From the NCBI GenBank assembly GCA_946554525.1, contig CAMNSE010000001.1, forward strand, positions 85,942-149,941: 64,000 nt of DNA. The letters run 5' to 3'. The notes under the pieces are model-generated. The model was given only the letters and a program-made list of their open reading frames with translations, did not search any database and had not been told where the DNA came from. Shown one piece after another: positions 1-64,000 of the stretch; position 1 is the first letter of the stretch; each line of letters starts with the position of its first letter. The stretch comes from an uncultured Mycoplasma sp. Lineage in GTDB: Bacteria > Bacillota_I > Bacilli_A > RF39 > UBA660. The position numbers were made by a program, and so were the translations under genes.

Positions 1-2
1 CA

Positions 3-953
3 CCAACAAAAACTAAAGATGAAAGAGTCGCAGAATTAACAAAATTAATAGATAATTATTTATGGCAAATGAAACAAATCTCTCATGCTAAAACTTATCC
101 AGAAAAAGTTATCATAAAAGAGAAAAAAACGCGCAATAAGCATATTCGCAAATTATTGCTCAGAATACCAGCATTATTACTTACATCATCTATAACTTTA
201 GGACTAGTCGCTGGAGCAGGTTTTTTGGCAAAAAAAGTAACTACCACAAAAAAATATAAAGGAACCAAAACAACATATTCAGAGGAGACAGGAAATACTA
301 TAAATGAAACTTTATATGTAGACTATGGTGAAGTAAAAATTATAGAGATATCTCCATATCAAAGAGCATTAGACGGAAGTTATTTTAGAGAAAAAACTTA
401 TTATGATGCCAGTAGTTATGGCGATATGCCAATTAGTTTCTTCTTAAATCTAGATGTATCAAATCTTTCTAAAGGATACACAATAAAGGAAACAAAAGAT
501 AATTTAAGTTCCGAAGAACTATATAATGAAACTCTTAGATCTATTGAAAAAACAGTAATAGACTTAAATAATAGCAAAGAACAAACAGATTGGGTTTTCT
601 TTATCCCCTTATTAGGCTTATTGGAAGTTTCAGCTGTATGCTTCTGGATACTGATTGGTTGTATTTACGGTCAATTTACTGACAAATACATGGTACTTGA
701 TCAGGCAAAAGAAATCTTAAATATAATAAACGATTTAAAACATAGTGAAAAAACAGTAAAGGAAGCAGAAAAAGAATTAAAACGCTTAATAGAACTTGCA
801 AATCAGCTTTTTATTGAAAATAAAGATAGTGTGGAAGAATTATTAAAATTAATCCCTCTTATCGAAAATGATCCAAACTATCAAAAAGAAGTGATAGATG
901 CCAAAGTTGTTTTGCAAAGAGTAAAGCAAGATGAAAAAGGAATTACAAGATAA
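3..953 (+). CDS. Membrane protein of unknown function, 5' end outside the window
   Basis: The reading frame is open from base 3 to the TAA at 951-953, so the true start lies upstream of the window; an internal ATG at 69 has no Shine-Dalgarno site. The visible 317 codons contain a basic stretch, a hydrophobic helix around visible residues 50-75 (near LLRIPALLLTSSITLGLVAG), a roughly 110-residue polar extracytoplasmic-type region, a second helix (FFIPLLGLLEVSAVCFWILI) and a charged helical C-terminal tail of about 90 residues likely to form a coiled coil. No family was recognised. A two-helix hairpin with a long loop is what the sequence shows; any role in the envelope is inference. Confidence 0.7.
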   Translation, partial: PTKTKDERVAELTKLIDNYLWQMKQISHAKTYPEKVIIKEKKTRNKHIRKLLLRIPALLLTSSITLGLVAGAGFLAKKVTTTKKYKGTKTTYSEETGNTINETLYVDYGEVKIIEISPYQRALDGSYFREKTYYDASSYGDMPISFFLNLDVSNLSKGYTIKETKDNLSSEELYNETLRSIEKTVIDLNNSKEQTDWVFFIPLLGLLEVSAVCFWILIGCIYGQFTDKYMVLDQAKEILNIINDLKHSEKTVKEAEKELKRLIELANQLFIENKDSVEELLKLIPLIENDPNYQKEVIDAKVVLQRVKQDEKGITR

Positions 954-1012
954 TTTCTTTTTTTAATTAATGTCTGTATTCACAAAAAATGTGATATTTG
1001 AAAAATTTATAC

Positions 1013-1041
1013 TTGACAAGATTTTAGTTTTGTAATAAAAT
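1013..1041 (+). promoter_or_regulatory. Promoter of the small structured RNA
   Basis: TTGACA at 1013-1018 and TAAAAT at 1036-1041 are separated by exactly 17 bases. No coding start follows; the predicted transcription start at about 1048-1050 coincides with the base of a long hairpin. This is one of the best -35/-10 pairs in the window. Confidence 0.7.
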
Positions 1042-1047
1042 ACATTC

Positions 1048-1185
1048 TCGAACATTTAGTTTGGTTTGAATATTCTTTTCCATTCTTTGATATACTTCCT
1101 TTACTTAACTAATATCAAATTCTATTAATTCAAACAAATATAAATGTTTTTTAAATTGAAAATTGCCCATTAAGGGCTTTTTTTA
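1048..1185 (+). ncRNA. Candidate small structured RNA (about 135 nt), no known family recognised
   Basis: Between a consensus promoter and an intrinsic terminator there is no credible ORF, but three nested perfect 8-bp stems: 1051-1058 with 1141-1148, 1064-1071 with 1128-1135, and 1086-1093 with 1112-1119. They form a rod with an asymmetric central bubble (1072-1085 facing 1120-1127) and an 18-nt apical loop. The hairpin starts at the predicted +1. A rod with a central bubble recalls 6S RNA, but 6S RNAs are usually 160-200 nt. The SRP RNA tetraloop region is not seen. Nested stems could also come from a small mobile inverted repeat, but the flanking promoter and terminator argue for a transcribed unit. 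Confidence 0.5.
1165..1184 (+). terminator. Intrinsic terminator of the small RNA
   Basis: GCCC (1165-1168) and GGGC (1174-1177) enclose a 5-base loop and run into a T tract to 1184. It also precedes the 3' end of the convergent gene at 1191 and has a short T run on the other strand, so it may act in both directions. Confidence 0.65.
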
Positions 1186-1190
1186 TGTCT

Positions 1191-2111
1191 TTATTTAGAA
1201 ATATTACTTTTTAGTTGATAAATAAGAGGAATAATATTTTCTTCTCTAATAAAATTCATAATGAAATTATCTTGCTCTTTCGTAATTATTATTCCTATTG
1301 TTTTATTATGGTATTCTTTTTTAACTACTTTATCTGCTACCCTCATATAAAACTCTATTTGTCCCTTATCTTCTTTTTTTAATTTTCTAAGTTTTAACTC
1401 CACGACTATAAATTGATTTGATTCATAATTAAAAAGGAGGATGTCAATAAAGTAATTTTTGTTTTCGTATATAATCTTATATTCATTTCCTACTAAAGCA
1501 AATCCATTTCCAAGTTGTTCAAAAAAACTTTTTAATTTTGATAGTATTAATAGTTGTAAATCTTTCTCACTTTTTACTTCTTCATTTTTACTTACTTCTA
1601 ATATGATTGGATTTTTCATTTTATCTAGTGAAGTAATATTTCTTAGTTCTATTATTTCTACATGTTCTGGCTTATTTAATAATCTTTCATATGAACTTGA
1701 TTTAATTTCTTTCATTAGGGCCCGCTTAGATAAACTTTTTTCTATACATAAATTAATATAGTAGTTTCTTTTATTAGTATCTTTTATTGGTAATAAAATT
1801 AAAATATTAGTCCAAGATACTTGCGCCACTGGCGCAAGTATTGGAAATGATAAATAAAATTGTCTAAATCTGCTTAAATTAGTATATGTATAACCTTTAC
1901 CATAATTCTCAGTGTATTTTTTACTCCACTCTTTTATAAGTCCATTTCCATATTTGGCACGCTTAGCTCCTCCTTGCGCTTCTACAATTAATCTTCCAAT
2001 ATTCCAATTTGTCTCTAACTGTTCATAATTATCTGATATTACTCTTGCTCTTTTACTTACTTCATATTTCTTTATATAGTGTTCTATCTCATTGTAGTAT
2101 TCTTCTTTCAT
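1191..2111 (-). CDS. DUF1016 (YhcG-type) PD-(D/E)XK nuclease-domain protein
   Basis: The 306-residue protein matches the DUF1016 architecture: an N-terminal helical domain (residues about 10-130, with the typical NWNIGRLIVEAQGG and VSWTNILILL segments) and a C-terminal YhcG nuclease fold. The nuclease core is visible as FIDILLF followed by FIVVELKL, the D...ExK catalytic pattern, at about residues 220-240. Family members are often found near restriction or toxin-antitoxin genes, but their substrate is generally unknown and no methylase or toxin lies nearby here. It is a single gene, convergent with the small RNA. The start at 2111 has AAGGAG 9 bases upstream. A GC-rich perfect palindrome lies inside the gene and an inverted repeat covers its start region (separate entries). 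Confidence 0.85.
   Translation of the reverse strand: MKEEYYNEIEHYIKKYEVSKRARVISDNYEQLETNWNIGRLIVEAQGGAKRAKYGNGLIKEWSKKYTENYGKGYTYTNLSRFRQFYLSFPILAPVAQVSWTNILILLPIKDTNKRNYYINLCIEKSLSKRALMKEIKSSSYERLLNKPEHVEIIELRNITSLDKMKNPIILEVSKNEEVKSEKDLQLLILSKLKSFFEQLGNGFALVGNEYKIIYENKNYFIDILLFNYESNQFIVVELKLRKLKKEDKGQIEFYMRVADKVVKKEYHNKTIGIIITKEQDNFIMNFIREENIIPLIYQLKSNISK
1817..1841. repeat. Perfect 25-bp GC-rich palindrome inside the DUF1016 gene
   Basis: Two 11-base arms (ATACTTGCGCC and its complement) are separated by 3 bases. The core TTGCGCC is far richer in G+C than its surroundings. It encodes the LAPVAQV stretch just before the conserved VSW of the DUF1016 helical domain, and would form a strong hairpin in the mRNA. 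Confidence 0.75.
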
Positions 2112-2118
2112 TTTAAAA

Positions 2119-2169
2119 TGCTCCTTTCTTAAGTAGGAGCACTATATCACTTTTATATTATTATGTCAA
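2119..2169 (-). promoter_or_regulatory. Promoter of the DUF1016 gene with an overlapping inverted repeat
   Basis: On the minus strand TTGACA (2169-2164) and TATAGT (2146-2141) are spaced by 17 bases. An inverted repeat with arms TGCTCCT/AGGAGCA and a 9-base spacer occupies 2119-2141. It covers the end of the -10, the predicted start of transcription and the Shine-Dalgarno site, the position expected for a repressor operator. Confidence 0.5.
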
Positions 2170-2265
2170 AATACAGATTTTTACTTTTCTCTTAGCAGAA
2201 ACATTAAAAATCGTATTAAAATTAAACAGATTTTATTAAATTGGCTAGCAGTTTTATTAATTTTT

Positions 2266-4269
2266 TTACAATATTAAATTTAAAAATATGCAAATTATAA
2301 TTCCAACTATAACAGGAATTATGAATGATAGTAATGTATAGAAGATGCTTCCTGTTTCTTTTTTTATTGTTAAGATTGTAGTAGAGCATGGATAATGATA
2401 CATCATAGCTATTAAAAAGCATATTGCGGTTTTAATTGTCCACCCATTAGCTATTAAAATACTTTTTAATTGCCCAAAACCTTCATAATCTATTAAAGTA
2501 TTAGTTCTAAGATAACACATTAACATAATTGGAATTACAATTTCATTTGCTGGAAATCCAAGTAATAAAGCTAAAATAATAACACCATCTAAGCCTAAAA
2601 GCAATCCAAAAGAATTAAAAAAGTTTATTAAATAATTTAATAATGGAGTGCCCCCTATCTTAATGTTTGCTATACACCAAATAATAACTCCAGCTGGAAT
2701 AGCAACCTTTATAGCTCTTCCGAGTACAAATATTGCTCTATTTTTTACACTATATTTTAATGTATCCCAAATTTTTGGTAGTCGATATGGTGGAAGTTCT
2801 AAAGTGAAACTAGACGGTTCCCCTTTTAATATCGTTTTTGATAATATTAAACTTATTAAAAATGTAATCAATATTCCTAGAAAAATAAATCCTGTTAAGA
2901 TTCCTGCACAAAGAATACTTCCATATGTTTTATTAAGCCCTACAAAAAACATCGTTATTACAGCGATTAGTGTTGGAAATTTTCCATTACAGGGCATAAA
3001 TACATTCGTTAAAATGGCTATTAATCGTTCTCTTTTAGAATCAATTATTCTAGCTCCAGTTACTCCTACTGCATTACACCCTATACCCATACACATAGTA
3101 AGAGCTTGTTTCCCACATGCTTCACATTTTTGAAAACTTTTGTCCATATTAAATGCAATTCTTGGTAATATTCCTAAGTCTTCTAAAAATGTGAATAAAG
3201 GAAAGAATATTAACATTGGCGGCATCATTACGGATACAACCCAATATAACGTTTTATATACTCCATTTACTAATAAATCAGTTAAAAAACTTGGTAAGCA
3301 AATAAAATTTAAAAAATTTAATAATGGCTTTTCTAAATTATTAAATAATTTAAATAAAAGATCTGATGGATAATTTGCACCAACAATTGTAATATAAAAT
3401 ATTATAAATAATAGTAAAAGCATAATTGGTATTCCCCATATTTTGCTAGTTAATACTTTATCTACTTTTCTATCTTTTTTATCATATTCATTGTACTCAT
3501 AATGTACAACATCCTTTAATGTTGCTTTTACAGTTTTCATTACCTTTATAACTATTTCTAGATTAATATCAACGTTCATTAAATTTTCTTGCGCTTTTTT
3601 AGTATTTTCTGTAAAATTAAAAGTATTTAATTTTTGAAATTCCGAAATATAATGCTTATTTTGATCTAATACTCTTAGAGCTACCCATTTTTTATTCGTT
3701 TTAGTCTGTACAATATCATTGCAGACTAAATCTATACTATTATTTAATATACCATAATCAATATCCATATAGGCATTTTCTTCTGCACATTCTACGGCTT
3801 TTAAAACTTCTTGCAATCCCATGTTTTCTCTAGCACTTGTTTCTACAACTTTGCAATTTAAATTTTTTTCTAATCTTTTTGTATCAATATGAATTCCCTT
3901 TTTCTTAGCCTCATCCATTAAATTAATACAGACAACTACTTTTTTACAAATTTCTTTTGTTTGTAAACATAAGTTTATTCCTTTTTCTAGGCTTGTAGCA
4001 TCACATACAACTACTGCTACATCAAAATCATTAAATATAATAAAATCTGTTGCTATCATTTCTTCTTTTGATTTAGAAATGAGTGAATATGTTCCTGGTA
4101 AATCATAAATTATATAATTATTGCCATTAAACGCACATTCTCCCATTGTATAGCTTACTGTTTTACCTGCCCAATTTCCAGTATGAACATGATTATTAGT
4201 TAAAGAATTAAAAATTGTTGATTTGCCAACATTTGGCGTTCCTATTAATGCAACTTTGATATTTTTCAT
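2266..4269 (-). CDS. feoB: Ferrous iron transport protein B (FeoB)
   Basis: This 667-residue membrane GTPase takes up Fe(II). The N-terminal G domain shows G1 GTPNVGKST (residues 10-18), G3 DLPG near 56 and G4 NLMD near 116. It is followed by a helical guanine-dissociation-inhibitor-like region and the Gate/NFEAT membrane domains with the conserved FMPCNGKFPTL and FPANEIVIPI segments. Its start overlaps the end of feoA by 4 bases (ATGA), so the two are translationally coupled. The iron-box-like palindrome upstream of feoA makes repression by the divergent DtxR-like protein likely. No feoC-like gene follows and no clear terminator is visible in the 150 bases after the stop. Confidence 0.95.
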   Translation of the reverse strand: MKNIKVALIGTPNVGKSTIFNSLTNNHVHTGNWAGKTVSYTMGECAFNGNNYIIYDLPGTYSLISKSKEEMIATDFIIFNDFDVAVVVCDATSLEKGINLCLQTKEICKKVVVCINLMDEAKKKGIHIDTKRLEKNLNCKVVETSARENMGLQEVLKAVECAEENAYMDIDYGILNNSIDLVCNDIVQTKTNKKWVALRVLDQNKHYISEFQKLNTFNFTENTKKAQENLMNVDINLEIVIKVMKTVKATLKDVVHYEYNEYDKKDRKVDKVLTSKIWGIPIMLLLLFIIFYITIVGANYPSDLLFKLFNNLEKPLLNFLNFICLPSFLTDLLVNGVYKTLYWVVSVMMPPMLIFFPLFTFLEDLGILPRIAFNMDKSFQKCEACGKQALTMCMGIGCNAVGVTGARIIDSKRERLIAILTNVFMPCNGKFPTLIAVITMFFVGLNKTYGSILCAGILTGFIFLGILITFLISLILSKTILKGEPSSFTLELPPYRLPKIWDTLKYSVKNRAIFVLGRAIKVAIPAGVIIWCIANIKIGGTPLLNYLINFFNSFGLLLGLDGVIILALLLGFPANEIVIPIMLMCYLRTNTLIDYEGFGQLKSILIANGWTIKTAICFLIAMMYHYPCSTTILTIKKETGSIFYTLLSFIIPVIVGIIICIFLNLIL

Positions 4270-4487
4270 AACTCACCTTCAATATATTTTGCATCATTAT
4301 TTCTAACGGCAATAATATTCCCACTTACTTTATAAGCTTTAGGATCTTTAAAAGGGCTTATTAAAACACATTTTACCTTTATTCCGGGAATAAATCCCAA
4401 ATCTAAAAACCTTCTTTTAATTGAGTCTTTTCCTGTTACTTTTTTAACAGTCATCTCTTCATTTAACATCATTTTATCTAGTGTCAT
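4266..4487 (-). CDS. feoA: FeoA-type SH3-like cytosolic partner of FeoB
   Basis: The 73-residue protein has the FeoA pattern: VTGKDSIKRRFLDLGFIPG followed by a short beta barrel ending VRNNDAKYI. FeoA proteins bind FeoB and are needed for Fe(II) uptake. AAGGAG lies 10 bases before the ATG at 4487. It is the first gene of feoAB and is divergent from the metal-dependent regulator at 4574. Confidence 0.9.
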   Translation of the reverse strand: MTLDKMMLNEEMTVKKVTGKDSIKRRFLDLGFIPGIKVKCVLISPFKDPKAYKVSGNIIAVRNNDAKYIEGEL

Positions 4488-4514
4488 TAACTCTTTTCTC
4501 CTTCATATATTTTA

Positions 4515-4532
4515 TTAGTTTCCTTAAACTAA
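4515..4532. promoter_or_regulatory. Iron-box-like operator between feoA and the DtxR-like gene
   Basis: TTAGTTT-CCTT-AAACTAA is a perfect palindrome with 7-base arms. It resembles the DtxR/IdeR box (TTAGGTTAGCCTAACCTAA). It sits upstream of the feoA TAAAAT-type -10 and within 45 bases of the divergent regulator start, so one site could control both directions. Confidence 0.7.
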
Positions 4533-4573
4533 CAACTAGTGTAGTATATGAAAAAAGTGAGGTCTTGCTATTC

Positions 4574-4987
4574 ATGAATGAAGAATTTTATACATTAACA
4601 GCTTATATTCATAATCATAGTTTAATAAGTTACGCAATGGAAGATTATTTAGAAATGATTTATCGCTTGCTAAATAATAAAACTAATATTACTATTACTC
4701 TTCTAAGCAGTAAATTACATATAAAAAAATCTTCCTGTAGTAAAATGATTTCAAAATTAAAATCTTTAAATTTAGTTAAAATGAATAATAATTATATTTT
4801 TTTGAGTTCTAACGGATTATATATTGGAGAATTTCTTTATGAGAGGCATTGTATATTAGAAGAGTTTTTTAAAAATTTAAATAAAAATAATTTTAAATTA
4901 GAGCAAGTTGAAAAAATAGAACACTTTATTGATTCTACTACTCTACAAAATATAAATAAATTAAATAAAAAAAGCGAGCTATTTTAA
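4574..4987 (+). CDS. DtxR/MntR-family metal-dependent transcriptional regulator
   Basis: With the ATG at 4574 (GTGAGG 10 bases upstream) the protein has 137 residues, the length of MntR. An earlier in-frame start at 4481 would overlap feoA and has no ribosome site. The N-terminal segment AMEDYLEMIYRLL is the family hallmark. A winged helix follows (LLSSKLHIKKSSCSKMISKLKSL), then the start of the dimerisation/metal domain (FLYERHCILEEFF, VEKIEHFID). It is divergent from feoAB across the palindrome at 4515-4532, so iron control of FeoAB is the natural job, though manganese cannot be excluded. There is no SH3 domain. It ends with a 4-base overlap of the convergent addA. Confidence 0.85.
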   Translation: MNEEFYTLTAYIHNHSLISYAMEDYLEMIYRLLNNKTNITITLLSSKLHIKKSSCSKMISKLKSLNLVKMNNNYIFLSSNGLYIGEFLYERHCILEEFFKNLNKNNFKLEQVEKIEHFIDSTTLQNINKLNKKSELF

Positions 4988-7900
4988 GCTACACTTTCAT
5001 TTAGTTTAATCTCTTTTACTTTATTGTCAATAACAGAATATAAGTAAAGCTCTATTTTTTTATTTGTTATAGATCTAATATAATCATAATACATTTCTAA
5101 TTGCTTTACATATGCTTCATCATCAATATTTTTTAATTTGTAATCAATTATCTTTATTGTATCTGGATATTCAAGCATTAAGTCAATAATACCATGATAC
5201 TCTGTATTATCTAAGTCATAAATAAATTCATGTTCTTGATAAACATTTGGAGTTTTAAAATCAAAAGTTTCTTGTAAATTCTTTATATATGGATTATTAG
5301 AATTATTTTTAAAATCAGTTAATTCTAAAATATGGTGGATATTAGTACCAAATTCTAGAGCTTTATTTTCTTCTAAATCGAGAAGTTTTTTAATTGTTTT
5401 AGAAGCGTGTTTGCTCTCTATTAAATTACTATCAATATCATGTTCTATAAAGTCTATTTTCTTTGTACTCTTTTTAATGTCTATTTCTTTTGTTAAAGAG
5501 TATTCATATTCATGTGTAAGATTAATTGATTCAATATCTATCATTTTAGTATATTTTTCTAAATTAAAAGATATAGAATTTAAAAAATCATAAAAAGATC
5601 GATACTTTATTTCAGTTAGATAATTCACTTCATTTTTGGCATAATTATTACTTAATTCTGGAGTAACAATAATTATTTTTTCTTTAGCTCTAGTTAGAGC
5701 TACATAAAAGAGTCTAATTTTTTCAGCAATTTCATCTTCATAATAATGATTTTTTATTAATTCCTTAGTAATTAATGTGCCTATACCTTCATTATAAAAT
5801 GGAGTTAATATTCCATAAATATTATCAAACATAAATTTTTGTTTAAGTTCTTGTAAATTAAAATCTTTTTTATATCCCGCAAAATAACAAATTGGAAATT
5901 CTAATCCCTTTGATTTATGAATATTCATTATTTTAACACAGCTAGCACTACTTTTTGGCTCTTTATATTTTATTTCTAATTCTTCTGTTGTAATATTATC
6001 TAGCATATTTTTAAAGTCATCAATTGCTAACCCTAAAGCTTCCATATCATGGGCTAAATTTAACAAATGATTTATTCTAATTTCAAAATCTAAAACATTG
6101 CCAACCCGAATACATGATTCATATAAATTAAATTCATCTATTAATTCTTCTAATAAAATACTAGGTGTTTTATTTTCTAAATTTTTAGCTAAATTTTCAC
6201 ATTTTTTATAGATTTCAGTATCAAATATAGTATTTTCATCTAGTATTTTTAAAATTTTAGGATCATCTAATGTGCTTATATAGCTTCTTGCTATACTTGT
6301 AAAATAATAGCGAAAATCCATGTCGAATTCTTTATTATAAATACATAAAATCATACTTATTAGGTTTTTTATTAAATAAAAATCATATGTACTAGTTAAA
6401 TTACTGTCTTGATATGCCTCTAAAGGAATTCCAAAATATTCAAATATTTTCTTATATGTTGGTATATCATTTCCTCGATCTAAAATAATACAAAAATCTT
6501 GATATGTAGCTTTTCTTGTTTTCTTTAAATCAAAATCATATACTAAATAATCTAATTTCATTTTTTCTTTTATATCTTTAGCAATAGTAAAAGCTTCAAC
6601 TTCAACATTTCTATATTCTTTGAAAGAATTTGAATATGTTAGAATCTCCATCTCATAATTTAAGGAATTAGTTTTACTATTTTCATATTCTTTATTTCCA
6701 TAAACCATTTCATGACCTTGTTTATAGGAAATACCACCTAAAGCGTTTGTCATAATAAGGTCAAATATGCTATTAATACTTTCTAATACTTCTTTTCTGG
6801 AGCGGAAATTTTCTACTAAATCAATGGCAATTCCACCATTATTCTTTTTATATTGTTCATACTTCTCTCTAAAAATATTTGGGTTAGCATTTCTAAAACG
6901 ATAAATTGATTGTTTAACATCTCCGACCATATAAACATTGTTATTTTCAATTAAAGAAATAAAATATTCTTGTAAATCATTAGTATCTTGATATTCATCA
7001 ATCATAATTTCATGAAATTTCTTCTTTAACTTATTTTGAATATCTTTATCTTGCTCTACAATTAGAATCGCCATTTTAGCAATGTCAATAAATTCGAAAG
7101 CACTTTTCTCTTTTTTATAGCATATAATCTTCTCATCAAGCATTAAAATAATATCTATAATAACACTAACATAATCTTTGGTACTATTAATTTGTTCCTT
7201 TAATTCACTAATTGAATATGCACATAATTTCTTTAATAAATTAAAATTATTTTTTAAAGATTCTTTAATATTTTTTTCTTCATCTTCTAAACCTAATAAT
7301 CTAGGAAAATTATATTTTAAAATACTTCTTATATCTTCATAGTTACGAGGGTTTAAAAATGGTTTTATTACTTCACTTAGTTTATTTCTATTTTTTTCAT
7401 CTAAAGAACTTTCTAAAGTATAAAAATCTTCTTCTATTAAATCAACAATATTTTTTAAATATAAAAAATATTCTTGTATAATTTTATCAATATAACTATC
7501 ATCATAAAACGAATCTATAAAATTATCTAAATATGACTTTTTATTATATTTTAAATCTAAAGTATTATTCATTTTTAAGATAGCATCTTTTACCATTTCA
7601 TCATCACGTGATGTAAAATCTTTAATTAACTTATGGAATCTAGCATCTTTTTTGTCATAAAAATATTCAAATACTTCGTCTATAATTCTTTTTTTCTCAA
7701 GATTTATAATGGATGAGTCAATAATTGTAATTTCATCACTAATATTTAATATATCATGATACTCTTTTACAAGATTAAGTGCAAATGCATCAAAAGTGGT
7801 TATATTTGCTACATCGATATATTCTAAAGCTTCTTCTAAATTATTCTTTTTCAATTTTTTTCTAATTCGTTCTTTCATTTCACCAGCTGCTTCATTAGTA

Positions 7901-8061
7901 AAAGTTAATATTAAAATATTTCTTATATCTACTCCGCTTTTTATAATTCGAAGAACTCGTTCAGATAAGACTGCTGTTTTTCCTGAACCGGCTCCGGCAG
8001 AAACTATGATGTTTTGTCCTTCTTTATTTATGGCATCAAGCTGATTCTTTGTCCAATTCAT
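4984..8061 (-). CDS. addA: ATP-dependent helicase/nuclease subunit A (AddA)
   Basis: AddA is the UvrD-like helicase plus nuclease subunit of the double-strand-break resection enzyme AddAB, which makes 3' ends for RecA. The 1025 residues show the Walker A SAGAGSGKT near residue 22, motif II DEYQDTN, VGDVKQSIYRFR, the helicase motif LFYVALTRAKEK, and a C-terminal RecB-type nuclease with GIIDLML and IIDYK. I place the start at the ATG 8061 with AGGAGG 8 bases upstream; the GTG at 8070 abuts the ribosome site. It overlaps addB by 26 bases and is transcribed with it. Confidence 0.93.
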   Translation of the reverse strand: MNWTKNQLDAINKEGQNIIVSAGAGSGKTAVLSERVLRIIKSGVDIRNILILTFTNEAAGEMKERIRKKLKKNNLEEALEYIDVANITTFDAFALNLVKEYHDILNISDEITIIDSSIINLEKKRIIDEVFEYFYDKKDARFHKLIKDFTSRDDEMVKDAILKMNNTLDLKYNKKSYLDNFIDSFYDDSYIDKIIQEYFLYLKNIVDLIEEDFYTLESSLDEKNRNKLSEVIKPFLNPRNYEDIRSILKYNFPRLLGLEDEEKNIKESLKNNFNLLKKLCAYSISELKEQINSTKDYVSVIIDIILMLDEKIICYKKEKSAFEFIDIAKMAILIVEQDKDIQNKLKKKFHEIMIDEYQDTNDLQEYFISLIENNNVYMVGDVKQSIYRFRNANPNIFREKYEQYKKNNGGIAIDLVENFRSRKEVLESINSIFDLIMTNALGGISYKQGHEMVYGNKEYENSKTNSLNYEMEILTYSNSFKEYRNVEVEAFTIAKDIKEKMKLDYLVYDFDLKKTRKATYQDFCIILDRGNDIPTYKKIFEYFGIPLEAYQDSNLTSTYDFYLIKNLISMILCIYNKEFDMDFRYYFTSIARSYISTLDDPKILKILDENTIFDTEIYKKCENLAKNLENKTPSILLEELIDEFNLYESCIRVGNVLDFEIRINHLLNLAHDMEALGLAIDDFKNMLDNITTEELEIKYKEPKSSASCVKIMNIHKSKGLEFPICYFAGYKKDFNLQELKQKFMFDNIYGILTPFYNEGIGTLITKELIKNHYYEDEIAEKIRLFYVALTRAKEKIIIVTPELSNNYAKNEVNYLTEIKYRSFYDFLNSISFNLEKYTKMIDIESINLTHEYEYSLTKEIDIKKSTKKIDFIEHDIDSNLIESKHASKTIKKLLDLEENKALEFGTNIHHILELTDFKNNSNNPYIKNLQETFDFKTPNVYQEHEFIYDLDNTEYHGIIDLMLEYPDTIKIIDYKLKNIDDEAYVKQLEMYYDYIRSITNKKIELYLYSVIDNKVKEIKLNESVA

Positions 8062-10363
8062 TAGTTTCACCTCCTAGCGTTACTTCATCATCTTTTGTTT
8101 TAAAACAGATATCTTTGAACTTGCAATATTTACATGATTTATTTTTATTATTTATTACTTTTGGGTTAATAGTAAATTCACATGCTAAAATTTTTTCAAT
8201 ACTTTCATGTATCTTTTGTTCAGTAATTTTAACAATATCATTCATTTCTTCTTCAGTTAATAATTTAGCTTTTTTATCAAAATCACCTGATTTGGTTTGT
8301 CTTAAGCCTTTAATCATACTACTATCCTCAAAAGATTCATCCATAAGTTTTAAAATATTCTCATCTTTATTAGTATACCCATATAGTTTTAATGCTTCTT
8401 TTTTTTGCTCTTTTAATGTTTTTCCTACTATAATATTAGGAGTGTCGAAAAGAATATGCTCTAAATAAAATCCCGCAATAATTGCATTTTTAAAACGATC
8501 AGACTTCTTTAATAAATATAAATAAATTGGAAGCTGTAAATCAAGCCCATACTCTAACATATCTAAATCTATCTTTTTATCTCCGGTTTTGTAGTCTACT
8601 ACAGCAACCACTTCTTTACCATTAAAGGTTTGATACATTATTTTATCCATAAAGCCTTTAAAAGTAATTTTTAAATCATTTTTATCTTTATATACATAAA
8701 AATCTGTTTCAAATAAATATTTTTTTAAACTGCATAGATTTTCATGTTCTTTTAGCGTTTCTAACACTAATTCTAATTCTTCACTTATCTTTTCCAAATA
8801 AAAGAATTCTTTTTTATTTAGAGTATATTCCTTTTCTTTTATAAAGTTAATTATTTCTTCAGAAATATTAATTTCTTTTTTTAATCCTATTTCTAGAATA
8901 TGGTGAACTATAAGACCTATAATTGTTTTAAAGTTTTCTTCATAAATATCTAAATGAAGAATTTTACTAATATAAAACTTAAAAGCACACTCATTGTAGC
9001 TTTCTAGAGACGTATAAGAAAGTGTTAGTTCATTATTTAAATGTTTTATTAAATCCTTAGAATCTATTTTGGTATATTTATTTCTATATTCTTTGTATGG
9101 GATATCTAAATTATAGGAATAGATTTCTAATGCATCATCATAACTATTAAATTTATATAATGAATCTAGTAACTTTGCATATTTTAATTTAGTTGATATT
9201 TTAGAATAAGATTTATCTACTGGCATTCTAATTTCTTCTTTAGTATTAAAATGGGATAAAAGTGAGCTTGGATAGCATTTTCCTCTTTCACTATTTACTT
9301 TATAGGTAATTACTAAATTAGGTATATGTTTAAATTTATTTAAAACTTTCATAGTTTCCAATTTATTTTTCATAGTAGAAGTATCAAGACCTAATTCTTC
9401 TTTTTCTTCATCACATAAAAAATCATTATCTTGATAAATTTTGGGATAAGTACCCATATTAAAACCAAGTAAAAAAACATGATCATCTTCACTAAATTCC
9501 TCTTCAATACTAGATAAAAGTATTGCATTATCGTATTTATTGTTAGCAATTTTAGCTTTTTTTAAATCATTAATTATAAACTCTTTTCTTTTTTCCTTAT
9601 CGTTGATACCTGCTGATTTATTAATAATTGATACTAAATCATTCACATTTTGGTATTTTTCACTTAAACTTAAAATATTCGCCTCAATACTTAAATTATC
9701 ATAATTATTTAAGAATTCTTTAGCTGTTATAGTACTATAAAAACTAGAAGATGAAGATTCATTAAAAGGCAAGTTATAAAATTTAAAATATTTGTGAATA
9801 GCATTCTTATATTCTTTATTTGCTATAACCTTAATTTTATTTATAGAAATTTTATTTAATAGCTCACTTATTTTAAATGCTATAAATTCTACTTCTTCTT
9901 CTATATTTTTAGCTTCATAAACTTTAGGAGAATACTCTTTTTTTAGTTCATTTTTTAGTTCATAAGAAAAGCCGGATAAAATTTTTTCTTGCTCTTTTGA
10001 TAGCTTTGAATACCCATATACAATTATCTTTTTATTTTTTAAATAATCACAAAAATTATGATCGTGTTTTAATAATTTTTTATTTTCTAAATCTTTTTTA
10101 AGTTCATTTAAAAATTGAATTTTAGATTTTTTACTATCTTTCAAAAAATATAAGTTTTCTATATAAGTTTTAGCTATCAATAAGTTTTTATGATACTTTT
10201 CCATGACATAAAGGATAGCATCATTTCCATAATCAAAAAATAAATTCTTTTTTATTTCTTCAAATGTATAAAATTTTAGATTAAGAAGTTTGTTTTCGTG
10301 GCTTAAGTTTTTTAATATGTGCTTTTTTTCTTCATAAGTTGTAATTACTACTGTAGAATCCAT
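8036..10363 (-). CDS. addB: AddB/RexB-like helicase-nuclease subunit B
   Basis: The second subunit of AddAB. The C-terminal nuclease domain has GFMDKI, VAVVDYKTG and the iron-sulphur cysteines: one Cys in SYNECAFKFY and a CKYCKFKDIC cluster near the end. At 775 residues it is much shorter than Bacillus AddB (about 1,160), and the N-terminus lacks an evident Walker A. It is therefore closer to the reduced RexB style. I choose the ATG at 10363 (GGTGG upstream); an in-frame extension to 10429 would run back through the promoter at 10395-10423. UGA is its stop codon. Confidence 0.85.
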   Translation of the reverse strand: MDSTVVITTYEEKKHILKNLSHENKLLNLKFYTFEEIKKNLFFDYGNDAILYVMEKYHKNLLIAKTYIENLYFLKDSKKSKIQFLNELKKDLENKKLLKHDHNFCDYLKNKKIIVYGYSKLSKEQEKILSGFSYELKNELKKEYSPKVYEAKNIEEEVEFIAFKISELLNKISINKIKVIANKEYKNAIHKYFKFYNLPFNESSSSSFYSTITAKEFLNNYDNLSIEANILSLSEKYQNVNDLVSIINKSAGINDKEKRKEFIINDLKKAKIANNKYDNAILLSSIEEEFSEDDHVFLLGFNMGTYPKIYQDNDFLCDEEKEELGLDTSTMKNKLETMKVLNKFKHIPNLVITYKVNSERGKCYPSSLLSHFNTKEEIRMPVDKSYSKISTKLKYAKLLDSLYKFNSYDDALEIYSYNLDIPYKEYRNKYTKIDSKDLIKHLNNELTLSYTSLESYNECAFKFYISKILHLDIYEENFKTIIGLIVHHILEIGLKKEINISEEIINFIKEKEYTLNKKEFFYLEKISEELELVLETLKEHENLCSLKKYLFETDFYVYKDKNDLKITFKGFMDKIMYQTFNGKEVVAVVDYKTGDKKIDLDMLEYGLDLQLPIYLYLLKKSDRFKNAIIAGFYLEHILFDTPNIIVGKTLKEQKKEALKLYGYTNKDENILKLMDESFEDSSMIKGLRQTKSGDFDKKAKLLTEEEMNDIVKITEQKIHESIEKILACEFTINPKVINNKNKSCKYCKFKDICFKTKDDEVTLGGETNELDKESA

Positions 10364-10394
10364 ATATACCACCCTAACCTTCTTAGTTAATTTA

Positions 10395-10423
10395 ATATTA
10401 CAATAGAAAAATATGGAAGTCAA
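10395..10423 (-). promoter_or_regulatory. addBA promoter
   Basis: TTGACT (10423-10418) and TAATAT (10400-10395) are spaced by 17 bases, giving a leader of about 25 bases before the addB ATG. Confidence 0.65.
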
Positions 10424-10440
10424 TTCCAATTTCTTCTAAA

Positions 10441-10465
10441 ATAAAAAAGCTACATTTATTGTAGC
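10441..10465 (-). terminator. Terminator of tRNA-Cys
   Basis: GCTACA and TGTAGC form a 6-bp stem with a 5-base loop, followed on the minus strand by TTTTTTATTTT. Confidence 0.75.
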
Positions 10466-10479
10466 AATTGAATCTTATT

Positions 10480-10553
10480 TGGAGGGGCCTACCAGATTTG
10501 AACTGGTGCTCGGGGAGTTGCAGTCCCATGCCTTACCACTTGGCTAAAGCCCC
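10480..10553 (-). tRNA. tRNA-Cys (GCA)
   Basis: A full 74-nt cloverleaf including encoded CCA. The acceptor stem is GGGGCTT paired with AGGCCCC (one G-T wobble), the T arm contains GGTTCAAATC-type sequence, and the anticodon loop CTGCAAC gives anticodon GCA (Cys). It is a single tRNA gene with its own promoter and terminator. Confidence 0.95.
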
Positions 10554-10574
10554 ATATAAATTTGACATAATCTT

Positions 10575-10603
10575 ATTTTATTATAATTTAAATAATTTGT
10601 CAA
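10575..10603 (-). promoter_or_regulatory. tRNA-Cys promoter
   Basis: TTGACA (10603-10598), 17-base spacer, TAAAAT (10580-10575), about 15 bases before the likely 5' leader of the tRNA. Confidence 0.7.
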
Positions 10604-10650
10604 TCAAGTTCTTACTTCAATTATATGTTTTTCATATGTTATAAATGATT

Positions 10651-10690
10651 AAAAAAACAAAAAGTCATCATAATTAATTACAATGACTTT
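10651..10690 (-). terminator. AT-rich intrinsic terminator
   Basis: AAAGTCAT (10661-10668) pairs with ATGACTTT (10683-10690); on the minus strand the stem is followed by a long T-rich tail (TTTTTGTTTTTTT). It closes the degraded stretch 10690-10970, supporting the idea that a gene was once transcribed there. The surrounding 10604-11058 holds no other intact gene. Confidence 0.55.
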
Positions 10691-10892
10691 ATTTAACATA
10701 TTTTATTATGTTGCTAATATAACAAATTTTACAGTACTAAACATACACTATTATAAAATGAATCAAGTTGTATTATTAATCTAACTGCAAAACTACTTAA
10801 ATTTGCAGGCCCACGCCAAACTATTTTGTTTAGAATTTTCTCGAGATAAAAATTTGATTATTTCATACAAGTAGAATTAATACTTTAGAATG

Positions 10893-10970
10893 CTATGATT
10901 CAGCATGAATATCTATTTTCATAGATACTAAACAAAACATAAATAACATTAATAAATACACTTTTTTCAT
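10893..10970 (-). pseudogene. Orphan signal peptide: 25-codon remnant of a secreted protein gene
   Basis: AGGAAG 6 bases before the ATG at 10970 opens a 25-codon frame that reads as a signal peptide (MKK, a hydrophobic core LLMLFMFCLVS, then an HA-ES cleavage-like end) and stops at TAG. It resembles the signal peptide and upstream region of the next secreted gene at 11781. Downstream bases carry only broken frames, one about 43 codons long, before the terminator at 10651-10690. It is most likely a decayed copy of a secreted protein gene; a genuine 25-residue peptide is possible. Confidence 0.45.
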
Positions 10971-11058
10971 TTAACACTTCCTTTCTTTTGAATGAATTAA
11001 TGTACAGTATTAAAATATGTGTTGCCAACCTCTTTTATAATAAAATAAGCAACAATTG

Positions 11059-11781
11059 TTAAACAGCAATATCCACACCACTGAATCTGTCATAAACATT
11101 TACTGCTGTTCCACTAAATTTAAATACTCCACCGTATCCGGCTTTAGACATCGTATAATTTTTACTATTAGCTAAACTAATTGAGCTCATAGCATGTTGA
11201 TAACTTGCATATACATGTCCACCTTTTGTAACAGAAAACGTTTGGCCTATTACAGGAGAGGCACCATTTTCAGGTAACATTAAGGATACGCCAAATCCGT
11301 TTGTTAACGTTTGAATTTCATAGGAAAAACTTCCACCAGCAGAACTACTGATAGATGTTGTTGGCCTTGTTACTAGCTGGGTATTTTCTAGGTAAGCGCC
11401 CATTACATCATATCCTTTAACTGTAGGTGTTCCATGCCAGGTATGAGACACCGCAATAAAACAATCATCAGAACATGATTTAGAAATTTTAAGGGTTCTA
11501 TTATTATTAGATATTATTGTACCTCTAGGCATAATATCTTGAAAAGTAATGGATTTCGAATCAAATTCGCCATACATAATATTTGATTCTATAAAAGCAT
11601 CATACTGCTCTAAATCCATTAAATCTTGACATCCATCCCAGTACATTCTGGTTAAAAAATCATATTCTTCATAAGTAAATTCCACGCCATTATTATTCGT
11701 ATAATATATTTCTTTTGCTGAAACATTTTTTGTAAACATAAATAAACAAATTAATACTACTACAAATAAAGTTTTTTTCAT
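11059..11781 (-). CDS. Secreted protein of unknown function
   Basis: A 240-residue protein with a clear signal peptide (MKKTLFVVVLICLFMF then NVSA, cleavage about residue 22). The mature part has two cysteine pairs (one in GCQD, two in SKSCSDDCF), a Trp/Gly-rich centre and a Ser/Gly-rich beta-like C-terminal half. No enzymatic motif or anchor is visible, so it is probably released or surface-associated. The preceding minus-strand gene is a membrane-anchored XRE regulator that ends 80 bases upstream with its own terminator. A decayed relative lies just downstream (10893-10970). Confidence 0.65.
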   Translation of the reverse strand: MKKTLFVVVLICLFMFTKNVSAKEIYYTNNNGVEFTYEEYDFLTRMYWDGCQDLMDLEQYDAFIESNIMYGEFDSKSITFQDIMPRGTIISNNNRTLKISKSCSDDCFIAVSHTWHGTPTVKGYDVMGAYLENTQLVTRPTTSISSSAGGSFSYEIQTLTNGFGVSLMLPENGASPVIGQTFSVTKGGHVYASYQHAMSSISLANSKNYTMSKAGYGGVFKFSGTAVNVYDRFSGVDIAV

Positions 11782-11825
11782 ACTACATACTTCCTCCTTT
11801 CATGAATCAATTGTATCATTTTCAT

Positions 11826-11850
11826 AAAAAAAGAAGTAGGACTTCCTACT
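11826..11850 (-). terminator. Terminator after the XRE membrane regulator
   Basis: An AGTAGGA/TCCTACT stem, followed on the minus strand by TTCTTTTTTTAT. Confidence 0.75.
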
Positions 11851-11861
11851 CCCATTTTTTG

Positions 11862-12944
11862 CTATCTTAATATATTAGATAACTTTTCAAAAAAGAAATT
11901 TATTTCTTCTTCATTTTTATTACAGTCTTCAATGCTACATGTAATTACTTCATTACTATAAGAAAATGCATTGATCAAATCACCATTACGATATTCTTGA
12001 AAATCACATAAACCTGTCTCAATATTATAATTCCATACTTTTTTATTATCTTTATTTTTTTGTGTTAATGTAATTAAATTCAAATCTTGTACATAAAGAA
12101 ATTTCAAATTCTTCGCTTGAAATATATAGATATTATCTTTTAATTTGAATTTGTCTTTAATTTTGTTTTCAAGTCCTTCATTACTAAGTAATATTTCTAA
12201 CTTGTCTTTAGTTATACTAGATTCTTTTTTTGGAACTAAATAATCATTTGCAAAATCTTTTTCATAATTAAGATGTATTGTTTTAGTCTCATCTTCAAAT
12301 ATAATTTCTAAATATGTTTCTTTTAAAATTTGATTCAAATCTTTAAAATCAAAATAATTATTATATCCTAAGTATTCTACTAATTCTATTTCATTAGAAT
12401 CAGTTTCTAATATTATGTTTTCTTCTCCTTTTTTATTTTTAAAATATAGTTTTAGAGATTCTATATTGTTTTCTGTTTTAATATCTCCTAATTTAAAATA
12501 TACTTTTTCTTTTGTAGTTACAATCATTCCATTTTTAATAGTAATACTATTATCAGAATAATTTATGTTATATACTTTTAAAGTATTAAATGTATTAATA
12601 AAATAATATGTTAGAAATAAAACGATTGTCACTATTAAAGTACTAAATAGTATTTTTAGTTTTTTAGTCTTTTTATTATTTTCTTTGTATAATTCTACTG
12701 TAATATTTGAAATTTCATTTTTATTCTTTTTTGTTTTTCTTTCACCATATAGTAACTCATTAATAGAAGCATTAAATATTTCACTAAGTCTAAGTAAAGA
12801 TGAACTATCAGGTAAATTAACACCTCGTTCCCATTTACTAACTCCTTCACGAGTAATAGGAATTAAGTCTGCTAAATCTTGTTGACTATAATTTAATTCC
12901 TTTCTTAAACTCCTTATAAAATCCCCTATTTTTCCATTATCCAT
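11862..12944 (-). CDS. Membrane-anchored XRE-family regulator
   Basis: Residues 8-65 form a Cro/CI-type helix-turn-helix (IRSLRKELNYSQQDLADL, then TREGVSKWERGVNLP). A basic linker is followed by one transmembrane helix (about 95-115, LKILFSTLIVTIVLFLTYYF) and a 240-residue extracytoplasmic domain of unknown fold with two nearby Cys pairs. The layout is that of a one-component sensor that binds DNA inside and senses outside. The target is not known; the adjacent secreted protein is an obvious candidate. The start at 12944 is preceded by GGAGTGG. Confidence 0.75.
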   Translation of the reverse strand: MDNGKIGDFIRSLRKELNYSQQDLADLIPITREGVSKWERGVNLPDSSSLLRLSEIFNASINELLYGERKTKKNKNEISNITVELYKENNKKTKKLKILFSTLIVTIVLFLTYYFINTFNTLKVYNINYSDNSITIKNGMIVTTKEKVYFKLGDIKTENNIESLKLYFKNKKGEENIILETDSNEIELVEYLGYNNYFDFKDLNQILKETYLEIIFEDETKTIHLNYEKDFANDYLVPKKESSITKDKLEILLSNEGLENKIKDKFKLKDNIYIFQAKNLKFLYVQDLNLITLTQKNKDNKKVWNYNIETGLCDFQEYRNGDLINAFSYSNEVITCSIEDCNKNEEEINFFFEKLSNILR

Positions 12945-13126
12945 ATTTTACCACTCCGATTCTAACAAATTTATATCATAAATATTTTTTCATTTCAATC
13001 ATTTCACTCTAAATGCGCAAAGTTTACATAAAAAGAACTATTTCAATATACGATAAACTTTATTCTATATAAAAAGCAGATATTTTTAAATACCCTATAA
13101 AAAATTTAAATATTTAAACTAAATCT

Positions 13127-13154
13127 TTGTGATATTAATTATACATGTTATAAT
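13127..13154 (+). promoter_or_regulatory. Promoter of the hydrolase/acyltransferase operon
   Basis: An extended -10 (TG-T-TATAAT, 13149-13154) with a weak TTGTGA -35 at 13127-13132. The leader before the ATG at 13170 is only about 10 bases. The rest of the gap 12945-13126 shows no other structure. Confidence 0.55.
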
Positions 13155-13169
13155 GTAAATGGTGATATT

Positions 13170-14075
13170 ATGAATCATATGTTTTTAAAATTTATTGAAG
13201 CATTATCAAAATATGATATAGATATTAAAAATAATTATGAAATTATTCGTAGAACTCAGGAAAAGATACCTTTTAGTAAATTTTATAAATCAAACGAAGT
13301 AATAGAAGAAAATATTTTATTTCGTGTATTTTCACCTAAGAATCCGACCAATAAAGTTGTAGTTTATATCCATGGTGGAGGATGGACTACTGGCACTACA
13401 AGAAATTATGGTTTAATACTAAAAAAACTTGCAACAGAATTAAATAGAAATGTTATTGCTATTGAATATCCTCTAGCACCGGAGCATCCATTTCCTGAGG
13501 GCTTTAATACTTGTTACCGTGGTGTAAAAATTATTTATGAAACTGCTAAAAAGTACCGTATTAGAATGGATGATGCAGTTATTATGGGAGATAGCGCAGG
13601 AGCGAATCTTGCAACATGCATTTGTTTAAAAGCTAAAAAAACTAAAGATTTTAAGATTAATAAGCAGATATTAATTTATCCAATAGTTCAAACGAATTTT
13701 AAAAATAATAAACGTTACGCATCAATAGAGGCAAATGGGTATAAATATTTTTTAACTAAAAAAATGATTAGTGATTATTTGGAGCTATATTTAGTTGATA
13801 AAAAAGATTATAAAAACAAATATGTGGCTCCACTTTATGCTCGCTCTCTTTTTGGTATGCCTTCTGCTCTTATCATTACTGCAGATTTAGACCCATTAAG
13901 AGATGAAGGATACGCTTATGCAAAAAAATTAAAAAAATTTTTTGTTAAAGTTGATTATCATAATATTAAAGGTGCAATTCATGGATACTTTAATAATCCA
14001 TTATATTTTAAAGAAGTAAATAAAACAATAAAATATATTAAAAAATTTGTAGGTGATAAAAATGACAAAAACTAA
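13170..14075 (+). CDS. Alpha/beta hydrolase of the hormone-sensitive-lipase type
   Basis: A 301-residue esterase-like protein. HGGGW (about residues 69-73) is the oxyanion-hole motif, GDSAG (about 144-148) holds the nucleophile Ser, and the acid and base are in ADLDPLRDEG and AIHGYF. No signal peptide, so cytoplasmic. It overlaps the following acyltransferase gene by 14 bases and heads a three-gene operon. The substrate is not determinable; a small ester or lipid would fit family and partners. Confidence 0.9.
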   Translation: MNHMFLKFIEALSKYDIDIKNNYEIIRRTQEKIPFSKFYKSNEVIEENILFRVFSPKNPTNKVVVYIHGGGWTTGTTRNYGLILKKLATELNRNVIAIEYPLAPEHPFPEGFNTCYRGVKIIYETAKKYRIRMDDAVIMGDSAGANLATCICLKAKKTKDFKINKQILIYPIVQTNFKNNKRYASIEANGYKYFLTKKMISDYLELYLVDKKDYKNKYVAPLYARSLFGMPSALIITADLDPLRDEGYAYAKKLKKFFVKVDYHNIKGAIHGYFNNPLYFKEVNKTIKYIKKFVGDKNDKN

Positions 14076-15315
14076 TAAATGGTACAAACTTGATAATGCA
14101 GCAAAAATATTTCCTCCTACCACAACGTATTATGATCCTAAAATTTTCCGTTTTTCTGTAATATTAAAAGATGAAGTTAACCAAACTCAATTAAAGCAAG
14201 CTTTAGATAAAACGTTAAATGATTTTCCGATATTTAAATCGGTTTTGAAAAAAGGATTATTTTGGTATTATTTAGAAGAATCTAATATTGATGCTACAAT
14301 TGGGGAAGAAACTAATAGTCCTTGTGAAAAATTAAATACATCATTACTATTTGAAGTTACCACATATAAAACTAAAATTAATTTAGAAGTTTATCATGCT
14401 TTAAGTGATGGCACAGGGTGTATTACATTTTTTAAGAATTTAATATACAACTATTTATGCATTCATTATAAAATAGAAAAAAAAGATACATTAACTACTA
14501 GTAGTGATTTTGAAAAAGAAAGTAATAGTTTTGAAAAATATTATAATCCTAAAAGAAAAATAAGAGTATCTAATAGAAAAAATTCTTATGTTTTAAAGGG
14601 TCCATGGTATCCGGAAGGAAAACTTAATATTACTACTGGAGTAGTTAGCACAAAAGAATTAATTAAACTTGCTAAAGAGCATAATACTACTATTACTTGC
14701 TTGCTAGCCTCAATTATTATAAAAAGCCTAGAGAATATTATGTCCGTTAAAGATAAGAAAAAACAAGTTTCTATTACGGTTCCTATTGATTTAAGAAAAT
14801 TCTATAAATCTGATACTGTAAGAAACTTCTTCAATGTTACAAATATTACTTATCAATTCTCTAAAAAAGTAGAAAGTTTAGATGATATTATTTCATCAGT
14901 AAATAATCAAATGAAAAAAAGCTTAGAACCTGATGTAATTAGTAATCAAATGAATAAAATGATATGGTTAGAAAAATTCTTTATTGTAAGACTTATTCCT
15001 TTAGTTATTAAAAATATTGTTTTAAAATATAGTTATAAAAAAACTCGTTTAAAACAAACTTTAGGATTATCTAATGTAGGTATTATTTCAGTGCCTAAAG
15101 AAGTAGAAAAATATATTGAAAAGTTTATTGTTTTTAATAGTACAGATGCTTTAGAATTATGTGTATGTTCTTACTTAGATGAGTTATCACTATCTTTTAC
15201 ATCACATTTTATTAGTAATGAAATTGAAAATAATTTTTTCCGTACTTTAAAAGAATTTGGTATTAATATTGAGATTTATAGTAATGAATTAAATGGAGGA
15301 GAAGAAAATGAATAA
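14062..15315 (+). CDS. Condensation/alcohol-acetyltransferase-like acyltransferase
   Basis: With the ATG at 14062 (AGGTGA 5 bases upstream; the GTG at 14053 lacks a site) the protein has 417 residues. It shows the HxxxDG active-site motif of the condensation/chloramphenicol-acetyltransferase superfamily as HALSDG (about residue 112), followed by the half with PIDLRKFY and TLGLSNVG typical of alcohol acetyltransferase-like proteins. It is coupled to the hydrolase before it and to the zinc-ribbon membrane protein after it (8-base overlap). Transfer of an acyl group to an alcohol or lipid acceptor is inferred from the family. Confidence 0.8.
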   Translation: MTKTNKWYKLDNAAKIFPPTTTYYDPKIFRFSVILKDEVNQTQLKQALDKTLNDFPIFKSVLKKGLFWYYLEESNIDATIGEETNSPCEKLNTSLLFEVTTYKTKINLEVYHALSDGTGCITFFKNLIYNYLCIHYKIEKKDTLTTSSDFEKESNSFEKYYNPKRKIRVSNRKNSYVLKGPWYPEGKLNITTGVVSTKELIKLAKEHNTTITCLLASIIIKSLENIMSVKDKKKQVSITVPIDLRKFYKSDTVRNFFNVTNITYQFSKKVESLDDIISSVNNQMKKSLEPDVISNQMNKMIWLEKFFIVRLIPLVIKNIVLKYSYKKTRLKQTLGLSNVGIISVPKEVEKYIEKFIVFNSTDALELCVCSYLDELSLSFTSHFISNEIENNFFRTLKEFGINIEIYSNELNGGEENE

Positions 15316-15967
15316 ATGTGAAAAGTGTGGTGTAATTCTTCATGTATCTAGTCCAATTTGTCCTATATGCCATAATACTATCGAGTTAAAAAAAGAAAAT
15401 AGCATATACCCTAAAGTAAAATCTAGATATTGCAAAACTAAAACTGTAATGAAAATTGCTAATTTTATAGCTTTAATAGGAATATTATTTTCTATCTTAA
15501 TTAATTATTTAGTTAGTAAAGAGCTTTCCTGGTCTATTTTTGTTGTTCTTGGTATTACAACATTTATGGTCACTTTTAAAACTGGCCTAAATACAAAGCA
15601 TCATTTTATGAAAACTTTATTTGCAGAAATTGTTGCAATTATTATTTTAGCTTTCTTATGGGATAAATCTACAGGATTTCATAAATGGTCTATTACATAT
15701 GTTTTACCTTTAATATGCATCTCGTATACTATAACCTTTTTAATTATTCGAATATTTACACATAAAATAACAAAAGAATATGTTTTATATACTTATTTAA
15801 ATTCACTTATTGGATTATTACCACTATATTTTATATTAAAAAGAAAAATTTCTACAGTTTGGCCCTCTTATGCTTCTATTTTTACTAGTATATTTGGGAT
15901 TATATTCTTGTTTTTCTTCAATAAAAAAATGCTTGAAAATGAAATTGAAAGAAGATTTCATATTTAA
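15308..15967 (+). CDS. Zinc-ribbon, six-helix membrane protein (DUF6320-like)
   Basis: The ATG at 15308 has GGAGGAG 8 bases upstream; the ATG at 15293 would begin inside that site's neighbourhood. The 219-residue protein begins with a zinc ribbon (CEKCG ... CPICH) and continues with about six transmembrane helices. Small zinc-ribbon membrane proteins of this kind are found next to hydrolase/acetyltransferase pairs in gut Bacillota, to my knowledge annotated DUF6320. It may anchor or regulate the two enzymes; that is inference. Confidence 0.75.
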   Translation: MNKCEKCGVILHVSSPICPICHNTIELKKENSIYPKVKSRYCKTKTVMKIANFIALIGILFSILINYLVSKELSWSIFVVLGITTFMVTFKTGLNTKHHFMKTLFAEIVAIIILAFLWDKSTGFHKWSITYVLPLICISYTITFLIIRIFTHKITKEYVLYTYLNSLIGLLPLYFILKRKISTVWPSYASIFTSIFGIIFLFFFNKKMLENEIERRFHI

Positions 15968-16020
15968 TAAAGAAATCTAAACCACTTTGTTAAAGTTTAA
16001 TTCATTTTAGATAAAAATAA

Positions 16021-16049
16021 AAAGATATTAATATAATCTTAATATCTTT
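16021..16049. terminator. Bidirectional terminator
   Basis: AAAGATATTA (16021-16030) pairs with TAATATCTTT (16040-16049), flanked by A- and T-rich tails on both sides. It separates the plus-strand operon ending at 15967 from the minus-strand operon ending at 16049. Confidence 0.65.
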
Positions 16050-16243
16050 TATTTTGATGATTTAAATCCTATTAAAGATATAATAATAGTAACTAATGCA
16101 GTTAATATTATTAATAATTCAAATTGAGAATTATCTTGATTAACTATAATAATTGCCATTCCAATCCACATAACAGAAATAATAAGAGCGGTATATGGAT
16201 AACGGATATGTAAAAATATATTTTTTATTAATTTATTATTCAT
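16049..16243 (-). CDS. Small two-helix membrane protein, related to 17685..17840
   Basis: Sixty-four residues with two transmembrane helices (about 16-34 and 41-59) and a basic end (GFKSSK). It overlaps the upstream UbiB-like gene by 4 bases. Helix 1 (IISVMWIGMAIIIV), helix 2 and the end IGFKSSK line up with the 51-residue miniprotein that starts the operon, so the kinase gene is flanked by two homologous miniproteins. No known family recognised. Confidence 0.75.
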   Translation of the reverse strand: MNNKLIKNIFLHIRYPYTALIISVMWIGMAIIIVNQDNSQFELLIILTALVTIIISLIGFKSSK

Positions 16244-17688
16244 AGAAACATCCTTTCACTTATATTTTTAAATAAAAACTCATTATTATCAGCTAATGAA
16301 GAAAATAAATCAATTAACATTTCATAGCTGTCATCTACACTATATTTGGTCTTGTAAGAAAAATCATGATTAATACCAACTTGATCTACATATTTTAAGG
16401 CATATTCCATTGCACCTAACATGATTTTTGAAAAATACTCTTCGCCAAATTTATTATCTAGTGAAGTAACAGAGCATAAAAAGGCCTGCATAGATTTAAT
16501 TAATTGATAATTATCCATATCTATTTTTAAATTAATTGCATTATCTTCATTAATAAAATCTGAAAAAAATGTAAATAAATGTCCGTGCTTAGCTCTGTTA
16601 TTAGCTTTTTCATTTTGATTCCGAACTCTTTTTGTCTCATCGCTTAAATACTTAGCTAATAAAGACAAAACATCTACATCATTGAAATATTTTTTAAAAG
16701 CATTTGCATAATCAGGACAAAAACACATACATGATGTTTCAAAAAAATCTTTTAAATTGTTATCTTCCATTAAGAAATTATAATATGATTTCATCCATAA
16801 ATAGAATGCTTCTTGGGATTTAGGCCTTTTAGCAATAATTCCAAAATCAATAAAAGCAATTTTATTATTTGGAAGCAGTATTAAATTACCAGGATGTGGA
16901 TCTCCAAATACGTAATCACAAACCATAGCAGTTCTTAATGATTCTCCTCCTACAATAACTAGCTGCGACCATATATTAGATCCAGTTTTATTAAAACAAA
17001 ATTCTTCAATATTGTCGCCTTTTTTTAATAATGATAAGGCATCAGCTAAATTTAGTCCTTCAATATAATCCTCTACTATTATATTTTTTGTACAAAGCTC
17101 TTCATAAACTTCAGGAACTATAATATATGGATGGTTTTCATACATGTTTCTAAAATACTTAATATTAGCAATTTCTCTTTCATAATCAGTTTCAAGAAGA
17201 CAAACATTACTAAATTCTTGAAAACATGCGCTATAGTCAATTACACCATTTGGTAAACAAAAACTAACAAATTTTACGATTCTTTTTAGAGTTTTTAAAT
17301 CTTTTTTTAAAGTTTTTGATATACTTGGCTTTAATACTTTAATTACAACTTGTTTACCATTTTTTAATTCTGCTTTATATATTTGAGCAAATGAACCACT
17401 TGCAAAAGGCTTTTGTTCAATATAAGAAAATGATTCTTGATTTAAATTCATTTCATCTAAGTTAATTGGTTCATATACTACTTGATTAAAAATTTCATAT
17501 TCTTTAGGGCTACTCCACCCTTCCATGAATTTATTCATTACAGCTAAAACCTGCAAAAATTTAATATACACTCCACCCATATCTTTTAAACCATAAAAAA
17601 TTGTTTTTTTGTAGGCATAATCTTTATTTTCAACAGAAGAAAACTTAACTTTCAACATTTTTATTAACAAAGCTAATACCTTTTTCAT
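16240..17688 (-). CDS. UbiB/AarF (ABC1)-family atypical kinase
   Basis: A 482-residue protein kinase-like fold. It has the alanine/glycine-rich loop FASGSFAQIYKAE (about residue 97), VIKVLKP with the ATP-site Lys, LETDYERE, the catalytic GDPHPGN (about 264) and FIDFG (about 282). The family signature KxGQ upstream of the kinase core is altered to KFLQ. The canonical Ala-rich loop is ASGS here. UbiB proteins act in quinone or other isoprenoid-lipid handling, and no quinone genes are in this window. There are no C-terminal membrane helices; the two flanking miniproteins could supply the membrane anchors. Its start overlaps the stop of 17685..17840. Confidence 0.85.
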   Translation of the reverse strand: MKKVLALLIKMLKVKFSSVENKDYAYKKTIFYGLKDMGGVYIKFLQVLAVMNKFMEGWSSPKEYEIFNQVVYEPINLDEMNLNQESFSYIEQKPFASGSFAQIYKAELKNGKQVVIKVLKPSISKTLKKDLKTLKRIVKFVSFCLPNGVIDYSACFQEFSNVCLLETDYEREIANIKYFRNMYENHPYIIVPEVYEELCTKNIIVEDYIEGLNLADALSLLKKGDNIEEFCFNKTGSNIWSQLVIVGGESLRTAMVCDYVFGDPHPGNLILLPNNKIAFIDFGIIAKRPKSQEAFYLWMKSYYNFLMEDNNLKDFFETSCMCFCPDYANAFKKYFNDVDVLSLLAKYLSDETKRVRNQNEKANNRAKHGHLFTFFSDFINEDNAINLKIDMDNYQLIKSMQAFLCSVTSLDNKFGEEYFSKIMLGAMEYALKYVDQVGINHDFSYKTKYSVDDSYEMLIDLFSSLADNNEFLFKNISERMFL

Positions 17689-17840
17689 TTTTTACTCCTA
17701 AATCCTATAAAAAATAAAATTAAAGTCATTAAAAGTGCCACAATTGGCAAAGTAATTTCATTATAATTTAAAAATACTACTATCAGTATAATAGCTATCC
17801 AAATTGCGATTATACTAAGTGATACAAAGGCATATTTCAT
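17685..17840 (-). CDS. Small two-helix membrane protein, first gene of the UbiB operon
   Basis: A 51-residue frame opens at the ATG 17840 (GGAGG 8 bases upstream) and ends with a TGA that overlaps the ATG of the UbiB-like gene. Two hydrophobic helices (about residues 4-25 and 30-47) are followed by GFRSKK. The helix content, spacing and the IGF(R/K)S(K/S)K end match the 64-residue protein at the other end of the operon. It is short enough to be skipped by gene finders, but ribosome site, coupling and paralogy support it. Confidence 0.8.
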   Translation of the reverse strand: MKYAFVSLSIIAIWIAIILIVVFLNYNEITLPIVALLMTLILFFIGFRSKK

Positions 17841-17868
17841 TTAGTAAAACCTCCCTAATCATATTCTT

Positions 17869-17897
17869 ATTATATCATATAATTAAAGTGTTTTGAA
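17869..17897 (-). promoter_or_regulatory. Promoter of the miniprotein-UbiB operon
   Basis: TTCAAA (17897-17892), 17 bases, TATAAT (17874-17869), giving a leader of about 25 bases to the ATG at 17840. Confidence 0.6.
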
Positions 17898-17906
17898 TAT
17901 TATTTC

Positions 17907-18440
17907 TTACTTTATATACCCGTTTTGAACAATTTTAGTGTCTTTTACAACAATAAAGGCTTCATCATCTATAGAATTAATTAATTTAATTAATTCTTTT
18001 GTTTTATTCTCTTTTATATCTATAATTAATAAGTCTTTTTCTTCTTTAAATGTTTCCTTTAATTCAATTATACTTACTGCATATCCAGAGTCTCTTAATG
18101 CATCAATTAATTTGTAATTATTTTTTTTAGTTGTAACTTCTACGCTATTAATGTTTTTAATTAATCTATGAGCAATAGCTCCTCCAATAATAGTTCCTGT
18201 CATATAGCCAAGACTATAGAATATGGGAATTATTATACTATTAATAGGTGTCATTAACGCTTTTCTAGCAGCATAAAACCAAACAAATACTTCACAGAAT
18301 GCTAAGAGTGGCGTAATTACACTTTTTTTTCGAACCATAATCATTGTCCTACAAGTAGAAATTGTTACATCTAATAGCCTAGCAAAAAATATTTCAATAC
18401 AAATTAAAAGCATAATATCACCTAGTGTTATTATACTCAA
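17907..18440 (-). CDS. UPF0316 membrane protein (DUF5698 plus DUF2179)
   Basis: The 177 residues start with three to four membrane helices containing the family segment ARLLDVTISTCRTMIMVR and end with a DUF2179 cytoplasmic domain (about 100-177). This is the YebE/UPF0316 layout common in Bacillota. Its function is not established. Ten bases separate it from the upstream zinc-ribbon gene, suggesting co-transcription. Confidence 0.85.
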   Translation of the reverse strand: MSIITLGDIMLLICIEIFFARLLDVTISTCRTMIMVRKKSVITPLLAFCEVFVWFYAARKALMTPINSIIIPIFYSLGYMTGTIIGGAIAHRLIKNINSVEVTTKKNNYKLIDALRDSGYAVSIIELKETFKEEKDLLIIDIKENKTKELIKLINSIDDEAFIVVKDTKIVQNGYIK

Positions 18441-18449
18441 AAAATTTAA

Positions 18450-18725
18450 TTACATGACTTTTAATATTCCTAATATAATTAATATAATTACTATTAAAAC
18501 AATTAATAAAGCCCCAACTATTTTATTATCTTTTGTTTTTTCATAATTACGATTGATAGGTTCTCTACTATATTGATCAGATAATAAATTAACCATTTTT
18601 TTATTTTCATCTTCATCCATTAATTTTCTTTGTTCTTTTATTTGGTCACTATCCATCATTGCTCCACAAGATTTGCAGATAAAGCCGTGACTTGGAAGCG
18701 CCGCCCCACATCTTTTACAATTCAT
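18450..18725 (-). CDS. Zinc-ribbon protein with C-terminal membrane anchor
   Basis: With the ATG at 18725 (GGTGA 6 bases upstream) the product has 91 residues: a double zinc ribbon MNCKRCG ... CKSCG, a charged linker and a single C-terminal helix (VGALLIVLIVIILIILGIL). A start at 18737 would lack a ribosome site. Tail-anchored zinc ribbons are common in this group with no assigned function. Confidence 0.75.
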   Translation of the reverse strand: MNCKRCGAALPSHGFICKSCGAMMDSDQIKEQRKLMDEDENKKMVNLLSDQYSREPINRNYEKTKDNKIVGALLIVLIVIILIILGILKVM

Positions 18726-18818
18726 ATTATTCACCATTATTATTGTAAATCTTTTTACAACTAAATTACATATTATTTATATTCATTTACATTTATTATT
18801 TACATTGCAAAAGAATAG

Positions 18819-19571
18819 TTATCTACTCTTTCTCTTTTGGATATGATAAGAAACCCATAATGACAATCTATAAGGAGAAAATCTATTTAAAAAAAGTGTT
18901 AATTTCATAAGTAATGTTGGCACTATAATCATTTTATTTTTTAGGGCTTTTTTTATGGCATACTCTGCTACACGATAACTATTCGCTTCTCTTATGCTAA
19001 AAGTCCCATGAGCTACTTCATTAAATTCGGTTGCTACTGGGCCAGGACATAAGGCACTAATATGAACATTGCTACCATTTTGTCTTAATTCTTCATTAAT
19101 TGCCATGGTAAGTTTTGTTACATAATTTTTTGTTGCATAATATGTAGATAGTCTTGGGCCAGCCATAAATCCAGCACTAGAACAAACATTTAGAATTCTT
19201 CCTGTATCTCTTTTTATAAAGTCTTTTAAAAATAATTTTGTTAAAATATGGTAAGCTTTAATATTTAAATCAATCATTTTAAGTTCTGTTTCTAAATCTG
19301 TTTCATGAAATTCACCAAATAATCCAAATCCAGCATTATTGATTAAAAAATCAATTTTCTTACTCTTTACTTTTTCATAAAGCTTAAAACAATTTAAAGG
19401 GTTACTTAAGTCCATATCTATTACTGTTACTTTTGTATTTAATTCTTTTTTTAAATCCTCTAATTTTTCTTTTCTTCTAGCAACCAATATTAAGTCATAA
19501 TTAAGAGATGCAAGTACTCTTGCCATATCTCTTCCTATTCCACTAGAAGCCCCAGTTATAAGTGCTAACAA
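18819..19571 (-). CDS. Short-chain dehydrogenase/reductase
   Basis: A classical SDR of 250 residues: TGASSGIG nucleotide site near the N-terminus, NNAG, catalytic Ser in CSSAG, and YYATK with the Tyr-Lys pair, then PGPVATEF. I use the TTG at 19571, 8 bases after GAGG; the GTG at 19580 overlaps that site. The C-terminal basic, hydrophobic segment (LLMKLTLFLNRFSPY) is typical of SDRs acting on lipids or at membranes. The substrate is unknown. Confidence 0.85.
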   Translation of the reverse strand: MLALITGASSGIGRDMARVLASLNYDLILVARRKEKLEDLKKELNTKVTVIDMDLSNPLNCFKLYEKVKSKKIDFLINNAGFGLFGEFHETDLETELKMIDLNIKAYHILTKLFLKDFIKRDTGRILNVCSSAGFMAGPRLSTYYATKNYVTKLTMAINEELRQNGSNVHISALCPGPVATEFNEVAHGTFSIREANSYRVAEYAIKKALKNKMIIVPTLLMKLTLFLNRFSPYRLSLWVSYHIQKRKSR

Positions 19572-19611
19572 TAAAATCACCTCATTAATATATTTTTCGA
19601 TTATGATATAA

Positions 19612-21231
19612 TTATACTTGTTTTTGAATAACTTCTAATAATGCTGGTAGCATTTGTTTCTTTCTTGAAACCAAGTTTGGAATATATACTCCTTCATGCA
19701 CTTCCTTTAAATCAAAAGCATCCATAATTTCATGCTCAGCATTTTTGTTATATATAACATATGAACCATTTTTATAAACATCTGTAATAAATAAGACTGT
19801 GCATAAGTAAGAAGCACTAGAAAGCTCATCTAATTTCTCAATGTATAGATCGATGTTCTTTTCAATCTCATTAAAATCCATAGTCATAACTTGAGAGATA
19901 CCAATTTGTCTATTTCCAACACTATAAGATTTGAAATCTTGATTAATTAAATCATTTACACTAATTCCTTTAATACTTGATGCCGCTTTAAACATTAAAT
20001 AGCCATATTCATCAATATTTACTTTAGCAAGTTTAGAAAGTTTGCTAGCTGCAAAAATATCATCTTCTGTTGTAGTAGGCGATTTAAAAAGCATTGTGTC
20101 TGAAAGAATAGCACTAAGCATAATTCCTGCTATGTTTCTTGGAATAGTTATTTTTCTTTCAACAAACATATTATAAATTATAGTACATGTACATCCGACA
20201 GGCATACTTCTAAAATTAATTGGAACATTAGTCCCGATTGAACCCAAATTATGGTGATCTATAATTTCTACAATTTGTGCTTCTTCTATTCCTATAGCAC
20301 TTTGCGAAAAACTATTGTGATCTACCATAATTACTTTTTGTCTTTCATAATTATCAGCATTTGTAACTTTTAGGGTTCCTAAACATTCATTTTTATTGTT
20401 AATAACTGGGTAATTTGTGTGTCCTTCATTATTTGCTAAGCTTAAAAAGTCTGTACGATAATCCTTATTATTTATAGTAATTGGTTTAGAATTCATATTA
20501 ATTGTTTTAATCTTATTACTAATAGTAGTTCTACTTGCCGTTTCAAAACTAGAGAATTTACTTGTAATAATATTAACTTTATTCTTTTTAGCTTTTTCAA
20601 GTAATTCTTTTGGAAGGACATGATTTCCTGTAAGAATAATTAATCTTACCTTAGAATCAATAGCGTATTCTAATATTTTATAACGGTCTCCAACAATTAA
20701 AATATCGTCCTGCGTTAATGATACTTCTTCTTGAAATGTTTTACTTTGAAAAGACGCGACTATTATATTTCCAGAAATTTCTTTATCATAGGAAAGTGTT
20801 GCTTCTCCTTCAAGTGATTTTACAATATTATCATAAGATGTATTTACATTTCTTTTATCTCCATCTATTAAATATTTAGCTATCTCTTTTAAAGTAACAA
20901 ATCCTGTTAATATTTTTTTATCATCCACAAGTGGAATAGCAGTAATATTATTTTTTTGCATATAGGCAAAAGTTTGCATAATAGATTCATCCTCATGAAC
21001 TATGGCTTTTTTATTATATTTTATATCTTTTATTTTAACTTTTGTATCATTTAAATAATCTGGTTCTTTTACTCCGAAATAATCTAGGGCAAATTTTGTC
21101 TCTAAGTTTATATGTCCTAACACTTTAGGTACAGTATTTCTTCCTTCTTCATTAAGTAAATAAGATAAAGCTATACTTGAACATACACTATCAGTATCAG
21201 GGTTTAAATGTCCAAATACAAATGTCTGCAT
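19612..21231 (-). CDS. ppaC: Manganese-dependent inorganic pyrophosphatase with CBS and DRTGG domains
   Basis: A family II pyrophosphatase of the nucleotide-regulated type, 539 residues. The DHH domain begins FGHLNPDTDS; two CBS motifs flank a DRTGG domain in an insert of about 240 residues. VDHN, EIIDHHNLG and the DHHA2 end with SRKKQ follow. CBS-type enzymes are inhibited by AMP/ADP and activated by ATP or diadenosine polyphosphates. The ATG at 21231 begins MQTFVFGHLNPD, matching the family N-terminus; upstream codons to 21261 add nothing conserved. Confidence 0.92.
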   Translation of the reverse strand: MQTFVFGHLNPDTDSVCSSIALSYLLNEEGRNTVPKVLGHINLETKFALDYFGVKEPDYLNDTKVKIKDIKYNKKAIVHEDESIMQTFAYMQKNNITAIPLVDDKKILTGFVTLKEIAKYLIDGDKRNVNTSYDNIVKSLEGEATLSYDKEISGNIIVASFQSKTFQEEVSLTQDDILIVGDRYKILEYAIDSKVRLIILTGNHVLPKELLEKAKKNKVNIITSKFSSFETASRTTISNKIKTINMNSKPITINNKDYRTDFLSLANNEGHTNYPVINNKNECLGTLKVTNADNYERQKVIMVDHNSFSQSAIGIEEAQIVEIIDHHNLGSIGTNVPINFRSMPVGCTCTIIYNMFVERKITIPRNIAGIMLSAILSDTMLFKSPTTTEDDIFAASKLSKLAKVNIDEYGYLMFKAASSIKGISVNDLINQDFKSYSVGNRQIGISQVMTMDFNEIEKNIDLYIEKLDELSSASYLCTVLFITDVYKNGSYVIYNKNAEHEIMDAFDLKEVHEGVYIPNLVSRKKQMLPALLEVIQKQV

Positions 21232-21310
21232 AATCCCCACTTCTTTCTTTGTTAAAATCATATCATAAATTTAAGAAAAATAAAAGCAAAAGAAGTTATT
21301 ACTTAGCAAA

Positions 21311-21337
21311 TAAAAAAGAGATAATATTAATTATCTC
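21311..21337 (-). terminator. Terminator overlapping the stop of the Ig-like membrane protein
   Basis: GAGATAA (21318-21324) pairs with TTATCTC (21331-21337), followed on the minus strand by TTTTTTATTT. One arm contains the TAA stop codon. Confidence 0.7.
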
Positions 21338-22617
21338 CCGAACGAGCAATCATACCCAGCGCCATTATATAAACTTTTTATTTCTCCAATTGCTTCTGGT
21401 ATCTTTGCATTCATTTCTGTTTCTAATTCTTCAACTGTTAAATTTTTAGAAATAACAATTCTTTTTGCTTCGTCATTGAATGTTGGAACTCCAGTGATGT
21501 TTTGAATTGTAATTTTATCAGTATTTTTACTGCTTTCTTTTATTTCATTGTATTCTGTATCAGATTCATATGTAAATATATATTCTCTTATAGCACTTTT
21601 ATTAAACATATTGTCTACGGAACCTATTTTTGTTTTTTCTAAATAACTATTAACATTTTTTGAACATACTAAGTATAGTTCCGCATACGTTGCACTAACC
21701 TTTAGGTTACCTACTACTTCAGTAGCATTGCCACTAGCATCTTTTACAATAATATCAACTTTATAATCTGATTCTGTTTTTACATGTTCTTTTACTTTAT
21801 TTTCATCTTTAAACTCATAAGTACAAGCTGTATTATCATTATCACATGAAACAATAAAATCTTCTGGTTTAACACTTCCATCAATTCCTATAGTTACATC
21901 TTTTGTTTTTACAGTTGGTGGGATCGTATCGACAATTTTTGCTTTTCCAGTATATTTTGTTCCATTACATGTAACGGTAAAAGTATACTCTGCATTTATT
22001 GTGTTAGTATCTGTAATGTTACTAACATCTAAGGCACAAGTTGAGGAATCTATATTATTAAAGACAGCATAATCTTTGATATCAGTTGAGACATCAGAGC
22101 CCATTTCAATATTAACTTCTTTAGCTGTTACACTTGCCTTTTTAAAAGATGGCAATTTGATCATCCCTTGGTGTAGTAACATATAAATGATACTAGCCAC
22201 AATTACTAATGATAATATTATAACAATAATAAAAGTTGTTTTATTTGTTTTCTTTTTATTTGGTCCAGCATTATTGTTTGGTGAGGGCACTGCCCCATCA
22301 TTATTCATTATAGGTGGAACAGTTCCAATATCGTTAAATACAGGAGCACTATATTGATTGATTGCTTGTGGAATATCATAGCTAGTACTAAGTGGTTCTA
22401 CAGGTGGTATACTACTAACTATAGGATCATTCATTCCCATATTTTCCATTGGAGAACTGTCTAAGCTTTCAATAGCCGCATCAACTAATTGTGTTGGCTG
22501 TGTATCTACTGGACTAACTGGTGGAATATCAGATAATCCAATATTTGGCTCATTACCTATATTTCCAAGCGAAAATGCATTCAAATCTTCATTTTGATTG
22601 TTTGGTGTATTATTCAT
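21331..22617 (-). CDS. Single-pass membrane protein with disordered N-terminus and Ig-like extracellular domains
   Basis: Four hundred and twenty-eight residues: about 120 Asn/Pro/Ser-rich residues, a basic patch (KKKTNK), one transmembrane helix (about 128-149), then two Ig/cadherin-like beta domains (with VDTIPPTVKTKDVT and VKDASGNATEVVGNLKV) and a C-terminal alpha/beta domain with paired cysteines. Orientation is N-in. The extracellular repeats resemble DUF5011-type modules of surface proteins. Function unknown; no sortase motif. Confidence 0.7.
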   Translation of the reverse strand: MNNTPNNQNEDLNAFSLGNIGNEPNIGLSDIPPVSPVDTQPTQLVDAAIESLDSSPMENMGMNDPIVSSIPPVEPLSTSYDIPQAINQYSAPVFNDIGTVPPIMNNDGAVPSPNNNAGPNKKKTNKTTFIIVIILSLVIVASIIYMLLHQGMIKLPSFKKASVTAKEVNIEMGSDVSTDIKDYAVFNNIDSSTCALDVSNITDTNTINAEYTFTVTCNGTKYTGKAKIVDTIPPTVKTKDVTIGIDGSVKPEDFIVSCDNDNTACTYEFKDENKVKEHVKTESDYKVDIIVKDASGNATEVVGNLKVSATYAELYLVCSKNVNSYLEKTKIGSVDNMFNKSAIREYIFTYESDTEYNEIKESSKNTDKITIQNITGVPTFNDEAKRIVISKNLTVEELETEMNAKIPEAIGEIKSLYNGAGYDCSFGR

Positions 22618-22722
22618 ACAACTTCCCCTTTTCTATAATCCCTTATTATAGTTAATTATATCGTAAAGTAGCCTAAAATGCAATAGCCTATTAATATATT
22701 AAATTTACTTATTATAAAAAGT

Positions 22723-23361
22723 TTATGCTAACGTTTCATTTTTTTCTGCGACTAAATAGTTAATCTTAACTCCATTTATCATAAACTTTGTTTCATATTC
22801 TGTAGGAATATTGGGAATTTCACTATTTGCTAAATCAAGATTAACATCCTTTATAATATACCCATATTCACTAAGACTTACAATTGAGCTTGAAAATAAA
22901 ATAATATTATCAGTTTTCATGATTATTTTTTTAGTATCATTAAAAACGGAATCATAAATTTTCAAAAATATATCGCTTGTAAGTCTTCTTTTGGCAGTTC
23001 GCTTCTTAGGCCATGGATCAGAAAAGTTTAAATATATAGTTGATATTTCATGAGAAAAAACTTTTTCTAAATTTAGAGCATCCATATTAATTATTCTTAA
23101 ATTAGGAAGTGAATCAGGATATTTTTTAATAGCTCTAGCAATTACACCAGTATATTTTTCGATTCCAATAAAATTAATATTCGGATAAGTTTTGGCCATA
23201 TTATAAATAAAGCTCCCTTTCCCCATACCAATTTCCAAATGAATAGGATTACTATTTTGAAATTCTTTTTGCCAAATGCCAATATTTTTTTCAGGATTAT
23301 TCTCTAAATAAGAGCAATTATCTAATAATAATTCTTTATCTTTTAAGTTTCTTAAACGCAT
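22723..23361 (-). CDS. trmB: tRNA (guanine-N7-)-methyltransferase
   Basis: TrmB methylates G46 of tRNA with SAM. The 212-residue protein has the SAM loop LEIGMGKGSF (about 42-51), IGIEKYTGV, NMDAL, and the family signature FSDPWPKKRTAKRRL (about 113-127), then PTEYETKF near the end. The length is normal. It has a monocistronic arrangement, divergent from the small gene at 23422. Confidence 0.95.
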   Translation of the reverse strand: MRLRNLKDKELLLDNCSYLENNPEKNIGIWQKEFQNSNPIHLEIGMGKGSFIYNMAKTYPNINFIGIEKYTGVIARAIKKYPDSLPNLRIINMDALNLEKVFSHEISTIYLNFSDPWPKKRTAKRRLTSDIFLKIYDSVFNDTKKIIMKTDNIILFSSSIVSLSEYGYIIKDVNLDLANSEIPNIPTEYETKFMINGVKINYLVAEKNETLA

Positions 23362-23421
23362 AGTTATTTATCACTACTTTCTATATATAAGCATATAATG
23401 AAATTGAAAGGAAGATTATAA

Positions 23422-23775
23422 ATGAAAAAAGATCGGAACGCTTTTTTTCAAGAATCTAGCTATTTTAATCAAACATCAATGCCCGGTGGAATGGCTGCAA
23501 ATCAACCATTTGTAGCAAATGCTCAAGCACAGCAAAGTTTTTATGCTGGTCCCGGTATGCCAAATATGCAAATGCCTAATAATTATAACATGAATACTCC
23601 TCAAATGGCAAATAATACTCCCATAAATAATGATTATAGTGATATCGAAAGTAGGCTTTCTAAAATAGAAAGAAATTTAAATAGAATTGACGCTAGATTA
23701 TCAAAACTAGAAAACCAAGGATTATTCACAACAGATGATATAATTGACAATTCTACTAATATGTATATGGTCTAA
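23422..23775 (+). CDS. Low-complexity protein with C-terminal coiled coil
   Basis: Of 117 residues, the first 75 are rich in Asn, Met, Gln, Pro and Ala (QMPNNYNMNTPQM type). The last 45 hold a strong heptad region (IESRLSKIERNLNRIDARLSKLE). GAAAGGAAG lies 9 bases before the ATG. A low-complexity, coat-like head plus a short trimer- or dimer-forming helix suggests an assembly or surface protein. No family recognised. It converges on pncC with a 4-base overlap. Confidence 0.65.
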   Translation: MKKDRNAFFQESSYFNQTSMPGGMAANQPFVANAQAQQSFYAGPGMPNMQMPNNYNMNTPQMANNTPINNDYSDIESRLSKIERNLNRIDARLSKLENQGLFTTDDIIDNSTNMYMV

Positions 23776-24233
23776 TTTAGACCTTTTTTTAGTTTTTCAT
23801 TAAATAAATTTACAAAAGCCGCAATTACTTGTAATTTTTCATTATGTCTATTATCATGTTCAATATCTATATGAGATTCAAAATATTCATTATTTCTTTT
23901 ATCATATATTGCTAAATTAACACTTTCTTCTATATCTGTTAATCTTCCGGTAATTCCAACACCTATATCGCTATTAGAAAATTCTGATATTTTAAGGGCC
24001 ATATCTTTTGCTATCGCCATACTATAAACTGTATAAGTATCAATTATATTTTTACTTACACCCATTTTTACTTTATACTCATTAGAATAAGTAACGGCGC
24101 TAAATTTTAAAATATTACTAGCTCCAGGAACGTCTGTTATTAGGCTTGCAAGAAGTCCTCCTGTACATGATTCCATAGCACTTATTGTTAAATGATTATC
24201 TTTTAAAAACTTTACTATACTTGTTAAATCCAT
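23772..24233 (-). CDS. pncC: Nicotinamide-nucleotide amidohydrolase, CinA C-terminal type (PncC)
   Basis: The 153-residue protein equals the CinA C-terminal domain alone: AMESCTGGLLASLITDVPGAS (Ser-Cys-Thr-Gly-Gly active region, residues about 19-38), TYSNEYKVKMGV and GITGRLTD. The enzyme deamidates NMN to nicotinic acid mononucleotide in pyridine nucleotide salvage. There is no N-terminal COG1058 domain. The family GxxGP motif reads GITGRL here instead of GIAGPGGG, a local deviation in a usually conserved loop. Confidence 0.85.
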   Translation of the reverse strand: MDLTSIVKFLKDNHLTISAMESCTGGLLASLITDVPGASNILKFSAVTYSNEYKVKMGVSKNIIDTYTVYSMAIAKDMALKISEFSNSDIGVGITGRLTDIEESVNLAIYDKRNNEYFESHIDIEHDNRHNEKLQVIAAFVNLFNEKLKKGLN

Positions 24234-24280
24234 ATCATCACCCTATACTTATTTTATCATAATTAATTATTATAACAAAG

Positions 24281-24306
24281 AAAAAAAGTTCTATCTGGAA
24301 CTCTTT
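24281..24306. terminator. Bidirectional terminator
   Basis: AGTTC (24287-24291) and GAACT (24298-24302) with an A run on the left and T run on the right; on the minus strand the tail is TTTTTTTC. It serves the small gene ending at 24307. Confidence 0.6.
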
Positions 24307-24561
24307 TTAACGACCATACGGCCCTGGTACATATCCTCCATATGAATAGTAAGAATATGGTGCGCCTGGGGTATAATTTGGCGGATAATAACCTTGTCCT
24401 CCTGGATATCCTCCTTGTGGCGCAACATTATAAATTGGTCTTGGTCTAGTTAACCCTACTGCAGCTCCACCAACTAAAGCGCCAGTTAAAAATGGAAAGA
24501 AGAAAAATCTATCTCCATTTGTAGGTCTCATTGGTCTATTTTGATATATCCCTTGATTCAT
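24307..24561 (-). CDS. Gly/Pro/Tyr-rich small protein
   Basis: Eighty-four residues. A basic N-terminus and one hydrophobic glycine-rich segment (FFFFPFLTGALVGGAAVGL) precede a C-terminal half of Gly, Pro and Tyr repeats (GGYPGGQGYYPP, YSYYSYGGYVPGPYG). Such sequences occur in spore-coat-like and surface-assembly proteins, but no sporulation gene is in the window. GGTGG lies upstream of the ATG. No function assigned. Confidence 0.65.
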   Translation of the reverse strand: MNQGIYQNRPMRPTNGDRFFFFPFLTGALVGGAAVGLTRPRPIYNVAPQGGYPGGQGYYPPNYTPGAPYSYYSYGGYVPGPYGR

Positions 24562-24629
24562 AAATAATCCACCTTTCTAATATAATGTATGCAAGCATTT
24601 TTGAAGATAATAGACATAGGCCTAAATAA

Positions 24630-24652
24630 AAAGAAAAAGAGCTAAAGCTCTT
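24630..24652 (-). terminator. Terminator of 24655..25563
   Basis: AAGAGC/GCTCTT stem with a TTTA loop, then TTTCTTTTTATTT on the minus strand. Confidence 0.75.
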
Positions 24653-24654
24653 AA

Positions 24655-25563
24655 TTATTCCTTCCAAGATGATACATTATACTTGTTTAATGTTTCATAT
24701 TCTAATTTATTATTATTTATAGTATAGATTCTTTCTTCAATATATCCGCTTTGCTCCCCAATTTTATTAGTTAGATTTAAGCTTAAATAGTATATTTTAT
24801 TATCCTCAACTTTAAAAGTGGCTTCGCAATTGTTGCTACATTTTGAATCATTAAACCATGAAATGTCTTTTTTATCTATTGCATAGCTATACATATCAGC
24901 GGTAAAAATTTCGCCATCATATTTATAATCGGTTGTAAAATATGACTTTTGCTCTTCTTCCCCATATGAATCTTTAATAGCATTGTTACTAATTAGTTCT
25001 AAGTCCTCATTATAAACACGAGCTCTATGTCCATATACAGGATAATCTACTACATTATAAACAATTAAATAATTTTTATTATCCGTGCCTTTAATAATTT
25101 CAAACTGTTTTGTATCAAATGCTTCTTCTATTTTGCTTATGGTAAAATTTTCACTCTTTTTAGATTCATTAATGCCACAAATTTTAAATGTATCTGCCTC
25201 ATATTCTGAAGAATGGTTATATAGTTCTACCCCATTTGCTTCTCCTATAACTAGATCGTAGCATGCATTTCTATTTCCAACTGGACCTGTTTGATATGAA
25301 TATACTATATTAAATTCTTTAATCTTTCCATTTAATGAGACTTCAAATGTTTGTAAAATCTTATCTTCTACGTTTTTTACGTCTTTTAATTTTACCCCAT
25401 CACTTATGATTTTCTCCTCTTCTTTTTGATCAACCTTTTCCTCAACTTTTACTTCTGGCGTTTTGTCTTTGTTATTTGAAATTGCAAAAATAATTCCTCC
25501 AGCCAAAAATCCTCCTAATAATAGCCCTAAAATTAAATAAATATACTTTTCACTTTTTCTCAT
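24655..25563 (-). CDS. N-terminally anchored extracytoplasmic protein, unknown
   Basis: The 302 residues begin with a basic patch and one helix (YIYLILGLLLGGFLAGGIIFAI), a Lys/Glu-rich stalk (about 35-55), and then a beta-rich domain with repeated NNKNYLIVYNV-type strands and two Cys pairs (one in SKCSNNCEATF). Signal-anchor topology places the domain outside. No enzymatic motif seen. It is a single gene with its own terminator. Confidence 0.65.
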   Translation of the reverse strand: MRKSEKYIYLILGLLLGGFLAGGIIFAISNNKDKTPEVKVEEKVDQKEEEKIISDGVKLKDVKNVEDKILQTFEVSLNGKIKEFNIVYSYQTGPVGNRNACYDLVIGEANGVELYNHSSEYEADTFKICGINESKKSENFTISKIEEAFDTKQFEIIKGTDNKNYLIVYNVVDYPVYGHRARVYNEDLELISNNAIKDSYGEEEQKSYFTTDYKYDGEIFTADMYSYAIDKKDISWFNDSKCSNNCEATFKVEDNKIYYLSLNLTNKIGEQSGYIEERIYTINNNKLEYETLNKYNVSSWKE

Positions 25564-25673
25564 ATATACTCTTTTATACCCTTTCCTTTTCTTTATTATA
25601 TCTTTTATTAATTTTTTTACAATTACTAAATATACAATGTTTATTACATTTTACAAATTTTAGACAAAAAAAA

Positions 25674-26900
25674 TTATTTTAGTAATCCTAAATAATAATT
25701 CTTTTTTCCTTTTTTTATAATCATAACTTTATTTTCAATAGCGTCTTTTGCATCGACAATATATTCTAAATCTGTAATTTTTTTATTATTAATATCAATA
25801 GCCCCTGCTAAAACAAATTCTCTTGCTTCTCTTTTGCTAGAGCAAATGCCATTATCTACAACAAAGTCTAGAATATTCTTATTTAATTCTATTTCTATAG
25901 TAGGCATACCTTTTAGAGAAGTTATAATATCATTACTTGATAGTTCTGTTACAGCATCGCTAAATAATGCTTCACTAATCTTTAAAGCGTGTTCATATTC
26001 TTCATGACCATGCAAGAATGTAATTACTTCTTCTGCTAATCGTTTTTGAGCTATTCTTTTTTCTGGAGTTTTTGTGTGAATACTTTCTATTTCATTAATT
26101 TCTTCTTTGCTTAAAAATGTTAATTTCTTTAAATAATCTATTATCATGCAATCTTCTAAATTAATAAAATATTGATATAATTCATAGCTAGATGTTTTAT
26201 TTATATCAAGCCATAAAGCATTACCTTCAGTTTTTCCAAATTTAACACCTCTTGAGTCAGTTACTAAAGGCATTACCATACCATATGCTTCTTTTCCAAG
26301 TTTTTTTCTAATAAGTTCAATCCCTGAAGTTATATTTCCCCATTGATCTGACCCTGCAACTTGTAATGTACATCCTCTAGTTTCATATAAATGTAAGAAA
26401 TCTAATGCTTGCAAAATCATGTATGAAAACTCTGCATAAGTAATTCCTGTTTCAATTCTTGATTTTACTTTATCCTTTGCTAACATGTAATTTATATTAA
26501 AATATTTACCATAGTCTCTTAAAAAATCTATTACATTAATATCTTTTGTCCAATCATAGTTATTAACTACTTCAAAACCAAATATTTTCTCAGCTTGAGT
26601 TTTTAATCCTTCAAAATTGTGTTTTACTTCTTCTTTTGATATCATAGGTCGTTCACTAGTTGGCTTTGGGTCCCCTATTAGTCCTGTTGCGCCTCCAACA
26701 AGCAAGATAGGATGATGCCCCGCATTTGCAAGCCTTGTAGATATTAAGAAAGATGAAAAATGACCTATATGCATAGAATCTGCTGTTGGATCTGTTCCAA
26801 TATAGAAAGTTAATCCTCCTTCGTTTAATTTATCGATTAACGCTTCATCACTAATATCTTGAATTAAACCGCGCCATTTTAAATCTTCATATAAAGTCAT
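25674..26900 (-). CDS. tyrS: Tyrosyl-tRNA synthetase
   Basis: A class I synthetase of 408 residues. HIGH is seen as MHIGH (about residue 43), the tyrosine pocket as QALDFLHLY and QVAGSDQWGN, the KMSKS motif as KFGKT (about 231), and an S4-like RNA-binding domain closes the protein (about 345-405). AAGGAGGAG, 6 bases before the ATG, lies in the end of the upstream aminopeptidase gene, whose TAA abuts this ATG. No T-box leader is present upstream of either gene. Confidence 0.96.
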   Translation of the reverse strand: MTLYEDLKWRGLIQDISDEALIDKLNEGGLTFYIGTDPTADSMHIGHFSSFLISTRLANAGHHPILLVGGATGLIGDPKPTSERPMISKEEVKHNFEGLKTQAEKIFGFEVVNNYDWTKDINVIDFLRDYGKYFNINYMLAKDKVKSRIETGITYAEFSYMILQALDFLHLYETRGCTLQVAGSDQWGNITSGIELIRKKLGKEAYGMVMPLVTDSRGVKFGKTEGNALWLDINKTSSYELYQYFINLEDCMIIDYLKKLTFLSKEEINEIESIHTKTPEKRIAQKRLAEEVITFLHGHEEYEHALKISEALFSDAVTELSSNDIITSLKGMPTIEIELNKNILDFVVDNGICSSKREAREFVLAGAIDINNKKITDLEYIVDAKDAIENKVMIIKKGKKNYYLGLLK

Positions 26901-28106
26901 TTAAAACTCCTCCTTTATAAAATTTCCTTTTTTCATTATACCTAAATATTCACCATTTTGCAAGACTGCAACTACACTTAAATCACATGTACCAATAAAA
27001 AAGTCAACATGAGTTTTAGAGCTATTTTGCCCTAAGTTTAATAACTCTTCTCTACTTTTTTCTAAACCATTTTTTATACATTCTGGAAAGCTGTCTCCAA
27101 TTGCTAAATGACATGATGCATTCTCGTCAAATAATGTATTTTTAAATGTAATGTTGGTGTTTGATATTGGTGAGTTATCATCTACTAAGGCAACTTCACC
27201 TAGAAATTTAGATCCATCATCAGTTTCTATAATTCCTTTTAAAACTTCTTCGCCGTTTTTTGCTTTATATTCTATAATTTTTCCATCTTTAAACTTTAAA
27301 TAAAAATCACTAATCAAAACTCCACTGTGAAATAGCGGTTTGGATGAATAGACAATACCATTAACTCTTAATCTATCAGGAGAAGTAAATATCTCTTCTG
27401 TAGGCATATTTACAATGTTTTTCCCTTCAGCACTTTGAAATAAATAATCTTTAGGCAATCCCACTTCTAGATTAGTTCCTAATGAGTTAGAAAAAATAAG
27501 CTTATCTATCTTTAAACTATTTAAATACTCAGCTCTTTCTTTTAATTTATTTAGTTTTCTATTCCAAGATAATGCTGGATTTTTATCTTTTATTAAACAT
27601 ATGTCAAAAATCAAATCCCATAAATCTTCTATGCTTTTAATTCCTTCAATACTACTTGCCCAAATTTCATTTGGAACGGCTGAAATGTTCCATTTTATTT
27701 TTCCTTTCTGCTGAAGACTCCTATATTCACTAATGCTTTCCATTTGATATTTTAGCACTTTATTTAATAGAGATGTATCTATATCATCATAAAAGCCAGG
27801 AATAGGAGAAGATAAATTTAAGAATGCGAATCCTTCCTTTGCCATTTGATCATATCTAGTTCGGTCCATTAAAGGATCATTTATTATTTCTTCGTATGTT
27901 CTACTTAAATAAAGTTCTCTTTGCTTTTCTTGATCATTTATTAATGTCTCTACTTCTATAATTCCAAGCAAGTTTGCTTCTTCTTTTACTATATTAATAA
28001 ATTCATTTATAAATTTAGAACCAATAATAAATAATTTATCATTCTTTTTTAATTTTAAACAATCTTGCACTAAAAATTTTGCGTATTTTCTTTCTAAATC
28101 TTCCAT
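26901..28106 (-). CDS. M29-family metallo-aminopeptidase
   Basis: A 401-residue protein resembling AmpS/aminopeptidase T: the N-terminal alpha/beta domain has KYAKFLVQDCLKLKKND and the C-terminal metal domain contains NMPTEEIFTSPDRLRVNG (Glu ligands), LGEVALVDDNSPIS, NASCHLAIG and HVDFFIGT (His/Asp ligands). These enzymes remove N-terminal residues from peptides with a two-metal centre. It is directly followed by tyrS with no intergenic bases, so the pair forms one transcript. Confidence 0.9.
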   Translation of the reverse strand: MEDLERKYAKFLVQDCLKLKKNDKLFIIGSKFINEFINIVKEEANLLGIIEVETLINDQEKQRELYLSRTYEEIINDPLMDRTRYDQMAKEGFAFLNLSSPIPGFYDDIDTSLLNKVLKYQMESISEYRSLQQKGKIKWNISAVPNEIWASSIEGIKSIEDLWDLIFDICLIKDKNPALSWNRKLNKLKERAEYLNSLKIDKLIFSNSLGTNLEVGLPKDYLFQSAEGKNIVNMPTEEIFTSPDRLRVNGIVYSSKPLFHSGVLISDFYLKFKDGKIIEYKAKNGEEVLKGIIETDDGSKFLGEVALVDDNSPISNTNITFKNTLFDENASCHLAIGDSFPECIKNGLEKSREELLNLGQNSSKTHVDFFIGTCDLSVVAVLQNGEYLGIMKKGNFIKEEF

Positions 28107-28123
28107 AATATCCTTTCTTATTT

Positions 28124-28160
28124 AAAAAGTTCATAACTTAAATTTATTTTGTTATGAACT
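28124..28160 (-). terminator. Terminator of the InlB-repeat protein gene
   Basis: AGTTCATAAC (28128-28137) and GTTATGAACT (28151-28160) form a perfect 10-bp stem followed on the minus strand by TTTTTAAATAAG. Confidence 0.75.
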
Positions 28161-28167
28161 CTATTAA

Positions 28168-29985
28168 TTATCTATAATAAGATTCTACAATGTCATAATT
28201 GTCTTTATACTTATTTTTATTTTTTGCTAAATCAACTGTACAATCATCTAAATCTGTATATTTAACTTCTATTATGTATGGTACAAAATATATTCCATAT
28301 CCTAAGTTAGGAGCATAGTATGGCGCTACATTATAAGTATTTTTAATATATGCAGTTAAATCTATGTACCATTTGCCGTTTTCTTTATATGCAGCGCTTA
28401 CATTTTCAGAAAAATTAGTTGATTTTAATGAAGAAGCTTGTAATACTGCACCACTTGGAACATAAACGCTATATTTACTATTTCCTCCTACCATGCTAAT
28501 TCCTTTGTTATATTGTCTAGAAACTGCATTATTATAACTTGCTAGAGAAGATAGATGGTATACCCAGTTAACTCTCAAATTATCTGAGTGAATGTTATCA
28601 AATTTAATTTTCCATGATAATGTTGTAGAAGTAACGTCAGATCCAATATATGCAATTGAATAATATGGTTCTGATTTTATTTTACAATATTTACTAACAT
28701 ATCCTGATGGCTCCCAATATGCTTCTAAAGTAATATCATTGTATATGCGCGAATTGAAATTATACTCACTTCCATTTAAGTACCATCCTGCAAAATCATA
28801 TCCATCATATGTTGGGTCGTTTGGCTTTGATACTTTAGCACCTTCTTCGACTGTTTTAGTAATGGAAGATCTTCCATTATTATAAACAAATTTTACTGTA
28901 TAAGAATTTTTGTTGCAAATATCATTATATTCCCAGTCTGCATAAAGAGTAATATCTTTATAAATAGCACTATTGAAATCAAATCTTTTTAAATTTCCAT
29001 TTACATCATAATAATACCACCCAATAAAGTCATAACAATTCTTAGTTGGATTTTTTGGAACTTCAACTTGATTACCTTCTAATACAATTTGATTGCTTAC
29101 TTTTGTTCCGCCATTTGTATCAAAGCTTACCGTGTATTTCTTTCTTACATTTTCGTTTGGAATTTTTTCCCATTTAGCTTCTAAAGTAATAGTTTTTGTA
29201 ATTTTTGTTTTAAAATCAAATTTCTTATTATCTAAATACCATCCTAGGAATCTATATCCATCGCGTGATGGGGCAATATAATATGCATATCCATCTTTTT
29301 TTACTGTTTGAGAAGAAATAGCATTTCCACCATTTGAATTAAAATTTACTGTATAATATGTATTACTAACACAAGATCCAACACATCCATTAACATAAGT
29401 TATATTATAAACTTTATTTACAGTAGGTGTTTTATTAGATCCACTATTTTGATTATTGTTATTATAATAATTATTAACTTGGTTACTTGGTTTCTTTGTT
29501 GTTGTATTATTTGTATTATTGCTATTACTGTTACTATTGCAATCTTTACAATTTTCTTCTGTAGAAATTAGAGTTTCAATATAATCTGATTTATAATCAC
29601 AACTTAAATATACTTTCATACGATATTCATTGTCCATTACTTTAGTTGTTTGTACATAGCTTGAAGTCTCGTTACATGTATCTCCTTTTTCATCTAAAAA
29701 CTCTACTATTAAGTTATTGCTTATCATATCAAGCAAGCTAATGCGATTTGTATCTCCAGTCTTCTCAGGTAAATTATTGCCTTTGAAAAAATCAAATCCA
29801 GCTTCTTTCATTAAACTGATATTTTTAATATATGTAGCATTTGCCTCCACATTATTTTTGTTACTTTTCTTCGGATAAAGATAACAAATAAGAACAATAA
29901 CTAACAAAATTAATGCTAGAATTCCTATCAATTTTGGCCAACCTATTTTATACTTTTTTTTGATTTGTTTTGTTTCCTTTTCCAT
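28168..29985 (-). CDS. Surface protein with Listeria-Bacteroides (InlB B) repeats
   Basis: Six hundred and five residues: a basic N-terminus, one helix (about 20-40), a roughly 110-residue alpha/beta segment, an Asn/Thr-rich linker (about 150-195), then three InlB-B/Flg_new repeats with the YTVNFNSNGG ... GYRFLGWY ... ITLEAKWE pattern (about 205-430). A C-terminal domain of about 175 residues follows. No LPxTG is present, so the N-terminal helix is the anchor. Such repeats are typical of adhesins and large surface proteins of host-associated Bacillota. The Asn/Thr linker is encoded by AAT/ACT-rich DNA (29440-29560), a possible slip site. Confidence 0.85.
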   Translation of the reverse strand: MEKETKQIKKKYKIGWPKLIGILALILLVIVLICYLYPKKSNKNNVEANATYIKNISLMKEAGFDFFKGNNLPEKTGDTNRISLLDMISNNLIVEFLDEKGDTCNETSSYVQTTKVMDNEYRMKVYLSCDYKSDYIETLISTEENCKDCNSNSNSNNTNNTTTKKPSNQVNNYYNNNNQNSGSNKTPTVNKVYNITYVNGCVGSCVSNTYYTVNFNSNGGNAISSQTVKKDGYAYYIAPSRDGYRFLGWYLDNKKFDFKTKITKTITLEAKWEKIPNENVRKKYTVSFDTNGGTKVSNQIVLEGNQVEVPKNPTKNCYDFIGWYYYDVNGNLKRFDFNSAIYKDITLYADWEYNDICNKNSYTVKFVYNNGRSSITKTVEEGAKVSKPNDPTYDGYDFAGWYLNGSEYNFNSRIYNDITLEAYWEPSGYVSKYCKIKSEPYYSIAYIGSDVTSTTLSWKIKFDNIHSDNLRVNWVYHLSSLASYNNAVSRQYNKGISMVGGNSKYSVYVPSGAVLQASSLKSTNFSENVSAAYKENGKWYIDLTAYIKNTYNVAPYYAPNLGYGIYFVPYIIEVKYTDLDDCTVDLAKNKNKYKDNYDIVESYYR

Positions 29986-30066
29986 TTTACCACCCTTACT
30001 TTCTGTATATGTTTAGTATATCTTTTATATTCATTAATGTCAAGCATTCTATAGTTTTTTCTAACA

Positions 30067-30091
30067 TTTAAAAACGAGCATTAATTGCTCG
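30067..30091 (-). terminator. Terminator overlapping the stop of the YtxH-like gene
   Basis: CGAGCA (30075-30080) and TGCTCG (30086-30091) form the stem; on the minus strand it is followed by TTTTTAAATG. The stop codon (30081-30083) lies in the loop. Confidence 0.75.
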
Positions 30092-30539
30092 CATTTTTCT
30101 TTTTAGCTGAAGTCTCCTTAGCAGTAACATTTTTTTCGTCACCTGCTAGTTTAGCAGTAATACTTTCTAATGCCTTAATTGTTGATGCTTTAACTTCTTT
30201 TGCTGCAGCTTCTATAACAGGTGTTCCTTTTTTTACTGCATAATCAACTAATTCATCAGCTTTCTTTTTAATTTTTTTAGCGCTTTCTTTTATTTTTTCG
30301 GCAACAGTCTCTTTGTCTAAATCTTTTAAATCTTTTTTTATTTCTGCCACTTTAGTCTCAATTGCTTTTTTAACATCTTCTTTCGTTAAATCTTTTGCTT
30401 TTGATACTAAATCATCCATTTTTTCTTTTAATTCTTTTCTTGTTTCTTTTCCACTTTTAGGTGCAAAAAGCATTCCTAATCCAACGCCTATTCCAGCACC
30501 TAATATAAATTTGCCTAAGCCATGTTTTTCTTTACTCAT
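30081..30539 (-). CDS. YtxH-domain protein
   Basis: The N-terminus GKFILGAGIGVGLGMLFAPKSGKETR is the YtxH signature: a glycine-zipper membrane helix followed by APKSGKETR. The rest of the 152 residues is a Lys/Glu/Ala-rich amphipathic helix. I start at the ATG 30539, 9 bases after GGAGG; the ATG at 30545 is too close. It overlaps the DUF948 gene by 8 bases. DUF948/YtxH pairs are widespread in Bacillota and are linked to envelope or stress functions without a defined mechanism. Confidence 0.85.
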   Translation of the reverse strand: MSKEKHGLGKFILGAGIGVGLGMLFAPKSGKETRKELKEKMDDLVSKAKDLTKEDVKKAIETKVAEIKKDLKDLDKETVAEKIKESAKKIKKKADELVDYAVKKGTPVIEAAAKEVKASTIKALESITAKLAGDEKNVTAKETSAKKKNASN

Positions 30540-30834
30540 TTTCATTTTCCTCCCCTTTACTTTTTTTAGCTTTCTTTTTGAAAAATAGCCTAGCAGCTAA
30601 TGATGAAAAACCATCTACTACTTTGTCAGTTAATGATACAATTTTATCAGTTGTAAAATCTACTATTTGAAATAAGCCATTTAGTGATTCAACTTTATCA
30701 TTTACATCATCCACTACTTTTTCTACTTTTTTAATTGTACTTATTGACTTCACACCTAATATTATGCCAATAACTAGTATTATTATTAACAAAATATAAA
30801 TAATTATTGGTAAAAATGATAACCAAAAGTCCAT
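30532..30834 (-). CDS. DUF948-domain membrane protein
   Basis: One hundred residues with an N-terminal helix (about 4-28) followed by an amphipathic region (STIKKVEKVVDDVNDKVESL) characteristic of DUF948, then a basic and acidic tail. It shares its start base with the stop of the gene before and overlaps the YtxH-like gene after, so all are translated from one message. Confidence 0.8.
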   Translation of the reverse strand: MDFWLSFLPIIIYILLIIILVIGIILGVKSISTIKKVEKVVDDVNDKVESLNGLFQIVDFTTDKIVSLTDKVVDGFSSLAARLFFKKKAKKSKGEENENE

Positions 30835-31745
30835 TATTCACCATCCTCTCTATTCTCATACATAGAATCTATTAAATCAAATAAATCACTCTCTATAGTA
30901 TCATCTAATTTTTCGCTATGATCATCTGGCGTATCCATGTCGTCTAATACATCCATTACATCTTTTTTAGCTTCTGAAACGTCAGGCATAACTTCTTCTA
31001 AGTCTTCATCTGTAATAATTGGTGTTTCGATAGTATCATCAATATCAATAATATCATCACTGCTATCTTTTAGAAGTTCATCAATAGTTCTCGCTTTTTC
31101 TAATTTTTCTTCTAATACTTTTGTTTCGTCTTCTTCTATAATTGTTTCATCCAAATTAATTTCTTCTGGTTCATCTTTCTTTTCTTCTTGAATTCCAAAG
31201 GCTTTTTTACGTACGCTCTCTACATCTAAGGCACGAGCAACTGTAGAATTATCGCGTGAAGTAATTTCATCAGGAGTATAGTTCTTATCTAATATCCCAT
31301 ATACTGGGCTAATGATTGGAGATGGTTTGAATTTTGTCTTTTCTTCTGGTTTAACTTCTGGCTTTATTTCATATTTTCTAAAATCATCTTGCTCTTTTTT
31401 TCTTTCGAACTCTAAAACGTTTGTAGTTCTTTTCGGTGGAAGCGATTGCTCAAATTCATCTTCATCAAAAGCAGGGAAATTAAATGTTCTTTCGCTTTTA
31501 AATATTTCTCTTTCACTAACGCTTTCATGAGATTTTTCTTCATGCTTTCTTTCCTCAGCAATAACAGGTTCTAAATCATCATAAAAATGATTATAATCTG
31601 GTTTTTTCTCTTCTATTTCAGGAACGAATCTATCATATTCGTCTTCTTTCTGCTTACTTGCTTTTTTAGAGCTTTTTTCAATTATTGGAATCTCTACTTC
31701 CTCTTCTTCAAACAAAATATTTTTTAATTTATTCATTAATCCCAT
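30834..31745 (-). CDS. Acidic, largely disordered protein with one conserved-looking segment
   Basis: Three hundred and three residues, rich in Glu and Asp. The N-terminus is a short amphipathic helix (MGLMNKLKNILF) that could touch the membrane. Around residue 150 is an uncharged segment (FKPSPIISPVYGILDKNY) that stands out from the acidic surroundings and looks like a binding motif. The C-terminal half has DD/EE-rich repeats ending in a short helix. AAGGTGC precedes the ATG at 31745. It sits between a lipoprotein gene and DUF948/YtxH in one operon. A scaffold or adaptor in the envelope or division machinery is a guess. Confidence 0.6.
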   Translation of the reverse strand: MGLMNKLKNILFEEEEVEIPIIEKSSKKASKQKEDEYDRFVPEIEEKKPDYNHFYDDLEPVIAEERKHEEKSHESVSEREIFKSERTFNFPAFDEDEFEQSLPPKRTTNVLEFERKKEQDDFRKYEIKPEVKPEEKTKFKPSPIISPVYGILDKNYTPDEITSRDNSTVARALDVESVRKKAFGIQEEKKDEPEEINLDETIIEEDETKVLEEKLEKARTIDELLKDSSDDIIDIDDTIETPIITDEDLEEVMPDVSEAKKDVMDVLDDMDTPDDHSEKLDDTIESDLFDLIDSMYENREDGE

Positions 31746-31758
31746 ATATAGCACCTTC

Positions 31759-32391
31759 CTAATTTACATAATCTGGATCATTTTCTTTTTTAGCTTCTTT
31801 TTCTTCCGTTTTAAATTCTAAATAATTCTCACTACCGATGATTTCAAATATATTAAATTCTTCTTCGATAGAATCCAGTACATTATTCCCCAAATAATTT
31901 TCAATTACATTATCATTATACGTTACTGATGATAATATTGACATAGCATATGCTACACTAATATTAATGTCACTCTCATATACTATCATTTCTATTTTAG
32001 CATAATTATACATAATTTCAATCAAATATTGATTATTTTTATAATTATTTATCTCAATATAACCTATTTTGTCATTTTTATTTAATTTACTGGAATAATA
32101 TGACTTTGTATTTTTATTATATTTAAACTCCGTTTTATGATGGAAACTTACTATATCAACATACAAATAGTAATAGTATTTTTGATCTGTTAAAACTTCG
32201 TTAAATTCACTACTTTCTTTTACGCTAATTCCAAGTGGCAAATAATAACTATATCCAAGCTTAGAAATATTAGTAGAAGTTACCTTACTATTTAAAGAAT
32301 TATTAATAATTACATCTAAGCTGCTGTCTTTAATACTAGTACAACTAGTGAGAAAAAGTATAAGCACACTTAGTAGGACTACTTTCTTCAT
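31759..32391 (-). CDS. Lipoprotein of unknown function
   Basis: A 210-residue protein with a lipoprotein signal (MKKVVLLSVLILFLTSC, Cys 17). The mature part is a beta-rich domain followed by an acidic C-terminal tail. It is the first gene of a four-gene operon (lipoprotein, acidic protein, DUF948, YtxH-like), 13 bases from the next gene, and is likely surface-exposed. Confidence 0.75.
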   Translation of the reverse strand: MKKVVLLSVLILFLTSCTSIKDSSLDVIINNSLNSKVTSTNISKLGYSYYLPLGISVKESSEFNEVLTDQKYYYYLYVDIVSFHHKTEFKYNKNTKSYYSSKLNKNDKIGYIEINNYKNNQYLIEIMYNYAKIEMIVYESDINISVAYAMSILSSVTYNDNVIENYLGNNVLDSIEEEFNIFEIIGSENYLEFKTEEKEAKKENDPDYVN

Positions 32392-32469
32392 TTATATCCT
32401 CCTACAATTCATAATTATAACGAAAAAAAAGCAAAAAATCAATCTAAAACGAAAAACTAAAAAAAGAGC

Positions 32470-32907
32470 TTAAATAAACTCCTTCATTTCGTTAACGTTA
32501 TGTTCCTCTGTAGCAAGCAGTTTTTTAGCTAAATTAATTATTTCCTCATCATGAGATAATCCAGCATTTAGCTTTTCTTGAATTGCAATTACGCCTTTTT
32601 CATTCCCTTCCATCATAAGCTTTGCAATTTTTTTGTCATCGCTATTGATTGTCATCATTTTACTCATCATTGTACTTGATAATTCTTTTAATTTTCCAAT
32701 TTCACTTTCCTTAGCACCATATTTTATTAATATTTTCTTTACATTTTTACGAAATTCTTCGTATTCATTTCTTTGTTCTTTCATAAGTTTAGCTAAAGAT
32801 TCATTTTCAGCTTTTGGTAATACAGTATCAATACCTATTATTCCCATTTGAGCATTTTGATAAATAAGATTTAATAATATAATATTTTCATTTGTTTTTT
32901 CTTTCAT
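32470..32907 (-). CDS. Small helical protein (DUF2383/ferritin-like fold suspected)
   Basis: One hundred and forty-five residues, almost entirely helical, with Met/Lys/Glu-rich helices (e.g. IIGIDTVLPKAENESLAKLM, DDKKIAKLMMEGNEKGVIAI) in the order expected for a four-helix bundle. I use the ATG at 32907 after GGGTGA; the GTG at 32919 overlaps that site. The end of the gene is inside a hairpin (GAGTTTA/TAAGCTC) followed by TTTTTTT. The fold assignment is weak. Confidence 0.5.
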   Translation of the reverse strand: MKEKTNENIILLNLIYQNAQMGIIGIDTVLPKAENESLAKLMKEQRNEYEEFRKNVKKILIKYGAKESEIGKLKELSSTMMSKMMTINSDDKKIAKLMMEGNEKGVIAIQEKLNAGLSHDEEIINLAKKLLATEEHNVNEMKEFI

Positions 32908-32992
32908 ACAAAAATTCACCCAATAATAGTATGGATGAATTTATTTGTTTTATTCTATCTTTTCATGTTAAAGCTCTAATATCAAATTATTA

Positions 32993-34627
32993 TTAAACTT
33001 CTTGAACTACTGCAATAATCATTGGCTTGCATTCTGTTTCTTCGTATAAATATTTAGAAAGTTCATCTCTAATCTCGGTCTTAATCTTATTATAATCGAT
33101 ATATTTAGGGGTAATATTTCTCTCAATTACAGCAGTGCTTATCTTTTTGATTTCATTAATCATATCTGCACTGTCTTTAATATAAATGAATCCTCTTGTA
33201 GTCACCTCTGGACCTATGAGTAGAACTTTATCATTTTTAGATACAGTAGCGCTTATTAAAACAATACCATTTTCGCTTAACATTTCGCGATCCTTAATTA
33301 CAAGTTCTCCAATATCATCACTAGAGTTTCCATCGATTAAACAATCCGTTACCTTTATTTTTTCACCTTTATCAATAAGTATTCCATTTTCAATTTCAAT
33401 CATTTCTCCATTTTGCTTTAAAATTATATTTTCTCTTGGAATACCTAAGGAATAAGCTAAATCAGCATTACCTACCATGTATCTATATTCTCCTTTAACA
33501 GGCATATAATATTTAGGTCGCATTAACTTAATCATTTGCATTAAATCTTCACTTGATGCATGATGTAAAATACTTTTATCATTCGGAATATTTACTATTT
33601 CACATCCACGTTCTGCTAAATCGTTTTCAAGTCTAACTAAAACCTTTTCATTACTATCGTATCTAGGCTCTGCAAAAACAATAGTATCATTGCTTCTTAG
33701 TTTAATAAATTTATCATATCCATTTAAAATTTTAGACATTGGGGCATATGGATTAGACTTATCATCACATATAAGTAAAATGGCATTATTATCATTAATG
33801 TTTGATAGATCTCCTAAAGTTCCTTCAGGAATATTTAAATATCCTTCTTTTAAGCCGAAATTTACCATATTTTGTAATTTTTTTCCCATAATTACTACTT
33901 TTCTATGAGAATTATGAGTTGCCTCAAATATTTCTTCAATCGTATAAAGATGCGTTGGTAAAACCATAAACATAATTCTTCCCTCTGCATTTTTAATTGT
34001 CTTTTTAAAAACATCTATTAATTTATGACTAGGGGAAGTATGACCTATATTTTCACTAAAAACTGATTCGCTTAAAAGAGCTAATACTCCAAGTTTACCA
34101 ATATACGCTATTTTCCCTAAATCCATATCATAATTTCCCATCATAGATGGATCAAAAATAAAGTCTCCAGTATAGCAAATCGCGCCGTCTTTTGTATTTA
34201 TAACATACATAACTGCATCTGGGCAACTATGTGAAACACTAATTGGGAAAATGCTGATTTTGCCAAAATTCATTTTTTTATGCGCTTTAATTTCAGTAAT
34301 ATTATCTTTATTAACTCCTGATTCCATTAAAACATATTTAGTAAACTTTGTTGCATATACTTTAAGATTTGGTATTAATGATATTAAATCAGCGGTTGCT
34401 CCCATATTTTCTAAATGTCCATGAGTAATAAATAACCCTTTAATTCTTTTTTTGTTTTTTACTAAATAGCTAAAATCTGGGATTATATAGTCTATTCCTA
34501 ACATATTTCCGCTAGCATACTTTAATCCACAGTCAAATATGAAAATATCTTTGTCTATTTCAATACAATATAAATTTTTGCCGTTTTCATCTAGTCCTCC
34601 TAGACTAAATATCTTTATTTTACTCAA
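32993..34627 (-). CDS. RNase J-family protein with a degenerate metal site (RNase J2-like)
   Basis: A beta-CASP metallo-beta-lactamase protein of 544 residues, the length and layout of RNase J (MBL, beta-CASP, C-terminal domain). The HxHxDH signature is HGHLEN here, and the later MHGEY is VKGEY, so several metal ligands are replaced, while SHSCPD and TGDF remain. It is likely the non-catalytic or weakly active partner of the intact RNase J at 44453, as J2 is of J1 in Bacillus. I place the start at TTG 34627, 9 bases after GGAG; TTG 34636 is directly against the site. Confidence 0.85.
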   Translation of the reverse strand: MSKIKIFSLGGLDENGKNLYCIEIDKDIFIFDCGLKYASGNMLGIDYIIPDFSYLVKNKKRIKGLFITHGHLENMGATADLISLIPNLKVYATKFTKYVLMESGVNKDNITEIKAHKKMNFGKISIFPISVSHSCPDAVMYVINTKDGAICYTGDFIFDPSMMGNYDMDLGKIAYIGKLGVLALLSESVFSENIGHTSPSHKLIDVFKKTIKNAEGRIMFMVLPTHLYTIEEIFEATHNSHRKVVIMGKKLQNMVNFGLKEGYLNIPEGTLGDLSNINDNNAILLICDDKSNPYAPMSKILNGYDKFIKLRSNDTIVFAEPRYDSNEKVLVRLENDLAERGCEIVNIPNDKSILHHASSEDLMQMIKLMRPKYYMPVKGEYRYMVGNADLAYSLGIPRENIILKQNGEMIEIENGILIDKGEKIKVTDCLIDGNSSDDIGELVIKDREMLSENGIVLISATVSKNDKVLLIGPEVTTRGFIYIKDSADMINEIKKISTAVIERNITPKYIDYNKIKTEIRDELSKYLYEETECKPMIIAVVQEV

Positions 34628-34789
34628 TTTAATCAACTCCGTTTCAAATATAAAAAATTAAAATAAAAAAGTTTTAAGGCTATTTAGAATTATACCAAAA
34701 AACTTTAAATAATACAAGTAGATATTACTTTATAATATATAAGTTATAAATATATGTCTATTTATAAAAATGTAAAATATCAGTATTTA

Positions 34790-34895
34790 TAATGCCTAAA
34801 ATAATTGTTATAGCAGGTATTATTATCGCAAAATACTAGGACTATCTTTTTTGGTTATTCTTCTTTTATTTCATTTAAATTATTTTATTTTGGAA
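34790..34895 (-). pseudogene. Relic of the C-terminal part of a 48845-type membrane protein
   Basis: A stretch including 34801-34821 is identical to 48892-48912, where it encodes the PAITIILGI membrane segment of the protein ending at 48845. Further similarity follows in the same order (GGTTATTCTTC against GGCTGTTCTTC, then a shared TTTAAATTATT). On the minus strand the frame is broken by in-frame stops and a shift. The 34637-34921 gap otherwise holds only an upstream region and the terminator of the next gene. Confidence 0.6.
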
Positions 34896-34921
34896 AATAA
34901 AAAAAGAAAGAAAATCCTTTC
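34895..34921 (-). terminator. Terminator of 34922..35707
   Basis: GAAAG (34906-34910) and CTTTC (34917-34921) followed on the minus strand by TTTTTTTATTTT. Confidence 0.55.
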
Positions 34922-35707
34922 TTACTTATTTTTGTTTTCTTCACTGATTAATTCACTTAAATAAACAACATTTAAATCTTTATACTTTATCTCTTTTAAA
35001 AGTAGTTTAACATCGCTTAAGTGAGCATTTTTTGAAATATAAATAATACTTCCATTTTGAATATTATTTTTCACGTTGATTAAATTATTATCTTTTAAAA
35101 ATAGTGTAGGCTCTATTAGATAGCTTTTATTCTTTTTACATAAGTCCTTATTGTTTTCGCTTATTATGCATAATTTTTTATTTTCTTTACTAATATTTAA
35201 AGAATTTTCTAAGGATTTAAAACCATTTATTTCATTGTTAATTGGTTCGAAATAATTATTTTTTTGATAAGTTGCTACAGTTACTAAAATATTGGCTTTT
35301 ATTTTTTCACTTTTTAAATAATCGCTAATATTATTTTCTTCCTCTAATACAATACTTATCTGCCTAAATTTAGGATTACCTTGCTTAATTATTTTATCTT
35401 TATTTTTTTCTAATGTGACTTCCGGTTTAGTTTGGTCATATACTAAATAATATTTGTTAAACACCTCTAGTTTTTGCATATTATAATATGTATCTTTAGC
35501 GTTAACTTCTAAACCATTTATTCCTGGAATAATGTAGTCCCCGTCAATAATGGCGTTCACACTTGATACTTCATAGTTTGCTTTTTGCTCTTTGATAGAT
35601 TGCATTAATGGGTTTTTATTTAAAACAATAGTTGCAATTTGATCTGTATAGTAAAAGCTAAAAGCCATAATCATTATTAATCCTATATATTGATAATATT
35701 TTTTCAA
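34922..35707 (-). CDS. N-terminally anchored extracytoplasmic protein, possibly a divergent polysaccharide-deacetylase-like domain
   Basis: Two hundred and sixty-one residues with one N-terminal helix (about 5-25) and an alpha/beta extracytoplasmic domain. The succession of a NPLM stalk, YDQTKPEVTL, ILVTVATYQ-type beta strand and a C-terminal LKEIKYKDLNVVYLSEL resembles the barrel of polysaccharide deacetylases, but the catalytic Asp/His motifs are not seen. I leave the function open. The short gap to the XRE gene upstream (35708-35771) holds a separate terminator. Confidence 0.5.
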   Translation of the reverse strand: MKKYYQYIGLIMIMAFSFYYTDQIATIVLNKNPLMQSIKEQKANYEVSSVNAIIDGDYIIPGINGLEVNAKDTYYNMQKLEVFNKYYLVYDQTKPEVTLEKNKDKIIKQGNPKFRQISIVLEEENNISDYLKSEKIKANILVTVATYQKNNYFEPINNEINGFKSLENSLNISKENKKLCIISENNKDLCKKNKSYLIEPTLFLKDNNLINVKNNIQNGSIIYISKNAHLSDVKLLLKEIKYKDLNVVYLSELISEENKNK

Positions 35708-35752
35708 TTTGCTTCACCTAATTTAACTATATGCGAGAAAAATTTAGAGCAT

Positions 35753-35776
35753 GAAAAAAAGCTAACATAAGTTAGC
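35753..35776 (-). terminator. Terminator overlapping the stop of the XRE regulator
   Basis: GCTAAC (35761-35766) and GTTAGC (35771-35776) with a 4-base loop and TTTTTTT on the minus strand; the gene's stop at 35772 is inside one arm. Confidence 0.8.
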
Positions 35777-36131
35777 CAATTTCTTTTTTGATTAATTCCG
35801 CTCCTCTTTTGGGGTCCTCGAGTAATATATCATATACTAGTTTGTTTTTCTTTATTTCTTGAATTAATGTAATTTCTTCTTTGGTCATGGAAGCATATAC
35901 AGTATTTCCTCTTCTATCTTTAGTTTCAAATAAATAATCTGAGCCTAAAAGATAATCTGCACTTACCCCAAAAACATGCATTAATTCTACTAAAGCCTCT
36001 AGCGTGGGATTGCGTAACTCATTTTCATAACAACAGATAGCTGACTTTCCTACCCCTATTAAATCACCTAATTCTGTTTGAGTTAATCCTTTATTTTTTC
36101 TGACTTCTCTTAGTCTATTTCCTTTAATCAT
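35772..36131 (-). CDS. XRE-family transcriptional regulator
   Basis: A 119-residue protein with a Cro/CI helix-turn-helix at residues 3-60 (LREVRKNKGLTQTELGDL, VGKSAICCYENELRNPTLEAL, GVSADYLLGSD) and a short helical tail. The ATG at 36131 has GAGGGTG 6 bases upstream; the GTG at 36140 overlaps it. Located between ssb and an anchored protein gene; its target is unknown. It is not obviously prophage-linked, as no phage genes are near. Confidence 0.85.
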   Translation of the reverse strand: MIKGNRLREVRKNKGLTQTELGDLIGVGKSAICCYENELRNPTLEALVELMHVFGVSADYLLGSDYLFETKDRRGNTVYASMTKEEITLIQEIKKNKLVYDILLEDPKRGAELIKKEIG

Positions 36132-36242
36132 AACCATCACCCTCGCCTCATTAAGAATTATATCGTTTGTTAACCTATAATTGTGAATTTTCCACCTGTG
36201 GTAAAAATTTCCAATTTATTATCCAAGATATTTTCTTAAATA

Positions 36243-36575
36243 TCAACTGCTTTTTGCTTGTTGGGATGATATAAAAATAACTTTGTCAGCAACTACTTCC
36301 ATAACAGTTTTTTTGTTTCCATCTTCAGTTTCATAATTATGAGTCTGAAGCTTTGCTTTAATTCCAACTACATCTCCTTTATGACAATAATCCTTAGTTG
36401 CAGAGGCAACGCCATTCCATAAAACACAATTTATAAAATCTGCATCATATATTCCATCACTATTGCGATAGTCTCTAGCAACAGCAACATTAATTGTAGT
36501 ACGAACTTTCCCTTCACTAATTTCTTTTACCTCTGGATCTGCAGTTAATCTACCAACTAAGTTAACGCTATTCAT
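36243..36575 (-). CDS. ssb: Single-stranded DNA-binding protein lacking the acidic tail
   Basis: One hundred and ten residues forming just the OB fold: MNSVNLVGRLTADPEVK, TTINVAVARDYRN, DADFINCVLWNGVA, VVGIKAKLQTHNYE. The flexible tail and the acidic DDDIPF tip of housekeeping SSB are absent; it ends SSQQAKSS. This is the style of a secondary (competence or SsbB-like) protein or of reduced genomes. The ATG at 36575 follows AAGGAGG. An alternative start at 36629 would lie inside the promoter. Confidence 0.88.
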   Translation of the reverse strand: MNSVNLVGRLTADPEVKEISEGKVRTTINVAVARDYRNSDGIYDADFINCVLWNGVASATKDYCHKGDVVGIKAKLQTHNYETEDGNKKTVMEVVADKVIFISSQQAKSS

Positions 36576-36600
36576 GTTAAAATCCTCCTTTCCAGGAGGG

Positions 36601-36629
36601 AATATAGCACATAAAAAATGTATTGTCAA
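36601..36629 (-). promoter_or_regulatory. ssb promoter
   Basis: TTGACA (36629-36624), 17 bases, TATATT (36606-36601), just upstream of AAGGAGG. Confidence 0.7.
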
Positions 36630-36663
36630 AACACAAATTTGTTATTTTTTATTGGCAAAAACG

Positions 36664-36705
36664 TAAAAAATTGCCTAGCAGTTTCATCATTTTTGCATAG
36701 GCAAT
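36664..36705 (-). terminator. Terminator of sufB
   Basis: ATTGCCTA (36670-36677) with TAGGCAAT (36698-36705), extended by an inner GC pair, and TTTTTTACG on the minus strand. Confidence 0.7.
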
Positions 36706-36734
36706 TTTATTAAAATATGTAAAATTTTTATTTT

Positions 36735-38030
36735 TTAAAATTCTTTTAATAATCTATTTAATTCAACAGCATATTCCATGGGAAGCTCATGTTTAAAGTC
36801 AGAAATAAACCCTAATATTAAAAGTTCTTTAGCTAAATTTTCACTTAAACCTTTGCTCATTAAATAAAATAATTGTTCTTTATTTACTTTAGATATAGTA
36901 GCTTCATGTTCAATGGTTGAAGAACAGTTTTCTACTATATTATCTGGATATGTATTACTAGCAGATAATTCATCTAATATGATTGTATCACATTTAATTG
37001 TGGCCTTGGAATTTGTAGCATTTTTGCCTATCTTTGTCGTACCGCGATAATTAGAAGTCCCGCCATTCAAAGAAATTGACTTGCTAACAATATTACTTTT
37101 AGTATTCTTTCCTAAATGAATCATTTTGGCTCCAGCATCTATTATTTGATCTTTATTAGCATAAGCAATCGAAATAGAATTTCCAGTAGAATAATCACCT
37201 TTTAAGATGCAAGATGGATATTTCATAGTAATTCCTGAACCAATATTACCATCAATCCATTCCATAGACCCAGATTCTTCAACTATGGCTCTTTTGGTCA
37301 CTAAATTATAAACATCTTTACTCCAATTTTGAATAGTGGAATATTTACATTTTGCATTTTTGCCAACATATATTTCTACAACTCCAGCATGTAAACTCGT
37401 TGAGGAATAACTTCTTGCTGTGCATCCTTCTATATATTCTAAATAAGCATCGTCTTCTACAATAATAATTGTTCTCTCAAACTGTCCTAAACTTTCCGTG
37501 TCCATTCTAAAATAACTTTGAAGTGGCCTATCTAGCTTGACACCTTTTGGAATATATATAAATGATCCTCCACTCCAAAAAGCACCATTAAGGGCAGTAT
37601 ATTTATTTTCTGCATAATTTACTAAATGATTAAAATATTTTTGGAACAACTCAGGATATTTTTGTAAAGCTTCATCAGTACTTGTAAATATTACATCACT
37701 ATCTTTATCTTTTATATTGTGATATATTACTTCACTTTCATATTGATTCGTAACACCATATAAATATTCTTGCTCAGCTTTTACAACCCCAAGGTCACAA
37801 AATGTTCCATAGATTTCTTGATCTACTTTTTTCCAATCATCAGTCATCTTCCCAGCTTTGTCTTTATAATAAGTAATTTTATCAAAGTCTATATTTAACT
37901 CCGGTCCAAAGTTAGGATTATCTAATTCATTAAACTTCTCTAATGATTTCAATCTAAACTCCAGCATCCAATCTGGCTCGTTTTTCTTTTTTGATAAATC
38001 TATTACGTATTTTTTGTCAATCTTTTGCAT
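36735..38030 (-). CDS. sufB: Fe-S cluster assembly scaffold SufB
   Basis: SufB is the scaffold subunit of the SufBCD complex. The 431-residue protein has the N-terminal PDWMLEFRLKSLEKF region, a right-handed beta-helix core with YIEGCTARSYSSTSLHAGVVE, ISIAYANKDQIIDAGAKMIH, and the C-terminal domain with ATISKVNKEQLFYLMSKGL. It is slightly shorter than the usual 465. It stands alone: no sufC, sufD, sufS or sufU is within the window, although suf genes usually form one operon. It has its own terminator. Confidence 0.93.
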   Translation of the reverse strand: MQKIDKKYVIDLSKKKNEPDWMLEFRLKSLEKFNELDNPNFGPELNIDFDKITYYKDKAGKMTDDWKKVDQEIYGTFCDLGVVKAEQEYLYGVTNQYESEVIYHNIKDKDSDVIFTSTDEALQKYPELFQKYFNHLVNYAENKYTALNGAFWSGGSFIYIPKGVKLDRPLQSYFRMDTESLGQFERTIIIVEDDAYLEYIEGCTARSYSSTSLHAGVVEIYVGKNAKCKYSTIQNWSKDVYNLVTKRAIVEESGSMEWIDGNIGSGITMKYPSCILKGDYSTGNSISIAYANKDQIIDAGAKMIHLGKNTKSNIVSKSISLNGGTSNYRGTTKIGKNATNSKATIKCDTIILDELSASNTYPDNIVENCSSTIEHEATISKVNKEQLFYLMSKGLSENLAKELLILGFISDFKHELPMEYAVELNRLLKEF

Positions 38031-38079
38031 ATAATTACCCCAAAACCATTATACTACATTTTTTTTTATTTGTTTAGTG

Positions 38080-38108
38080 TTGTTTTTTTCTTATTTTTTT
38101 GATACAAT
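38080..38108 (+). promoter_or_regulatory. Promoter of 38137..38838
   Basis: TTGTTT (38080-38085), 17 bases, TACAAT (38103-38108). Confidence 0.5.
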
Positions 38109-38136
38109 TAAGAAAATAAAGAGAGGATGGTTGTAC

Positions 38137-38463
38137 ATGTATCAAGATGATGATTTAGCAAAAAGCAGAATTATTAATGTTAATGATTTTATTTTTCGTC
38201 AAAATTTAGAATTTTATCCTAATTTACGAGGTCTGTCTTGCGAAGATAATGTGCTAACTTTAAGAGAAAATGGAGAATATAAAGATAGTGAAATTCTTAC
38301 ATTTGACTTACGTACTCTTCCTGGTGAAGCTTGGCTAAGTAATCCTCTAGATTTTATGGAAACAGTAAAAATAAATAAGAAATGTCAAAATTTGTATGAT
38401 TTTTTAGACACTATGAATAAATATGGCAATGCTCCATTATATTCAAACGAAAGTGAGGCATAA
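38137..38463 (+). CDS. Small protein of unknown function
   Basis: With the ATG at 38137 (GAGG 10 bases upstream) the protein has 108 residues, soluble and acidic, with a beta-like centre (LRGLSCEDNVLTLRENG, ILTFDLRTLPGEAWL). An in-frame start at 38077 falls inside the promoter. It is followed after 3 bases by the tail-anchored protein gene, so they form an operon that runs into the tmRNA promoter region. Not recognised. Confidence 0.65.
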   Translation: MYQDDDLAKSRIINVNDFIFRQNLEFYPNLRGLSCEDNVLTLRENGEYKDSEILTFDLRTLPGEAWLSNPLDFMETVKINKKCQNLYDFLDTMNKYGNAPLYSNESEA

Positions 38464-38466
38464 AAC

Positions 38467-38838
38467 ATGAATGAAGAAGTAGAGCATAAACTTGATGTTG
38501 GGATGGATTTATACTTTGAAATGAAAGGAAATGAATCTCGTTTAAATGAGCCTAACAAAATCTTAATGGCCCAAGTTGAAAGTGTAATGGCCTCACTAAA
38601 TAATGGTGAAGTTAAAAACTATATTGATGGTAGATTGGAAAAATATGATCAAGATCATAATATTGGATATAATAACACTGCTAATTTACCAATAATTAGA
38701 GAAAATTATCCTCTAGTTAAAACGAGAACAAAACCTGAACCAAAAACAGTGAATAGAGCGGGATTTATTAACGCAGCTATCTTATTATATGGAATAATCA
38801 ATATTGGAATTATTTTAGCAATAGCGCTTATGAAGTAG
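38467..38838 (+). CDS. Tail-anchored small protein, unknown
   Basis: One hundred and twenty-three residues: a helical N-terminal half (VEHKLDVGMDLYFEM, ILMAQVESVMASLNN), a polar linker with a KTRTKPEPK basic stretch, and a C-terminal transmembrane helix (FINAAILLYGIINIGIILAIAL). A TGAAG/CTTCA stem with T run (38830-38856) ends the operon just before tmRNA. No family recognised. Confidence 0.65.
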   Translation: MNEEVEHKLDVGMDLYFEMKGNESRLNEPNKILMAQVESVMASLNNGEVKNYIDGRLEKYDQDHNIGYNNTANLPIIRENYPLVKTRTKPEPKTVNRAGFINAAILLYGIINIGIILAIALMK

Positions 38839-38844
38839 AAATGC

Positions 38845-38873
38845 TTCATTTTTTTTATAATATATGATATAAT
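38845..38873 (+). promoter_or_regulatory. tmRNA promoter
   Basis: TTCATT (38845-38850), 17 bases, TATAAT (38868-38873), placing +1 near 38880, just before the mature 5' end. Confidence 0.6.
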
Positions 38874-38884
38874 AAATATCACTT

Positions 38885-39254
38885 GGGGTAGTAATGGTTT
38901 CGACATATATCACTAAGTAAGATTGCAAGTGGGAGAGACACCTTACGTCTACAATTAAAATTAAATGACAAGAATGAAAGTTCTTTTGCTGGTAATGCTT
39001 TTGCATTTGCCTAATTAATAATATAGGATACAGCAAGCTTCTTTAATATTTTGCTTATAGGATATTTTAGAGGTTCATATATATAAGATATATTTTTTAC
39101 TAGTCTTGGGTAAAAAATGAAATTTAACAAGGCTTTGATTTATTATAGGTTGGTCTTGAGCCGGTAATAAATTAAGTAGGAAATCAAGCTAAACTTGTAG
39201 ATATTTTACCATAGAATATATTGGACAGGAGTTCAACTCTCCTCTACTCCACCA
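38885..39254 (+). ncRNA. ssrA: tmRNA (transfer-messenger RNA)
   Basis: The 5' end GGGGTAG pairs with CTACTCC before the encoded ACCA at 39251-39254. The T arm (GGAGTTCAACTCTCC) and the GGTTTCGAC start of the tRNA-like domain are canonical. The tag frame reads ...NDKNESSFAGNAFAFA and stops at TAA (39012-39014). The resume codon is not certain. The AFAFA end resembles the YAFA-type end of Mollicutes tags rather than the LAA of most bacteria. Pseudoknot-rich sequence follows. A single copy, preceded by its promoter and followed by its terminator. Confidence 0.95.
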
Positions 39255-39264
39255 AATTAGAGTT

Positions 39265-39290
39265 AAACAAACAAATTAGTTTGTTTTTAT
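39265..39290 (+). terminator. tmRNA terminator
   Basis: AAACAAAC (39265-39272) pairs with GTTTGTTT (39279-39286), followed by TTTAT. Confidence 0.7.
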
Positions 39291-39311
39291 AAATTTTATA
39301 GGTGTTGCTTT

Positions 39312-39965
39312 ATGATAAAAAGATTAATATTTGATGTAGATGGGACATTAATAACTGGTGTCAATTTTATTAAACCAATAGAAGAAACTTTAAAAAAATT
39401 AAATATATATAACGAAAATAATATAAAGTCTTTTTTAAAAGCCATTTCAACTTATGAAAAATATTATGATAATTACAATAAAAAGGACTATATTAAGTAT
39501 TTTGAAAATAGTTTAGGAACAAAATTAGATGATAAGTTCCTTAATATATTTTTTGAAGAATTAAGAAACTGTGTACCATTGAACACAAAAAGATTAGAGA
39601 AAACTATTGAAGTTTTAGCTAATAAATATGAGTTAGTTCTTTTAACAAATTATTTTAAAGAATCTCAATTAAATAGGCTTAATACTATAGGAATTAGTCA
39701 TTTATTTCTAGATTGCTTTGGAGAACAATTAATTAAACCAAATAACGAAATTTATTTAATGGCCTGTGGTTCACATGAGCCTAACGAATGCGTAATGATC
39801 GGTGATGATTTATGCTTAGACATTATGAAAGCAAAAGAGAATGGTCTTAATACTATTTTTGTTAACTCTAAGAACCAAAAGGTAAATATGTTAGATTTGT
39901 GCGTTGTTAATAAGGTTGAAGATATATCTTGTGAATTAATTGAATCAATTTTACTAAATGAATAA
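39312..39965 (+). CDS. HAD-superfamily hydrolase
   Basis: Two hundred and seventeen residues with the four HAD motifs: DVDGT (residues 8-12), LLTNY, a Lys in LIKPN, and MIGDDLCLDI. A helical cap (about 17-90) makes it a subfamily I phosphatase, probably acting on a small phosphorylated metabolite. GGTG precedes the ATG. It ends before a strong 11-bp terminator. Confidence 0.9.
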   Translation: MIKRLIFDVDGTLITGVNFIKPIEETLKKLNIYNENNIKSFLKAISTYEKYYDNYNKKDYIKYFENSLGTKLDDKFLNIFFEELRNCVPLNTKRLEKTIEVLANKYELVLLTNYFKESQLNRLNTIGISHLFLDCFGEQLIKPNNEIYLMACGSHEPNECVMIGDDLCLDIMKAKENGLNTIFVNSKNQKVNMLDLCVVNKVEDISCELIESILLNE

Positions 39966-40032
39966 TTACTTATATGAACTAAAGTTAATATAAATTAACA
40001 TCTAAATACGAAATAGTTTTTTCCTTCAACAG

Positions 40033-40064
40033 ATCTCTTAAATTTCTATTTAAGAGATTTTTTT
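40033..40064 (+). terminator. Terminator of the HAD gene
   Basis: ATCTCTTAAAT (40033-40043) and ATTTAAGAGAT (40048-40058), 11 bp, then TTTTTTT. Confidence 0.85.
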
Positions 40065-40084
40065 AATATTATTTAAGCAATGAC

Positions 40085-40114
40085 AATTAAAAAGCAGATA
40101 TTTTTATATCTACT
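40085..40114 (-). terminator. Terminator of 40114..40638
   Basis: AGCAGATAT (40093-40101) and ATATCTACT (40106-40114), one wobble, followed on the minus strand by TTTTTAATTG. Confidence 0.65.
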
Positions 40115-40638
40115 TACCTTTTAATATCCTGATCTTCTGAGTCTAGAATTGCTCTTTTTGTTAAAATACTATTTTCTATAGGTTTGAACCCTTCGGCTTG
40201 TAGACTACTAATATTTTTTTCAGAATATTTTTCTACACCAATATTCATAACCATTTCTTTACCTGTTTGCATATTTACATAATAAATATACTTTGTTATA
40301 CTAATAACTCCATCAATTATAGTGTGAGCATCATAAACTTTTTCTAATATTTTATGTTGCTTTGATAATAATATCATTTTTATTGTTAATAATGGATTTT
40401 TACTTGTTACATCCCAAATATTATTTGAAAATAAGTTAATTCCTAAATAATTCCATCCTCTTAGTAATGCTATAGCATTTTCTAAATTTTCATAATATTC
40501 ACTTTTTTTAAATTCATGAACATATCGTCTTTCTTTTCCTTCAATTTCTATTCTTGTTTCATAAATATCTACTCTTATTTGACCATTTTCATCCAAAACA
40601 ATATCATATGTTGAATAAACACAATCCGGATTTATCAT
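40114..40638 (-). CDS. Protein of unknown function, 174 residues
   Basis: The ATG at 40638 has GAGGTGG 6-7 bases upstream; a longer frame to 40752 would run over the divergent gene. The protein is soluble, alpha/beta, with many Tyr and Ile residues and a KEMVMNIGVEKYSEKNI segment. No motif, signal or helix stands out. It is divergent from the small gene at 40708. Confidence 0.6.
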   Translation of the reverse strand: MINPDCVYSTYDIVLDENGQIRVDIYETRIEIEGKERRYVHEFKKSEYYENLENAIALLRGWNYLGINLFSNNIWDVTSKNPLLTIKMILLSKQHKILEKVYDAHTIIDGVISITKYIYYVNMQTGKEMVMNIGVEKYSEKNISSLQAEGFKPIENSILTKRAILDSEDQDIKR

Positions 40639-40707
40639 AAATTCCACCTCTTGAGGAAGTATTATAACATACTTTTGGGAAATAATAAAGAGTAAGGAGG
40701 ATTTTTT

Positions 40708-40911
40708 ATGAAGAAACCTAATTGTAATAAATGTGCTGAAGCTACAAAACAAGGCAAAGCTTATATTGATTCTAATACTGGGCTTTTATGTGTTGAGCTA
40801 GTTGAAAAATATGAAAAGCCTGAAGGTTTAAAAGTTTTAGTACCATTTATATGTACAAACTGTGGCACTACAGAATGGAAAACAGTCGATTCTTTAGAAG
40901 ATGAAAAATAG
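40708..40911 (+). CDS. Small zinc-binding-like protein
   Basis: Sixty-seven residues with CNKCA at the N-terminus and CTNCG near the C-terminus, the two halves of a zinc ribbon, plus a third Cys in LLCVEL. AAGGAGG precedes the ATG. It ends inside a bidirectional terminator. Function unknown; zinc-ribbon proteins of this size often bind nucleic acid or a partner enzyme. Confidence 0.7.
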   Translation: MKKPNCNKCAEATKQGKAYIDSNTGLLCVELVEKYEKPEGLKVLVPFICTNCGTTEWKTVDSLEDEK

Positions 40912-40941
40912 AAGGTTTAAATTCAAGCCTTCTATTTTTTT
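40907..40941. terminator. Bidirectional terminator
   Basis: AATAGAAGG (40907-40915) pairs with CCTTCTATT (40928-40936), with T runs on both sides. It covers the stops of the genes ending at 40911 (plus) and 40932 (minus). Confidence 0.8.
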
Positions 40942-41549
40942 CTTGTAATATTTACTAATTCATTTTTATCAAAATCTAATTTAAATATTGAAATTCCATT
41001 CCAAGCACCATCAATAATCGCTTCATCTTTATAATTTAAAATAAGTCTATTATCTAGATTAAATCCTTTTTCACACCAATTACTAAGTAAACAAGTTATA
41101 GCTACATTATGAGTAAATAGTGCTACTGTTTTATCTTCATCTATTTTTAATACCTTATTTAGGAAGTTAACCATTCTTCTTTTAACGTCATTAAGAGATT
41201 CTCCACCAGATAAACGATAGTTAAAATCACTTTCTTGAATTTCTTGTAATATTCTAATAGATTGCTCTCCTAAAGTCCCTAATATTCTTTCTCCTAATTC
41301 CTCACTTACATTAATCTCAAGTTCTAAATTATTTGCTAAATATTTAGCTGTTGCAATACTCATAACATAAGATGAAGTATAAATCTTATTTACTGCTAAT
41401 AAATCAGAGTTTTCTATTAATTTTTTACTTTCTTCTTCACCTTCGATGCTTAAAACTCTTTTTTCTCTTTTAATTTTTAATGATTCTTTTTCAGGATAAT
41501 TAATATTATTTAATGTTAAACTATTATTTATTAAATAAACAGTTGTCAT
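40932..41549 (-). CDS. Histidine-phosphatase-fold protein with an altered active site
   Basis: Two hundred and five residues resembling the phosphoglycerate mutase/SixA fold: the IYTSSYVMSIATAKYLA segment, LSGGESLNDVKRRM and LFTHNVAI with the second active His. The first signature (normally LVRHGET) reads YLINNSLT, so the nucleophilic His and its Arg are missing. It is probably a non-catalytic relative. GGAGG 8-9 bases upstream supports the ATG at 41549. It overlaps the COG2426 transporter gene by 4 bases (ATGA). Confidence 0.75.
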   Translation of the reverse strand: MTTVYLINNSLTLNNINYPEKESLKIKREKRVLSIEGEEESKKLIENSDLLAVNKIYTSSYVMSIATAKYLANNLELEINVSEELGERILGTLGEQSIRILQEIQESDFNYRLSGGESLNDVKRRMVNFLNKVLKIDEDKTVALFTHNVAITCLLSNWCEKGFNLDNRLILNYKDEAIIDGAWNGISIFKLDFDKNELVNITRKK

Positions 41550-42064
41550 CTTAGTATTCCTCCTAAAATGCCATATGAAAATATTAACATAATAATTCCA
41601 GCCATGATAACACCCAAAATTGCTGCTAAGCAAGACTTTTTCTTATCCATTCCAAGTAAAGCTGCAATTAAGCATCCTGTCCAAGCACCAGTCCCTGGAA
41701 GCGGAATTCCTACAAACAAAACTAATCCTAGATATTTTAATCTTTCAATTTGATCTTTTTTAGAATTGGCTTTCTTTTCAATTTTTTCAACTAATTTTCC
41801 AAGTTTACCTTTTTTCTTTTTTAAATAATCAAATATTGAAGTAATGAACCATAGAATAAATGGAATTGGAAGTATGTTCCCTATAAAACATACAATAAAA
41901 CTTTGAATCATTGGAGCATCCATTAAACTTGCAGCAATTAAACCGCCTCTAAGTTCTAAAATAGGCATTAATGAAATAATAAACATTACTAAATATTTAC
42001 CCCACCATACACTAGAAATTCCTCCAAATAATCCAATAAATACTTTTGCTAACTTTTCTGCCAT
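41546..42064 (-). CDS. COG2426 small multidrug-export-like membrane protein
   Basis: The 172-residue protein has the family pattern: MPILELRGGLIAA near helix 2, a short basic cytoplasmic region, then FVGIPLPGTGAWTGCLIAALLGM, a re-entrant-type motif of the Sm_multidrug_ex family, and a C-terminal helix pair. Transport of small molecules is inferred from the family name only. First gene of a two-gene unit with the pseudo-phosphatase. Confidence 0.85.
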   Translation of the reverse strand: MAEKLAKVFIGLFGGISSVWWGKYLVMFIISLMPILELRGGLIAASLMDAPMIQSFIVCFIGNILPIPFILWFITSIFDYLKKKKGKLGKLVEKIEKKANSKKDQIERLKYLGLVLFVGIPLPGTGAWTGCLIAALLGMDKKKSCLAAILGVIMAGIIMLIFSYGILGGILR

Positions 42065-42125
42065 ATTATCTTACCTCTATTTAATTATACGAAAAAACGC
42101 AAATAATTTCAAGTTTTGTTTAATT

Positions 42126-42737
42126 TTATTTACGTTCTCTTATAATTGGCTTTACTATTTCTACTACTTTAATTAACTTATATGAAAATTCACGCTCAAT
42201 ACTTTCTTTTGGAAGTCCATCATATAATCTAACAACACCATCGTATCCTATTCTCTCAGACCAAGTGCCATCACTATTCTCTCTTAAAAAATGAAAATCG
42301 ACATCTCCATATTTAATTCTTTTACCAAAATAAATAGCAATTTTATATCCTCCATGAGTATTTTCTCTTTCTATGGAAGAATTGAATACACTTATTCCAA
42401 GAATCTCACAATCAAAATAAAATCTTTCAAGTAATTCATTAATATCTTTAGATTCAGTATTATACCCACTTGCAAAACCTACATTTATATCTGGCGATGA
42501 AAAAAATTCATAAGCACCATATAAATCTAGGGCATATGTATAACAATTTCCTACAATATTGTTATAATCCCCGTTAAATATTGGATGATTTGTTCCTAAT
42601 TTAATTGCTAGTTTGACATACTCTAGATATGAAGACTGTATGTCTCTTTGACTGTTTTTTAAATTCTCATGTATTTTAAGAATGCTTTCATATATTCTTA
42701 AAAGCTCCCTATTCTTTTTTATTTCTTCTAAAGTCAT
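42126..42737 (-). CDS. Protein of unknown function, 203 residues
   Basis: The N-terminal 50 residues are helical (EEIKKNRELLRIYESILKI). The rest is alpha/beta with NCYTYALDLYGAYEF and a His in FHFLRENSDGTWSERIGYDG that could belong to a Cys-His hydrolase (NlpC/P60- or CHAP-like) core: Cys in GNCYTYAL and His near VDFHFLREN. That reading would make it a papain-like fold peptidase or amidase but needs a profile search. There is no signal peptide. It is divergent from trmL. Confidence 0.6.
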   Translation of the reverse strand: MTLEEIKKNRELLRIYESILKIHENLKNSQRDIQSSYLEYVKLAIKLGTNHPIFNGDYNNIVGNCYTYALDLYGAYEFFSSPDINVGFASGYNTESKDINELLERFYFDCEILGISVFNSSIERENTHGGYKIAIYFGKRIKYGDVDFHFLRENSDGTWSERIGYDGVVRLYDGLPKESIEREFSYKLIKVVEIVKPIIRERK

Positions 42738-42843
42738 AAATCCCCCATAAATTGTTATTATTTTAACATATTTTTAATTTTTTCGCAAATAGCATTTACA
42801 AATAAGAAAAAGAGCTTTATACTTCTTTTTAGGAAGTGATGCT

Positions 42844-43353
42844 ATGCTAAATGTAGTTTTATTTGAACCAGAAATTCCAGGAAATACTGGTAATATTATG
42901 AGAACATGCGTTGCTAGTAATACACGCCTTCATTTAATTAAACCTTTAGGATTCTCACTAGATGAAAAATATATTAAAAGAAGCGGTGTTAATTACATTG
43001 ATAAATGTGAGTATTTTGTTTACGAAAATATTGAAGAGTTTTTTTCAAAAAATAAAGGAGAATATTTCTTTTTTACGAGGTACGGACATATGCCTCATTC
43101 TACACCTAACTATAGTAAAATAAAAGACAATATCTATCTTATATTTGGCAAAGAATCTACTGGTATACCTAGAGAAATATTAAAACCATTTATTGATAGA
43201 TGTTATCGTATTCCTATGACTGAAAACGTACGTGCACTAAATTTGTCTAATAGTGTTGCTATTGCAGTCTATGAAGTATTAAGGCAAAAAAATTATGCTG
43301 GGCTTTTATTTGACGAACCTCATAAAAGCAAAACGTTTATAGAAGAAGCTTAA
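42844..43353 (+). CDS. trmL: tRNA (cytidine/uridine-34 2'-O)-methyltransferase
   Basis: TrmL (YibK) is a SPOUT methyltransferase for the wobble base. The 169 residues begin LNVVLFEPEIPGNTGNIMRTC, contain IFGKESTGIP (knot) and RIPMTENVRALNLSNSVAIAVYE. The length is normal. Preceded by AGGAAGTG. Confidence 0.95.
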   Translation: MLNVVLFEPEIPGNTGNIMRTCVASNTRLHLIKPLGFSLDEKYIKRSGVNYIDKCEYFVYENIEEFFSKNKGEYFFFTRYGHMPHSTPNYSKIKDNIYLIFGKESTGIPREILKPFIDRCYRIPMTENVRALNLSNSVAIAVYEVLRQKNYAGLLFDEPHKSKTFIEEA

Positions 43354-43365
43354 ATTTCATTTTAA

Positions 43366-43386
43366 AAAAGGCTTTAGCAGCCTTTT
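43366..43386. terminator. Bidirectional terminator overlapping the stop of 43374..44099
   Basis: AAAAGGC (43366-43372) and GCCTTTT (43380-43386); TTTTTT follows on the minus strand. Confidence 0.7.
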
Positions 43387-44099
43387 ATCTCTTCACATGT
43401 ACTATCTTTTGTAGCACCAAATATTTTATCATATTCTTCTTGAAGCTCTTTTTTTTCAATTTTTGTTAATCCTTCATAAGGATCTGTTTGACTTGGAACT
43501 GTAGCCTCATGAAAGCCTACAATATTTCCATCTTTTACTCCTACAACAGTTGGAGCATATAATCTTTTTTCATTAGTATCTTTATCTTCTATAGTATACT
43601 CTCTTAAATATTCATCTAAAATTTCTAATATCTTATTATAAGACTCACTACCTTTTTGAATTAAATCTAATTCGCCATTTTTTATTTGATATTTAGAGCG
43701 AATATCTTTAATATTAACGTAGTAAATGCGATTTACATTGTTCTCCTTAGCACTATTTATTAAAGTTTCAATTACACTACGGCACCAAGGACATGAATTA
43801 AAACCAAAGTATATAACTCCTGTTCCATTTTCTAAAATATCTACAATTTCACTATCGGTCTTATATACCATAGGATTTTTTTTATCAATTGAAACAGTTA
43901 AGTACTTTTTATCAGACGAAGTTACCTCTCCATTTAAATCTTCATATTCTTTTTTAAATTTCATTGCATCCGTTATATTAGTGCTTTCATCAATATTTTT
44001 ATAATCCTTATAATACTTTACACTTATTCCTAATATAAGAGCTATACCTAAAATTATACTAATTAATCTTTTCTTTTCTACTAGTTTATCCAAAATCAA
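43374..44099 (-). CDS. Membrane-anchored thioredoxin-fold protein
   Basis: Two hundred and forty-one residues with one N-terminal helix (about 12-27), a linker, and a thioredoxin-like domain whose active site is CPWC (in YFGFNSCPWCRSVIE, about residue 103). A cis-Pro loop is seen as APTVVGV. It is probably extracytoplasmic and involved in disulfide or thiol exchange. The extra C-terminal cysteines (CEEIKGC) could form a local pair. Confidence 0.82.
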   Translation of the reverse strand: MILDKLVEKKRLISIILGIALILGISVKYYKDYKNIDESTNITDAMKFKKEYEDLNGEVTSSDKKYLTVSIDKKNPMVYKTDSEIVDILENGTGVIYFGFNSCPWCRSVIETLINSAKENNVNRIYYVNIKDIRSKYQIKNGELDLIQKGSESYNKILEILDEYLREYTIEDKDTNEKRLYAPTVVGVKDGNIVGFHEATVPSQTDPYEGLTKIEKKELQEEYDKIFGATKDSTCEEIKGC

Positions 44100-44136
44100 T
44101 CACCTAATAATATTGTACCTTATAAAATATAAATTA

Positions 44137-44277
44137 TCAACTAAAAAAGCCAAGATATATTGCTACTACTGTCAGAACAAATAAAATTATTAATTGTGCA
44201 ATAATTATTTTTGTGTCAAAATTATTTTCTTTTTTTAATCGTAGAATTTCTGCATTTATTCTTTCTTTTTCTTCCAT
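44137..44277 (-). CDS. Single-pass membrane miniprotein, 46 residues
   Basis: A frame with ATG 44277 (AGGAAG 7 bases upstream), a charged N-terminal helix (EEKERINAEILRLKKEN) and one transmembrane helix (IIIAQLIILFVLTVVAIYLGFF), ending TGA. A TATAAT (44304-44299) lies 20 bases upstream. The same form, a short coiled-coil-like head with a single helix, recurs in this genome's miniproteins. Unknown function. Confidence 0.65.
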   Translation of the reverse strand: MEEKERINAEILRLKKENNFDTKIIIAQLIILFVLTVVAIYLGFFS

Positions 44278-44375
44278 GATTTTCTTCCTCTCATTTTTAT
44301 TATAAAATAGATTTATTATTTTATGGGATTTTTTTATATATTAAATGTTAACTTACTGTAAAGCCATATTTTTAC

Positions 44376-44404
44376 TGGACAAGTATTAAAAAAAATAGTA
44401 TAAT
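44376..44404 (+). promoter_or_regulatory. rnjA promoter
   Basis: TGGACA (44376-44381), 17 bases, TATAAT (44399-44404). The same TGGACA-17-TATAAT arrangement precedes 46216..47109. Confidence 0.7.
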
Positions 44405-44452
44405 TAATAACAGTTAAACAACTTTATTTTTATTTTTGAAAGGGAGATTTTA

Positions 44453-46126
44453 ATGAAAAATAATAATGGAACTACATCCATTGTTGCTTTAGGTGGCTTG
44501 GGTGAAGTTGGTAAAAATATGTATGTTGTAACTCATAATGAAGAGTTATTTATTATTGATGCTGGAGTTATGTTTCCAGAAGATGATTTACTTGGTGTAG
44601 ATTATGTTATTCAAGATGTTACTTATTTAAAACAAAATGAAGAGAAGATTAAAGGACTTATTATTACTCATGGACATGAAGATCATATTGGAGGAATATC
44701 TTTTCTTTTAAATAGTGTTAATATTCCTAAAATATATGCTTCAAAAATAGCCTCAGATTTAATTATTAAAAAACTTATAGATCGGAATATGAAATATGAT
44801 AATATAGAGATTGTAACCGAAGATAGTGTTATTAAATCAAAATATTTTAACGTTGAATTCATTGGTACTACGCACTCTATCCCAGGATCTTTTGCAATTG
44901 CAATTCATACGCCTAATGGTGTAATATTTGAAACGGGAGATTTTAAATTTGATTTAACTCCAATTGGGCCTGTTGCCAATATTCATAAAATGGCAGAAAT
45001 TGGAAAAAAAGGTGTTACTCTTTTGCTAAGTGACTCCACTAACGCTTTATCAGAGGGTTTTTCAAAAAGTGAATCTAGTGTTGATGAAGCTTTAAATGAT
45101 ATTGTTTCAAGACATTACGGTCGTGTAATTATTGCAACATTTGCTTCTAATATTTTCCGTATTAAACATATAGTTGAAACATGTCGTAAAAATAATCGTA
45201 AAATCATTATTTTTGGGCGTTCTATGGAGACAAGCATTGAACTAGCAATTAATAATGGATTAATTGAAGACAAAACAATTTTTATTGATAATAATCAAGC
45301 AAAAAATATGAAGAAAAATGAGATTTGTATATTATGCACTGGAACACAAGGAGAACCGCTTGCTGCCCTATCTCGTATTGCGAATGGTGTCCATAAGCAA
45401 ATCACATTGATGCCAGATGATTTAGTAGTGTTTTCATCTTCTCCTATTCCAGGAAATGCCGCATCTATAAATAAAGTCATTAATAAGCTTTATTTAAAAG
45501 GCGTAAAAGTATATACAAATAGAACTTTTAGCGATGTTCACACTTCTGGACATGCAAAAGAAGAAGAGCTTAAATGGATGCTTAGAATTATTAATCCCAA
45601 ATATTTTATGCCAATGCATGGTGAGTATCGAATGTTAAAACAACATGGTGAGATTGCAACAACCTGCGATATTCCTAAAGAAAATATCTTTATTTGCAAA
45701 AATGGGGATGTTCTTAATATAGATAATGGTATTGTTACTCGCGGTGAGGCTGTAAAAAGTGGGGATGTTTACGTTGATGGATCTCGTATTGGAGATGTTG
45801 GAAGTCAAATTATTAAAGATCGAAAGCTTATGAGTAGTGATGGTATTTTAGTAACTATATTAAATATTAATACCTTAACTAGAAAGCTTTTAATTAAGCC
45901 AAATGTTACAACTAGAGGATTTATAATGGTTAATGAAAATCCGGAATTAATTAATAAAATTGAAAGAAAAATTACAGAAATAGTTAATAAATCATTATCA
46001 AGTAGTACTTATAGCTACACCGATTTAAAAAATCAGATAATTTTAGAACTTCATCCGTTCATAAATGATCTTACTGGGCGTAGGCCTATTATATTGCCAG
46101 TTATTATGGAAGTTAATCAAGCTTAA
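44453..46126 (+). CDS. rnjA: Ribonuclease J1
   Basis: A 557-residue RNase J (metallo-beta-lactamase/beta-CASP) with endo- and 5'-3' exoribonuclease activity in mRNA decay and rRNA processing. The metal motifs are complete: HGHEDHIGG (about residue 74), THSIPGS, ETGDFKFD and the late MHGEYRML. TLLLSDSTNA and SGHAKEEEL (beta-CASP) and the C-terminal domain are present. It is the active counterpart of the degenerate RNase J at 32993. GAAAGGGAG precedes the ATG. Confidence 0.95.
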   Translation: MKNNNGTTSIVALGGLGEVGKNMYVVTHNEELFIIDAGVMFPEDDLLGVDYVIQDVTYLKQNEEKIKGLIITHGHEDHIGGISFLLNSVNIPKIYASKIASDLIIKKLIDRNMKYDNIEIVTEDSVIKSKYFNVEFIGTTHSIPGSFAIAIHTPNGVIFETGDFKFDLTPIGPVANIHKMAEIGKKGVTLLLSDSTNALSEGFSKSESSVDEALNDIVSRHYGRVIIATFASNIFRIKHIVETCRKNNRKIIIFGRSMETSIELAINNGLIEDKTIFIDNNQAKNMKKNEICILCTGTQGEPLAALSRIANGVHKQITLMPDDLVVFSSSPIPGNAASINKVINKLYLKGVKVYTNRTFSDVHTSGHAKEEELKWMLRIINPKYFMPMHGEYRMLKQHGEIATTCDIPKENIFICKNGDVLNIDNGIVTRGEAVKSGDVYVDGSRIGDVGSQIIKDRKLMSSDGILVTILNINTLTRKLLIKPNVTTRGFIMVNENPELINKIERKITEIVNKSLSSSTYSYTDLKNQIILELHPFINDLTGRRPIILPVIMEVNQA

Positions 46127-46150
46127 TCTGTTAAAGATTAAGCTTTTATA
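46119..46150 (+). terminator. rnjA terminator overlapping its stop codon
   Basis: AAGCTTAATC (46119-46128) with GATTAAGCTT (46136-46145), 10 bp, then TTATATAAATTTTTTT. The stop TAA at 46124-46126 lies in the first arm. Confidence 0.75.
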
Positions 46151-46163
46151 TAAATTTTTTTAG

Positions 46164-46192
46164 TGGACAAATTATGTTAATTTCTGTATAAT
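46164..46192 (+). promoter_or_regulatory. Promoter of 46216..47109
   Basis: TGGACA (46164-46169), 17 bases, TATAAT (46187-46192). Confidence 0.7.
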
Positions 46193-46215
46193 ATTTTTTA
46201 TTAAGGAGTGTTATT

Positions 46216-47109
46216 ATGTTATTAAAAAATTCTATGGGAAAGCCATTTGCACCAGTATACTATAAGCGAAAAAATATCCTACAACGCATTACAAAGGACT
46301 ATGGCTTGGTAGTGGAATACGATGATTGTTTCATTTGTCACATAACTCAACAATCAATTGATAAAATTGGAATGAATACTTTTATTACGATTTGCTTAAA
46401 TGGAATCCCAATTTCACAAGAAAATGAAACATTAGGATTAAATAAGCCAATTCGCTATATTTTTAATGGAATTATCTTACCACCTATAAGGGTGACTGCA
46501 AATAACTGCTCTGTAACATTTAAAAATTGTACATTTGATGGCAGATTAATTCTGCTAGGTAATGGACATTTCTTGTTAGAAAATAATCGGTTTGGTCTTT
46601 TAGATTTTGATGCAGATGTAGATAGCCTTTCTTTTTTTAATGATCCAAACTATTATATTCACAGTAAAAGATTGAATGTACATGCTAAAAAAATGGCATT
46701 TAGAGATTTTAGAAATTTGAATTTTAGAGGAGAATTCGAAGCTAAGCTTAGTGCAACCGATATAAAATTTGAACATTCGAATTTTGGCGCTGATGCTGTT
46801 AATATAAACTCTGAACATATTTCATCTACTGGTAGTGTAATAAAAGCAAATGAGATCGTAATTCAAAATAGTGGATATGATTTAGATCCTGAATCTTTAA
46901 AGCTGGATTCTTTATTTATACATTATAATAGTAAATTAAATTTGTTGGACCCTAAAGAAGATATTCCTGATATACAAAAAAGACATGAAAAAAGGAAAAC
47001 TTTAGTACAATTACTGCACAATATGCAAGTTGCCAAAGCTGCAAAAATTGTTCAAGAAACCCAAAAATATAAAAAAGAATTAGAACAACAACCAATTAGT
47101 AAACTTTAA
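46216..47109 (+). CDS. Beta-helix-like protein of unknown function
   Basis: Two hundred and ninety-seven residues. After an N-terminal domain (1-90), residues 95-240 contain regularly spaced hydrophobic and Asn/Phe residues (VTFKNCTFDGRL, FRDFRNLNFRGEF, IKFEHSNFG) that resemble coils of a right-handed beta helix or pentapeptide-like solenoid. The C-terminal 60 residues form a basic amphipathic helix. No signal peptide, so cytoplasmic. AAGGAG precedes the ATG. Adjacent to rnjA with a matching promoter type. Confidence 0.6.
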   Translation: MLLKNSMGKPFAPVYYKRKNILQRITKDYGLVVEYDDCFICHITQQSIDKIGMNTFITICLNGIPISQENETLGLNKPIRYIFNGIILPPIRVTANNCSVTFKNCTFDGRLILLGNGHFLLENNRFGLLDFDADVDSLSFFNDPNYYIHSKRLNVHAKKMAFRDFRNLNFRGEFEAKLSATDIKFEHSNFGADAVNINSEHISSTGSVIKANEIVIQNSGYDLDPESLKLDSLFIHYNSKLNLLDPKEDIPDIQKRHEKRKTLVQLLHNMQVAKAAKIVQETQKYKKELEQQPISKL

Positions 47110-47117
47110 ATTAAAAA

Positions 47118-47146
47118 AGATCAAAATTAGTTTTTTGATTTTTTTA
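47118..47146 (+). terminator. Terminator of 46216..47109
   Basis: GATCAAAA and TTTTGATT with a short loop, then TTTTTTAT. Confidence 0.6.
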
Positions 47147-47176
47147 TTATGTACTAAAATACATTTAAAAAGAAGC

Positions 47177-48730
47177 TTATCTAGCTTCTTCAATTGCTCT
47201 TGTTTCGCGAATAACATTAATTTTAATAGTTCCAGGATATTGCATCTCAGATTCAATGCGCTCTTTTATGTCTCTTGCCATTTTGAAACTTTTTGCATCA
47301 TCTACTTCATCTGGTTTTACCATAACTCTAATTTCACGTCCTGCTTGAACAGCAAATGTTTTTTCAACGCCTTCAAACGAATTTCCAATTTCTTCAAGTT
47401 GTGTTAAACGTTGCATGTAATTTTCCATTGAATCATTTCTTGCCCCTGGGCGAGCAGCAGATAATGTATCTGCAATTTCAACTAATACCGAAATAACATT
47501 AGTTGCTTCCTTATCTCCATGATGGGATTCTATTGCATTAATTACAACATCATCTTCATGATACTTACGAGCTTGTTCAGCGCCTATTTCTACATGGCTT
47601 CCTTCAATTTCAAAATCAATTGATTTTCCAATATCATGTAATAGTCCCGCTCTTTTTGCTAAAGCGATATTTTCTCCTAATTCTTGAGCCATTAAGCCTG
47701 TTAAGTTGGCAACTTCAATTGAATGTTGTAAAGCATTTTGACCATAGCTTGAACGGTATTTTAATTTACCAACCAAATTAATTAGTTCTGGCTCCATTTT
47801 TGCAATTCCTAAATCATAAATTGTTTGATTACCAACTTCCATAATTTTAGTGTTAATATCTTTAGAAACTTTATCGTATACTTCTTCAATGCGGGCTGGA
47901 TGAATCCTTCCATCTTTGATTAAAGTTTCAATTGTTACTTTTGCAATTTCTCTACGAAGTGGATCAAATGATGAAATAACAATTGCTTCCGGAGTGTCAT
48001 CAATAATTAAATCCACACCAGTTACGGATTCAATTGTACGAATATTTCTACCTTCTCTACCAATTAATCTTCCTTTCATCTCATCGCTTGGCAAATCAAT
48101 TGTGCTTACTGTCTGCTCACTTGCAACGTCTTCACTATAGCGTTCCATTGATGAAACAATAATCTGCTTTGCTTTTTCATGTGCTTCAATCTTCGCTTTT
48201 CTTTCTTCTTCTTTGATGTATTCCGCTATTTCACGAGCCATATCCTCTTCTACTCTTTTCATGATTAAATCATGAGCTTTTTCTTTTGAAAATTTTGCAA
48301 TTTTTTCAAGTTCTTCAAGTTCCCTTTTCAAGACTTCATCCATTTTAAACTCTTTTTCTTGCATTTCTTTTTGTTTTGCTAATAAATTATTTTCTTTTTC
48401 TTCTAAGTTAGAATCTCTTTTTTGTAGCATTTCTTCTCTTTTATCAAGGGATGCTTCACGTTGCATAAGTCTGCTTTCAGATTCCTTCATTTCAGCTTTC
48501 TTTTCTCTTATTTCTTTTTCTACTTCTTGTTTCAACCGATAAGATTCTTCTTTTATTTCCATTAAAGAATCTCTTTTATGTTTATCTGCTTCTTTCTTTG
48601 CTTCTTCAATAAATTTACTAGCTTTCTTTTCATTTTGAGAGTGACGTAAAAAGCCAATAATGCTTACTGTCACAGTGCCTACAAAAAGACCGATTACAAG
48701 AGTTAAAATGGACATTGTGTTAAATTCCAT
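47177..48730 (-). CDS. rny: Ribonuclease Y
   Basis: RNase Y is the membrane-bound endonuclease that starts mRNA decay in Bacillota. The 517 residues show an N-terminal membrane helix (about 8-27), a long coiled coil (about 35-190), a KH domain (IGREGRNIRTIESVTGVDL) and an HD domain (GLLHDIGKSID, ESHHGDKE). The sequence ends PGTIKINVIRETRAIEEAR, the usual terminus. AAGGAG is 7 bases from the ATG. Together with two RNase J genes it makes this region a cluster of mRNA-decay factors. Confidence 0.96.
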   Translation of the reverse strand: MEFNTMSILTLVIGLFVGTVTVSIIGFLRHSQNEKKASKFIEEAKKEADKHKRDSLMEIKEESYRLKQEVEKEIREKKAEMKESESRLMQREASLDKREEMLQKRDSNLEEKENNLLAKQKEMQEKEFKMDEVLKRELEELEKIAKFSKEKAHDLIMKRVEEDMAREIAEYIKEEERKAKIEAHEKAKQIIVSSMERYSEDVASEQTVSTIDLPSDEMKGRLIGREGRNIRTIESVTGVDLIIDDTPEAIVISSFDPLRREIAKVTIETLIKDGRIHPARIEEVYDKVSKDINTKIMEVGNQTIYDLGIAKMEPELINLVGKLKYRSSYGQNALQHSIEVANLTGLMAQELGENIALAKRAGLLHDIGKSIDFEIEGSHVEIGAEQARKYHEDDVVINAIESHHGDKEATNVISVLVEIADTLSAARPGARNDSMENYMQRLTQLEEIGNSFEGVEKTFAVQAGREIRVMVKPDEVDDAKSFKMARDIKERIESEMQYPGTIKINVIRETRAIEEAR

Positions 48731-48811
48731 TTTAATATCTCCTTATCTATATAGATTATTTTAATTAATATTCTATAATTTAATTATAAAGGTAATTTTA
48801 AGATTACGCAA

Positions 48812-48843
48812 CAAAAAAATGCAATTTCCTTTTGCATTTTCTT
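48812..48843. terminator. Terminator between rny and the 48845 gene
   Basis: AATGCAA (48818-48824) and TTGCATT (48832-48838); T runs on both strands. Confidence 0.7.
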
Positions 48844-48844
48844 T

Positions 48845-49570
48845 TTAAAAATATAAAATGTTAGCGAGTATAATCCCTAAGATAATTGTTATAGCAGGTA
48901 TTAATATCATTAATATATTAATACTGCCTCTCTTTGGCTGTTCTTCTGTTATCTGATATCCACTTAGTATTTCTTTTTCTTGATTTAAATTATTCTGTTC
49001 TTTTTTTATTTCAATTCTATTTTTTAATTCTTCTAATGATCCAGTAAAATCTTCTAAATAAATAATATAATATACCTTAGTAGGTAATTTTATATTAAGT
49101 AGATCGTTAATCTTTAGACTGTTTAAATATAAAATTTCACCTATACTTTGTGGTAATGTTAAACCTTGGGCTGTAGTTAAACTGCTCAAATTTAAATGTC
49201 CGCCTATACTTTGTGGAAATATTAAGCCTTTGGCCGAAGTTAAATTACTTAAATATAAAGTTCCACCTATGTTTTGAGGAAATGTTAAATCTTCAGCCGA
49301 GGTTAAACTTCTTAAATCTAAATACCAGCCAATACTTTGTGGGAATATTAATCCTTTAGCTGATATTAAATCACTTAAATTAACATCTCCTTTAACATAG
49401 ATTAGGCTCTCTGATAAATCTTCTGAATTATAAATATTTCCTAAATATACTTTTATTTTATCTTTGTTTCTTCTTAATTCTTCTATATCACTTGCTACTT
49501 CTTCTGGTTTACAGTTAAATATTGCCGAGTAGTCTTCTTTTTCATTTCTTTTTTGTTTAAATATAAGTAT
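48845..49570 (-). CDS. C-terminal part of a frameshift-split protein: 21-residue repeats and membrane anchor
   Basis: The frame is open from 49570 (just after an in-frame TGA) to the stop at 48845 but has no ATG; the first near-cognate start is the TTG at 49189. It encodes a short helix, four 21-residue repeats (consensus L.L..L..A.GL..PQ.IGG, 49133-49384), a helical region and one C-terminal transmembrane helix (ILMILIPAITIILGIILANIL). The upstream gene at 49495..50214 overlaps it in the neighbouring frame. One extra base in the A6 run at 49549-49554 (minus strand) would fuse the two into one protein of about 460 residues. It is thus either a split pseudogene or a gene using slippage. Confidence 0.65.
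   Translation of the reverse strand: MLIFKQKRNEKEDYSAIFNCKPEEVASDIEELRRNKDKIKVYLGNIYNSEDLSESLIYVKGDVNLSDLISAKGLIFPQSIGWYLDLRSLTSAEDLTFPQNIGGTLYLSNLTSAKGLIFPQSIGGHLNLSSLTTAQGLTLPQSIGEILYLNSLKINDLLNIKLPTKVYYIIYLEDFTGSLEELKNRIEIKKEQNNLNQEKEILSGYQITEEQPKRGSINILMILIPAITIILGIILANILYF
49133..49384 (-). repeat. Four tandem 63-bp coding repeats
   Basis: Units of 63 bp at 49384-49322, 49321-49259, 49258-49196 and 49195-49133. Each encodes 21 residues with the pattern LxLxxLxSAxGLxxPQxIGG. The period is exact and the units differ by substitutions only, so they are old duplications under coding constraint. They look like leucine-rich or solenoid repeats. Confidence 0.85.
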
Positions 49571-50214
49571 TCATATATTGTTTTGAATGATTCACTTCTT
49601 ACTAATCTTGCTAGTTCTTCATCTTCTAGCCTTTCTCTTTTTAAATGTTTCTTTAAATATTCGATACTTTTTCCTACTAATTCAGAATCGATACTTATGA
49701 ATGGTTCTACGGTATCTTTACTTCGCTTATTAAATCCACTTTTTTCTTTATTTAATACTCCTATTTTTACCATTCCCATGAAGGCCCATACTTTGCCCCA
49801 CATTGGTAAGTAATCTGAGTCACTACTCATAAAGTAGTTTAACCATCCATCTATTGAACTTTTTTGTGCTTCTATTATTCTTCTTGTATGTTCCCTTTTT
49901 AACTCTCTTTCTATTTCATTTGTTGGGTTTACTAGATTTACATGTCCTTGTCCTTCATCTAGATATTCTTCCTCTAAATATCTCCAATAGTTTTCGCTTA
50001 TATCACTTTCTTTTATTACATATCTCTTATAATACAGTTCTTTTATTCTTCTTATTCTTTCTTCTTGTTCTCTTACCTTTTCATTTACTCTTTCTATTTT
50101 TTCAAAATACGCATCGGCAAGTTCTTTCTTTTCTTTGGACATGCTTGCTTGTTTGGTTACGATATTTTCTTTTAACAACAAGTCATACAAGCTTTTTATA
50201 AACTTATCTTCCAT
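49495..50214 (-). CDS. N-terminal part of a frameshift-split protein: helical domain
   Basis: With the ATG at 50214 (AAGGAGG 8 bases upstream) the product has 239 residues: a long charged coiled coil (about 25-70), an acidic linker, and a Trp/Phe-containing domain (LNYFMSSDSDYLPMWGKVWAF). It ends in the Lys-rich tail KKEMKKKTTRQYLTVNQKK. The natural continuation (YEYLYLNKKE then DYSAIFNCKPEE in the other frame) is lost at an A6 run. A start at 50298 would lie in the end of recA. Function unknown. Confidence 0.65.
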   Translation of the reverse strand: MEDKFIKSLYDLLLKENIVTKQASMSKEKKELADAYFEKIERVNEKVREQEERIRRIKELYYKRYVIKESDISENYWRYLEEEYLDEGQGHVNLVNPTNEIERELKREHTRRIIEAQKSSIDGWLNYFMSSDSDYLPMWGKVWAFMGMVKIGVLNKEKSGFNKRSKDTVEPFISIDSELVGKSIEYLKKHLKRERLEDEELARLVRSESFKTIYEYLYLNKKEMKKKTTRQYLTVNQKK

Positions 50215-50269
50215 ATCCCTTGCCTCCTTATTATTTTTAATATAGCATTTTTTTAATTTTTGCGCCATA

Positions 50270-50294
50270 AAAAAAGAAAAGAGAATTCTCTCTT
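50270..50294 (-). terminator. recA terminator
   Basis: AAGAGA (50279-50284) and TCTCTT (50289-50294), then TTCTTTTTTTA on the minus strand. Confidence 0.65.
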
Positions 50295-50297
50295 TCA

Positions 50298-51338
50298 CTA
50301 TTTACTTTCTGGTTTTTTAGAAGATTCTTTTGTTTCATCAAAGCCATAATGTGCTCTAACTTGTGATTCTATTTCATTTTTTAATTCGGGATTTTCTTTT
50401 AAATAAATTTTAACATTTTCTTTGCCCTGGCCAATTTTTTCACCATTGTAAGAATACCAAGCTCCACTTTTGTCTAAAATGTCTAAAGATGCAGCAATAT
50501 CAATTAATTCTCCTTCTCTTGATATTCCTTCACCATACATAATGTCTACACTGGCAGTTTTAAATGGAGGCGCTACTTTATTTTTAACTACTTTAATATT
50601 TGTTTTATTTCCAACAATTTGATCTCCCATTTTTATTTGTTCTGCTCTTCTAATATCCAAACGAATTGTTGCATAGAATTTTAAAGCTCGTCCTCCTGGT
50701 GTTGTTTCTGGATTTCCAAACATTACCCCAACTTTTTCTCTTAACTGATTAATAAAAATTGCTGTAGTTTTAGTTTTATTAATTGTTCCTGATAATTTTC
50801 TTAATGCTTGACTCATTAATCTTGCTTGAAGTCCTACATGTGAATCTCCCATTTCGCCATCAATTTCAGCTTGTGGAACTAATGCTGCTACGGAATCAAT
50901 AACTACAATATTTACAGCTTCACTTCTAACTAATGCTTCGCAAATTTCTAAGGCTTGCTCTCCAGTATCTGGTTGAGATAATAATAACTCATTAATATCT
51001 ACGCCTAAAGCTTTTGCATAAACGGGATCTAGCGCATGCTCTGCATCAATAAACGCTGCACGTCCACCTTGTTTTTGAACTTCTGCAATAGCTTGTAATG
51101 CAATCGTAGTTTTACCAGAAGATTCAGGTCCATATATTTCTATAATTCTCCCTTTTGGAAATCCTCCTACTCCTAAAGCTATGTCAAGTGATAAAGAGCC
51201 ACTGGACGTTACATCTATTTTTGTATGCTCTTCACTTCCTAGTTTCATAATTGCCCCTGCACCAAATTGTTTCTCTATATCGGCTAAAACTTGTTCTAGT
51301 GCTTTATCTTTATCCTTTATATCCTTTACTTGTTTCAT
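50298..51338 (-). CDS. recA: Recombinase RecA
   Basis: RecA of 346 residues: Walker [10 protein letters not shown] (about 70), the active Glu in [23 protein letters not shown] (Walker B), [12 protein letters not shown] (L1 region), [21 protein letters not shown] (L2 and after), and a C-terminal acidic/basic tail. It forms filaments on ssDNA and triggers LexA self-cleavage. TTGACA/TAAAAT promoter and a LexA-like box lie upstream. The ATG at 51338 follows AGGA. Confidence 0.98.
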
Positions 51339-51367
51339 ATTTTTAATCCTTTCTTTACTACATTCTC

Positions 51368-51424
51368 ATTTTAATATATAATTATTTATTTGTCAAGCTT
51401 TTTTCGAACATTTGTATATATTCG
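51368..51424 (-). promoter_or_regulatory. recA promoter with LexA-like box
   Basis: On the minus strand TTGACA (51396-51391), 17 bases, TAAAAT (51373-51368). Just upstream, 51405-51424 reads CGAACATTTGTATATATTCG, containing the CGAAC half of the Bacillus-type LexA box and an outer TTCG. A partial match to CGAACNNNNGTTCG. Confidence 0.6.
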
Positions 51425-51541
51425 ACAAAAAATACGATTTAACTAGTAAAATAAATAGATGCCTATTTAGTGTAAAGTTATAATCCGATTGTTTGCATAT
51501 TTATTTAAATAATGGTAAAATAAGATTGTGGAGTGATATTT

Positions 51542-51928
51542 ATGGAAAACATTGAAAAAAAGATGACAGAAGCTTTTACTATAAACAATTATCAAGGTAC
51601 AAAAGAAGAAAAGTTAGCATTAAGAGACTTAGCTACTCAAATGTCTTTAGCAACCGATATTCAATTTGGTAAGTCTGAAGAATCAGCTATAAATTTTAAA
51701 ACAATATTTAATGAGCTTTTAGGATTAAGTCCTGAAGATTTAGAAAAGGGAATGCTACCAGCTATTGAAAGACTTTTCATGAAAAGAGTTAATGCTGTTA
51801 TGGACTTCGCTAGTGCAAGATTGTGGTATGAAAGCAATAAAGAAGCATTTGATGCCGCGTATGGTGCAGTTCTCGACTACATGAATCTAAATCATCCTGA
51901 AATGTTATCAGAAACTAGAGCAATCTAG
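51542..51928 (+). CDS. Small soluble protein of unknown function
   Basis: One hundred and twenty-eight residues, mainly helical (EEKLALRDLATQMSLATDIQF, LEKGMLPAIERLFMKRVNAVM), with no cysteines and no membrane segment. GGAG 8 bases upstream supports the ATG at 51542; the GTG at 51533 overlaps it. Divergent from recA. Not recognised. Confidence 0.6.
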   Translation: MENIEKKMTEAFTINNYQGTKEEKLALRDLATQMSLATDIQFGKSEESAINFKTIFNELLGLSPEDLEKGMLPAIERLFMKRVNAVMDFASARLWYESNKEAFDAAYGAVLDYMNLNHPEMLSETRAI

Positions 51929-51989
51929 TTTTTAATTTGCATTTTTTTCATAATGTGTTAAAATATTAAAAAATTAAAGGAGAGAAATT

Positions 51990-52880
51990 ATGCCAGCATA
52001 TATTTCACATGCAATTTTTGGTCATTCTTTATATCAAACTGGAGACCATGATGAAAAAATATTTAAAGTAAAAATTAATCCAGAGTCTTTAAAAACCTAC
52101 TCATTAGGAATCGATCTAGCTACACTTTGTATTGATGTTCATAGTGTAAAAACTCAAGCATTCTTACTTAATCTTATTAAAACTATTAAAGACTATCATT
52201 TAGAAGAAAATGAAGAAGTTTTAGCTTTTTTATATGGGCATATTAGTCATTTCTTTATGGATACTAACATACATCCTTTAATATTTTATATTGAAAAGGG
52301 CTGCAAAAAAACAAATATTTTTGATCCTCATACTTTAATAGAAGGCTACATTAGTGAATATTTAGCTTACCAAATTTTAAACTGTGATGTTATGACAGTT
52401 AAAAGCAATTTTTTTAATCAAGCAGATTTAAATAATCCAGATGTTGCTCGCCTAATTAATTCTGAATATAAAAGAATCTATAATCAGCCTAACATTTTAA
52501 GTTGTTACAAAAGGACAATTAGATTGCTTACTGTCCTAGAATCTTTTATTAAAAACTTTACCTCTAAAGACATGCTTTTATGGATTGCTTCATTTCAAAA
52601 TTTTTTAGATAAAAATAAATTAACCCGCGAAGAGATTCATAATAGTGCGAACGCGTCTTGGAAAAATCCAGTTACTGGCGAAGTTCATTATAAAAGCTTA
52701 ATAGACTTATATTATAGATCTTTAGAAATGACTCTATATGCCATTTTAAAAGTTAATGCTTATTTATATGATAATGCTCCATTGTCTACATTAGAAGGCA
52801 TTTTCCCAAATATATCATATGATACAGGAGTAGATATATCAAAAGGATTTGATATGGCATATACTAGAAAAAGAAGATAA
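51990..52880 (+). CDS. Zinc-dependent phospholipase C-family protein
   Basis: Two hundred and ninety-six residues resembling the Zn_dep_PLPC (PF00882) fold: PAYISHAIFGHSLY at the N-terminus, FLYGHISHFFMDTNIHPLIFY with closely spaced His and Asp ligands (about 80-100), and HTLIEGYISEYL with further His/Glu. There is no signal peptide, unlike secreted PLC enzymes, so it is probably cytoplasmic and its substrate open. Preceded by GGAGAG. A common uncharacterised protein of gut Bacillota. Confidence 0.85.
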   Translation: MPAYISHAIFGHSLYQTGDHDEKIFKVKINPESLKTYSLGIDLATLCIDVHSVKTQAFLLNLIKTIKDYHLEENEEVLAFLYGHISHFFMDTNIHPLIFYIEKGCKKTNIFDPHTLIEGYISEYLAYQILNCDVMTVKSNFFNQADLNNPDVARLINSEYKRIYNQPNILSCYKRTIRLLTVLESFIKNFTSKDMLLWIASFQNFLDKNKLTREEIHNSANASWKNPVTGEVHYKSLIDLYYRSLEMTLYAILKVNAYLYDNAPLSTLEGIFPNISYDTGVDISKGFDMAYTRKRR

Positions 52881-52935
52881 TTTTAAATTACTATAAAAAA
52901 TCAGTACTAATACCTTCTTTTTTTCATATATTTAT

Positions 52936-52963
52936 TTGACATATTTTAAAAAATGTGTATAAT
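52936..52963 (+). promoter_or_regulatory. rpsD promoter
   Basis: TTGACA (52936-52941), 16 bases, TATAAT (52958-52963). Confidence 0.75.
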
Positions 52964-52969
52964 TATTAG

Positions 52970-53126
52970 TACAAGTACATGGCAGTGCTTTATTCTGTTT
53001 ATAACGTGTTTATTACATTTTGTCTAAAAGTAGTTAGGACTGCCCTAATCGAAATTACTTAAATAAACTCCCTATAAAGAGAAAAAGCATCCTTTGTATT
53101 TAATTTAATAGAAAGGAGAATATTAA
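52970..53126 (+). promoter_or_regulatory. rpsD leader, likely S4 autoregulatory element
   Basis: A 157-nt leader precedes rpsD. GGCAGT (52981-52986) pairs with ACTGCC (53039-53044), and TTAGG (53034-53038) can pair with CCTAA around 53044-53048, overlapping the first helix; the two look mutually exclusive or pseudoknot-forming. In Bacillus the rpsD leader binds S4 and represses translation. Similarity of function here is inference. Confidence 0.5.
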
Positions 53127-53729
53127 ATGGCAAGATATACTGGTCCAGCTTATAAAAAATCTAGAAGACTTAATTTCTCTACATTAGAGAATGGTAAAGA
53201 TTTAGCTAAGCGTCCTTATGCTCCAGGTCAACATGGAAATGACAGAAGAAAAAAATTAAGCGAATATGGTGTTCAATTACAAGAAAAACAAAAAGTAAGA
53301 ATCATGTATGGCTTAAACGAGAAACAATTTCATCGTCTATTTGACCGCGCTTCAAAAATGAAGGGTGTTGCAGGCGAAAATATGTTAAAACTTCTTGAAT
53401 CAAGACTTGATAATGTGGTTTATCGTATGGGGCTTGCAAATACAAGACGTGGTGCTAGACAAATTGTTAACCATGGTCATATAACTGTTAACGGCATTAA
53501 AGTAAACATTCCTTCTTACTCTTGTAAGCCAGGAGATGTTATAGCTGTTAAAGAAAACTCTTTAGACCATCCAGCTATTAAAGCTAGCTTGGAAGCTAAT
53601 GTTAAATGCCCAGCTTTTGTTTCTTTTGATAAAAACAAAATGACAGGAACTTACGTAAGATATCCTGAAAGAAGCGAGCTTAATCAAGAAATTAATGAAT
53701 CACTTATCGTTGAATTTTACAACAGATAA
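53127..53729 (+). CDS. rpsD: 30S ribosomal protein S4
   Basis: A primary 16S rRNA binder of 200 residues. [25 protein letters not shown], the S4 RNA-binding domain ([32 protein letters not shown]) and the EFYNR end are canonical. No N-terminal zinc cysteines, so a C-minus form. AGAAAGGAG lies before the ATG. Monocistronic. Confidence 0.98.
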
Positions 53730-53735
53730 TAAAAA

Positions 53736-53758
53736 GCTACTAGAAATAGTAGTTTTTT
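53736..53758 (+). terminator. rpsD terminator
   Basis: CTACTA (53737-53742), GAAA loop, TAGTAG (53747-53752), TTTTTTG. Confidence 0.85.
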
Positions 53759-53765
53759 GTTGCTA

Positions 53766-53792
53766 AAAAAGATGGATACTAAAATCCATCTT
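53766..53792 (-). terminator. Terminator of the LiaF-like gene
   Basis: AAGATGGA (53769-53776) and TCCATCTT (53785-53792); TTTTTTAGC on the minus strand. The gene's stop (53791) is inside one arm. Confidence 0.75.
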
Positions 53793-54441
53793 AAATAATA
53801 TCGATTCCGCCAAAGACACATGTGTAATTTAAATAAATGGTTACTTTAGCATCAGAGTTTTCGTCATATTTGTTATCAACTCCACCAAAAATTGGAACAC
53901 CATTAATTTTTAGATTGACTCCTTCAGGTAATTTTAAATCAATTCCGCCAAAAATAGAAATGCATTCAATTACTACATCTTTGTCTATTTTAGCTTTTCT
54001 AAGATCAAGTTCAATGCCACCAAAAACAGTTGTCGCTGTAAAGTCGCTTTCTAATTTCATGATTTTTTCATCAATACCAGAGAAAACTGCAACATAACTT
54101 TTACTGTTAGCTTTATCGATTGTTTTCTCTCTTTTAGGTATAAATATTAATCTTAAGCCAAAAATGATTATAATAACAGGAACAATGATTTTCCAAATCA
54201 TACTCCATGCAATAATATCTTGAGCTGCTAATAAAAGCAATATACCAACAGTTAAAGAAATAAATGAGCCAGTAAATGATTCTTTTTTAAATAAACCATA
54301 AACAGATGGTATAATAATAAATAAACTCCACCAACCTTTAAAGAATATTTCTACTTGCCACCAGTCTAAATTATTTCCTAAAAAAATTAAGCCTATAACA
54401 ATTAAAATGATCCCCCAAAATATTTTATCTAGTTTTTTCAT
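53791..54441 (-). CDS. LiaF-like membrane protein
   Basis: The 216 residues have four membrane helices in the first 105 (LiaI/LiaF-like) and a C-terminal beta domain with the repeated VFGGIELDLR, IFGGIDLKLP, IFGGVDNKY, VFGGIDI motifs of LiaF. In Bacillus LiaF restrains the LiaRS cell-envelope stress system; no liaRS is adjacent here, so the function may differ. Single gene. Confidence 0.85.
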   Translation of the reverse strand: MKKLDKIFWGIILIVIGLIFLGNNLDWWQVEIFFKGWWSLFIIIPSVYGLFKKESFTGSFISLTVGILLLLAAQDIIAWSMIWKIIVPVIIIIFGLRLIFIPKREKTIDKANSKSYVAVFSGIDEKIMKLESDFTATTVFGGIELDLRKAKIDKDVVIECISIFGGIDLKLPEGVNLKINGVPIFGGVDNKYDENSDAKVTIYLNYTCVFGGIDII

Positions 54442-54498
54442 ATAAAACTAAAACTCCTTTCATTATATGGATTATATCATAAAAAAAGAAAAAAATAA

Positions 54499-55767
54499 TT
54501 ATTTTTTCTTCATTTTTATTACGCAAATTTCTTTAGTATTAATATTTTTTATGATATTGTTAATATCTGTTAAAGTGATATCTTCATATATTTTCTTCAC
54601 ATCAGTAATAATTTCATCATAATAAATTATATAATTTTGAATCATATTATTTACACTTTCAACATCTTCATAATTAAGTATTAACGCCGCTATTGATGAA
54701 TTTACTTTTCTTTTTAAATCTTCTTCATCCACATATAAATTTTTTAATTTTTCAAGTATTTTTTTAATAGCTTCATCTAAATATTTACTCTCTATTGTAA
54801 TGTCTATTACAACATAGTCTTTTAAAATAAATCGAGATGCAGATAAATACGTAACTAATTCTTGTTGTAGTAAATCTTCCTTGAAATCAGAAGTGTCCCC
54901 AAAATTACAATTTAAAATAATATTCATTAGAATGTTTAACTGTTGATCATTAAAATTTTTAAACTTAATTTTAGGGATTTTCATACCAATTTTAGCTTTT
55001 TCAACCTCAACGTTAGCAAGAATTTCTAATTCTTTTTTACATACTCCTTTTGGTTCCTTCACTTCTAGCTTAACCGGATTTAGATATTCTGGGATTTCTT
55101 TTTTTCCTAAATTTTCATTTGCAATTTTTTCAATTTCATAAGGATTAACGTTCCCTGTTACAACTAAAAACATGTTTTTAGGATGATAAAATGCATTATA
55201 AATTAGTTCTATATCTTTTAATGTTATTTTCTTAATATCATCAACTTCCCCTGTTATTAAGTTTCGGTATTTTTCTTTATGATACATACATTCATTAAAC
55301 TTAAAATATAACTCATTATAAGGCATATCATGCCCCATGTTAATTTCAGAGGCAATAATGCCCTTTTCTTTTTGAATCATTTCTTTAGTAAAGTAAGGAT
55401 TAAATACATAGTCTAATAAATTGTTTAAGTTTTCTTCTATTTTATTAGTTCCCATTACTAAATAACTAGTGTACTTAAAAGTAGTAAAAGCATTAATATC
55501 GCTTCCTAGAGGATCAAATAAATCATTAGCCGTTACATCTTTTTTTACATTAAACTTTATATGTTCCATAAAATGAGCTATTCCATTTGGCACTTTATAT
55601 CTTTTGCCACTCATTTCAAACTCTGTATTTAATGAACCATATTTTACATTCAACGATAAATAAAAACTTTTAGCATATTCATTTTTCCATATATATATAG
55701 GAAGGCCTTCTTTGGAAATTGTTTTATAAATTACTTCATCTAAACCATTTATCTTAATTGTTTCCAT
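54499..55767 (-). CDS. M16-family zinc peptidase (YmfH-like)
   Basis: Four hundred and twenty-two residues. The inverted zinc motif HxxEH is present as HFMEH (about 64-68), with the second ligand Glu in ASEINMGHDMPYNELYF. It forms the active half of a two-gene M16 pair, overlapping the upstream paralogue by 14 bases. Substrates of YmfF/YmfH pairs are not established; peptide processing at the membrane is usual for relatives. Confidence 0.9.
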   Translation of the reverse strand: METIKINGLDEVIYKTISKEGLPIYIWKNEYAKSFYLSLNVKYGSLNTEFEMSGKRYKVPNGIAHFMEHIKFNVKKDVTANDLFDPLGSDINAFTTFKYTSYLVMGTNKIEENLNNLLDYVFNPYFTKEMIQKEKGIIASEINMGHDMPYNELYFKFNECMYHKEKYRNLITGEVDDIKKITLKDIELIYNAFYHPKNMFLVVTGNVNPYEIEKIANENLGKKEIPEYLNPVKLEVKEPKGVCKKELEILANVEVEKAKIGMKIPKIKFKNFNDQQLNILMNIILNCNFGDTSDFKEDLLQQELVTYLSASRFILKDYVVIDITIESKYLDEAIKKILEKLKNLYVDEEDLKRKVNSSIAALILNYEDVESVNNMIQNYIIYYDEIITDVKKIYEDITLTDINNIIKNINTKEICVIKMKKK

Positions 55768-57022
55768 TTTCTTCGCCCTCCAAAATAAATAATAAGTTTG
55801 GTTTTATTTTTTTTGAAACATGTACAATTTCTTCTTTGGATATATCTTTTATTAGCTTAATTCTCTCATCAATAAGAGGCAAATTATCTAATACATGAAA
55901 TACATAATTATTTAAAATACCTGCCGGGCTATCCAAAGCTAAATTTAGTGAAAAAATAAAATTTTCTTTTGCTGAATTTAGTTCTTTTTCACTAAAACTC
56001 CCATTTGCCATTTCTTTCAAAGATTTATTAATAAGCTTTAAAGCATGGGGCACATCTTTTTTAGCTATTGATGTTTGAATAAGCATTAAGTTATCATACT
56101 TCAAATACATGCTTTTTACTACATAACAAAGAGAATTTTTTTCTCGAAGGTTTTGATATAGCTTATTATTCAAGCCTCCCCCTCCAAGAAGATAGTTATA
56201 AAAATACATAGTAGTAATTTTCTCTTTTTCCGTTAAGTTATCTAAAGAATAAATACCTATTAAATTTGATTCTAAAAATTTAGATTGTTCTTTGATAGTT
56301 TTGACTCTTTTGGCACACTCATTTTTTACATATAATTGAATTTCCTTAGTTTTTATAACAGGATTTTTAAAGTGTTTATAAATGATATTAGCAACTTTAT
56401 CCATATCAAGATTTCCTACAACAAAAATATCACATTCATTAGTATTAATTAATTCATCATATCCTTCAGCAAGTTTTTTAGGTGTGATTTGTTCAAGCTC
56501 ATCTAATGAGCCTAGTACACTTAAGCCACTAGGGCTTTTCAAATGACTAAGAGCTTTCCTTAAAGAAACATTACTAATATTTTCATTAACTCCTAGAATT
56601 TCATCATGTAATCTATTTTTTACGATATTAAAATTTTTAATGTCAAATTCTTTTGCTTTTACTAGCGGGTTCATAATCATTTCAAACGGTAGCTTTAATA
56701 CATTTTCCAAATAGTCTTCATCTGCTACATAACTAGGATTTAAAAAGCCTAAGACGAATGAAGTCATCATAACATTTCCCGTTTTATTAGTTAATCCATA
56801 AAATGATGCTTGATAATACTCTTCCAATTTTTTTACTACTTCTTTTCTAGATGGATAAGCTTCAGAGCAATCACTCATTATGTCCGCTAAAAAGGTTTTT
56901 AATAAAAGATTGCCCTTTTTTACATCGTCTTTAAATATTATTTCCATTTGGCATGTTTTAAAGCGATTTGTTTTTACAGTATATATATTAAATGAAGGAT
57001 ATTCATATTTCTTGTATTCCAA
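55754..57022 (-). CDS. M16-family non-catalytic partner (YmfF-like)
   Basis: A 422-residue M16 fold without the HxxEH motif: the equivalent region reads LLKTFLADIMSDCSEAYPSR. The second half has LLGGGGLNNKLYQNLREKNSLCY, typical of the substrate-binding subunit. It precedes the catalytic M16 gene with a 14-base overlap, matching the heterodimer arrangement of YmfF/YmfH in Bacillus. Confidence 0.88.
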   Translation of the reverse strand: MEYKKYEYPSFNIYTVKTNRFKTCQMEIIFKDDVKKGNLLLKTFLADIMSDCSEAYPSRKEVVKKLEEYYQASFYGLTNKTGNVMMTSFVLGFLNPSYVADEDYLENVLKLPFEMIMNPLVKAKEFDIKNFNIVKNRLHDEILGVNENISNVSLRKALSHLKSPSGLSVLGSLDELEQITPKKLAEGYDELINTNECDIFVVGNLDMDKVANIIYKHFKNPVIKTKEIQLYVKNECAKRVKTIKEQSKFLESNLIGIYSLDNLTEKEKITTMYFYNYLLGGGGLNNKLYQNLREKNSLCYVVKSMYLKYDNLMLIQTSIAKKDVPHALKLINKSLKEMANGSFSEKELNSAKENFIFSLNLALDSPAGILNNYVFHVLDNLPLIDERIKLIKDISKEEIVHVSKKIKPNLLFILEGEENGNN

Positions 57023-57069
57023 TTAAAGTCACCTCTTCTTTTTTATTATATCACACTTTCAATATTTTA

Positions 57070-57210
57070 TTAATAATTTAAAGCAATACCATGTTCTTCC
57101 TCTATAACATTATTTAATTTCTCAAATCTTGTGCAAACTAGAATCACCCCAAAAAAGATTACTAAATATAAAAAGATAGCACCTCCATAATTAATCAAAA
57201 TTTTTCTCAT
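57070..57210 (-). CDS. SOS-controlled single-pass membrane miniprotein next to lexA
   Basis: A 46-residue frame opens at ATG 57210 behind AAGGAG (8 bases). A short basic N-terminus, one transmembrane helix (about 8-27, GGAIFLYLVIFFGVILVC) and an acidic C-terminal tail (EKLNNVIEEEHG). It is divergent from lexA, and its TATAAT (57238-57233) lies within a LexA-like box. Bacillus yneA and staphylococcal sosA, SOS inhibitors of division with an N-terminal membrane helix, occupy the same position next to lexA. There is no LysM domain. A functional analogue is inferred from position and regulation only. Confidence 0.7.
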   Translation of the reverse strand: MRKILINYGGAIFLYLVIFFGVILVCTRFEKLNNVIEEEHGIALNY

Positions 57211-57227
57211 AATATCATCTCCTTACA

Positions 57228-57256
57228 CGAACATTATATCGCAGTACATGTGTTCG
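57228..57256. promoter_or_regulatory. Two adjacent LexA-like boxes between lexA and the miniprotein gene
   Basis: 57228-57241 (CGAAC-ATTA-TATCG) and 57243-57256 (AGTAC-ATGT-GTTCG) each match the CGAACNNNNGTTCG consensus at 8 of the 10 fixed bases. They overlap or adjoin the minus-strand TTGAAA (57262-57257) and TATAAT (57238-57233) of the miniprotein gene. Confidence 0.65.
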
Positions 57257-57298
57257 TTTCAAGTCAAAAATCATTTTTTAGAAATAAAATACATTTGT

Positions 57299-57327
57299 TT
57301 GACAATCGTACGTTTTTATGTTATGAT
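57299..57327 (+). promoter_or_regulatory. lexA promoter
   Basis: TTGACA (57299-57304), 17 bases, TATGAT (57322-57327). The LexA-like boxes lie about 45 bases upstream; a CGTACG in the spacer is not a clear box. Confidence 0.65.
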
Positions 57328-57347
57328 GTTAATGGAGGTAAAAGAAA

Positions 57348-57968
57348 ATGGCAAAGAAAATTACTGAAAAACAAAATAACGTCTTGGATTATATTAAAAA
57401 GTATACAGCTATGCATGGATATCCCCCATCAATTAGAGAAATTGGGCAGGCTTTGGGATTATCTAGTCCTGCGACTGTTCATACACATGTTAGAAAACTT
57501 TGTGATGCAGGATATATAAAAGTTGAAAACAATAAATTTAGAGCAATGGAAATTTTAGTCGACAATGAGTATGAAGAGAAAAATGAAGAAATTATAAAGG
57601 TTCCACATTTAGGCAAAGTTACAGCAGGAAGCCCTATTGAAGCAATCGAAAGACCTAATGAATTTTTTGACCTACCAGCTTCATTAATACCTGCAAAAGA
57701 AACTATTTTTACTTTAAATGTGAGTGGAGAATCTATGATTAATGCAGGAATCTATAGTGGAGATATTGTAATTGTTCAAAAGCAAAGTAGTGCTCGTAAT
57801 GGCGATATTGTTGTTGCCATGACGGATGAAAATGAAGTAACACTTAAAACTTATTATAAAGAAAATGGACACTTTAGATTACAACCCGAAAATGATACGA
57901 TGGCACCTATTATTCTTGATAATGTCACCATTTTGGGAAAAGCAATTGGTTTATATAGAAAGTTTTAA
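57348..57968 (+). CDS. lexA: LexA repressor
   Basis: A complete 206-residue LexA: winged helix with GYPPSIREIGQALGLSS and ATVHTHVRKLCDAGYI, the self-cleavage site Ala-Gly in KVTAGSP, catalytic Ser in VSGESM and Lys in EVTLKTYY. It represses SOS genes until RecA filaments stimulate its cleavage. AATGGAGG precedes the ATG 8 bases away. Divergent from the membrane miniprotein. Confidence 0.97.
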   Translation: MAKKITEKQNNVLDYIKKYTAMHGYPPSIREIGQALGLSSPATVHTHVRKLCDAGYIKVENNKFRAMEILVDNEYEEKNEEIIKVPHLGKVTAGSPIEAIERPNEFFDLPASLIPAKETIFTLNVSGESMINAGIYSGDIVIVQKQSSARNGDIVVAMTDENEVTLKTYYKENGHFRLQPENDTMAPIILDNVTILGKAIGLYRKF

Positions 57969-57976
57969 TTTAAAAA

Positions 57977-58005
57977 ACAAGGCAATTAACTTTGTCTTGT
58001 TTTTA
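57977..58005. terminator. Bidirectional terminator of lexA and the U32 gene
   Basis: ACAAGGCAA (57977-57985) and TTGTCTTGT (57992-58000) pair over 9 bp with one wobble; T runs flank it on both strands. Confidence 0.75.
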
Positions 58006-60181
58006 TTTGTCTTATTATTTCTATTATTTCTTCTTTGGTTTCTAAATAAAATTCTAATCTAAATACATCAATACCCATATTTTGAAATTCTCTTATTTTT
58101 TCAATTAAATTTATCTTCTTATGACTCATAATATGAGTATATTTATCATGATATAACATGTATTGGTTTTTATTTTTATCTTCTAAAGCAATATTATTTG
58201 CATTATCTAATTTCATAGTGTCTGTCATATTATACTTCATAATCATATACTCTAAAGAGCCGTAGCCTAAAATTTCTAATTCAATATTCGGATCTACTTT
58301 ACTAGTTAATTGTCTTAATCTTTCTAATGTTAACTCTGGGCTTAGAGTTATTCTTTTTACTTTTAAGCTATTTAAGAAATCAATATAATAATGATTTACT
58401 ATGTTAAGATAATAGTCCGTTACTACATTATTATTACTTGTATATATTAGACTTCCAGTCTCTCCAATTAGTAAGTTTTCATTTTGGTATTTAATATGCA
58501 TACTTATTATTCTATCCAATCTTAAATATACATTATCTTTTTTATATTTTTGATATAAATCTTTATTTGTTACATAAAGATAATCAATATTTAAATCTAA
58601 TAACGTTTTTATCTGTTCTTCTGTTCTTGCAAGAGCACTTATTTTTATAGATTTATTATTTCTTTGATATTTTTTTTCGATGTCATTAAATTTCTCAAAC
58701 TTTTTAGTGTTAATCATTCTTTTTTCAAGTAGTTCGTCACATAAATTTCTTCTGATTTCATTTAGAGCTCCTATAGGGATAAAAATGTTATCCCCTATAT
58801 TTACTTCTATATTATTTATAATGAAGGGAGTATTACCTAATTTGCTAAATATTTGTTTTATTCTATCTTTTGTTAATGGAGCGCATTTAGCGACATTTAT
58901 GATATCTCCTACATATTTAACAGTATTTCTATTATCTTTATATTCTACGATTAAGTTTTCTCCAGCATATGCCTGTATTATACAATCTATTTTAATTTTC
59001 TTTTCAAGTTTGCTTTTTAATTCTTTACTTAATGATTTATTAGTTGTCAACATTGCACTTCCCGTTGTTTTTAGATCAACTTTATTATCTAAATAAACAA
59101 TGTCATCTTTATTCCCATGATTTATAAGTAACATATCTTTATTATATAAGAAATTTACAATCATCCCCTTATTATTAGGTAATCGTATCCCATCTTCTTG
59201 ATTTAATCCATGAGATAACTTAACTTTAATCTTATCTGGAGTAACTTGAATTACTTGACCAATTTTGGCACCTTGATGATTGGAATGATCTATAGATATT
59301 AAATTCTTATCATCCTCATGAAACAAATACCCTTTTGTGAATTCTCTATTGTATAAACTTTTTAAATTAAATACTTCTTCTTCGCTTAATTTATAATTAT
59401 CATTGTCTAAAAGTTTACGATACAAGTGCGTAACATAGCCAACATATTCAGCGCTTTTCATTCTTCCTTCTATTTTAAAGCTAGTTGCTTTACAACGTTT
59501 TAATTCATTAATATATTCAGTTGTATTTAATTCTTTTGGACTTAATAAATATTTGTCTTTTATAATCGCTTTATTATTGTTAAGCAAATTAAAAGGTGTA
59601 CGGCAAATTCCGGCGCATTCTCCTCTATTTCCACTTCTATTAAGAAGCCCATAAGAAAATAAGCACTGACCAGAATAAGAAATGCACAAAGCTCCATGAA
59701 TAAATATTTCTATTTCCATATTTGTATCTAACGAGTTAATTTCATCAATTGATAATTCTCTAGCAAGCACTACTCTTTTTACTCCTAAATCTTCTAATAA
59801 TTTAATTTGTTCTAAGTTATGCGTATGAGCTTGCGTAGATGCATGAATAATAAGATTAGGCAAAACGGATCTCACAAGTTTAATAAGCCCAATGTCTTGC
59901 ACGATAACAGCATCAACGTCAATAGAATATAAAAAAGATAAATATTCTATACAGCTATTTATTTCATCCTCATAAATAATTGTATTAACTGTAACATAAA
60001 TTTTTACATCATAAAGATGAGCATAACGGACTGCTTCTTTTAATTCATCATTCGTAAAATTTTTAGCATATTTTCTCGCACCAAAAGCTTTTCCTGCTAA
60101 ATAAACTGCATTAGCTCCATTATTTACGGCAGCTTTTAGGCAAGCCATGTCTCCAGCAGGAGCAAGCAATTCTTTTATCAT
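57986..60181 (-). CDS. U32-family peptidase-like protein with DUF3656-type insert
   Basis: Seven hundred and thirty-one residues. The N-terminal U32 domain has KELLAPAGDMACLKAAVNNGANAVYL, FIHGALCISYSGQCLFS and the cysteine-rich NRGECAGICRTPF characteristic of the family (Fe-S ligands). A middle domain of about 300 residues (DUF3656-like) and a C-terminal TIM-barrel remnant follow. Relatives include RlhA, which hydroxylates 23S rRNA; true protease activity is doubtful. The ATG at 60181 is preferred, as AGGA directly abuts the ATG at 60190. Confidence 0.85.
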   Translation of the reverse strand: MIKELLAPAGDMACLKAAVNNGANAVYLAGKAFGARKYAKNFTNDELKEAVRYAHLYDVKIYVTVNTIIYEDEINSCIEYLSFLYSIDVDAVIVQDIGLIKLVRSVLPNLIIHASTQAHTHNLEQIKLLEDLGVKRVVLARELSIDEINSLDTNMEIEIFIHGALCISYSGQCLFSYGLLNRSGNRGECAGICRTPFNLLNNNKAIIKDKYLLSPKELNTTEYINELKRCKATSFKIEGRMKSAEYVGYVTHLYRKLLDNDNYKLSEEEVFNLKSLYNREFTKGYLFHEDDKNLISIDHSNHQGAKIGQVIQVTPDKIKVKLSHGLNQEDGIRLPNNKGMIVNFLYNKDMLLINHGNKDDIVYLDNKVDLKTTGSAMLTTNKSLSKELKSKLEKKIKIDCIIQAYAGENLIVEYKDNRNTVKYVGDIINVAKCAPLTKDRIKQIFSKLGNTPFIINNIEVNIGDNIFIPIGALNEIRRNLCDELLEKRMINTKKFEKFNDIEKKYQRNNKSIKISALARTEEQIKTLLDLNIDYLYVTNKDLYQKYKKDNVYLRLDRIISMHIKYQNENLLIGETGSLIYTSNNNVVTDYYLNIVNHYYIDFLNSLKVKRITLSPELTLERLRQLTSKVDPNIELEILGYGSLEYMIMKYNMTDTMKLDNANNIALEDKNKNQYMLYHDKYTHIMSHKKINLIEKIREFQNMGIDVFRLEFYLETKEEIIEIIRQIKTRQS

Positions 60182-60270
60182 ACTAATCATTCCTAGCTAG
60201 CCTTATTATAGCATTATTTTTAGATTTTTTAAATTAGTTATTTTTGAAATAGATTAGTAATTTAAAAGAA

Positions 60271-61359
60271 CTAATTATTTATTAGTTCTTTTGCTTCCTC
60301 TTTAGTTAATTTATCAACATCAACTTTATTAATACTATCAAATCTTTTAGTTATTTTCTCACTTGTAGTATTTAATTCTTCTACACTTTTTGATACGGTG
60401 TTAATATTCCTAGCTAGCTTATCCCAACGTTCTTTATATCTTGAAAATTCAAGTGATAATTTATTTAATTCATCATGGATAACTTTTGCATATTTGTCTC
60501 GTTCCATATTCTTTAAAATCATTTCTATAACTGTTAGTGTTGACATTAAGGTTGTTGGACTTGTAATCCACACTTTTTTAGAATATGCATAATTTAAGAG
60601 ATCACTATGATAAGCGTTTACTTCCGCAAAAATTGCTTCAGCTGGCAAAAACATAATTGCTTCATTAGATGTTTCGCCTGGTATAATATATTTATTACTA
60701 ATGGCATCAATATGCTTTTTAAAATCAATTTTAAACTGTTTTTCATATAATATTCGTTCTTCTTTGCTTAAATTTTTATTAGTCATTCTTTCATAGTTCT
60801 CAAGTGGAAATTTAGAATCAATTGCTATTGTTCCTAAAGGCGAAGGAGCATATAAAAGAGCATCAGCGATAAATCCATTACTCATTTTATGTTGGATATC
60901 ATAAATTCCAGTATTAGATCCTCCAAAAGCATTTTCTAAAATAAAGTTTAGATTGACTTCGCCAAATATACCTCTTGTTTTCTTATCTGTTAAAATGCCC
61001 TGAAGCGAAATTATATCACTACTAAGCCCGTCTATTTTCTTTTGAGCTTCATCTATTTTTGATAATCTTTCTAATACATTTGAAAATGTTTTATTGGTCT
61101 TCTCTAAATTTTCATCTAATCTTTCTGTTACTTTATTGTTCATTTCAAAAAGTTTTCGTTCCATTTTCTCATTCAAACTATCAAAATCTTTTCTTAAATC
61201 ATTTGTAAAATTAACTTTGAAGTCACCTATTTCTTTTACAACTCCAAGTTCTAATTTTCCTAAACGTTCTACTATTTCCGTATTATTATTTTTCTTAAAA
61301 ATACTCATAATAAGTAAAATAACACATACTCCAAGCAATCCTACTATAATATACTCCAT
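60271..61359 (-). CDS. rmuC: RmuC-family protein
   Basis: Three hundred and sixty-two residues: N-terminal membrane helix (about 2-20), coiled coil (about 25-110), then the RmuC nuclease-like domain with KKTRGIFGEVNLNFILENAF, IAIDSKFPLENYER (Asp, Ser, Lys) and VMFLPAEAIFAEV-like MFLPAEAIFAEVNAY, ending KRFDSINKVD. It influences inversion at short repeats in E. coli. Confidence 0.92.
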   Translation of the reverse strand: MEYIIVGLLGVCVILLIMSIFKKNNNTEIVERLGKLELGVVKEIGDFKVNFTNDLRKDFDSLNEKMERKLFEMNNKVTERLDENLEKTNKTFSNVLERLSKIDEAQKKIDGLSSDIISLQGILTDKKTRGIFGEVNLNFILENAFGGSNTGIYDIQHKMSNGFIADALLYAPSPLGTIAIDSKFPLENYERMTNKNLSKEERILYEKQFKIDFKKHIDAISNKYIIPGETSNEAIMFLPAEAIFAEVNAYHSDLLNYAYSKKVWITSPTTLMSTLTVIEMILKNMERDKYAKVIHDELNKLSLEFSRYKERWDKLARNINTVSKSVEELNTTSEKITKRFDSINKVDVDKLTKEEAKELINN

Positions 61360-61367
61360 AATAACCT

Positions 61368-61946
61368 CTATTCTATTTTAAATTTTTTACTTACAATTCT
61401 CCCTGCCAGATAAGCTATTCCAAGCATAATTCCAACTTTTACAATTACTACTGGGCGTTTAAAGCTTTCAACCAAACTACACCCAATATATCCGCAAAAA
61501 TATACTAAGAATACTTTACCAATCATTAAAGCCCAAATAAATTTTTTATAACTCATTTTGGACAATCCAGCTAATATATTAACCATAAAGGCAGGAGTTG
61601 CCGGAATAGCTATAATAATTGCTAATTGTTCTAATCTTAAATTATTAATTATATCTATGCTCTTCTTACTTATTATACCATGTTTTTTTAATCTTTTATA
61701 GAGCCATGTTTGAACTTTTTTGCGAAATAAGAAAAATGATATGGAGCAACCTATACACGTAAAAATCCAAGATATAATAAATCCCCAAAAATGGCCAAAA
61801 GACAAAAAGTTAAGTGTAATAAAAACAAATAAAGGCAGAATTGGAATTATAGACTCTATTACTATAAAAAAGCACCCTAAAATTGGTCCCCATATTCCTA
61901 AACTATTAAGTGCAGTTTCTATAAAGTCTTCAACTAAATTAAACAT
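61368..61946 (-). CDS. TVP38/TMEM64 (DedA-superfamily) membrane protein
   Basis: A polytopic protein of about 192 residues with the VTT-domain pattern: EDFIETALNSLGIWGPILG, IPILPLFVFITLN, a hairpin around FSFGHFWGF, AIPATPAFMVNILAGLSKM and KFIWALMIGKVFLVYF. The start is uncertain between GTG 61955 and the ATGs at 61952 and 61946, as no site is strong. The family includes flippases for undecaprenyl phosphate and other lipids. Eight bases separate it from rmuC, so one transcript. Confidence 0.8.
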   Translation of the reverse strand: MFNLVEDFIETALNSLGIWGPILGCFFIVIESIIPILPLFVFITLNFLSFGHFWGFIISWIFTCIGCSISFFLFRKKVQTWLYKRLKKHGIISKKSIDIINNLRLEQLAIIIAIPATPAFMVNILAGLSKMSYKKFIWALMIGKVFLVYFCGYIGCSLVESFKRPVVIVKVGIMLGIAYLAGRIVSKKFKIE

Positions 61947-62000
61947 AAACATCACAATAATATTATAGTATAAAATAATAAATTTTACACCTTTTTTATG

Positions 62001-62028
62001 GCAAAAGAAAAGGCTCTTTTAAAGCCTT
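62001..62028 (-). terminator. Terminator overlapping the stop of the CdaR gene
   Basis: AAGGCT (62010-62015) and AGCCTT (62023-62028); on the minus strand TTCTTTTGCC follows. Confidence 0.65.
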
Positions 62029-63400
62029 AATTATTTGTAAGCGTCACTGTTACTTTTGATGATACCACAAAGTTTAATCTTGGATCGCTATTTTCAATTT
62101 TAACTTCTACTTCAGGATACTCTCCTACTTGATAATTTTCCAAATCAATATAAGCTTCAATATTATTTTCATTGATGCTATCAATAACTGATTGTACGCC
62201 TTTTACGATAACAGTAATCCCATCTTTTCCAATAATATTTGGAGTTAACCCCGTTGCTAAATTCTTTGGTTTTACAGAAGTTATTTGAACTTCTTTTTGC
62301 TTTTCTTCGCCAAAGGTAACTGTCACGTTAACATTCTTTTCACTAATGGCCCTAACTCCTACCGGTTTAGAAATTGTTACTGGATAACTCTTTGTACTAT
62401 TAGCTCCAAGCCCATCAACATTAATAGTTACTGGCACATTTGTAATACTATTTAATTGTTCTTGTTCACCATAAATTGTTACATTGTGGCTATTTTGATT
62501 ATTAATTAGTATAGATGCAATAGCCTTTCCAGTTACAAGTTGTCCTGTTGTAAGTACATTTATTGGAACTTGTTTAGAATATGAATCTAATGTAATTGTT
62601 GCAGAGTGCACGGGATAAATAATTTCAATATTATCTAAAATTCTACCTTTGCTATCATATGCAACTAATATCATACTATCTATTTCATATGTTCCTACAT
62701 CTTTTAACGAATTATTATTTAAATCAATTAACGCTTTAACACTAGCGATTTTATCTATAGCATCTTTGCTACCTTTTACTACAGCTTCTGATTTTTTTAA
62801 CTCAACATTCTTAACACTTAGAGTTTCTTTTAAGTAACTTTCATTTACCAAATCATAATCTAGTGGCATAGTAACACTGATTTTATCTTTAATTGTTACT
62901 GATACATAAGATGGATCTAATTTATAATCAATTGCATCAATAGATTTTGTATATGATAAATATACTTTATATGCAGAATCTCTAGCTTCATAATCTGATA
63001 GATCAAGAATGACACTGTTCGTTCCTAATTGTTTTGCTAAATAAATATCACTTTTTCGACCAATTAATACAATGTCTACTGTTTTAGGAACTCCTTCAAC
63101 TACATATGCTTCTTCATTATATTTTACTTGAACTGGAATATTTGTCATAACTTCGGCTTCGTTTTCAACTAAAGTAATAACTCTAGAATCAATTAATAAA
63201 AACATTACCACTGCAAGAATTAGAGAAATATAAATCATAAAATGAGGCCTATTAAATATATATTCTAATTTTAAATTATGATTTTTTATGTACTCGCTTA
63301 CGTTAAAAATTAGGCGACTAATTGGAGTAACTATAAACTTATCAACTATGCGATAAAAACTTTTAAAGAATTTACCTATGCCTTTTATAATTTTTTTCAT
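62027..63400 (-). CDS. cdaR: CdaR (YbbR-domain) regulator of the c-di-AMP synthase CdaA
   Basis: Four hundred and fifty-seven residues: an N-terminal membrane helix (about 55-75) and four YbbR repeats (residues 85-450), seen as VENEAEVMTNIPVQVKY, LDSYSKQVPINVLTTG, VNVTVTFGEEKQKEVQI and similar beta units. It overlaps the cdaA stop by one base (TAATG), as expected for the pair in Bacillota, where CdaR modulates CdaA. No glmM gene is visible before the window ends. Confidence 0.92.
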   Translation of the reverse strand: MKKIIKGIGKFFKSFYRIVDKFIVTPISRLIFNVSEYIKNHNLKLEYIFNRPHFMIYISLILAVVMFLLIDSRVITLVENEAEVMTNIPVQVKYNEEAYVVEGVPKTVDIVLIGRKSDIYLAKQLGTNSVILDLSDYEARDSAYKVYLSYTKSIDAIDYKLDPSYVSVTIKDKISVTMPLDYDLVNESYLKETLSVKNVELKKSEAVVKGSKDAIDKIASVKALIDLNNNSLKDVGTYEIDSMILVAYDSKGRILDNIEIIYPVHSATITLDSYSKQVPINVLTTGQLVTGKAIASILINNQNSHNVTIYGEQEQLNSITNVPVTINVDGLGANSTKSYPVTISKPVGVRAISEKNVNVTVTFGEEKQKEVQITSVKPKNLATGLTPNIIGKDGITVIVKGVQSVIDSINENNIEAYIDLENYQVGEYPEVEVKIENSDPRLNFVVSSKVTVTLTNN

Positions 63401-64000
63401 TATTCTTCACCTGCACTATCTTTGTTCTCAGCTTCATAGAATACTTCAGGTCTTGGATTTAATAAATCAATTAATAGCATTCTAAATTCATCTAAAGTTA
63501 GGTTATAATTTAATTCACCATCACATGCAATACTTATGCGACCAGTTTCCTCCGATACAACTAGAGCAATTGCATCTGACTCTTCAGCAATTCCAAGAGC
63601 GGCTCTATGCCTAGTACCAAGCCTCTTAGAAATAGATGGGTTCATACTTGTTTTAAACACTGCTCCAGCAGCTGTTATTCTGTCACCCTCAATTATTACT
63701 CCGCCATCATGAAGAGGCCCATTTGGGAAGAAAACAGTTTCTAGTAAATCACTTGTTAAATCAGCATAAATTTTTGTTGCTGGCTCAATGTATTCTTGCA
63801 AAGTTATTTCTCTTTCAATTACAATTAAAGCACCAATTCTATTTCTTTTAAAATATTCAATTGATTTCATAATTTCATATACTACTTTTTCACGTTCATC
63901 AATTGTTAAGATTCTATGTCGTCCAAGTAATTGAGTTCTTCCAATTGATTCCAATACGCTTCTTATTTCTGGTTGGAAAATAATTATAATAGCAAGAGGA
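63400..64000 (-). CDS. cdaA: CdaA-type diadenylate cyclase, N-terminus outside the window
   Basis: The frame is open upstream of the TTG at 63954 to the window edge (PLAIIIIFQPEIRSVLES), which matches the part of CdaA just before the DAC domain; the membrane N-terminus lies beyond. The DAC domain has the RHR motif in GTRHRAALGIAEE. The first motif, normally LHDGAVII, reads LHDGGVII. CdaA makes c-di-AMP from ATP. It is coupled to CdaR. Confidence 0.9.
   Translation of the reverse strand, partial: PLAIIIIFQPEIRSVLESIGRTQLLGRHRILTIDEREKVVYEIMKSIEYFKRNRIGALIVIEREITLQEYIEPATKIYADLTSDLLETVFFPNGPLHDGGVIIEGDRITAAGAVFKTSMNPSISKRLGTRHRAALGIAEESDAIALVVSEETGRISIACDGELNYNLTLDEFRMLLIDLLNPRPEVFYEAENKDSAGEE

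Follow-up and report, generated by a model that had tools for sequence, protein, structure and literature searches.

Classical small RNAs (sRNAs) are conserved mainly in their seed, and 6S RNA binds sigma-A RNA polymerase and templates a product RNA. The LhrC family of Listeria (LhrC1-5, Rli22 and Rli33-1) comprises G-poor RNAs of 111-114 nt whose CU-rich loops pair with ribosome-binding sites, with Hfq not needed for target binding (PMC4132741, PMC8079631). LhrA, also of Listeria, is genus-restricted and has a conserved single-stranded pairing region that acts 5' of the start codon (PMC8079631). The locus described here lies at 1013-1185 of the window, the 64,000-nucleotide stretch of DNA that was analyzed, and is a real sRNA gene, ordinary in kind, new as a family and unusual in the rigidity of the whole molecule. 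A literature search returned nothing under the genus name and nothing relevant on small RNAs of RF39.

Window positions 1005-1190 were used as the BLAST query against 36 genomes of the genus, relatives being labelled Candidatus Caccenecus (Bacilli). The element is present in single copy in 32 of the 36 genomes, with best E-values of ∼3e-55 to 2e-23 (own copy apart); in G003 and G020 the copy is located at contig ends. No paralogues were found in the genome of the window (G000). The element was not found by BLAST in G014, G019 (53% complete), G023 and G035. In G014, G023 and G035 neither the sRNA nor its neighbour rodA was found, only distant SEDS paralogues, so that these absences could reflect loss of the locus or a gap in the assembly.

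In an alignment of 30 copies almost every position is invariant from CGAAC (+2) through AAATGTTT, whereas the terminator stem and the flanks vary freely; the flanks have ∼30-35% mean pairwise identity and are unalignable. The core (∼98 nt) has a mean pairwise identity of 95% (29 genomes), compared with ∼82% for tmRNA in the same genus (24 genomes) and a median of 85% for 6S RNA, the 6S mean being lowered by one wrongly cut sequence (G031). By these alignments the sRNA is more strongly conserved between species than the housekeeping RNAs 6S and tmRNA.

The sequence of 1013-1185 was read directly and matched the description given in an earlier, sequence-only reading, which had claimed a TTGACA-17-TAAAAT promoter, a hairpin terminator about 135 nt downstream and the absence of an ORF. 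All three were recovered (Table 1), with no ORF of at least 60 aa inside 1013-1185. The promoter hexamers agree with the consensus at 11 of 12 bases. Taken alone, promoter-like matches are about as frequent in the AT-rich window as chance predicts (26 found against 28.5 expected), and it is the fold and the conservation that make the case for an sRNA gene. All 32 readable genus copies retain TTGACA, and 28 of the 32 have the 17-nt spacing together with a start 7 nt past the -10; the sequence of the spacer varies freely in the alignment of relatives. The start was placed at ∼1048 from the promoter and the 5' edge of the conserved block.

The terminator hairpin is short here (4 GC pairs) and was for this reason missed by a simple terminator scan. 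A hairpin and T-run are found at the same place in every complete relative (n = 30), with stem sequences that differ (GCCC/GGGC, GTCC/GGAC, CAAC/GTTG, CGCT/AGCG and others). From start to T-run the gene measures 135 nt in the window, compared with 130-148 nt in relatives. At the level of sequence, the locus has its own promoter, a noncoding body and an intrinsic terminator, conserved as a unit. A conserved promoter and core followed by terminators of varying sequence would be difficult to account for by anything other than a transcription unit.

Table 1. Features of the predicted sRNA gene and its neighbours (window coordinates)
Feature	Position	Strand	Basis
Putative membrane protein, frame open upstream of the window (482 aa); separates rodA from the sRNA	69-953	+	ORF
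Sigma-A type promoter: -35 TTGACA 1013-1018, 17-nt spacer, -10 TAAAAT 1036-1041	1013-1041	+	Hexamer match and genus conservation
Small noncoding RNA gene, predicted transcript ∼135 nt	1048-1185	+	Fold, genus conservation, promoter/terminator anatomy
Stem 1 (closing), 5' strand; pairs with 1141-1149 (9 bp)	1050-1058	+	Fold; invariant but for one gap
Stem 2, 5' strand; pairs with 1128-1135 (8 bp)	1064-1071	+	Fold; U-A/U-G exchange keeps pairing
Bubble, 5' side, 14 nt, G-free, CU-rich (AUUCUUUUCCAUUC), nearly invariant	1072-1085	+	Alignment
Stem 3, 5' strand; pairs with 1112-1119 (8 bp)	1086-1093	+	Fold; invariant
Apical loop ACUUCCUUUACUUAACUA, 18 nt, G-free, CU-rich, nearly invariant, resembles 16S 3' tail ACCUCCUUU; proposed Shine-Dalgarno pairing site	1094-1111	+	Function inferred
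Stem 3, 3' strand	1112-1119	+	Fold, alignment
Bubble, 3' side, 8 nt, G-free	1120-1127	+	Fold
Stem 2, 3' strand	1128-1135	+	Fold, alignment
Internal loop separating stems 1 and 2, 3' part; main site of length variation in relatives	1136-1140	+	Alignment
Stem 1 (closing), 3' strand	1141-1149	+	Fold, alignment
Intrinsic terminator GCCC-ATTAA-GGGC-TTTTTTT	1165-1184	+	Fold; hairpins kept in relatives
DUF1016_N/YhcG_C PDDEXK-nuclease gene, convergent with the sRNA	1191-2111	-	Pfam domains

The minimum free energy (MFE) calculated for 1048-1185 is -26.4 kcal/mol, against -13.7 ± 2.8 kcal/mol for shuffles (z = -4.59), and none of 200 dinucleotide shuffles folded as well. In the MFE structure, nested stems of 9, 8 and 8 bp build a rod that contains an asymmetric bubble. 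The three 8-bp stems and the asymmetric central bubble previously proposed are all present in this fold, the first stem (proposed as 1051-1058/1141-1148) being extended to 9 bp. The same rod is predicted for all 30 complete genus copies, and all 40 unpaired nucleotides of the bubble and apical loop are free of G.

The sequence-only reading had been made to depend on conservation of the stems in relatives, and these are near-invariant in the aligned genus copies. It had also proposed a search for compensatory changes: the 27 pairs examined were 100% paired, with none changed on both sides and 2 changed on one side. The stems hardly vary, and the sequences are too conserved to reveal covariation inside the core. 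Pairing fell to 34-52% when the partner strand was slid by 1-3 columns; this demonstrates specific helices and is no proof of evolution as helices. On inspection of the alignment, the indels in L007, L019, L024, L027 and L028 were located outside the helices, in loops, bubble or helix borders, as was the 0-4-nt length variation near 1136-1140.

Rfam 15 was run on the window and gave only tmRNA and one tRNA at the gathering cut-off. The covariance models suggested by the sequence-only reading (6S, bacterial SRP) and the other Rfam families gave no meaningful match to 960-1230 at E ≤ 10. BLAST of 58 family genomes outside the genus gave only weak, short matches. A covariance model searched against 243 family genomes (148 genera) returned the genus matches and one weak match in G110, which was rejected as a false positive, antisense to the coding sequence for ...MREVYQRIDE.... 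Regions 3' of rodA in other genera contained no relative of the sRNA, and the sRNA was absent from the viral contigs, phages and plasmids searched. An exact 32-nt core pattern was scanned over 84,980 species genomes and retrieved 30 contig stretches from metagenome-assembled Bacilli. Many of these are visibly the same contigs as known genus genomes, one is named Candidatus Caccenecus avistercoris, and 0 of the 30 were shown to derive from outside the genus. The earlier suggestion of a new small RNA of this lineage is strongly supported by its presence across the genus, the lack of an Rfam family and the lack of relatives in the searches outside the genus; to date the family is known from a single gut-bacterial genus.

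The gene is found just 3' of a rodA/ftsW gene (Pfam PF01098), in the same direction, in most genus genomes, and the gene 3' of it changes between genomes. In G000 rodA is at C1:84036-85040. No Pfam family was found for the 294-aa part of the protein encoded at 69-953. For the nuclease gene at 1191-2111 a promoter close to consensus was noted, TTGACA-17-TATAGT (2169-2141, minus strand). A conserved ORF family of ∼98 aa is located head-to-head with rodA in ∼20 genomes (L005, L014 and others) and has no Pfam match.

A further conserved intergenic element without a long ORF was observed at L228:650-880, L229:720-930, L230:690-900 and L010:1120-1340; three of these loci were compared with Rfam, and none matched. 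G017 has at least two copies, one ∼200 nt 5' of the sRNA. A stretch of ∼35 nt on one strand is ∼83% complementary to the sRNA bubble strand. None was found in the examined parts of G000 or G002. It may represent a dispersed element, or else an RNA partner.

The reading that we tentatively prefer is that the sRNA is a trans-acting, Hfq-independent antisense RNA that pairs with Shine-Dalgarno sequences and blocks ribosome-binding sites, like LhrC of Listeria. The strong housekeeping-type promoter and intrinsic terminator would produce the predicted ∼135-nt rod RNA. Its apical loop ACUUCCUUUACUU, similar to the anti-Shine-Dalgarno tail of 16S rRNA, would pair with the ribosome-binding sites of target mRNAs, and the bubble strand (CUUUUCCAUUC) may possibly do so too. 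Such pairing would block translation of the targets without Hfq, as for LhrC. Hfq was not detected in the 36 genus genomes, in which controls were detected, and the pairing would thus have to be Hfq-free.

The apical loop matches the 16S tail of its own genome, GGATCACCTCCTTTCT (ACCUCCUUUCU), over 9 nt with one mismatch, which was equalled by 4% of composition-matched shuffles. Read on the complementary strand, 1072-1111 resembles a ribosome-binding site (AAAGGAAG...AUGGAAAAG), and several of the best matches at other places are opposite-strand gene starts. UUCC motifs are present in bubble and loop, and the predicted fold leaves G-poor, CU-rich single-stranded motifs accessible. No perfect complement longer than 16 nt, as expected of a long antisense partner, was found in G000 outside the gene itself. 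Contig G000:C6 is 98% N and was outside the target search.

In a first run against the gene starts of G000 (n = 911), pairing of the loop was better than that of 35 of 40 shuffles. A two-genome test was then based on 605 orthologous start regions taken from stretches of G000 and G002. The mean pairing energy of the loop beat 57 of 60 shuffles in G000 and 53 of 60 in G002, and its top-10 sum over both genomes beat 57 of 60. Perfect complementary 8-mers shared by the two genomes were not enriched (7 observed against 7.8 expected from shuffled loops). The target statistics for loop pairing are only suggestive. The bubble strand paired with gene starts no better than shuffles in G000 and beat about half of them in the two-genome test. 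Selection of start-codon regions by the bubble strand (complement AUGGAAAAG) was rejected, composition-matched shuffles being equally good.

The best shared candidate target is a 119-aa ORF directly 5' of rnc-smc (L306-L335), for which no Pfam family was found. Its ribosome-binding site keeps AGUAAAGG (AGTAAAGG), the complement of loop CCUUUACU, in 23 of 23 genus copies read; GTAAAGG is present in 8 of 980 start regions of G000 (<1%). The ORF is a lead and not a proof: two genomes in which the sRNA was not found, G014 and G035, retain the site as well, and the ORF was picked as the highest-ranking of many candidates. The site in smc itself is not conserved, and smc was therefore dropped from the candidate targets.

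Shine-Dalgarno pairing has a serious competitor in protein binding, which we consider possible at a lower level of confidence. The molecule would be a housekeeping or decoy RNA whose rod and invariant bubble and loop form a platform that titrates or scaffolds a protein, with every nucleotide constrained. The stems of the sRNA are invariant as well as its loops, unlike the seed-only pattern, which counts against a pairing sRNA. A protein platform is favoured by this invariance, by the identity of the core relative to tmRNA and 6S RNA, by the single copy per genome and by the strength of the housekeeping-type promoter. G-free, CU-rich loops resembling the anti-Shine-Dalgarno tail are, however, typical of pairing sRNAs, no known protein-binding RNA family was matched in Rfam, and the platform is without a candidate protein. 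The extreme conservation of the whole molecule points to a large number of targets at the same time, to a bound protein, or to both. That the sRNA is a global Hfq-free competitor at ribosome-binding sites, a rigid-rod mimic of the anti-Shine-Dalgarno tail, or else the core of a ribonucleoprotein, appears rather unlikely.

A DNA-level element, in which the inverted repeats act as folded DNA at a recombination, replication or mobile-element site, is very unlikely. Strong inverted repeats and near-perfect conservation beside changing neighbours would suit it, but the conserved block begins at the predicted transcription start and is followed by terminators of varying sequence in every complete copy, the element is single copy, and none was found in phages, plasmids or viral contigs.

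The 6S-like outline remarked on in the sequence-only reading proved superficial. Like 6S RNA (RF00013), the sRNA is a rod with a central asymmetric bubble and paired core 5' and 3' ends, with its own promoter and terminator, as a shortened or second 6S RNA binding RNA polymerase as an open-promoter mimic would be. Unlike 6S RNA it is about half the length (core ∼100 nt against the 187-position 6S model) and gives no 6S covariance-model match at E up to 10. The genome of the window has a genuine 6S RNA at G000:C2:23305-23487, which scores 47 bits and exceeds the Rfam cut-off, and 6S is above the cut-off in 18 of the 36 genus genomes. The lack of a match and the true 6S RNA elsewhere in the same genome lead us to reject this highly improbable reading. 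Least probable of all is a short translated gene or leader, since the 13-codon frame (TTG...TAA) that runs through the apical loop is broken by 1- and 2-base insertions in L007, L019 and L024 and has no Shine-Dalgarno sequence before it, and no longer ORF (≥60 aa) is present.

An RNA family absent from Rfam has thus been found in an uncultured, small-genome gut lineage without detectable Hfq. Constraint across species above that of two housekeeping RNAs implies that an important function originated inside a single genus. The nearly invariant strand of ∼60 nt offers a precise probe for metatranscriptomes. Should the loop indeed mimic the anti-Shine-Dalgarno tail, the sRNA would provide a simple model for control of translation that needs no RNA chaperone.

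Among the described systems, LhrA is likewise a genus-restricted sRNA with a conserved single-stranded pairing region, here a candidate one, but is Hfq-dependent and has four stem-loops, whereas this genus is without detected Hfq and its sRNA has another architecture. LhrC RNAs are multicopy, with two stem-loops and UCCC motifs; the present sRNA is single copy, forms one long rod with a bubble, has UUCC with no UCCC in its core and no Rfam family, and its pairing is a prediction. With LhrC it shares similar size, restriction to one genus, a G-poor composition and the combination of a CU-rich loop with a single-stranded stretch.
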